Shown one piece after another: positions 1 through 28,513 of a DNA stretch of 28,513 bases (within the stretch, counting starts at the first letter, position 1; every line of letters begins with the position of its first letter). Position numbers and translations under genes: made by a program. The stretch comes from Nitrospirota bacterium (GTDB lineage Bacteria; UBA2233), in the NCBI GenBank assembly GCA_011620345.1, contig WOZJ01000050.1:1-28513 (forward strand), in the 5' to 3' direction. The notes under the pieces are model-generated. The model searched no databases. It was given only the letters and a program-made list of their open reading frames with translations, and had not been told where the DNA came from.

Positions 1-1455
1 TGGGGTGAATGGGTCAATAATCTCCTGTCCCGGATTGAACATGAGCTTCTTAACGCCCCGGTTGTTGAGATATTTGGACAGCTCCAGGTCGATCTTGGCC
101 GGTACGGCGATACCCGCGGCAGTCAAGCCTTGACGGAGCAGCGCTTCCGCCTGTCCGGCGCGGAGAGCGGCATCGCCCAAAACCCGCATGGCCTCGGTGG
201 GGTTATGGAACCCGACGGAGTTTTCCGCCCCGAAGTAGATCACCCGATAAAATGCCTCTTCGTAATGATCCTTGGCCTGGGCGTACAGATCCTTTTTAAT
301 TTCCTTGCCTTCGGCCTGGGCCTTGTGGGCCATCTCAAAGAGTTTGGCCACCGTGGCCGTGGCATACCCGGAACGGATGAAGATGGATACGGCACGGTCC
401 TGAATGGCGAGGACCTGCTCTTTCAGCCATTCCGGGGTTTGGGTGTGGCATTGCTGACACGCCTTCATGTCATTTTTCAACGGGCTCATGACCCGGTGAT
501 CCGTGGCCTTCTGGCTGCCCACCTTTGTGTACGGCATATGGCAGTCGGCGCAGGAAACGCCGGCCTTCCAGTGGACACTGTTGTTGGAGTACATCTCAAA
601 CTCGGGATGGCGGATGAACGCCATCTTGAAGCCGGTGACGCCCTGTCTCCATTCACCGTAGGATGCGTCGCTGCGAATCTTTTTGATGATGTTTTCCACG
701 GGCATCTGCCCCCACGTACTTCCTTCCCAGGGAAAGAAGACATCCGCGGATTTCATGTCAGCGTCCTTGGGGATGGTGTAGGTTACATGGCACTGGGCGC
801 AGACCAGGGAGCGTTTATCCTGATGGGTCAGCTTGGTCTCATCCGCGCCCATGGCTTTCAATGCTTTGCCCAGGGTGAAGCCGCGAGAAAGCTGGAGGGA
901 CATGTCCTTGTTGTCGTGGCAATCTATGCAAGCCACGCCGAGGTCCTGATGCTCCTTGGGAATCTCGGCCAACACCGCATCGTAGAGCTTGGAATAATAA
1001 TCCTTGCCCATTTTCTGCTCGAGTTGAACAGCATACGGTGTCTTGCAGGTCAGACAGACCCCACCGGACTTGAGCCGGGAAGGATCCGCCAGGGATTGAT
1101 CCTTGCGCATGTTGAGATGGCCCCGGGGTTCGTTGTACTCAACACCCATGCCCCAGCCGTTAAAGAGCAGGGCCAGGAATGGGAACTCGGAGAGCTTGTC
1201 ATAGGTCACACCGCCGTCATTGCCTTTTTTATACTTGCTTTTCCCTACGGGCGTCGGCTCGCCAGTTTTTTTCCACATATCGTATTCCACCGGGTAGGCC
1301 TTGCCCCACTTGGCCGGGTCAATCACGCCGTCGGCAATCTGCACGGTTTTCACCGGGGTTGCTTTCTCCGAGGCGCCTCCCGCGCCAAGCGCCAGGGTCA
1401 CCATTAATGCCAGCGCCGCACTTTGCTTCACCCTCTTTTTGTGGTCTTTTTCCAT
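1..1455 (-). CDS. nrfA: Cytochrome c nitrite reductase NrfA (ammonia-forming), 3' end outside the window
   Basis: Pentahaem periplasmic enzyme reducing nitrite to ammonium by six electrons; it also handles NO and hydroxylamine. The reading frame is open from the ATG at 1455 to base 1 (485 codons) with no stop, so the C-terminus lies beyond the edge; E. coli NrfA is 478 aa, so little is probably missing. A Sec-type signal peptide occupies about residues 1-28. The diagnostic active-site haem motif CLTCK is at residues 134-138, followed by four CXXCH motifs at 176, 219, 302 and 333. Family active-site residues are seen: Arg in NEPRGH (R111), Tyr after the third haem (Y226) and His in HPEFE (H283). 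No NrfH-type quinol-oxidising cytochrome lies upstream; hcp does. The ribosome site is weak (TTGGGA). Leucine codons use CTG more than the neighbouring hcp does. Identification is very secure. Confidence 0.96.
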   Translation of the reverse strand, partial: MEKDHKKRVKQSAALALMVTLALGAGGASEKATPVKTVQIADGVIDPAKWGKAYPVEYDMWKKTGEPTPVGKSKYKKGNDGGVTYDKLSEFPFLALLFNGWGMGVEYNEPRGHLNMRKDQSLADPSRLKSGGVCLTCKTPYAVQLEQKMGKDYYSKLYDAVLAEIPKEHQDLGVACIDCHDNKDMSLQLSRGFTLGKALKAMGADETKLTHQDKRSLVCAQCHVTYTIPKDADMKSADVFFPWEGSTWGQMPVENIIKKIRSDASYGEWRQGVTGFKMAFIRHPEFEMYSNNSVHWKAGVSCADCHMPYTKVGSQKATDHRVMSPLKNDMKACQQCHTQTPEWLKEQVLAIQDRAVSIFIRSGYATATVAKLFEMAHKAQAEGKEIKKDLYAQAKDHYEEAFYRVIYFGAENSVGFHNPTEAMRVLGDAALRAGQAEALLRQGLTAAGIAVPAKIDLELSKYLNNRGVKKLMFNPGQEIIDPFTP

Positions 1456-1585
1456 TGGTTATTTTCCCAACATTCATCTGACGAGACAGGATTGTGGCGG
1501 ACACCATGTAAGCGTTCCAAGGCACGATCCTTTGCGCATTGGCACCTTGGCGGTGATTCTCGACGCGGTCTCGGTTTATCGCGGG

Positions 1586-1599
1586 TTGAACCGGATCGA
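1586..1599. promoter_or_regulatory. Weak FNR/CRP-like half-palindrome upstream of nrfA
   Basis: TTGAACCGGATCGA resembles the TTGA-N6-TCAA inverted repeat of FNR/HcpR-type regulators with one mismatch in the second half-site. It lies about 130 bp upstream of the nrfA ATG in the 203-bp gap after hcp. A better match of the same kind precedes hcp, so a shared regulator is possible, but this copy alone is weak evidence. Confidence 0.25.
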
Positions 1600-1658
1600 A
1601 TTGCTCGCTCGCCTGTATGAGTGAGAGCTGCCTGAATAAACTCAGGCGTTGGCACCCG

Positions 1659-3014
1659 TTAAGCTGCCGGTTCCATGGATAGCATCCTAGCTAAGTCTTC
1701 TGTGGCCTCGCCCGTAAGGGTCAGCCCAAAGCGCTCTTTCAAGAACCCCGCAATCTCGGCGTTCAAAAACTGCGGGGGCTTGGGGCCGAGCGTGATGTTA
1801 TGAATGCCCAGGCTAAGGAGTGCAAGCAATATGATGACGGCCTTTTGTTCCATCCAACTCAGGACGATGGAAACGGGCAGGTCGTTTGGCGTTACGCCAA
1901 GGGCCTTGCTAAGGGCCAGGGCGATGTGGATGGCTCCGTTCGAGTCGTTGCACTGGCCCAAGTCGAGGTAGCGGGGGATGGAAGTGCCAGGGACGGTGCC
2001 AAACGCCCCGTCGGCAAACCGGAACTTGCCGCAGCTCGAAGTAAGCACTATGCAGTCTTTGGGAAGGCCAAGCGCCATCTCCCGAAAATACTCGCCTCCG
2101 CTTCCTGGCGCGTCGCAGCCGGCGATAACGAAGAAGCGCCGGATCAAGCCTTTTTTGACGGCATCCAAGATATCCGGCGCGGCGTCTAAGATGCTCAAGT
2201 AATGATGCCCCGTCTCGATCGTCGCGTCCGAATCGAACCCGTGGACATCCGGCAGCTCGAGGGCCGTCTCGATCAGCACGCCAAAATCATCGTCTTCGAT
2301 GTGCCGGATTCCTTCGATACCCGTAATCTTGTACCCAAAAAGCCGGTTCGCATAGCCGGAACGCTTCTTTAGGGGCACGATGCAGTTCGTGTTGACGACG
2401 ATCGCGCCTTGCCAGCGTTCAAACAAATCCGTTTGGTCGAACCAGGCCTTTCCGACATGGCCCTTGAGGTGGGGGTATTGCCTTAGCTTTGGGTATCCGT
2501 GGGCGGGCAGCATCTCGGAGTGCGTGTAGACGTTGATCCCTAAGCCCTTTGTCGCCTCAAGCAGCGCTTTGAGCATCGAAAGGTTGTGGCCCGATACGAG
2601 GATAGCCTTACCTTCTGCCCGGTTCCAGGGGACTCGGACGGGGCTCGGCACGCCGAAGGCACCGGTGTGGGCTTGACAGAGAATGTCCATCGCCTTGAGC
2701 CCGGCCTGGCCTAGCTTCATGAGTTGGGCGATGTGCTGGTCTTGGGTGAAGTTTACGTTGGTGAGCGTGAAATAGAGCGTTTCGGCCAGCGTATCGTCCA
2801 CCTCGGAGGTGTCGGCACCGAGCTCTTTTGCGTGCGCCCTGTAGGCGCTCAAGCCCTTGGCCCCGAACACCATCATGTCCTGGAGCCTCGCAAGCGTAGC
2901 GTCCTTGCCGCAGGTGCCCATCTGTTGGCCCGAAGCGCCGCACCCCGAAGGCGCGCTCATCTCGCACTGGTAGCAGAACATGGCCGCACTTTGGTTTGTT
3001 TCCCTCGTCTGCAT
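1659..3014 (-). CDS. hcp: Hybrid cluster protein (hydroxylamine/NO reductase), short class III type
   Basis: Cytoplasmic Fe-S enzyme reducing NO or hydroxylamine under nitrosative stress. The ATG at 3014 is chosen because it follows a strong AGGGAGG ribosome site; this gives 451 aa, while an upstream in-frame ATG (3077) has none. The N-terminal cubane cysteines are C14, C17, C25, C35 (CX2CX7CX9C). All seven ligands of the hybrid 4Fe-2S-2O cluster are visible: H143, E167, C211, C300, C328, C355, E389, with K391 following, and the spacing 143-167-211 matches the Desulfovibrio enzyme. The stretch between the first cysteine and the ligand His is about 110 residues shorter than in class I proteins, which lose a helical domain in class III. 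Lies between the rubrerythrin-like gene and nrfA on the same strand, so a reactive-nitrogen role fits well. Confidence 0.95.
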   Translation of the reverse strand: MQTRETNQSAAMFCYQCEMSAPSGCGASGQQMGTCGKDATLARLQDMMVFGAKGLSAYRAHAKELGADTSEVDDTLAETLYFTLTNVNFTQDQHIAQLMKLGQAGLKAMDILCQAHTGAFGVPSPVRVPWNRAEGKAILVSGHNLSMLKALLEATKGLGINVYTHSEMLPAHGYPKLRQYPHLKGHVGKAWFDQTDLFERWQGAIVVNTNCIVPLKKRSGYANRLFGYKITGIEGIRHIEDDDFGVLIETALELPDVHGFDSDATIETGHHYLSILDAAPDILDAVKKGLIRRFFVIAGCDAPGSGGEYFREMALGLPKDCIVLTSSCGKFRFADGAFGTVPGTSIPRYLDLGQCNDSNGAIHIALALSKALGVTPNDLPVSIVLSWMEQKAVIILLALLSLGIHNITLGPKPPQFLNAEIAGFLKERFGLTLTGEATEDLARMLSMEPAA

Positions 3015-3035
3015 GATTTGCCTCCCTTTTTGGGG

Positions 3036-3071
3036 TTGTTTAGGAATCGGATCTTCGATGTCCCTAAACAA
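3036..3071 (-). promoter_or_regulatory. Stem-loop in hcp leader
   Basis: The 9-nt arms TTGTTTAGG (3036-3044) and CCTAAACAA (3063-3071) are perfectly complementary, with a second inner pairing ATCG/CGAT. The structure ends 8 bases upstream of the hcp ribosome site and has no U-tract, so it looks like a leader hairpin rather than a terminator. It could affect translation or be part of an operator; if transcription starts near 3066 the RNA would include only part of it. Confidence 0.5.
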
Positions 3072-3100
3072 CATCATGCAGGATTTCGGCCGGACAATCC

Positions 3101-3114
3101 TTGATTCTCGTCAA
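3101..3114. promoter_or_regulatory. FNR/HcpR-type operator upstream of hcp
   Basis: TTGATTCTCGTCAA fits the FNR/CRP-family palindrome TTGAT-N4-ATCAA with one mismatch. Its centre is 31 bp from CATGAT (3074-3079, minus strand), a plausible -10 element, which puts the box near -41.5, the classical class II activator position. HcpR, an FNR-family regulator, is known to control hcp in sulfate-reducing deltaproteobacteria, so HcpR is the likely candidate. Confidence 0.55.
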
Positions 3115-3176
3115 GATTTTGATCAACGGCGGCCTCAAGGCCGTTTTCAGGCTAGGAAAAAAGAAGCCAAATAAAA

Positions 3177-3662
3177 TCAGTAGTCTTCGAGATGCGTGAT
3201 TTCGGCGTCCTCCAGCCAGGTCTTGGGACGTTGAATCAGCTCGACCATGTTGTCTAGGATTTTGTAGTGCCTTTGTTCTTCGGCCGCGAGCCTCTCGAAG
3301 AGGGCCGTTTCTTGTTCTGAGGATGCCTTCTTGGCGCAATCCTCGTAGAACTTCCAGCTCTTCTCCTCAAGCTCTCTGGCTTTTTGGTAGGCTTTTTCCT
3401 GAGCCTCTTCTTTGAGAAACTCCTTTGGGGGGTTGGCCTGCATCACTTTAAAGATGCTCTTGATGCCCTCAAGAAGGGATGAATCTTCCATGGAGAAGGT
3501 GTTCGCCTTCATCCGTTGGATGGTCCTGAAATGCTTGAGCTCCTCTTCTGCAAGCGTCGTAAAAATGCTCTTTAAGCCCTTGTCAGGAACACTGTCTGCG
3601 AGTGTGCGGTAAAACCGCTCTCCGTCCTGCTCCATTTGCATGGCAAAATCGTAGATGTCCAC
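3177..3662 (-). CDS. Rubrerythrin-like diiron ferritin-family protein
   Basis: Four-helix ferritin-like protein of the rubrerythrin group, expected to bind a diiron site and reduce peroxide. Two EXXH signatures are present (ELKH around residue 41 and EQRH near the C-terminus), each preceded by a helix with the partner glutamate (QMEQDGERFY and ELEEKSWKFYED). There is no C-terminal rubredoxin CXXC module, so it is the single-domain (erythrin/DUF-type) form and needs an outside electron donor. I place the start at GTG 3662 because AAGGAG lies 7 bp upstream; the longer frame from ATG 3698 has no ribosome site. Its 161 aa suit the family. It is upstream of hcp on the same strand but separated by a 162-bp regulatory gap. 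Confidence 0.85.
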   Translation of the reverse strand: MDIYDFAMQMEQDGERFYRTLADSVPDKGLKSIFTTLAEEELKHFRTIQRMKANTFSMEDSSLLEGIKSIFKVMQANPPKEFLKEEAQEKAYQKARELEEKSWKFYEDCAKKASSEQETALFERLAAEEQRHYKILDNMVELIQRPKTWLEDAEITHLEDY

Positions 3663-3766
3663 CAAGGCTCTCCTTGTGTTCGTTGGTCCTTGATCCATTG
3701 TGGCAAACTTGGAGAATCAGGGCTAGGGGCATGCACATGGATATCGTCAGCGCAGATGGGGGGACC

Positions 3767-4102
3767 ATGAAACGTACGGGCAACCTGTTTGAGGAGGTTT
3801 CGCAGGCACAAGGGCAGGAAACCTACGAAACCCTCCTTGAGTGCGGCAGCGTCCGAATCGAGCGGATCGTTTCGTTCGGCCATGCCTCTCAAGAAGGCCT
3901 TTGGTACGACCAAGCCGAAGACGAATGGGTTGTGCTTTTAGAGGGTGCTGCGATCTTGGAAGACGCCGAAGGGGCAAGGTTGCTCTTAAAGCCCGGAGAC
4001 ACAGTGTGGCTTCCGGCAGGCTTAAAGCATCGGGTGGCATGGACCCCAAAACACAACCGAACGCTGTGGCTGGCTGTTTTCAGCCAGCACGACTCTCGTT
4101 GA
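3767..4102 (+). CDS. Cupin domain protein
   Basis: Small single-domain cupin of 111 aa. The fold signature is visible in the GHASQEGLWYD, EDEWVVLLEGAAIL and KPGDTVWLPAGLKHRV segments, the latter with the G-D-x-x-x-x-P-x-x-x-x-H pattern. Homologous stand-alone cupins of this type are common in anaerobic proteobacteria; their function is not established. The start at 3767 follows a G-rich stretch (GGGGGGACC) and begins with the conserved-looking KRTGNLFEE; ATGs at 3731 and 3737 are alternatives. It diverges from the rubrerythrin-like gene and converges with the NRAMP gene. The 134-bp gap after it (4103-4236) holds no gene, only a weak hairpin (4189-4206) without a T-run. Confidence 0.8.
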   Translation: MKRTGNLFEEVSQAQGQETYETLLECGSVRIERIVSFGHASQEGLWYDQAEDEWVVLLEGAAILEDAEGARLLLKPGDTVWLPAGLKHRVAWTPKHNRTLWLAVFSQHDSR

Positions 4103-4236
4103 AGCAAGAAAGGCGCTTATCGGCTGCCTCTCCGAGCATCGCTTAGTGATTTCTTATGAGCCATGGGCGTTGATCGCTTCTTGCGCTTAGGGCTTGAGGC
4201 CGCCCTGATCGTGCGTTTCGTCAGGATGGCCGGTTC

Positions 4237-6150
4237 TTATTTAACGGGGGGAGCAGGTGGTGTATGTCTATCTTTCACTATAAACACCGGAATGCTCACC
4301 TTATGCCGGACCTTGTCTACCGTGGTTCCGAACAGGATATCTTTCAGTATGGTATGACCGTGGGCACCCATCACGAGTAGGTCGGCGCCGAATTCGTTCA
4401 CGATCTTGGGGATGACGTGTTTCGGGTTCCCGAAGCCCAGAAACGTGCTGGCTTCAAACCCCTTTTCCTCCACAAAAGACTGGTAGCGTTCCAGCAGGTT
4501 TTTGTCCTGAAGGGTTTCGTAATCGCCGGTTTCCTGGCCGAGAATGATCGCTCCCGCCGACTCTACCACGTGGATGATCAGAATTTTTGCTTTGGCATGG
4601 CACAGCGATAATGCATGGCGGATTGCCTGGCCGTCAACCTCGCTGAAGTCGACGGCGATGGCAATGCGCGAATAGGTGGCTGGAGAGAAGATGTCGCTCA
4701 GCGCCGGGGCCTTATGCGGCGAGTGGGTGGCTTTCATAAAAAGCCGTTGCGCGAACGGCCGGAAGGTGATGAACAACAACAAAACGCAGGTTCCTACAGC
4801 TAAAGGAACAACGGCGAACCTTATGGCCCATGGATGAACGCCCTCAAGGAGCCAACCGTTGATTTCATCGATCACCAGCTTGGCGTTCAATACTACGATA
4901 GCTCCAGCAGCGAGCCATGAAAACATTTTGGTTACCGGGCCGATAACAAATTTTCCCATACGCTGCCGATCGCTTACGAAATGAATAAGCGGGATGACGG
5001 CAAACCCGAGCTGGAGGCTGAGCACTACCTGGCTTAAGATAAGCAACTGTTCTGCGGACTGTTCTCCGAACAATACGATGGTAATCACCGCGGGTATGAT
5101 CGCCAGCAAACGCGTGATGATACGGCGAATCCATGGTTGAATACGCAGGTTCAGGTATCCTTCCATCACGACCTGGCCGGCCAACGTTCCTGTTAAGGTG
5201 GAGCTTTGCCCGGCAGCCAGCAACGCCACGGCAAAAAGCATCGGAGCCCACTGGGTCCCCAATAGGGGCTCTAGGAACTGGTGCGCGTCTTTGATTCCTA
5301 CCACTCCGTACATTCCGTGCTTGTAGAAAGTCGCCGCGGCAAGCACAAGCAGAGATACATTCACGAAGAAAGCCAGGTTGAGGGCCACCATAGAGTCGAT
5401 CATGTTAAACCTGATGGCTTCCCTGATTTTTGGTTCACTTTTTTCGAACTTCCGGGTTTGCACGAGCGATGAATGCAGGTATAAGTTGTGGGGCATCACG
5501 GTAGCCCCGATGATTCCTATGGCAATGTACAACTCGGTACCGTTTGGAATAGACGGCAGAAATCCTCGCATGAGTTCCCCAACGTCGGGTTTGGCCAAAA
5601 ACATTTCAAGGAGAAACGCCACCCCAACGATACCCACAAGCGAAAAGATAAAGGCTTCCATTCTCCGCATTCCATGGTTGATGAGGAACAGGAGCAGGAA
5701 AGTATCAAGCAGGGTGAGGGCAACGCCCCATAGCATGGGAATGCCGAACAGTAGCTGTAGTCCTATGGCCATTCCGAGCACTTCGGCCAGATCGCACGCG
5801 GCAATGGCGATTTCAGCCAGGATATACAACACAACGACCACAAAAGACGAATACGCTTCCTTCGACGCCTGTGCAAGGTCGCGGCCGTGCACGATGCCTA
5901 ATCGAGCGCTTAGGCTTTGCAGCAACATGGCCATCAAACTAGACAACAAAAGCACCCAGATTAGCTTGTATCCAAACTGGCTTCCCCCGGCAATGTCGGT
6001 GGCCCAGTTTCCGGGATCCATATACCCCACGCTTATGAGGTAAGCCGGCCCTAAAAAGGTCCGTAATTTTCCGAAGAACCCCTTGAGCACCGTCGTATCG
6101 ATGCTCTCGTATACTTCTTCTAGCGATTTTCCGACTTTACTCTTGTTCAC
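4237..6150 (-). CDS. NRAMP divalent metal transporter fused to C-terminal universal stress (UspA) domain
   Basis: Inner-membrane importer of Mn2+/Fe2+ with a soluble nucleotide-binding tail, 637 aa. Residues about 25-470 form the NRAMP core: the metal-binding DPGN motif of TM1 is at 45-48 and the TM6 motif MPH at 219-221. Residues 493 to about 625 are a complete UspA domain with IAIAVDFSE at its first strand and the ATP-binding pattern G-2X-G-9X-G-T starting at G595. Plain MntH proteins are about 410-450 aa, so this is a genuine fusion in one frame. The start codon is GTG at 6150 with no clear ribosome site; the ATG two bases upstream runs straight into a stop. It has its own structured leader rather than following the upstream operon closely. 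Substrate metal is not determinable; manganese is the default guess. Confidence 0.92.
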   Translation of the reverse strand: MNKSKVGKSLEEVYESIDTTVLKGFFGKLRTFLGPAYLISVGYMDPGNWATDIAGGSQFGYKLIWVLLLSSLMAMLLQSLSARLGIVHGRDLAQASKEAYSSFVVVVLYILAEIAIAACDLAEVLGMAIGLQLLFGIPMLWGVALTLLDTFLLLFLINHGMRRMEAFIFSLVGIVGVAFLLEMFLAKPDVGELMRGFLPSIPNGTELYIAIGIIGATVMPHNLYLHSSLVQTRKFEKSEPKIREAIRFNMIDSMVALNLAFFVNVSLLVLAAATFYKHGMYGVVGIKDAHQFLEPLLGTQWAPMLFAVALLAAGQSSTLTGTLAGQVVMEGYLNLRIQPWIRRIITRLLAIIPAVITIVLFGEQSAEQLLILSQVVLSLQLGFAVIPLIHFVSDRQRMGKFVIGPVTKMFSWLAAGAIVVLNAKLVIDEINGWLLEGVHPWAIRFAVVPLAVGTCVLLLFITFRPFAQRLFMKATHSPHKAPALSDIFSPATYSRIAIAVDFSEVDGQAIRHALSLCHAKAKILIIHVVESAGAIILGQETGDYETLQDKNLLERYQSFVEEKGFEASTFLGFGNPKHVIPKIVNEFGADLLVMGAHGHTILKDILFGTTVDKVRHKVSIPVFIVKDRHTPPAPPVK

Positions 6151-6152
6151 AT

Positions 6153-6281
6153 GTTTTTACCGTGATTGACATTGGCGTTAAGCTGGCCGTCCCGCGCAAT
6201 GCGGCTTTCCTTGTTGCCATAGCAACACGATCTTTACGTTTTTACCGTGGTCTTCCATAGCCCTCTTTCGGAGAGGCATGG
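6153..6281 (-). promoter_or_regulatory. Structured leader/promoter region of the NRAMP-Usp gene
   Basis: The region upstream of the transporter holds several ordered elements. A 12-bp exact direct repeat GTTTTTACCGTG occurs at 6153-6164 and 6238-6249. Between them is a perfect inverted repeat TGTTGC-CATA-GCAACA (6212-6227), a likely dimeric repressor operator. A short hairpin CCGC-GCAAT-GCGG is at 6192-6204. Further upstream an interrupted 9-bp stem-loop lies at 6255-6281. I do not recognise a known Mn riboswitch (yybP-ykoY) or the classical MntR box. The remaining bases up to 6438 show nothing else I can support. Confidence 0.4.
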
Positions 6282-6438
6282 ATATGGCATTCCCCCGGAA
6301 TCGGGCTGGATACGCCTTCGTGGAAGCTGGGGTTACAAATACACCATAAAGCTCGCTCGTACCCAGGAGCCGACCGACATCCGGCTAGAAGGCGAGGGCG
6401 TAAGGGCTGGACAGGAACAATCCAGAAAGCAAAAAACC

Positions 6439-7155
6439 CTAACGGCTAAGGACGAAAGGCTTGCCCGGCTCCGGGGTCAGCACCTCGATCCAAGAAAGGT
6501 CTTGAAGGAGACCCTTGAGCCTCTCCGGCCTGCCTGCCAGGAGCGGGAACGTCCCGTGGTGCATGGGAACCACCTTTGGGCAGCCAAGCAACCGAGCGGC
6601 CAGGTTCGCTTCCCTCGGGCCCATCGTGTAGAAGTCTCCGATGGGGATAAAGGCGGCATCGGGCCTGTAGAGCTCCGCAATAAGGCGCATGTCGGAAAAC
6701 ACGTTCGTGTCGCCCGCGTGGTAGACCCTGTAGCCGTTCTCGAACGTTAAGACATATCCTGCGGCCTCGCCCCCGTAGAGAATCCTGCCTTCGTCTAGGA
6801 TGCCGCACGAATGATCGGCATGGACCATAGTCACTTCGATGCCGCCGATCTTCTGGGTTCCGCCCTTGTTCATCCCCGAGGTATTCAAGACGCCCTTGGA
6901 TTCGAGCCAATGGCAGGTCTCAAAGACCCCGATGATCTTCTCTGGCTTGTAGTTTTTGGCAAGCTCGATCGAATCGCCGATGTGGTCAAAATGCCCGTGC
7001 GTAACGAGAAGGATGTCGAGCTTCTTGAAGCGCTGCGCCTCTTTTGGGCAGGCAGGGTTGCCCATTACCCACGGATCGATCAAGACGTCCTTCCCCGAAG
7101 GGGTCTTGAAGAGAAACGTCGAATGGCCAAGCCAGGTGACCTCAAGCTCTGCCAT
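6439..7155 (-). CDS. UPF0173 family metal-dependent hydrolase (metallo-beta-lactamase fold)
   Basis: Cytoplasmic metallo-beta-lactamase-fold hydrolase of the UPF0173 (YtkL-like) family, 238 aa, the usual full length (about 225-240). The start TWLGHSTF and the metal motif HGHFDH (H53, H55, D57, H58) followed by IGD are diagnostic; further ligands sit in the HADHS, HAGDT and MHHGTFP segments. The physiological substrate of the family is unknown. The ATG follows a strong AGGAGG site 7 bp away. It is 24 bp downstream of the inositol-monophosphatase-family gene and shares its promoter. Confidence 0.92.
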   Translation of the reverse strand: MAELEVTWLGHSTFLFKTPSGKDVLIDPWVMGNPACPKEAQRFKKLDILLVTHGHFDHIGDSIELAKNYKPEKIIGVFETCHWLESKGVLNTSGMNKGGTQKIGGIEVTMVHADHSCGILDEGRILYGGEAAGYVLTFENGYRVYHAGDTNVFSDMRLIAELYRPDAAFIPIGDFYTMGPREANLAARLLGCPKVVPMHHGTFPLLAGRPERLKGLLQDLSWIEVLTPEPGKPFVLSR

Positions 7156-7179
7156 GCTCTTTCCTCCTACTTGCTTTGC

Positions 7180-7998
7180 TTAAGCTTTAGGTGATGCCCC
7201 TTCCTTTGCCGATGCGATCCCCGCAAGAAGCGCACCGTGGAGAGGGCCGTTGGTTGCAAGGATCGAATCAGACCGTAGGGCAAAGGGCGCTCCTTCCATC
7301 GTTGTCACTTTTCCAAGGGCCTCTTCGACGATCAAGCGGCCCGCGGCCATGTCCCAGGGCTTAAGGCGCATCTCCCACATGCCGTCGAACCTGCCGCATG
7401 CCACGTAGCATAAGTTCAAGGCGGCCGACCCATCCCTCCGGAGCGCTTGAGAACGGAACAGAAAAGCCTTAAAATAATTAAGGTTGTTTTCGGGATGGTG
7501 CCGTATATCGTACGGGAACCCGGTAACCAGCAGCGCTTTCTCGAGCGCGTCTACGGAAGAAGCGCGAATACGGCGGCCGTTCAAAAAGCTCCCCCAGCCG
7601 CTCGCTGCGGAAAACATTTCATCCCGGACTGGGTCGACAACGACCCCTAGGAGGGGCCGGTCTTCGTGGTACAGGGCCAGCGAAACGCAAAAAAAGGGAT
7701 AGTCGTGGGTATAGTTTGTCGTCCCATCCAGCGGGTCTACATACCACACAAAGGCCTGGTCTTGCCTTACGTCTCCCCCGCCCTCTTCGGCAACGATACC
7801 GTGTTGCGGGAATTCTTCGCGGATTCTTTGGGTAATGTAGCGTTCCGAGGCCATGTCGACCTCGGTTACAAGGTTCGTCGCTTCTCCTTTGGTTCGCACG
7901 CCGAACCCTCCGCCCCTGGACGCTGCAAGGATTTTCCCGGCACCATGGGCAATCTCCTGGGCGGTCCAAAGCATTTCGAGGATGTCTTTCTCTGGCAT
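7180..7998 (-). CDS. Inositol monophosphatase family protein (SuhB-like)
   Basis: Mg2+-dependent phosphatase of the IMPase/FBPase-like family, 272 aa. The metal-site motifs are present: the E71-E72 pair in VAEEGGG, DPLDGTTNY with D88, D91 and T93, and WDMAAG with D216. Members hydrolyse inositol-1-phosphate, fructose-1,6-bisphosphate, NADP or PAP; specificity cannot be read from sequence, and the PAP or inositol-phosphate roles are both possible. GGAGGG lies upstream of the ATG at a good distance. It is the first gene of a two-gene operon with the UPF0173 hydrolase. Confidence 0.93.
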   Translation of the reverse strand: MPEKDILEMLWTAQEIAHGAGKILAASRGGGFGVRTKGEATNLVTEVDMASERYITQRIREEFPQHGIVAEEGGGDVRQDQAFVWYVDPLDGTTNYTHDYPFFCVSLALYHEDRPLLGVVVDPVRDEMFSAASGWGSFLNGRRIRASSVDALEKALLVTGFPYDIRHHPENNLNYFKAFLFRSQALRRDGSAALNLCYVACGRFDGMWEMRLKPWDMAAGRLIVEEALGKVTTMEGAPFALRSDSILATNGPLHGALLAGIASAKEGASPKA

Positions 7999-8022
7999 GC
8001 TTGCCCTCCTTCGTTCCTTTCG

Positions 8023-8051
8023 ATTGTAACAAACCCCTGAAGCACCCGCAA
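8023..8051 (-). promoter_or_regulatory. Sigma-70-type promoter for the IMPase/UPF0173 operon
   Basis: On the minus strand TTGCGG and TACAAT are separated by exactly 17 bp (plus-strand positions 8046-8051 and 8023-8028). This places the start of transcription about 10-20 bp upstream of the GGAGGG ribosome site, in the 56-bp gap to the divergent HAD gene. Confidence 0.6.
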
Positions 8052-8054
8052 AGC

Positions 8055-8783
8055 ATGGATCAAACCTTCCCTGTCCAAGTCTTTATCGACTTCGACGGCA
8101 CGATTACCACCTCAGACTCTGTTAGCATACTGATCGAGCGGTTCGCCGAAGAAGGCTGGCAAGAGGATGAAGGCCTTTGGGACCTAGGCCGGATTTCATC
8201 CAAAGAATACTACGCACGGCAGTTCAAAAGGCTCAAGATTTCTAAAGCCGAGTTAGAGGCATTCCTTCAGGGCGTCCCGATCGACCAGTGGTTTGGCCCG
8301 TTCGTTGCCTTCGCCAAACGATACGGCCTCCCTTTGGCCATCGTAAGCGACGGGTTCACGCCCTTCATAGAGGCGATCCTTGCCCATCATGAGATCGGAG
8401 GGCTGCCGATCTTCGCAAACGGGCTTTCCATCCGAGAGAACCCCAAGACCGGCCTTCTTACGCTCTTGCCCAAGCCTAATCTAATGAAGCTCCAAGCATG
8501 CAAGGTTCAGGCCGCGCTTTGCAAGTGCGACATCGTAGAGCCGCTTGTCGCCAGGGCCCAGACAAGCGTATACATCGGGAACGGCAGGTCGGATTTTTGC
8601 GTATCCCAGCACGTAAACGGGCTTATTCTGTTCGCCAAAGACGAGCTTGCAAGCAATCTCGAGGCCAAAGGCGCTCGCTTTTTCCCCTTTCAATCGTTCA
8701 GGGATATTATGGAAGTTCTATCCGGCCTCATGCTGCAGGCTGCGGGTGGTAATATTTATCAGACTATTGAGGGGAGAGCATGA
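8055..8783 (+). CDS. HAD-IB family phosphatase (MtnX-like)
   Basis: HAD-superfamily phosphatase, 242 aa. Motif I is FIDFDGTIT with nucleophile D12 and acid/base D14, motif II is the serine in IVSDGF (S98), and the final motif is GNGRSDF (175-181). Related proteins are annotated MtnX-like or 2,3-diketo-5-methylthiopentyl-1-phosphate phosphatase, but methionine salvage partners are absent here. At N176 the usual Asp of GDGxSD, a Mg ligand in relatives, is Asn; D180 remains. The ATG at 8055 is chosen because the longer frame from 8001 would overlap the divergent promoter. It heads a plus-strand operon, its TGA overlapping the aminotransferase ATG. Confidence 0.82.
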   Translation: MDQTFPVQVFIDFDGTITTSDSVSILIERFAEEGWQEDEGLWDLGRISSKEYYARQFKRLKISKAELEAFLQGVPIDQWFGPFVAFAKRYGLPLAIVSDGFTPFIEAILAHHEIGGLPIFANGLSIRENPKTGLLTLLPKPNLMKLQACKVQAALCKCDIVEPLVARAQTSVYIGNGRSDFCVSQHVNGLILFAKDELASNLEAKGARFFPFQSFRDIMEVLSGLMLQAAGGNIYQTIEGRA

Positions 8784-10159
8784 AAGAAGCCCAAGAAGAT
8801 GACCTGTTCGCGCTTGAAGCGAGGTATTGTTCGTACGGGGATACGGTGCATTACACCAAAAACCCTAAGCTATTTACCGCGTGCGAAGGGAGCTACGTGT
8901 TTGACGCCTCCATCACCCCCTTCTTGGACCTCAACATGCAAAACGCGGCCGCTAGCTTGGGCTACAAGCACCCAAGGCTCATTGCCACGCTTAAAAACCA
9001 GCTGGATGTGCTCCCACAGTTGGCAAGCCAGTTCTTGCACAAAGAAAAGATCCTTTTGGCCAAGGGGCTCTGCGAGCAGGCCGAGCGGGCCTTCGGCAGG
9101 TTTGGCCGGGTGCATTTCAACGTAGGCGGGGCCCAGGCGATCGAAGATGCCTTGAAGCTCATCCGGCGGAACACCGAAAACCCCCTCATGTTCGCCTTCA
9201 TGGGCGGCTACCACGGCAGAACGCTCGGGGCGACCGCCATTACCTCGAGCTACCGCTACCGGGAAGGGTTGGGTCCGTTTCCCTACAGGGCGCTCTTTAT
9301 CCCTTACCCCTACTGCTTCCGGTGCTACTACGAAAAAAAGGCGGAAGACTGCGGGCTTTACTGCGTCCGGATGTTCGAAAAGCTCTTCGAGTCCGAGTAC
9401 TACGGCGCCTACAACCCAAAGACGGGGCGGTCCGAGTTTGCCGCCTTCTTTGGCGAGCCGCTCCAGGGGACGGGGGGCTACATCGTCCCTCCCAAAGACT
9501 ACTTCCCCGAGCTCGCCCGCATCCTGAAGACACACGGGGTTTTGTTCGTAGACGACGAGGTCCAAATGGGGTTTATGCGGACAGGCCGGCTTTTCGCCAT
9601 GGAGCACTTCGGCGCGAGCCCGGACATCGTGACGTTTTCCAAGGCACTCACCGGAGGCTTGAACCCTCTGTCCGGCCTATGGGCGGATGAAGCGCTCATC
9701 GGCCCAGAGCGTTTTGGCCCGGGCTCGACGCACTCTACGTTTTCTTCCAATACGCTAGGGACGGTGCTCGGCCTTGAGGTTCTCAAGATTTTCGAGGAAA
9801 ACCCAGCCTTTGGAGACCAGGTGCTCAAAAAGGGACGCAAGTTTTTGGATGGGCTCAAAACGATCACGCGCCCTTACAAGATGGTCGGCAATGTCGACGG
9901 GCTCGGGCTTGCCTTAAGGCTCGAGATTTGCCAAGAGGACGGCTTTACGCCAAACTATCCAATGACCCAGCGGCTCTTCGACGAGGGGCTAGAGGCGAAG
10001 CTTGAGGCAAACGGCAAGCGCTACGGGCTCGTACTGGCCGTGGGCGGCTACTTCAAGAACGTCATCACGTTGATTCCTTCCTTGCTCATCGAGGACTCGG
10101 AGATTGATTTGGCGCTTACCCTGTTCGAGCAGCTCTTTAAGGCCTGCGAGATGCGCTAG
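8780..10159 (+). CDS. Class III (fold type I) PLP-dependent aminotransferase
   Basis: Omega-type aminotransferase of 459 aa in the 4-aminobutyrate/acetylornithine/diaminobutyrate group. Cofactor residues are seen: GGYHGRTLG (142-150), the catalytic DEVQ with D259, and the Schiff-base lysine K288 in FSKALTGG. The usual SGAEA phosphate loop reads GGAQA (116-120). Cysteines C179, C182, C191 and C195 in a CXXC...CXXXC arrangement occupy the insertion where GABA transaminases and several archaeal relatives carry cysteines. The gene starts within the previous stop (ATGA overlap) behind GGGGAG, so it is translationally coupled to the HAD phosphatase. Amino donor and acceptor are unknown. Confidence 0.9.
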   Translation: MKEAQEDDLFALEARYCSYGDTVHYTKNPKLFTACEGSYVFDASITPFLDLNMQNAAASLGYKHPRLIATLKNQLDVLPQLASQFLHKEKILLAKGLCEQAERAFGRFGRVHFNVGGAQAIEDALKLIRRNTENPLMFAFMGGYHGRTLGATAITSSYRYREGLGPFPYRALFIPYPYCFRCYYEKKAEDCGLYCVRMFEKLFESEYYGAYNPKTGRSEFAAFFGEPLQGTGGYIVPPKDYFPELARILKTHGVLFVDDEVQMGFMRTGRLFAMEHFGASPDIVTFSKALTGGLNPLSGLWADEALIGPERFGPGSTHSTFSSNTLGTVLGLEVLKIFEENPAFGDQVLKKGRKFLDGLKTITRPYKMVGNVDGLGLALRLEICQEDGFTPNYPMTQRLFDEGLEAKLEANGKRYGLVLAVGGYFKNVITLIPSLLIEDSEIDLALTLFEQLFKACEMR

Positions 10160-10160
10160 G

Positions 10161-11003
10161 ATGCAGACCACTCAAGGAATCACATACAAGTCGGGCAAGG
10201 GAAAGGGAGTGTTTCTTGGGGTTCACGGCATGGCAGGCTCGCCCAAAGAGTTAGAATTCTTGGCCAAGAGGCTTCGCGATGCGGGCATTGGCTGCGACGT
10301 TCCGACCCTTCCTGGACACGGAACCACCATGGACGACCTCAAGCGTCTTCGCTGGCAGGAATGGGTCGATTTCCTCGAGGAGCGCCTGCTTGCGCTAGGA
10401 AAGGATCACGAGCCGGTGTTTGTCGGAGGGCTTTGCTCTGGCGCGCTCCTAGCGCTCGCCCTGACGCTTCGCCAGCCTAATCGCATCCGAGGGCTCGTTT
10501 TGTATTCCACCGCGCTTTTTTACGACGGATGGAACCTCCCCAAATGGGGGAGGCTTTTTTTGTACGCCGCATTCTTCACGCCCATCGGATGGCACAGGGG
10601 CTTCCATACAGACAGGCCTCCTTACGGGGTGAAAGACAAGCGCCTTCAGGGGGTTATCGCCTCGATGTATGCGCGTATGGATTCCAAAAGTCAGGCGACG
10701 ACGCTTGGTTACACCGAGATTCCAGCCGCTACTTTCCATGAGATGCATAAGCTAAGAAACCACGTCAAGCGGCACTTGGGCGAGATTCACACCCCGACGC
10801 TTCTTTTACACTCTCTCGAGGACGACCTAACGAGCGCCAAGAGCTCGAAGTTTGTCCTCGAGCGCCTTGGTTCTTCCCAAAAAAGGCTCATCTTGCTCGA
10901 AGACTGCTACCACCTGATCACCGTCGACAAAAAAAAGCGTGAAGTTGCCGATCAAACTGTCTCGTTCTTGGAAGAGCTCATCCAAAGCAAGGTAATCTGC
11001 TAA
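10161..11003 (+). CDS. Alpha/beta-hydrolase (carboxylesterase/monoacylglycerol lipase-like) with Cys nucleophile
   Basis: Single-domain alpha/beta hydrolase of 280 aa, similar in layout to Est30-type carboxylesterases. The oxyanion region VHGMAGSP is at 21-28, the nucleophile elbow G90-L91-C92-S93-G94, the acid in LEDD (D221 or D222) and the catalytic His in CYHLITVDK (H251). The elbow carries cysteine where esterases normally have serine, as in dienelactone hydrolase. It starts one base after the aminotransferase stop, so it belongs to that operon. Substrate unknown; an ester, thioester or lactone is possible. Confidence 0.85.
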   Translation: MQTTQGITYKSGKGKGVFLGVHGMAGSPKELEFLAKRLRDAGIGCDVPTLPGHGTTMDDLKRLRWQEWVDFLEERLLALGKDHEPVFVGGLCSGALLALALTLRQPNRIRGLVLYSTALFYDGWNLPKWGRLFLYAAFFTPIGWHRGFHTDRPPYGVKDKRLQGVIASMYARMDSKSQATTLGYTEIPAATFHEMHKLRNHVKRHLGEIHTPTLLLHSLEDDLTSAKSSKFVLERLGSSQKRLILLEDCYHLITVDKKKREVADQTVSFLEELIQSKVIC

Positions 11004-11017
11004 CCAAAAGGCCGCCC

Positions 11018-12016
11018 ATGGGACCCCTCAATCCGGGCAAGCTGCCCCACGGCCTGCTTGAAAAACTCATCGGTCTAAGGGGCGCAGAAGACCCACGGGT
11101 TTTCATAGGCCCGAAGCTGGGCGAGGACTGTGCCGTAATCGATTTGGGCGATGCCTTCTTGGTCCTTAAAGCCGACCCGGTCACGTTCGTTACGGGCAGG
11201 GCGGGGGCCTACGCCGTCCACGTCAACGCCAACGACGTGGCCAGCATGGGGGCAAGGCCGCGCTGGTTCGAAGCGGTTCTCCTATGCCCAGCGGGAACAG
11301 GCAAAAAAGAAGTGCAGGGGCTGTTTGCCCAGATTGACGAGACTGCAAGGGCCTTGGACATCGCCGTCGTCGGCGGCCATACCGAAATCACGCCGGCAGT
11401 CGCGCACCCCGTTGTCGTCGGTAGCATGCAAGGGCTCGTGGCCAAAAATAGGCTCGTGACCTCTTCGGGGGTTCGCCCGGGGGACTTCATCGTCATGACC
11501 AAGGTTGCCGGGCTTGAGGGAACGGCCGTTCTCTTGCAAGAAAAGCCCCAGGAGGCCGCCCGCGCCCTGGGCCAGGAAGGATTGGCGGAGGCAAGGCGCC
11601 TTGTAGGGACGCTTGGAATCTCGGTCGTTCAGGAAGCGCTCATGGCTGCAGAGCACGGCGTTCACGCCATGCACGACGTGACCGAGGGCGGGGTCGCAAC
11701 CGCGCTGTTCGAGCTTGCGTATGCCTCTAGCGTGCATATTCTCGTGAACCCGGAGGCTATCCCCGTGCTCGATGCGACCAGGCAACTGTGCGCGCATTTT
11801 GGAATCGAACCGATGGGGCTTCTGGGCTCGGGCGGGCTCTTGATCGCCCTGTCCAAACAAGACTTGCCCAAGGTTCAAGAGGCCTTCAGGGTACGGGGGT
11901 TCCTTGCCAAGCTGATTGGGGAGGCGAGCGAAGGCGAGGGGGTGTATGCGCTTCGGGGCAACAAGAAGGTCTCCTTACCCATCTACGAGCAAGACGAGCT
12001 CACGAAGGTGCTCTAG
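11018..12016 (+). CDS. AIR synthase-related protein (PurM/HypE/SelD-like fold)
   Basis: ATP-binding protein of the PurM superfamily, 332 aa. The superfamily signatures are present: GEDCAVID near residue 35 with metal-binding acid, VHVNANDVASMGA (68-80), GGHTEIT and MHDVTEGGV. It is most like HypE and thiamine-monophosphate kinase, but the HypE C-terminal cysteine tail (PRIC-type) is missing and no Cys/Sec-containing SelD loop is visible, so carbamoyl transfer for hydrogenase or selenophosphate synthesis is unlikely. Such stand-alone AIR synthase-like proteins have no settled function. Last gene of the 8-12 kb plus-strand operon; its TAG overlaps the convergent gene's stop by three bases. Confidence 0.82.
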   Translation: MGPLNPGKLPHGLLEKLIGLRGAEDPRVFIGPKLGEDCAVIDLGDAFLVLKADPVTFVTGRAGAYAVHVNANDVASMGARPRWFEAVLLCPAGTGKKEVQGLFAQIDETARALDIAVVGGHTEITPAVAHPVVVGSMQGLVAKNRLVTSSGVRPGDFIVMTKVAGLEGTAVLLQEKPQEAARALGQEGLAEARRLVGTLGISVVQEALMAAEHGVHAMHDVTEGGVATALFELAYASSVHILVNPEAIPVLDATRQLCAHFGIEPMGLLGSGGLLIALSKQDLPKVQEAFRVRGFLAKLIGEASEGEGVYALRGNKKVSLPIYEQDELTKVL

Positions 12017-12489
12017 AGCGCACGGATTTTTTCAACAAGGGACGAGGTGGAAAGCCCAGGGACTAAAGGTAGGCGAACCACCTTGCCTCCGTAGCCTTCT
12101 ACAAAATTTTCCCCCACGATTGCGCCCTCGCCCCAGTCTGCCCCCTTGATCAGGACATCGGGCCGAACGGTTTGAATCAGGCGGAACGGGGTAGGTTCCG
12201 AGAAAAGGACGACGAAATCCACGCACTCCAGGTGGGCGAGCAGCATAGCCCTTTGGTCGGCTTGAAGGATGGGTCTTTTAGGGCCTTTTAGCAGGCGGAC
12301 GCTCTCGTCGTCGTTTAGGCCCACAACGAGCCTATCGCCCAGCGCCCTAGCGTCTACAAGCAGGCGAACGTGCCCAGGGTGCAGCAAATCGAAGCAGCCG
12401 TTCGTGAACACAACCCGAAGATTTTCTTGCCTCAGCTTCTCTAGGGAGGCCAAAAGGGCCTCGAGCGCCATGACCTTCTCAAACCCCAT
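12013..12489 (-). CDS. RfaE2/HldE-C-like nucleotidyltransferase (cytidylyltransferase fold)
   Basis: HIGH-superfamily nucleotidyltransferase, 158 aa, of the D-glycero-beta-D-manno-heptose-1-phosphate adenylyltransferase (RfaE domain II) type. TNGCFDLLHPGH contains the nucleotide-binding HPGH (37-40); IKGADW and the closing STSSLVEKI are also typical. The N-terminal sugar-kinase domain of bifunctional HldE is absent, as in species that encode the two halves separately. The first ATG overlaps the end of the nitrilase-like gene by 11 bp; a second ATG at 12471 is possible. A role in ADP-heptose for LPS is likely but its operon partners are not LPS genes. Confidence 0.88.
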   Translation of the reverse strand: MGFEKVMALEALLASLEKLRQENLRVVFTNGCFDLLHPGHVRLLVDARALGDRLVVGLNDDESVRLLKGPKRPILQADQRAMLLAHLECVDFVVLFSEPTPFRLIQTVRPDVLIKGADWGEGAIVGENFVEGYGGKVVRLPLVPGLSTSSLVEKIRAL

Positions 12490-13273
12490 GGCTTCTTACC
12501 TCAACAACCGTGTATGGCACGCTTTGAAGGCGAACCTTGCGCCTCGCTTGGTAGACATGATCGGTATTGATTTCGGCATGGATAAAGTCATCCCGCTTGG
12601 AGGCTTTCGCGATCTCCTGTCCGAACGGGTCTAAGATGTGCGACCCGCCTAAGAACTTGTAGTCGCCGTACTCCCCCAAGTGCTTCGCGGCCACTACGAA
12701 CACCTGGTTTTCAATTGCCCGCGCCTTTAAAACAGCCTCTAGCACGCCCTCGGCCGAACTATCGCACAATGCCTCGACGATTAGCATTTTCGCGTAGTGC
12801 CTGCAGACATCCTCGATGACGTTAGGCTTGAGCGCATCGGACTCGGAGACGATGGCGAGCTTTGTCAAGGGCGTATCGATTACGGCCAGCTCCTTGCCCT
12901 GCATTAAGAACACGTCCTCTTTGAGGGTGGGGTTAAAATGCACTTTGGACGGCGCGTAGCACGTTTCCCCCGTTTTGTCGATCAGCCAGTATCCTTGCAT
13001 GTAGCCATCAACCGTCTTCTTCCAAAGGGAGTGGACAATCATAGCGCCGTTTTCTCTGGCAAACCGGGCGAGGGACGCATGGAACTCCAAGGCCTTCGGG
13101 GCAAGCAGGTTCAAGCTATCAAAGGCGAACCCTGTAGCCCACAAAGGCGGCAAGACGATCAAGTCTACCCCCAAGGCCGCAAGAACCTTCATCTTGGCCA
13201 GCACCCGGCCAAGGTTGTCCTTCTCCTTGCCCGCAACGGCCTTCATCTGGACGATGCCTACACGAAACACCAT
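12479..13273 (-). CDS. Nitrilase-superfamily (carbon-nitrogen hydrolase) protein lacking catalytic Glu and Cys
   Basis: Protein of 264 aa with the nitrilase fold from end to end: VGIVQMKAVAGKEKDNL start, VDLIVLPPLWATGF, YAPSKVHF, then LAIVSESDALKP and VVAAKHLGEYGDYKFLGGSHILDPFGQE. In active enzymes the triad is Glu-Lys-Cys. Here the Glu position (normally LPEM/LPEL) is P43, the Lys (K110) is kept, and the segment that should hold Cys reads VSESD (S143/E144). It is therefore probably not an amidase and may be a binding or structural pseudoenzyme. It starts 3 bp after the larE stop and overlaps the next gene, so it is firmly co-translated with both. Confidence 0.85.
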   Translation of the reverse strand: MVFRVGIVQMKAVAGKEKDNLGRVLAKMKVLAALGVDLIVLPPLWATGFAFDSLNLLAPKALEFHASLARFARENGAMIVHSLWKKTVDGYMQGYWLIDKTGETCYAPSKVHFNPTLKEDVFLMQGKELAVIDTPLTKLAIVSESDALKPNVIEDVCRHYAKMLIVEALCDSSAEGVLEAVLKARAIENQVFVVAAKHLGEYGDYKFLGGSHILDPFGQEIAKASKRDDFIHAEINTDHVYQARRKVRLQSVPYTVVEVRSHGV

Positions 13274-13276
13274 GGG

Positions 13277-14083
13277 CTAGGACAAATGGCGGATCCCAGG
13301 ATCTCTATAGCCCCGGGGATCAATGTGAATGAAGCGGTACCCTAAGCCGTTTAGACGCTCCCGGACAGAGCGCCGCAGGCCTTCCTCCCGAAAGCGCCCG
13401 ATCTCATTCTCGCCAACCTCGAGCTTTGCCAGATTTCCAAAGTCTCGCACTCGGTACTGCACGAACCCCAGCGCTGCCAACACATCCTCGGCCTTTTCTA
13501 CGCGCTTGATGGTCTCGAGCGTGAGGCGTTTGCCCTTTGGGATCCGGGAAGCGAGGCAGGCAAAGCTCCCCTTGTTCCAGGTAGGCAGGCCAAGCTCCTT
13601 GCTTTTTTGGCGGATGTCTTGCTTGGTAAACCCGGCCTTAAGAAGCGGGTGTCCAACGTCGAACTGGGCCGCCGCCTCCATGCCGGGCCTTGTATCTTTG
13701 AGGTCGTCTACGTTCGTCCCGTCCACTACAGCGCTTAGCCCGAGCTTGTCCTTCTTTTTGGCGAGAAGTGAAAAAAGCGACCCCTTACAGTAAAAGCATC
13801 GCCTGGGACCGTTGTTGCGGTAGGCTGGGTTTTCCCACTCGGACGTGGAAACAAGCTCGTGCCGGATGCCTATGGCGCTTGCGAGCGCCTTTGCTTCTTC
13901 CAGCTCGCGTACGGCCAACGTCGGGGAAACGCCCGTAACGGCAACGGCGCGGTCGCCCAAGGAAAGAAACGCCGCGTTGGCGAGGAAAGTGGAATCAACG
14001 CCTCCGGAATAGGCGACAACAACCCCTCCCATGCTCGAGAGCTGCTCGAGCAATGCTTGCCATTTCTGTTCCACGGTATGCAC
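13277..14083 (-). CDS. larE: ATP-dependent sacrificial sulfur transferase LarE
   Basis: PP-loop enzyme that adenylates a pyridinium carboxylate and donates sulfur during biosynthesis of the nickel-pincer cofactor of lactate racemase. The GTG at 14083 is chosen because it is preceded by AGGGGAG at good spacing; this gives 268 aa, the usual length, while a longer frame to 14170 has no support. The PP-loop SGGVDS is at 26-31 and the sacrificial cysteine lies at C176 in SFACLASRIP, the same number as in Lactobacillus plantarum. Extra cysteines C96 and C99 are present (CFYC). No larB, larC or larA is in the window. Confidence 0.93.
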   Translation of the reverse strand: MHTVEQKWQALLEQLSSMGGVVVAYSGGVDSTFLANAAFLSLGDRAVAVTGVSPTLAVRELEEAKALASAIGIRHELVSTSEWENPAYRNNGPRRCFYCKGSLFSLLAKKKDKLGLSAVVDGTNVDDLKDTRPGMEAAAQFDVGHPLLKAGFTKQDIRQKSKELGLPTWNKGSFACLASRIPKGKRLTLETIKRVEKAEDVLAALGFVQYRVRDFGNLAKLEVGENEIGRFREEGLRRSVRERLNGLGYRFIHIDPRGYRDPGIRHLS

Positions 14084-14163
14084 GGGTCTCTCCCCTCTCA
14101 AGGCTTTTATCCGGTGAAAAACTGCGCTAGAATATTGACATGCCAAATGGCGAGTCAGGGCAC

Positions 14164-14193
14164 TCGACAAGGTGGCATCAATGCTTTTAGAAT
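14164..14193 (+). promoter_or_regulatory. Candidate promoter of tRNA-Asn
   Basis: TCGACA (14164-14169) and TAGAAT (14188-14193) with an 18-bp spacer form a sigma-70-like promoter ending 37 bp upstream of the mature tRNA, a normal leader length. Confidence 0.45.
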
Positions 14194-14230
14194 ATCATGG
14201 CCTTGAAGAAAGGCTAAAAGCCTTCATCAC

Positions 14231-14306
14231 TCCCCGGTAGCTCAGTCGGTAGAGCGAGTGGCTGTTAACCACTTGGTCGGCGGTTCGAATCCGTCCCGGG
14301 GAGCCA
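14231..14306 (+). tRNA. tRNA-Asn (anticodon GTT)
   Basis: Complete 76-nt cloverleaf. The acceptor stem TCCCCGG pairs with CCGGGGA (14296-14302), discriminator G at 14303 and an encoded CCA at 14304-14306. The D-arm contains AGCTCAGTCGGTAGAGC, the anticodon at 14264-14266 is GTT at canonical position 34, and the T-loop reads GTTCGAATC. It sits alone between larE and the sigma-54 activator gene. Confidence 0.97.
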
Positions 14307-14465
14307 AAAAATCATCCGCCGATTTCCCCATTCAACTCACACGTTGCACGACGGGCATATCGCCTATTCAAGAGGCGACGGCCAGGTTTTACCTTGTAGT
14401 CGTTGCCGTAGGGCTGGCTCAGAAGTCAGGGTCGCAGGCTCGAATACTCTTTTGTGGAGCAGCAG
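14307..14465. other. Non-coding stretch after tRNA-Asn with hairpin and possible tRNA remnant
   Basis: No convincing gene. A 6-bp stem-loop TCGCCT...AGGCGA (14360-14378) may serve in tRNA 3' processing or termination, though no T-run follows at once. At about 14428-14450 the string CGCAGGCTCGAATACTCT looks like a T-arm with a broken stem, possibly a decayed tRNA copy. Confidence 0.3.
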
Positions 14466-14494
14466 TTGACAGAGGCAATGAGGATTGATAATCT
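14466..14494 (+). promoter_or_regulatory. Sigma-70-type promoter upstream of sigma-54 activator
   Basis: A consensus TTGACA (14466-14471) and TAATCT (14489-14494) are separated by exactly 17 bp. It reads toward the activator gene at 14700, implying a leader of about 195 nt. Confidence 0.6.
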
Positions 14495-14505
14495 CAAAAG
14501 GAGTG

Positions 14506-14524
14506 TTATAATACTATATTATAA
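14506..14524. promoter_or_regulatory. 19-bp AT-rich palindrome (candidate operator)
   Basis: TTATAATACTATATTATAA is an inverted repeat with 8-bp perfect arms around CTA. It begins 12 bp downstream of the -10 element of the preceding promoter and so would overlap the transcription start, a typical repressor position. The 175 bp between it and the next gene hold nothing else I can support. Confidence 0.45.
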
Positions 14525-14699
14525 AGTAATTTAACGAGACTGTTGACCAAAATAATGTCCGTTACAATTTTAATCCCACAACATCGACGATTCTTGAAGA
14601 AGTCTGAGGCTTTGCGCATGTTTTCATAACAAGATTAAGCTTTATGAACAAACCGAGTTCAATACTCCCGCCTAGGCTCTTTAACCAAGAGGTAAAGCC

Positions 14700-15806
14700 A
14701 TGATCCCCGTAGAGAATCTCGATCAAAGAAGGTACCGCTTAGCGTACCAGGGGGATGCCAAGCAAGGGAATTCGCGTGCCCTGCCTCCTGGTGCCCTGGA
14801 AAAGCTCGAGAAGACGCTTGTCGGCAAAAGCGCCGCTATGAGGGAATTAAAGGCAAACATCCTTAAGCTTTGCCGCCACGATACGACAGTCCTAATTCAA
14901 GGAGAGAGCGGAACGGGCAAGGAGCTTGTCGCTAACATGCTCCATGCGCTGTCCCCCAGGTTTCAAAAGAAGTTTGTCGCGATCAACTGTGCGGCCATGC
15001 CCGAGCAGCTCCTTGAAGCCTTGCTGTTTGGCTACGAGAGAGGGTCGTTTACGGGCGCTGACCGCCAGACAAAAGGCTACCTGGACAATGCCAGCGGGGG
15101 GACGTTGTTCCTCGATGAAATCTCCGAGACCTCCGCCTCGCTTCAGGCAAAGCTCTTGAGAGTGTTGCAGGAGAGGGCCTTCTACAGGTTAGGCGGGCAC
15201 GAGTTAATTCCTGCGGACGTCAGAATCCTTTCTGCCACCAACATGGACCTCCGGGCGTTGGTCGACAAGGGGGAGTTTCGTTGCGATCTCTTCTACCGGC
15301 TCAATGTCGTCAAGGTTGCAACCCCACCCTTGAGGGTACGAAAAGAGGATATTCCCGAGTTGGCCTTGCACTTCTTGCAGGATGTTAGGGAGAACTTGAA
15401 CGGCGAGATTCCGGCGGTAGGTTTCTCGGATTCTGCCATGGCAATGCTGATGAACTACGTTTGGCCGGGCAATGCCAGGGAGCTTCGCAACGCCATCGAG
15501 CACGCCGCGATCTTCGCTCAGTCTGCCCTGATCGAGCCAGGGGATTTCCCCAGGCTGAATGAGGACGACAGGGCCACAATGAAAACACGAGGTTTTTCTT
15601 CAGAAAGGTCGGGTGTCTCTGTTGAGGGCTTAACCGCGGTCGATTTGCGCGAAGCACGCAGACGATTCGAGGAAGACTATTTCCTGGAGCTTTACCGCAA
15701 GACCGGTCACGACCTGAAGGAGGTTGCTAGGCGGGCCGGCGTGGACTTGGCGACCGTCTACCGGAAGTTTGGCTACCTGAGAAAAGCGGATCCCGCTAAC
15801 GAATAA
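14700..15806 (+). CDS. Sigma-54-dependent transcriptional activator (AAA+ plus Fis-type HTH, no sensory domain)
   Basis: Bacterial enhancer-binding protein that remodels RNA polymerase-sigma-54, 368 aa. After about 38 poorly defined residues comes the AAA+ domain: Walker A GESGTGKE (68-75), the sigma-54 contact loop GSFTGA (115-120), Walker B GGTLFLDE (133-140), an arginine-finger region FYRLNV, and the sensor II segment WPGNARELRN. A Fis-like helix-turn-helix (DLKEVARRAGVDLATVYRKF, about 338-357) ends the protein. There is no receiver, GAF or PAS domain, as in PspF, so a partner protein, its own expression or ligand binding to the core may set activity. The usual GAFTGA is GSFTGA. AGAGG lies before the ATG. 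It precedes an acyl-CoA ligase gene and is the obvious candidate to act at the two sigma-54 promoters near 25 kb. Confidence 0.93.
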   Translation: MIPVENLDQRRYRLAYQGDAKQGNSRALPPGALEKLEKTLVGKSAAMRELKANILKLCRHDTTVLIQGESGTGKELVANMLHALSPRFQKKFVAINCAAMPEQLLEALLFGYERGSFTGADRQTKGYLDNASGGTLFLDEISETSASLQAKLLRVLQERAFYRLGGHELIPADVRILSATNMDLRALVDKGEFRCDLFYRLNVVKVATPPLRVRKEDIPELALHFLQDVRENLNGEIPAVGFSDSAMAMLMNYVWPGNARELRNAIEHAAIFAQSALIEPGDFPRLNEDDRATMKTRGFSSERSGVSVEGLTAVDLREARRRFEEDYFLELYRKTGHDLKEVARRAGVDLATVYRKFGYLRKADPANE

Positions 15807-15891
15807 CCGGGAGAGGCAAGTCCTTATGGACTCCAGGTATCAGTGCACAGGGATACGTCCCGAGAGGTCGTTGCAGCGCCATAATGGGAGC

Positions 15892-17442
15892 ATGCGTATC
15901 CTATTAGGAGCCATTGAGCTCCATGCCAAGAACAACCCAAACAAGGTGATGCTGGCCACAGAAGGGACCCGTGTAACATACAAAGAATGTTTTGAAAAAA
16001 TAGGCAGGCTTTCTGCCGCGCTCGAAGGTATTGGTCTTAAGATGGGTGAGAGGCTTGCCTTGGTCCTTCAGAACCAACGCGAGTTTATCGAAAGCTATCT
16101 CGCCTGCATGTTTATGGGCGTGATTCCCGTAGTTATCGGCGAAAGGACATTGGGCGAGGATATTGCAGGCATCCTTGCCAGCACGAAGCCAAAAGCCCTT
16201 ATTGTCGGCCGGTCGCGGTGCTCCTTTGTCAAAGACGCGTGCAGACGGGCGGGCCTGAAAGAAGGTGCGTATTGCGGCGTTGTAACCGGCGATCAGCAAG
16301 TAGACGGCTTCGTGGCCTACGAAAGGCTCTTATCCCGTTATGCCCCCTGCAAGGATCCCCTTACGCAGGGGGGTGCCGTTCCTCTCTTCTATACGGCCGG
16401 CACGACGGGGACACCAAAGGGGGTTTACAGGACGAGCTGGAACGAGGGACTGGTTTCATTTATTCTGTCTTCACTCGTTGAGTTTGGTTTTCATTCCCAG
16501 GAGCGCCATTTGGTACTCTGTCCGCTCTACCACAGCGCGCCGTTCTTCTTTTCCATGCTTACTCTGGCGATCGGCGGGACGCTCACGCTCTTGCCCCGCT
16601 TCGAGCCTGCTTTATTCCTAGAGCTCCTTAGAAAAGAGCGCATTACCAGCGCCTACGTACACCCGAACATGCTTACCGGGCTTCTTTCCCTCCCTGAAAA
16701 GCTAAAGCGCGCCTACAAAGACCTTCCCGACCTTCGTATTATCATCTGTGCTGGCGCCCCGCTCTTCCCGGAGACCAAAGAAGGCGTCATCAACTGGCTG
16801 GGCGATAAGCTCTCAGAGTTCTACGGCTCGACGGAGGCCGGGATCAACCTCTACATGCCCCCAGGCGAGATGCGCCGACACATCACGGCCTGCGGCAGGC
16901 CCTTCCCCGGCAACGAGCTCAAGATTATAGACGAGAACGGCAACGAGTGTCCCCCCGGCGTGCCAGGCAGCCTGTTCATCAGGAACCCATGGATGGCTGA
17001 TGCCTACTACAAGGACGAAGAGTCCACAAGGAAGGCCTTCAAGGATGGGTTCGCCCAGTTTGGAGACTTGATGGTCAAGGACCAAGAAGGCTACTACGCG
17101 TTCATCGAGCACGAATCCAATGTCGTTTCTTTGTCCAAGGGAGACGTGTATCCGTACGAAATCGAGCGGGCTCTTCGCCTTCATCCGGGAGTCCTGGATG
17201 CGGCCGTTTTTGGGGTTCCGGGTTTAAAGCAAACGCAGCGGGTGGTGGCCTTCGTTGTCCTAAAGCCTGGCGTAGCGGTGAGCGAAGGGGATCTGTTGGC
17301 TTTCCTGGGTGAGCGGCTTGAGGGCTTTAAAGTCCCGCAAGAGGTCGTCTTTGTGCAAGAGGTCCCAAGAAACCCTGAAGGGAAGGCTCTCAAAAACAAA
17401 ATGCGGCAGTCATGGCTTGAGATGTGTACTGGACTTACATAG
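15892..17442 (+). CDS. AMP-dependent acyl-CoA synthetase/ligase, copy A (atypical C-terminal domain)
   Basis: Adenylate-forming enzyme expected to activate a carboxylic acid to its acyl-CoA, 516 aa from ATG 15892; this start aligns with the N-terminus of copy B, and an upstream ATG at 15826 would add 22 residues. P-loop YTAGTTGTPKG (167-177) and A5 motif YGSTEAG are present, as is the A10 lysine K498 in NPEGKALK. The A8 hinge, normally DRKSD followed by GG, reads EHESN and SLSKGD (about 406-416), so the conserved Asp and Arg are lost. Bases 16713-16967 are identical to copy B on the other strand while flanks have diverged. Follows the sigma-54 activator by 85 bp. Substrate unknown. Confidence 0.9.
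   Translation: MRILLGAIELHAKNNPNKVMLATEGTRVTYKECFEKIGRLSAALEGIGLKMGERLALVLQNQREFIESYLACMFMGVIPVVIGERTLGEDIAGILASTKPKALIVGRSRCSFVKDACRRAGLKEGAYCGVVTGDQQVDGFVAYERLLSRYAPCKDPLTQGGAVPLFYTAGTTGTPKGVYRTSWNEGLVSFILSSLVEFGFHSQERHLVLCPLYHSAPFFFSMLTLAIGGTLTLLPRFEPALFLELLRKERITSAYVHPNMLTGLLSLPEKLKRAYKDLPDLRIIICAGAPLFPETKEGVINWLGDKLSEFYGSTEAGINLYMPPGEMRRHITACGRPFPGNELKIIDENGNECPPGVPGSLFIRNPWMADAYYKDEESTRKAFKDGFAQFGDLMVKDQEGYYAFIEHESNVVSLSKGDVYPYEIERALRLHPGVLDAAVFGVPGLKQTQRVVAFVVLKPGVAVSEGDLLAFLGERLEGFKVPQEVVFVQEVPRNPEGKALKNKMRQSWLEMCTGLT
16713..16967 (+). repeat. 255-bp perfect inverted repeat, left copy
   Basis: Base-for-base identical, in reverse complement, to 19431-19685. It runs from CTACAAAGACC to GTGCCAGG inside copy A of the ligase and covers residues about 275-358 with the A5 motif. 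Identity stops abruptly at both ends although the proteins stay similar outside. Confidence 0.97.
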
Positions 17443-17506
17443 CCTGCTTTGTGCCGCCCAAGCGCAAACCCGTTAGCCTTGAGTGGGAATGGCTTGGGCT
17501 AGGAGC

Positions 17507-17926
17507 ATGAATGCCCTCGGAATATGGCGAATGCTGCCTGTAGCGTTCGTTTATGCTGGCCTGGTCGCCCTAGCGGAGCTGACCTTTGGAAACCCGGCCT
17601 TTCCAGCGGCCCTGTGGAGCTTTACGGGGCTTCCCGCTTATTCGTGGAGTGTCCCGGTTCACGCGGCCGGGTTTGTGGTCCTTTTCCTAGCAAACAGGCT
17701 TTTCTTCCGTAAGCCTTTGTATGTGCCCGCTTTGGCAAGCCTTGGCTTCTTTTTTGTTGCCGAGCTGGCCAACCTCGGCGTTTTCCGATATTTTGAGTAT
17801 ACCCAACTCGCACCCTTCGGCCCTTACGCGGCATTCCTTGCCGTTATTCTTCTCTATGCTTTTCTTTGCGCGTTTTGCAGCTTCCTGTTAAGGAAAGTCA
17901 TGGTTGCCATCCCGGTCCGGCGGTAA
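17507..17926 (+). CDS. Small integral membrane protein, unknown function
   Basis: About 139 aa with four hydrophobic segments (roughly residues 8-26, 45-65, 70-92 and 102-127), predicted inner-membrane. I do not recognise a family. ATG 17507 is preceded too closely by AGGAG, so ATG 17489 or GTG 17483 may be used instead. It lies 64 bp after the ligase copy A on the same strand and is probably the last gene of the activator-ligase operon. It resembles lycopene-cyclase-like or carotenoid-associated small membrane proteins only in general topology, which is not evidence of function. Confidence 0.65.
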   Translation: MNALGIWRMLPVAFVYAGLVALAELTFGNPAFPAALWSFTGLPAYSWSVPVHAAGFVVLFLANRLFFRKPLYVPALASLGFFFVAELANLGVFRYFEYTQLAPFGPYAAFLAVILLYAFLCAFCSFLLRKVMVAIPVRR

Positions 17927-17954
17927 TGCCATAACCTTTCAGTCCCCATAGGGA

Positions 17955-18010
17955 GGGACAAGAATGTCCCGCCTATCGGTTGGCATAAGGCTAGCGCTAG
18001 CCCGGGTTTT
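17955..18010. terminator. Candidate terminator between convergent operons
   Basis: Two hairpins lie in the 82-bp gap: GGGACA-AGAA-TGTCCC (17955-17970) and the palindrome GGCTAGCGCTAGCC (17989-18002), the second followed by CGGGTTTT on the plus strand. The T-run touches the stop codon of the convergent TPR gene. Likely a terminator for the plus-strand operon. Confidence 0.5.
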
Positions 18011-18968
18011 AACGCTTTGCCGAGGCCGTGGCTTGTTGGACGGCTCCGAGGATCTCCTCGCATTGCGGCTTATAGAAGGCCTCGTAGTCAAAGAGATAGT
18101 AGGGGTTTTTCCAGTCAAGAACCTTCCTGCAGTAGACCTGCGCCTTTTGGTTGTCGTGCTCGAGCTTGTAGTACAGCCTTGCGAGCTCACAGTAGGGCAG
18201 TGGGTCATTCGGAATTCTCCTGTGTGCCTCCAAAAGCAGCTCTTCGGCCTTTTGCTTGTCTCCGCCCAGGACTCCAGGGAAGTGCCAAAGCAGGCTTGCC
18301 CTTATGACCGTGACGAGGTAGGCATAATCGTAGCCTTCTTCAGCAGGGGGCTTGACTCTCTTGAAATGCGTTAGCACAAAGTCGATGTCTTTCTCGATCA
18401 CCCTCAGGCGTGGAAGGATTTTGCCGACCGAGAAGACGTTCCGTAGCATGCTTTTCCCCCCATAATTGGCATCCAAGATCCGCGCGAGGGACGCCGCCCG
18501 GCCAAAGTGGCAGGTAACGCTGTTAGGGTCTTTTTTGAGCCCCCTTTCGGCGCACTCTGCGGCCGTTGTGTAGCTTTTGACAGCCTTAGCCTTATCGTGC
18601 TCCCGAACGAAGGCGAACTCTCCCTCTTTGAAGTAGGTAAACCCTATGAGGTAATCGATGTCGGCATCGTTTGGGTCGAGCTTCTGTGCTTCAAGAAAAA
18701 GAGTTCTTGCCTTTTTAAGGGCCGATCGGTCCTTGTGCATTTCCATGGAGGCTATCCAGCCCCTATGTTTGAGCCCCTCGGCCGAAGAGGCGTTGGCGTA
18801 CGGCTGGAAGGCCATCAGGCACATCAAAGCCGTGAAGCCGTAGCAAAGGCACAAGCGGATCACGCAACCCCTCGTTATCTTATGTTGCCCATTCTTTTTG
18901 ACACCCAAACGGCTTTCATTCTTGGCTAAAGAATGTTGGCTGTGCTTGAAACTTTCAGTACTGGTCAT
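18009..18968 (-). CDS. Exported TPR-repeat protein, TRAP-associated
   Basis: Protein of 320 aa with an N-terminal hydrophobic export segment (about residues 35-58, FTALMCLMAFQPYANASS, plausible cleavage after ANA) behind an unusually long polar leader. The rest is alpha-helical with TPR-like repeats such as ALFLEAQKLDPNDADIDYLIG-type and PLPYCELARLYYKLEHDNQKAQVYCRK-type segments (shown here as A-x-LDPND and NDPLPYCELARLYY). ATG 18968 is chosen because it overlaps the stop of the upstream ligase (ATGA) with AAGGAG at good spacing; the two are translationally coupled. Being last in a TRAP-TatT operon, it may be a second periplasmic TPR partner. Confidence 0.8.
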   Translation of the reverse strand: MTSTESFKHSQHSLAKNESRLGVKKNGQHKITRGCVIRLCLCYGFTALMCLMAFQPYANASSAEGLKHRGWIASMEMHKDRSALKKARTLFLEAQKLDPNDADIDYLIGFTYFKEGEFAFVREHDKAKAVKSYTTAAECAERGLKKDPNSVTCHFGRAASLARILDANYGGKSMLRNVFSVGKILPRLRVIEKDIDFVLTHFKRVKPPAEEGYDYAYLVTVIRASLLWHFPGVLGGDKQKAEELLLEAHRRIPNDPLPYCELARLYYKLEHDNQKAQVYCRKVLDWKNPYYLFDYEAFYKPQCEEILGAVQQATASAKR

Positions 18969-20503
18969 GCGTGCTCCTTGATCCATGCCTCCTTGAGTTG
19001 CGTTTTGAGCGTTTTACCCTGCGGGTTGCGCGGAATTTCATTGACGACCGCGACCTCTTTGGGAACCTTGTAATCGGCAAGCCGTTCTTTCAAAAAGCCC
19101 ACCAATTCTTCCTTGGTAAGAGTCTGCCCAGCTTGCGGGACTACGACGGCGGCCACTCGCTCCCCCCAGTAAGCATCCGGCACACCGATTACGGCCGCAT
19201 CGTAGACCTTTGGGTGAAGCATTATCACCTGCTCGATTTCGACGGGGTACACGTTGACGCCGCCCGAAATCACCATGTCAGACTTGCGGTCCACGATGGT
19301 GTAGTAGCCTTCCTCGTCTTTGATGGCCACGTCGCCCACCGAGATGAATCCATCGCGGAACACCTTCTTTGTTCCTTCCTCGTCCTTGTAGTAGGCATCG
19401 ATCATCCAGGGGTTCTTCATAAAAAGCTCTCCTGGCACGCCGGGGGGACACTCGTTGCCGTTCTCGTCTATAATCTTGAGCTCGTTGCCGGGGAAGGGCC
19501 TGCCGCAGGCCGTGATGTGTCGGCGCATCTCGCCTGGGGGCATGTAGAGGTTGATCCCGGCCTCCGTCGAGCCGTAGAACTCTGAGAGCTTATCGCCCAG
19601 CCAGTTGATGACGCCTTCTTTGGTCTCCGGGAAGAGCGGGGCGCCAGCACAGATGATAATACGAAGGTCGGGAAGGTCTTTGTAGTCCTGCTTGATGCCC
19701 TCAGGAAGGGCCAGCAGGCCGTTCAGCACCGTGGGGACGACGAACGTGCTCGTGGTGCGCTGTTCTTTTAAGAGCTTTAGCATCCCTTCGGGTTCGAAGT
19801 GGCGCATCAAAACAAGCGTTCCGCCTACGGCGAGCGTGAGCGTGGCAAACAAAAAAGGCGCGCTGTGGTACAAGGGGCATACGGCCAAATGGCGCTCGTC
19901 GGAGGTATAGCCATACTCTGAGATGGCGTTCATCACCAAAAAAACGTTGCCTTCAGACATTTTCTCCCTGAAGGCGCCCTTTGGCCTGCCTGTCGTGCCC
20001 GAGGTGTAGATCATCGGGGCCGAGCCCTCTTCGGCCAGCGTGTCCAAAGACGGCGGGTTGGAGGCGATGAAATCCTCGTAGGCGACAAAGTCCTTGGAAC
20101 GCTCCTTGCCCGTTACGATCATCCCGCCATCCAAGAAGTGGTAGGCCTTCCCCTGGACTTCCTCGACGCGCTCCATAAGCGTCCTGTCGACGACGACCGC
20201 CTTGGGCGCGGCGTTCGTAAGGATGTGGACGAGCTCATCGCCCCTTAGCTTGTAGCCCACGAACACGGGCGTTACCCCCATGAGCATGCAGGCCAAGTAC
20301 GTCTCGACGTACTCCGGCTGGTTGTACATCATGAGCGCAAGCCTGTCGCCTTGCTTGAGCCCGAGCCCATTGAAGCCGTTGATAAGGCTCCCGATGCGGT
20401 CAAACCCTTCCTTATAGGTGATACTCCTGCCATCCCCTACGAGCATTTCTTTTGTAGGGCTGGTTTTTGCGTACATGAGGAGCATGTCTGTCAAGCCTGG
20501 CAT
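18965..20503 (-). CDS. AMP-dependent acyl-CoA synthetase/ligase, copy B (canonical)
   Basis: Full-length adenylate-forming ligase, 512 aa, predicted to convert a carboxylate, ATP and CoA to acyl-CoA. Motifs are intact: P-loop YTSGTTGRPKG (166-176), YGSTEAG, the A8 hinge DRKSDMVISGG with catalytic Asp and Arg, and the A10 lysine K497 in NPQGKTLK. Overall close to copy A (roughly 45-50 percent by eye outside the identical block). GGGAGG lies 9 bp before the ATG. It is the fifth gene of the TRAP operon, so its substrate is probably what the transporter imports; long-chain, aromatic or alicyclic acids are all possible. Confidence 0.93.
   Translation of the reverse strand: MPGLTDMLLMYAKTSPTKEMLVGDGRSITYKEGFDRIGSLINGFNGLGLKQGDRLALMMYNQPEYVETYLACMLMGVTPVFVGYKLRGDELVHILTNAAPKAVVVDRTLMERVEEVQGKAYHFLDGGMIVTGKERSKDFVAYEDFIASNPPSLDTLAEEGSAPMIYTSGTTGRPKGAFREKMSEGNVFLVMNAISEYGYTSDERHLAVCPLYHSAPFLFATLTLAVGGTLVLMRHFEPEGMLKLLKEQRTTSTFVVPTVLNGLLALPEGIKQDYKDLPDLRIIICAGAPLFPETKEGVINWLGDKLSEFYGSTEAGINLYMPPGEMRRHITACGRPFPGNELKIIDENGNECPPGVPGELFMKNPWMIDAYYKDEEGTKKVFRDGFISVGDVAIKDEEGYYTIVDRKSDMVISGGVNVYPVEIEQVIMLHPKVYDAAVIGVPDAYWGERVAAVVVPQAGQTLTKEELVGFLKERLADYKVPKEVAVVNEIPRNPQGKTLKTQLKEAWIKEHA
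19431..19685 (-). repeat. 255-bp perfect inverted repeat, right copy
   Basis: Exact reverse complement of 16713-16967, within ligase copy B. The two copies are separated by 2,463 bp and sit at equivalent codons of the two genes, including all silent positions. Confidence 0.97.
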
Positions 20504-20542
20504 TGCTAGAAACCTCCCAATTCTTCTTACGAGTCGTTCGAA

Positions 20543-21418
20543 TTAGAAAAACTTATTTTTATTATTCTTGAGCCAAAGCGCCTTTCTCTTCGAAATATCG
20601 TTGGCCAACTGCATTTCTGGCATCACATTGGCAGGGGTTTTGAGGACGAAATCGATGGTCTTGTCGAAGAGCGCTTCATCGTACACCCCTGTAGCGTAAT
20701 ACCGTGCATAGAAAACATGGGCCAGCAAAAATTTGTTTTCTGTTTTTTTGAAGGCAACAGCGAACTCATTCTTAGCCTTTTCTGTGCCACCGCCGAGCAT
20801 GGGACCCGCAATGATGGCGTAGGCCCCCTGAAAAAGGTGGGGGGCATAATTAAAGTAGGTTTCATCGAGAACAATAAGGCGATCAAACGTGTGCGTGGCG
20901 TCCCCGATACCGATCAGGATGTTGGGGTCATCCATTTCGAGCATGACCCTAAGACCTGCATTCAACCCGTACCAGAAGGCCGCAGGGACATCGCCCTTTT
21001 TGAGGTACTGGGCCAAATCGATCATGTGCTTGCCCGTTTCAAGCCCTTTACGGATTTCTCGATTGCGTACCTTAAGCGCCCTAAGGCCGTAATCCCTGCC
21101 GATTTCGTAGATCTCCGCCGCAAAATTCGGGTCTTCCCACTCGAGAATAAGACCCCAGGCCGCATAGGCCTCTGAAGCAATCGCAAGCAGCTTGTCGTTG
21201 TTTGGTGAAAACTCGACGAGTGCCGAGATGAGCAGGGCGTTGCCTGGAAGGCCCTCTTTAGCCACTGATGCGCTTTGAAAGCCCATCAGATTATCCACGG
21301 TGTGCTTGAGCACGGGTTGAAGAGTGTCTACCCCTTTTCGTTCGACAAAAGAGCAGCTCGAAAGAAGCGCGGCAACGGAAACTGCCCAAACGACGCCAAC
21401 AAAACGATGTCTACTCAT
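20543..21418 (-). CDS. TatT-family lipoprotein of a TPR-associated TRAP transporter (TPAT)
   Basis: Lipoprotein of 291 aa. The ATG at 21418 gives a clean signal ending in the lipobox LLSSC (Cys22) with AAGGGA upstream; the longer frame to 21463 would overlap the permease gene. The rest matches the TatT (T component) helical family, known from Treponema pallidum Tp0956, which forms trimers with the TRAP substrate-binding protein and contains a hydrophobic pore. TPAT systems have been proposed to carry hydrophobic ligands. It directly follows the three TRAP genes, which confirms a TPAT system. Confidence 0.88.
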   Translation of the reverse strand: MSRHRFVGVVWAVSVAALLSSCSFVERKGVDTLQPVLKHTVDNLMGFQSASVAKEGLPGNALLISALVEFSPNNDKLLAIASEAYAAWGLILEWEDPNFAAEIYEIGRDYGLRALKVRNREIRKGLETGKHMIDLAQYLKKGDVPAAFWYGLNAGLRVMLEMDDPNILIGIGDATHTFDRLIVLDETYFNYAPHLFQGAYAIIAGPMLGGGTEKAKNEFAVAFKKTENKFLLAHVFYARYYATGVYDEALFDKTIDFVLKTPANVMPEMQLANDISKRKALWLKNNKNKFF

Positions 21419-21447
21419 GTGGCTGTATCCCTTTAGTTCTAAATAGA

Positions 21448-22764
21448 TCAGACTCCAGACCAAGACGATCCTAAGGGAATCAACTCCTTATTCATTCCTA
21501 GGGCCGTCGGGAGCCAAAGGGTAAGGTCCGGCCAATAGGCGATGAGGATAAGCCCAAGGGCTTGGACCAAAAGCCGTGGAACAACGGCTCTAAACAAAAC
21601 CTCAAGCGGCTCCCTGAAGCGGAACGCTCCGATAAAGAGGTTAAAGCCAATCGGGGGTGTCGAATAGCCCAATTCCAGGTTCCAAAGAAAGATGATGCAG
21701 AAATGGACCGGGTCTATCCCGTAGCCTGTCGCTACGGGGAGAAGGAGCGGGACCATTACGAGGATGGCGCTGAAAACGTCCATCAGGCAACCCGTAATCA
21801 AAAGGATAAGATTCAAAAAGAGCAAAAAGACAAGCCTGCTCTTGATAACCCTGAGTAAGAATTCGAGGAAATGCTGGGGGATCTGCTGGTCGATCAGGAA
21901 GTTCGAGAAGGTGAGCGCGGAGACAAGAATGGCGAAGATCGCCCCGACAAGGACTAGGCTTTCCGTCCCCGCCTCAGTGACCTTAGAGATCGTAACCTCC
22001 CTTCGGATAAGAACCTGAGTGATAAAGATGTAGAGGAGACTTATGATGGCCACCTCGGGAACGCTCATCCAGCCGGCGAAAATTGCGACGATGATGAAGA
22101 ATGGGAGCGGGGCCTCCAAGGCCACGGCCTTCAGCGAAGCGATGGCGGGTTTCCATTGAAAGGGGGAAGAGGGAATTCCAGCACGGTAAGCATGGATGAT
22201 GCAGTAGACGATGTATATCGCCGTGAACACAATCCCCGGCAAAAGGCCCGCAACGTAGAGTTCGTCTGTCGCCTGGTAGGAGATGAAGCCGATCACGATG
22301 ATGGGCAGGCTTGGTGGAAAGAGCATGCCTTGCCCGCCGCAAACCGTGCAGGTCCCCAGGGCGAAGTTTTTATCGTAACCCGACTTCATGAGGGCGCTGT
22401 AATAAATTCCCCCGAGCGCCATGACGGCCAGGGCCGAACCCCCAGTGAGGGCGCTGAAGACGGTGTAAGCGATGACAGTGGCAATCGCCAACCCACCTGG
22501 CAGCCAACCAAGCCAGTGATTGGACAAATCGGCCAGCCTCTGGGAAGCCTTTGAGTAACTCAGGATATAACCCATGAATGTGAAGATCGGAAGGGCCAAG
22601 AGGCCAGGGGCCTCCATCACGATCTTGACCTGAGTGATCATCGCCTGGAGAGGGACATGGGCGACCTCGGCGAAATAAAGCGCAGCCAAAAGCCCAAGTA
22701 CGGCCAAAAGGGGAGTCCCGATTAAGGCCGAAAGCAAGATGCCCGAAGCGAGAGCAGTAACCAT
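21448..22764 (-). CDS. TRAP transporter large permease (DctM/TRAP-L)
   Basis: Integral membrane permease of 438 aa with about 12 hydrophobic segments, the normal size for DctM. Typical features are the LLALPIFTFMGYIL segment, SALTGGSALAVMALG near residue 115, GGQGMLFPPSLPIIVIG (about 150) and the second half STPPIGFNLFIG. It carries out sodium-coupled solute transport with the small subunit. AGGAGG lies 6 bp before the ATG. It is 10 bp after the small permease gene. Confidence 0.95.
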   Translation of the reverse strand: MVTALASGILLSALIGTPLLAVLGLLAALYFAEVAHVPLQAMITQVKIVMEAPGLLALPIFTFMGYILSYSKASQRLADLSNHWLGWLPGGLAIATVIAYTVFSALTGGSALAVMALGGIYYSALMKSGYDKNFALGTCTVCGGQGMLFPPSLPIIVIGFISYQATDELYVAGLLPGIVFTAIYIVYCIIHAYRAGIPSSPFQWKPAIASLKAVALEAPLPFFIIVAIFAGWMSVPEVAIISLLYIFITQVLIRREVTISKVTEAGTESLVLVGAIFAILVSALTFSNFLIDQQIPQHFLEFLLRVIKSRLVFLLFLNLILLITGCLMDVFSAILVMVPLLLPVATGYGIDPVHFCIIFLWNLELGYSTPPIGFNLFIGAFRFREPLEVLFRAVVPRLLVQALGLILIAYWPDLTLWLPTALGMNKELIPLGSSWSGV

Positions 22765-22774
22765 GCTAAGCCTC

Positions 22775-23320
22775 CTAGGCCTTTAAAAGGGCGGTTAGGG
22801 CCATACGTAAGGCACTCGAGGCGTAAAAATAAAAGACTACGAGGTAAAAGGGCCAGGTGGGATAGTCGTAGTACGTCGATCGGTCTCCCGTGCGGATCAA
22901 CGTTTGCAGGTACTCAAACGTGGCATAGGTAAAGATGGCGAAGACCAAACACGCCATGAGGTAGGCCACGATCCTGACCGCCTTCTTCAAGGTAGGGTTT
23001 TTGATGTACCGGACGATGTCAATCCTGAAGTGCTCAAGTCTTGTCGTGGCAAGGCAGGCCCCGAGAAAACCCGACCAGAGCATACTGTACTTCACCATGT
23101 CCCCCATCCAAATGTAGCCGACAGAGAAGAATGCCCGTAAAAACCACTGGAGAAAGGCGCCGGTGCAAAGGAGGATGAGAAAAAACAACATCAGCGCTCT
23201 TTCGATGAATAAAAACCTCTCATTGGCTTTCTGGAGCCATCCCTTCCAACCGCCCAGCTTGGCATAGCGAGGTCTGCTGAAGTTGAGGTTTTCTTGATTG
23301 GATAGAGCTTCCTGCACCAT
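22775..23320 (-). CDS. TRAP transporter small permease (DctQ)
   Basis: Four-helix membrane protein of 181 aa. After a 30-residue polar N-terminus come hydrophobic segments at about 40-64, 72-90, 118-137 and 155-178, with the family-typical WMGDMVKYSMLWSGFLGA and TTRLEHFRIDI segments. Forms the membrane unit with the large permease. GAGGAA is at good distance before the ATG, and the gene begins 12 bp after the substrate-binding gene ends. Confidence 0.94.
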   Translation of the reverse strand: MVQEALSNQENLNFSRPRYAKLGGWKGWLQKANERFLFIERALMLFFLILLCTGAFLQWFLRAFFSVGYIWMGDMVKYSMLWSGFLGACLATTRLEHFRIDIVRYIKNPTLKKAVRIVAYLMACLVFAIFTYATFEYLQTLIRTGDRSTYYDYPTWPFYLVVFYFYASSALRMALTALLKA

Positions 23321-23331
23321 GATTGTTTCCT

Positions 23332-24777
23332 CTATTTTTTTTGGAAACCCTTGTACCTTGGGCTCCTTAGGTAGCCCACAATCTCTTGAAGCCTTTGGTT
23401 AAGCGCTTCCTTAGTGCCGTAGAGTTTTTTGATGTCGTTTTTATAAGGAAGAACGTACTTCTCCATTTCTCCTTCAGCCCTGTAGTTCCCGAGCCATGCG
23501 ATAAAAGTGTCTGTCTTTCCTGTCTTGATGATCTCTTCCGAGGCCCCGATGAGGTCGTAAAGCCGCCATTTTTCGATGACATGATCGCTTTCCAGCTTGC
23601 CGAGTTCCTCCTTGGAGCCGGTCTTGATGTAGGTCTCGAGGGCGTCGGCTACCTTTTTTTGCCTTTCCGGAAAGTTCGCGTACGAAGGATCGGCCTCAAA
23701 GATGGCCTTTTCTATGGAGGTATCGTAACCTGCGAGGGCAGCCGATATTTTTTCGTAGGCATCGCGCTTTTCCTTGTCATTGCCCAAATAGGCTACCCTG
23801 TAGGCTAGGCAGGGCTCTTTCCACGCCTTGAGCTCTTCGGGGCTAAGCGAGATCACCTTGGAGCCGTATTTGAGCATCGCCTTGGTAAAGGCCACGGCCC
23901 CGTCGCGCATGGTACCGTTTATGTTCCAGTGAATGAATGGGGTTATAGCAAGGAATGCGATGCGGAAGCCGTTAGGCAGCCTTTCGAACGCCTGCCTGGT
24001 GATCATGGGCGCCGTCATTGACGTCCTTATGGGTGGCTGGACAATGTAAGGGAGAGCCGTGTAAATCTGCATGCCGATGACGAACATGGAGGGTAAGATC
24101 ACGGCATTCGAAAGCCCTGCCTTGAACGAGGGGAACATCTCGGGGGGCTGAATAGGAACCTGTGGAATCCCATGGGCCCTAAAGAACGTATCGTCAGGCC
24201 CGCCCGTGTAGTTGCAAGCTTTGACGTTGTTTTTCAGGGCTTCAGGCGTCCGCCATGAACCTGCCAAATAAAGATCATGGATTCCTTCTGTCAGCTCCAA
24301 GAAGTTTACAAACCCCTTGTCCCAAAGGACATCGTTGAAGTCCTTCATTGCCGTCATGGCCCTGTCAAACTGGCCATAGTCGTTGATCAGGTAGGCCATG
24401 TAGACGACTTCGAGCTTTCTTGAGATCGAGGGTTGGGCGTTGACGGTGGGTGTCACGACATCCAATTGGCCCATCTGGGCCTTCTGGAGCATCTGGTTGT
24501 CATCGCCCATGACACCCCCGTAGTAGGGGATGAACCCTATGTCGTACCCCAAGTTTTTCCCTATGGGTTTGAAGAAATCCTTTTCAACGGATTCCAGGGC
24601 ATTCGTCACGTTTGTCCCTTTAGGCCCCAGAGTCCCAAACTTGAGCCTAATCTTGGGAAGCTCCTGGGAAAAAGCCATACCCTCAAGCCCAACAAGCATT
24701 GAACAAGCCCAACAACTGGCGCAGACAAACGACTTAAGGCCATTTCGCCGAAACCATGCCCTTTTTTGAGAACTCAT
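23332..24777 (-). CDS. TRAP transporter substrate-binding protein (DctP-like), large form
   Basis: Periplasmic solute receptor of 481 aa with signal peptide (about 1-37, cleavage near MAFS-QE). The TRAP DctP fold starts at KIRLKFGTLGPKGT; GQLDVVTPTVNAQPS and the family helix DLYLAGSWRTPEALKNNVKA follow. Most DctP proteins are 320-370 aa; the extra length is a charged helical C-terminal region from about 340. The Arg of the DctP carboxylate clamp is not certain (R in SWRTPEALK is a candidate). AAGGGAG precedes the ATG by 5 bp. First gene of the six-gene operon, downstream of a sigma-54 promoter on this strand. Confidence 0.92.
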   Translation of the reverse strand: MSSQKRAWFRRNGLKSFVCASCWACSMLVGLEGMAFSQELPKIRLKFGTLGPKGTNVTNALESVEKDFFKPIGKNLGYDIGFIPYYGGVMGDDNQMLQKAQMGQLDVVTPTVNAQPSISRKLEVVYMAYLINDYGQFDRAMTAMKDFNDVLWDKGFVNFLELTEGIHDLYLAGSWRTPEALKNNVKACNYTGGPDDTFFRAHGIPQVPIQPPEMFPSFKAGLSNAVILPSMFVIGMQIYTALPYIVQPPIRTSMTAPMITRQAFERLPNGFRIAFLAITPFIHWNINGTMRDGAVAFTKAMLKYGSKVISLSPEELKAWKEPCLAYRVAYLGNDKEKRDAYEKISAALAGYDTSIEKAIFEADPSYANFPERQKKVADALETYIKTGSKEELGKLESDHVIEKWRLYDLIGASEEIIKTGKTDTFIAWLGNYRAEGEMEKYVLPYKNDIKKLYGTKEALNQRLQEIVGYLRSPRYKGFQKK

Positions 24778-24837
24778 GCCATCTCCCTTTCGCCGCGTTA
24801 ATTAGATTTCACTCGACCCTACCGCCTATAAATACGT

Positions 24838-24853
24838 AGCAAAAACATTGCCA
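24838..24853 (-). promoter_or_regulatory. Sigma-54 promoter of the TRAP/TatT/ligase operon
   Basis: On the minus strand the sequence reads TGGCAATGTTTTTGCT, matching the -24/-12 consensus TGGCAC-N5-TTGCW except for one base, with the essential GG and GC correctly spaced. It lies 61 bp upstream of the TRAP substrate-binding gene. Confidence 0.75.
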
Positions 24854-24924
24854 AGAGAATGCTTCCATAAAACCGCACTTCTTAAGGTAATAACCAAGAT
24901 GGGGACCGGTGACATTTTTGCAGG

Positions 24925-24940
24925 TTTGCAAATTTGCAAA
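24925..24940. promoter_or_regulatory. Perfect 16-bp palindrome, candidate enhancer for both sigma-54 promoters
   Basis: TTTGCAAATTTGCAAA is its own reverse complement (two tandem TTTGCAAA units). It lies 72 bp from the minus-strand promoter and 75 bp from the plus-strand promoter, an ordinary distance for an activator upstream site. Only one such site was seen in the window. Confidence 0.6.
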
Positions 24941-25015
24941 TGCGTGCCTGCATCGACTCCTTATGATTTTTAGAAGAAAGGCAGGATTTATCGTTATTTT
25001 CGTCCTAAATTAAGA

Positions 25016-25031
25016 TGGCACGGTGATTGCT
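25016..25031 (+). promoter_or_regulatory. Sigma-54 promoter of the FAD oxidoreductase pair
   Basis: TGGCACGGTGATTGCT is a full match to the sigma-54 consensus TGGCAC-N5-TTGCW. It lies 55 bp upstream of the chosen ATG of the first oxidoreductase. The rest of the 308-bp divergent gap shows no gene. Confidence 0.88.
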
Positions 25032-25085
25032 ATCCATATATAGCAGGAATGGTTTGACATGATGATCCAATACCGAGGGACTAAA

Positions 25086-26801
25086 ATGGCAAAGCTTCAC
25101 TATGACATCGTGATCGTAGGCGGTGGGCCGAACGGGCTTGCCGCGGCGGCCTACCTGGCCAAGTGCGGGCTTAGTGTTTGTATCCTTGAAGAAAGGCTAG
25201 AGGCCGGAGGGGGAGCAGAAAACACCGAACCAATCCCCGGCTGCCGGATCGATCCTCATGCCACCTACCTCTACGGAGCATACGCGCCCGGGTTCGATCA
25301 GCTCGAGCTGGACAAGTTCGGTTTTCGGATGAGCCATGCCAGGAATTTCGGTGGGGTCGTCAACTACGATGGCACGGGGACTGCGGCCGGTCTGTACAAC
25401 ATAGAGTATACGCTAGAACAAATAAAAAAGCGCTCGCCGAAAACGGCGGAAACGTTCCGCTACCTTTACGACAACCTCTTTACCCCAAAGAACCTGGGGA
25501 ATTTCTTGCGCTCAATCTACTGGACGCCGCCCCCGCCTGTGGGGATGCCCATGGACAAGAGCGATTACCCATGGTCGCAAGTGCTCAAAAAGCTCTTGCC
25601 CGGTCTCTACGACGATGTCTGGAACGATTTCAGCGGGTTCGAGCTTATGGATGCCTTATGGGATTGGGAGCCCCTTACCGCTGCCCTTGGTCTGGCAAGC
25701 TGGTACAACGGGCCCCATCCGATGTGGAAAGGGGTCGGCATTCAGGCATTTGCCTGCAATCTTTTAATGCTGGGCAGCAATGGGGTCCCAAGGGGCGGCA
25801 TGCATTCCTACATGCACGCCCTGATAAGGTGCGCCATGTTCCACGGGGCCAAGCTTATCACGAACTGCAAGGTCGAGGAGATCCTCGTCGAAGACGGCGA
25901 GGCCAAAGGGGTCAGGCTCGCAGAAACCTCCCCCCTGGGAAACAGAACTATTTGGGCGGACAAGGCCGTCATCGCGAACACCCATATCAAGCAAACCTTC
26001 CTCGATCTAGTCCCCAAAAGGCACCTTGACCAGGATTTCGTCCAAAAAATCAAAGACATCAACCTCAACGGCGGCAGCCTCTACGTCATGCACCTCGTTT
26101 GCAAGGAGCTGCCCAAGTACGTAGGGGAACAAGGTGAGATTATGAAAGGCAAGAACTACCCGATTGCCTTGGTTGGACCCTGCGACAGCCGAGAGTATCT
26201 CATCAACCAAACGATCGACGTGTACTCGCACCGTACCCACCCTCTAAGGAAAGAGAGCATGACGTTCGTCATCGGTCAACACGACATCATTGACCCGAGT
26301 AGGGCGGGGGGCGATCTGTTTGTCGTTTCTCCGATTTACCTGCAGATGCCGCCTCCGGAATACCACAGAGACGGACCAAACGCTGTCAATAAGGCAAAAG
26401 ACGAGATCAACCACGCGATTCTCGGCGCAATCAGAGAAATGGCCCCGAACATGACGGAGGACAATATTGTTCATATGTTCGTGAACACGCCGGAGGATTC
26501 CTCGTTCAGAAACCTCGGGTTTGTCGGGGGAAACTGGTACGGAACGCGTCATGATCGAGACCAGTGGTGGGAAAAAAGGCCGCTACCCGAGCTTTCCAGG
26601 TATCGGACGCCGGTTGACAAGCTCTATCTTTGCAACCAAAGCTCCTACCCCGGCGGGCTGTGCTTGATGGCCGTACCCTACAACTTGATGCACGTCTTGA
26701 TCGAGGACGGGATCGCAAAACCGGGAGAATGGTGGTACCCATCGCCTTGGTACATTCCGGAATCTGAGGCGAGGTATTCTCGTTCTAAGGTTCCTGCATA
26801 A
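25086..26801 (+). CDS. FAD-dependent oxidoreductase, CrtI/PYROXD2-like, first of a pair
   Basis: Flavoprotein of 571 aa in the phytoene desaturase/PYROXD2 branch of the amine-oxidase-like superfamily. Dinucleotide-binding GGGPNGLAAAAYLAK is near residue 13, the following LEERLEAGGGAENTEP places the ribose-binding Glu, and the C-terminal YPGG motif (SSYPGGLCLMAVPYN) closes the FAD site. ATG 25086 is chosen because GAGGGA precedes it by 6-7 bp; ATGs at 25059 and 25062 lack a site of that quality. Family members desaturate, saturate or isomerise hydrophobic substrates. Likely induced with the TRAP operon from the sigma-54 promoter. Exact reaction unknown. Confidence 0.88.
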   Translation: MAKLHYDIVIVGGGPNGLAAAAYLAKCGLSVCILEERLEAGGGAENTEPIPGCRIDPHATYLYGAYAPGFDQLELDKFGFRMSHARNFGGVVNYDGTGTAAGLYNIEYTLEQIKKRSPKTAETFRYLYDNLFTPKNLGNFLRSIYWTPPPPVGMPMDKSDYPWSQVLKKLLPGLYDDVWNDFSGFELMDALWDWEPLTAALGLASWYNGPHPMWKGVGIQAFACNLLMLGSNGVPRGGMHSYMHALIRCAMFHGAKLITNCKVEEILVEDGEAKGVRLAETSPLGNRTIWADKAVIANTHIKQTFLDLVPKRHLDQDFVQKIKDINLNGGSLYVMHLVCKELPKYVGEQGEIMKGKNYPIALVGPCDSREYLINQTIDVYSHRTHPLRKESMTFVIGQHDIIDPSRAGGDLFVVSPIYLQMPPPEYHRDGPNAVNKAKDEINHAILGAIREMAPNMTEDNIVHMFVNTPEDSSFRNLGFVGGNWYGTRHDRDQWWEKRPLPELSRYRTPVDKLYLCNQSSYPGGLCLMAVPYNLMHVLIEDGIAKPGEWWYPSPWYIPESEARYSRSKVPA

Positions 26802-26838
26802 GACTTAAGACCAGTTTAAAGATAGGGAGGTCACGATA

Positions 26839-28512
26839 ATGGCGCAAGTTTTCTCGGAATATGCAGAGTGCTCCGTAAAAAGGCCTGACGATTATCCGCT
26901 TAAGGAGCTCGACAACGTCATTCAGGCGGATGCCGTCGTCATCGGCGGCGGCCCGAACGGACTGATTACGGCGGCCTATTTGGCCAAGGCCGGGGCTAAG
27001 GTTGTCTTGTGCGAGAAACGCTACGAGGTAGGCGGTGGTCTGGCCACGGAAGAGGTCATGTTTCCCTGTTTTTTCGCCAACACGCACGCTACCTACCACA
27101 TGATGGTGGACTACATGCCGCCCATCAGGGATTTTCAGATGGAAGAGCTTGGCCTTCGCTGGATTCGGCCAAACGCGCAGGCGGGGCTTGTGCTCAAGGA
27201 TGGGAGAGGCCTTCTGCTCTCCCACATGCTCGAAGACAGCTGCGACTCGATCCTGAAGTTCTCGAGGGACGACGCCGCCGCGTTTGGGAGGGTTCTCCCC
27301 GAGTTTCATCGGATGGTCGAAGAATTCCTGGCGCCTGCGACCTACTGGCCGCCTGTTCCCCCTGTTGACCTTGCCCAGGCGATGCAGGTTACGGAAGTTG
27401 GCAAGGAACTCGCAGAAATCTCCGAGATGAGCCCGCTCGAGGTGGTGGATCGCTACTTCGACGACAAGCACCTCAAGGCTTTGGTGACCTATATCACCTG
27501 TATGTGGGGGTTGAACCCCAACGAAGGGGGTATGGGTTTTATGGTACCCCTTCTTTTGGACCGAGGGCTGAGTAAGCGCCTCTGTTACGGGGGCTCGCAC
27601 AAGTTCTCCGGAACACTGAGCAAGCAGGTTTACATGAATGGGGGGCTCATCTTAGAGAATGCCGAGGTCACCAAAATTATCATCGAGAACGGCAGGGCTG
27701 TGGGCGTGCAAATGTACGACGGCAGGGAGGTGCGGGCCAAGGTGGTCGCTTCCAGCCTTGATCCCCAGACGAACTTTTTGAAACTGGTGGGCAAGGAGCA
27801 CTTGGACAAGGCGATGATAAGCAACGTGGAGGGGTGGAAGTGGGATAAGTGGAGCCTCTTCACCGTTCATTTGGCGCTTAACGAGCCCCCCAAGTACAGA
27901 ACGGACGACGCCATGATCAACGAGGCCTTCTTGAACGTCCTTGGGGCGGAGACCCAAGACGATGTGCTCGATTATTTTGATTCCGTCCTAGCCGGAAACC
28001 CCACGAACCTCGTGGGCCATGTGAGCTGTGAGACGCTCTACGACCCCACTTACGTGCGCGTGCCCGGCAACAAGCACACGGCCTTCTTCCAGACCCCCGC
28101 CCCCTACGACATCCAGGGCGGCTGGGAAAAGCGCCAAAAAGAGCTCACCAAACAAGCGCTAGAGGTCTGGAGAACCTACGCCCCGAACATAAGCGAGGAA
28201 AACATTATTATGGTGTCCTCCGAGACTCCCTTGGATATCGAGGCACGGATTGCCAACATGGTCCGCGGGTCCTTCAAGCACGGCGATTACAACCCCATAC
28301 AGATGGGGTACTTCAGGCCGAACGACATCTGCTCTGCCTCCAGGACCCCGATCGAGGGAATGTACCTCTGCGGCGCTTCCATGTACCCTGGTGGGCTGAT
28401 TATCGGAGGCCCCGGCTACATCGCGGCCAATACGATCGCTGAAGACATGGGGCTAAAGAAGTGGTGGAAAATTCCAGACAATATTAAAAAATACATCGAG
28501 ACGTACCTTTAA
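26839..28512 (+). CDS. FAD-dependent oxidoreductase, CrtI/PYROXD2-like, second of a pair
   Basis: Flavoprotein of 557 aa, complete to the stop at 28510-28512, one base before the window ends. The nucleotide-binding GGGPNGLITAAYLAK sits near residue 37 after a 28-residue N-terminal extension; CEKRYEVGGGLATEE follows, and the C-terminal LCGASMYPGGLIIGGPGY is the family FAD motif. Clearly homologous to the gene before it but well diverged, so an old duplication that may form a heterodimer. The gap is 37 bp with AGGGAGG before the ATG, so both are in one operon. Further operon genes may follow outside. Confidence 0.9.
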   Translation: MAQVFSEYAECSVKRPDDYPLKELDNVIQADAVVIGGGPNGLITAAYLAKAGAKVVLCEKRYEVGGGLATEEVMFPCFFANTHATYHMMVDYMPPIRDFQMEELGLRWIRPNAQAGLVLKDGRGLLLSHMLEDSCDSILKFSRDDAAAFGRVLPEFHRMVEEFLAPATYWPPVPPVDLAQAMQVTEVGKELAEISEMSPLEVVDRYFDDKHLKALVTYITCMWGLNPNEGGMGFMVPLLLDRGLSKRLCYGGSHKFSGTLSKQVYMNGGLILENAEVTKIIIENGRAVGVQMYDGREVRAKVVASSLDPQTNFLKLVGKEHLDKAMISNVEGWKWDKWSLFTVHLALNEPPKYRTDDAMINEAFLNVLGAETQDDVLDYFDSVLAGNPTNLVGHVSCETLYDPTYVRVPGNKHTAFFQTPAPYDIQGGWEKRQKELTKQALEVWRTYAPNISEENIIMVSSETPLDIEARIANMVRGSFKHGDYNPIQMGYFRPNDICSASRTPIEGMYLCGASMYPGGLIIGGPGYIAANTIAEDMGLKKWWKIPDNIKKYIETYL

Positions 28513-28513
28513 G

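Follow-up and report, generated by a model that had tools for sequence, protein, structure and literature searches.

Does one site between two divergent operons of a Nitrospirota bacterium switch on both a TRAP uptake system and a set of FAD oxidoreductases by way of sigma-54? The stretch of DNA analyzed here (the window; 28,513 nt) is the beginning of contig C26 of this bacterium's genome (1.80 Mb, 72 contigs) and carries the two operons, the gap between them, and, some 10 kb from that gap, a gene for a sigma-54 activator at position 14700. We read the gap as a bidirectional sigma-54 control region with a shared palindromic enhancer, most likely served by the 14700 activator, and give this reading a probability of roughly 45%. 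The features on which the argument draws are collected in Table 1.

Table 1. Features of the window that bear on control of the divergent gap
Feature	Coordinates	Strand	Basis or remark
Sigma-54 activator (bEBP)	14700..15806	+	AAA+ domain, GESGTGKE, GSFTGA, C-terminal Fis-type HTH; sensor domains, receiver included, absent
Acyl-CoA ligase paralog (ligase 2), degraded A8 motif	15826..17442	+	19 bp after activator gene
Near-identical stretch of the two ligase genes	16713-17018 and 19380-19685 (approximate)	+ and -	DNA comparison
TPR protein, last of left gene run	18009..18986	-	Family match
Acyl-CoA ligase 1	18965..20503	-	PF00501, PF13193
TRAP T-component (TAtT)	20543..21463	-	PF16811
dctM, TRAP large membrane subunit	21448..22764	-	PF06808
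dctQ, TRAP small membrane subunit	22775..23320	-	PF04290
dctP, TRAP solute-binding protein, first gene of left operon	23332..24777	-	PF03480, TRAP_S1
Divergent control gap, dctP/first FAD oxidoreductase (putative)	24778..25058 (to 25085 if ATG 25086 is the start)		ORFs and sequence
Candidate, weaker sigma-54 promoter of TRAP operon, TGGCAATGTTTTTGCT	24838..24853	-	GG-N10-GC intact; predicted start ~24827
Degraded third octamer TTTGCAGG, in tandem with the palindrome's two octamers	24917..24924		Predicted function only
Perfect 16-bp palindrome TTTGCAAATTTGCAAA, probable enhancer (UAS)	24925..24940		Perfect, unique, at enhancer distance
Predicted sigma-54 -24/-12 promoter of oxidoreductase operon, TGGCACGGTGATTGCT	25016..25031	+	Exact consensus; predicted start ~25042
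FAD oxidoreductase, carotenoid desaturase/ketolase superfamily, first of right operon	25059..26801	+	Family match
Second FAD oxidoreductase	26839..28512	+	Family match

A divergent arrangement, which a preliminary description of this DNA had proposed, holds for either possible start of the right-hand operon: the dctP start codon lies at 24777 on the reverse strand, and the first oxidoreductase starts at 25059 or 25086 on the forward strand. The later of these two starts has the better ribosome site, with GAGGGA ahead of its ATG, and is probably the true one, in which case the protein would begin MAKLHYDIVIVGGG; the dctP ATG is also preceded by a good SD sequence. Simple scans of 24700 to 25200 found no match to a sigma-70-type promoter and none to a terminator, the gap holds no IHF site with 0 or 1 mismatch, and a search of the window for structured RNA returned only the tRNA. 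Past the end of the window the right operon continues with two more FAD oxidoreductases, followed by an aldehyde dehydrogenase and an iron alcohol dehydrogenase. Contig C26 thus has, from 25059 to 32446, four consecutive carotenoid-desaturase-like FAD oxidoreductases together with the two dehydrogenases.

The right-hand promoter is the firmest element. The sequence upstream of the oxidoreductase operon is, as first reported, an exact match to the consensus TGGCACG-N4-TTGCW, has its GG and GC 10 bp apart, and is the single such occurrence in the 1.8-Mb genome. The genome-wide scan gave 21 further sites with one mismatch, and sites with two mismatches (272 in total) are barely more numerous than those found with a reversed-pattern control (221), so such sites are mostly noise. 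On a weight matrix built from 29 intergenic Salmonella sigma-54 sites (PMC3844500), the right-hand element scores 19.8, within the 16.3 to 23.8 span of those proven sites, and the score is reached in 0.015% of shuffled gaps (P ~0.00015). The element stands 54 nt ahead of the SD-preceded ATG at 25086. We hold it to be, with considerable confidence, a sigma-54 promoter, and the oxidoreductase operon is very likely under sigma-54 control.

The left-hand element has been described as one mismatch from consensus, which is correct against TGGCAC-N5-TTGCW but becomes two mismatches against TGGCACG-N4-TTGCW: A and T stand where C/T and G/A are usual, while both invariant dinucleotides are correctly spaced. 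By the Salmonella-derived matrix it scores 6.7, under all 29 proven Salmonella promoters (minimum, 16.3), and that score is matched in 12% of gap shuffles (P 0.12). Set beside the excellent right-hand site, this low score would suit an account in which only the right-hand promoter depends on sigma-54 and has the palindrome as its enhancer, the left-hand match is due to chance, and the TRAP operon is read from a promoter that escapes simple scans. We consider that account somewhat unlikely, although it is the strongest of the alternatives. The left-hand element keeps the invariant GG/GC spacing, and a short-consensus search that holds GG and GC constant and tolerates one mismatch finds a match in the left orientation in only 0.3% of shuffles (P 0.003). 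With TGGCAC-N5-TTGCW searched in this way, the left- and right-hand sites are the only two in the window, and a 49-kb sample of DNA from elsewhere in the genome has none. Sites of left-hand quality occur elsewhere in this genome at a frequency that predicts 0.008 to 0.054 of them per gap and strand, depending on the pseudocount. Furthermore, the element lies at a typical distance from the dctP ATG (60 nt), resembling the distances that separate the -12 element from the start codon at this genome's other good sigma-54 sites (44 nt on C14, 59 nt on C16, and 51 nt on C72), which we count in its favor, and a sigma-70 candidate that could take its place is missing from the gap. Weighing the matrix scores, the shuffles, the rarity of the short consensus, and the start-codon spacing together, we place much more trust in the right-hand promoter than in the left-hand one, which we treat as a candidate whose use is, on balance, favored.

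About midway between the two elements lies the palindrome, perfect over 16 bp, as had been noticed earlier, and made up of the self-complementary octamer TTTGCAAA twice in a row, head to tail. It is 75 bp from one promoter element, in agreement with the preliminary description, and 71 bp, rather than the 72 bp given there, from the other. Measured from its center, the predicted starts are 105.5 and 109.5 bp away, and enhancers usually lie 80 to 150 bp upstream of sigma-54 starts (PMC4987338), so the site is at enhancer distance upstream of both promoters. The earlier proposal that it is an enhancer shared by both operons is therefore borne out as far as position goes, and is weakened on the left, where the element one to two mismatches from consensus is only a candidate promoter. 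It is also conceivable that the palindrome is a chance tandem of octamers in AT-rich DNA, with no role, and that activation proceeds through some other, unrecognized site. A perfect palindrome of at least 16 bp arises in 0.7% of dinucleotide-shuffled gaps (P ~0.007), a rate at which many such palindromes would be expected by chance across the genome, yet this one is about midway and at standard enhancer distance from both sites and is the longest perfect palindrome of the window; we regard a chance origin as very improbable. Its position points to the palindrome being probably an enhancer. No second copy with up to two mismatches occurs in the genome except its own register-shifted copy, and the operator sequence matches none of the published PrpR, NtrC, PspF, NorR, FhlA, GlrR, or AtoC enhancers. 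A possible likeness to the XylR operator was given no weight.

The genome encodes the machinery that such a region would need. It has one RpoN (PF04552, E 2.4e-50), and the protein encoded at 14700, previously proposed as the activator, has both a sigma-54-contacting AAA+ domain (PF00158, E 4.7e-66), in which GSFTGA is a one-letter variant of GAFTGA, and a C-terminal HTH, which phmmer matched to the NtrC-family HTH chains 4fth and 3e7l; its relatives in the PDB are NtrC1/NifA/ZraR. Six canonical sigma-54 activators (AAA+, GAFTGA-like loop) are encoded in the genome, five of which start with a receiver domain. The 14700 protein is the only one without a receiver and so is the best candidate for binding the palindrome. 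No other regulator was found among the scanned proteins of the window and downstream. The activator operon is transcribed toward the 3' end of the TRAP operon, and the two operons, side by side, carry paralogous ligases. Even so, we put the chance that the 14700 activator is the protein that binds the palindrome at about even.

The five receiver-type activators leave room for a different arrangement, in which one or both promoters are sigma-54 dependent but the palindrome is bound by one of them, or by an unrelated repressor or activator, while the 14700 protein acts elsewhere. Comparison with the closest relative bears on this. Searches at family, order, and phylum level each covered two genomes, our own and a sister (Nitrospirae bacterium UBA2233; TRAP contig DDYN01000010.1). 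The sister's activator ortholog is 93% identical, with one change in the HTH region (D338N) and a conservative R361K just after it, and the gene order is the same: activator, ligase 2, small membrane protein, TPR protein, ligase 1. The sister assembly holds no dctP ortholog above 40% identity and no relative of the oxidoreductase, and an activator kept with its HTH nearly unchanged where these genes were not found may have other targets. Against this, the sister contig stops within ligase 1, short of the TRAP operon and in the stretch repeated between the ligases, so the TRAP region may simply be missing from the assembly; in addition, no regulator lies nearer than the 14700 activator, whose operon includes a paralog of the TRAP operon's ligase. 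We judge binding by another protein to be unlikely, and favor the 14700 activator at the palindrome.

Searches for further relatives of the locus returned little. Genome-contig searches with dctP, both as a single sequence and as a three-member alignment, returned only the sister genome, and a search for the orthologous gap across 386 genomes of the domain found none past our own and the sister at E 1e-70. Two sister candidates were rejected. At the sister's TRAP locus (contig C53), which is either a paralog or a copy that has diverged (40%), a thiolase gene faces dctP and a -24/-12 site is absent, and this locus does not represent the orthologous gap; a PAS protein near it has PAS and STAS-like parts without AAA+ motifs and is not the activator. 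The oxidoreductase cluster does recur in another phylum, where three of the four genes lie together (L082, L083, L084). These relatives are without TRAP genes and without a recognizable sigma-54 site upstream, which makes the pairing of oxidoreductases with the TRAP operon lineage-specific among the genomes searched.

The letters of the promoter elements and the palindrome, their geometry, and the genes for RpoN and the activator are read directly from the DNA, and from them we infer a mechanism. RpoN polymerase would wait in a closed complex at the strong right-hand and the weaker left-hand promoter. An AAA+ activator, most likely the 14700 product, would bind the palindrome ~106 to 110 bp upstream of either start, loop out the DNA, and spend ATP to open either closed complex. 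Since one activator would open either complex, uptake and activation would be switched on together with oxidation, and uptake of an organic acid and its activation with CoA would be co-induced with its oxidation. Use of the left-hand promoter, the enhancer role of the palindrome, the identity of the activator, and the inducer are the predicted parts of this scheme. Several observations count against a shared switch: the left-hand score beneath all references, the distance of the palindrome from the activator's own gene, the five other canonical activators, and the oxidoreductases of the other phylum that occur without TRAP genes or sigma-54 sites. Were the scheme correct, a regulator, its binding site, and its two target operons would be named for a rarely sampled lineage, and the TRAP importer, the acyl-CoA ligase, and the carotenoid-desaturase-like oxidoreductases would form one catabolic unit.

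The preliminary description called a single-site, two-way sigma-54 switch at a TRAP locus unusual, a view that comparison with known systems does not support. Divergent sigma-54 promoters are served by one activator at zraP/zraSR, under ZraR (PMC4987338), and at hyc/hyp, which share FhlA (PMC4987338; promoter coordinates in PMC3844500), and FhlA itself acts at an enhancer whose consensus, CATTTCGTACGAAATG, is likewise a perfect palindrome of 16 bp (PMC4987338, Table 1). The hycA/hypA region of Escherichia and Salmonella has two divergent -24/-12 promoters and a 16-bp palindromic enhancer, the arrangement proposed for ours, but differs in its operator sequence, in its gene contents, and in promoters that are only ~115 bp apart, and the N-terminal part of FhlA, unlike the 14700 activator, senses formate. 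One of the two operons that ZraR controls encodes ZraR itself, a response regulator, whereas the candidate here lies 10 kb off and is without a receiver. The dctPQM TRAP operon of Pseudomonas aeruginosa needs RpoN and DctB/DctD (PMC7962211) and so is a TRAP uptake operon that requires RpoN and an activator, as is proposed here, but its regulator is a two-component one and it comes without an acyl-CoA ligase and carotenoid-desaturase-like oxidoreductases. Activators of the PspF type share with the 14700 protein an AAA+ domain and HTH without an N-terminal sensor domain; however, the 14700 protein scores 261 bits on TIGR02974, under the PspF equivalog cutoff of 443.55, and has no psp genes nearby.

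Elsewhere in the genome, two sigma-54 sites with one mismatch each form another divergent pair, ~200 bp apart, on contig C68 (L052) at 1516 (-) and 1717 (+). This pair flanks a 7-3-7 inverted repeat, TGAATCA-AAA-TGATTCA, and fronts a glycosyltransferase-like gene and a short gene of unknown function. Taking the known divergent pairs, the FhlA palindrome, the RpoN-dependent TRAP operons, and the C68 pair together, we regard the architecture as already known and the regulation as ordinary; what appears to be new at this locus is the operator sequence and the pairing of genes.

The two ligases have a history of their own. Their genes are ~55 to 65% identical in DNA, save for one ~300-bp stretch at 96 to 100%, which indicates recent gene conversion between them; in the sister, whose contig ends there, ligase 2 is also unusually near ligase 1 over the same ~300-bp stretch (86%). 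The A8 motif of ligase 2 is lost in both genomes, reading EHESNVVSLSKGD (EHESNVVSLSK) where ligase 1 has DRKSDMVISGGVN (DRKSDMVISGG), but the protein still has the A10 lysine, and its dN/dS of ~0.2 indicates purifying selection. Ligase 2, which adjoins the sensorless sigma-54 activator, may be a retooled or non-thioester-forming paralog. It is a highly speculative idea, which we think improbable, that ligase 2 is a retired enzyme now serving as a sensor of the acid taken up (or of its adenylate) and controlling the activator that would fire both sigma-54 promoters from the palindrome.

Other features of the locus are recorded here as minor observations. The C-terminus of DctP is ~150 residues longer than those of solved TRAP binding proteins. 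In TRAP binding proteins a KIR motif is usual, and its arginine holds the ligand carboxylate; the position of that arginine aligns with Ala/Asn in all three relatives. Homology to the sister halts after the tRNA-Asn gene (14231-14306) and returns 142 bp on (14322-14465), and in place of those 142 bp the sister has ~9 kb with, by eye, RND-type efflux genes, which marks an insertion/deletion hot spot at the tRNA gene. Elsewhere in the genome, on contig C14 (L036), a one-mismatch sigma-54 site at 1516 (-) stands 44 nt ahead of a gene that reads like nifB, and the genome may encode nitrogen fixation.
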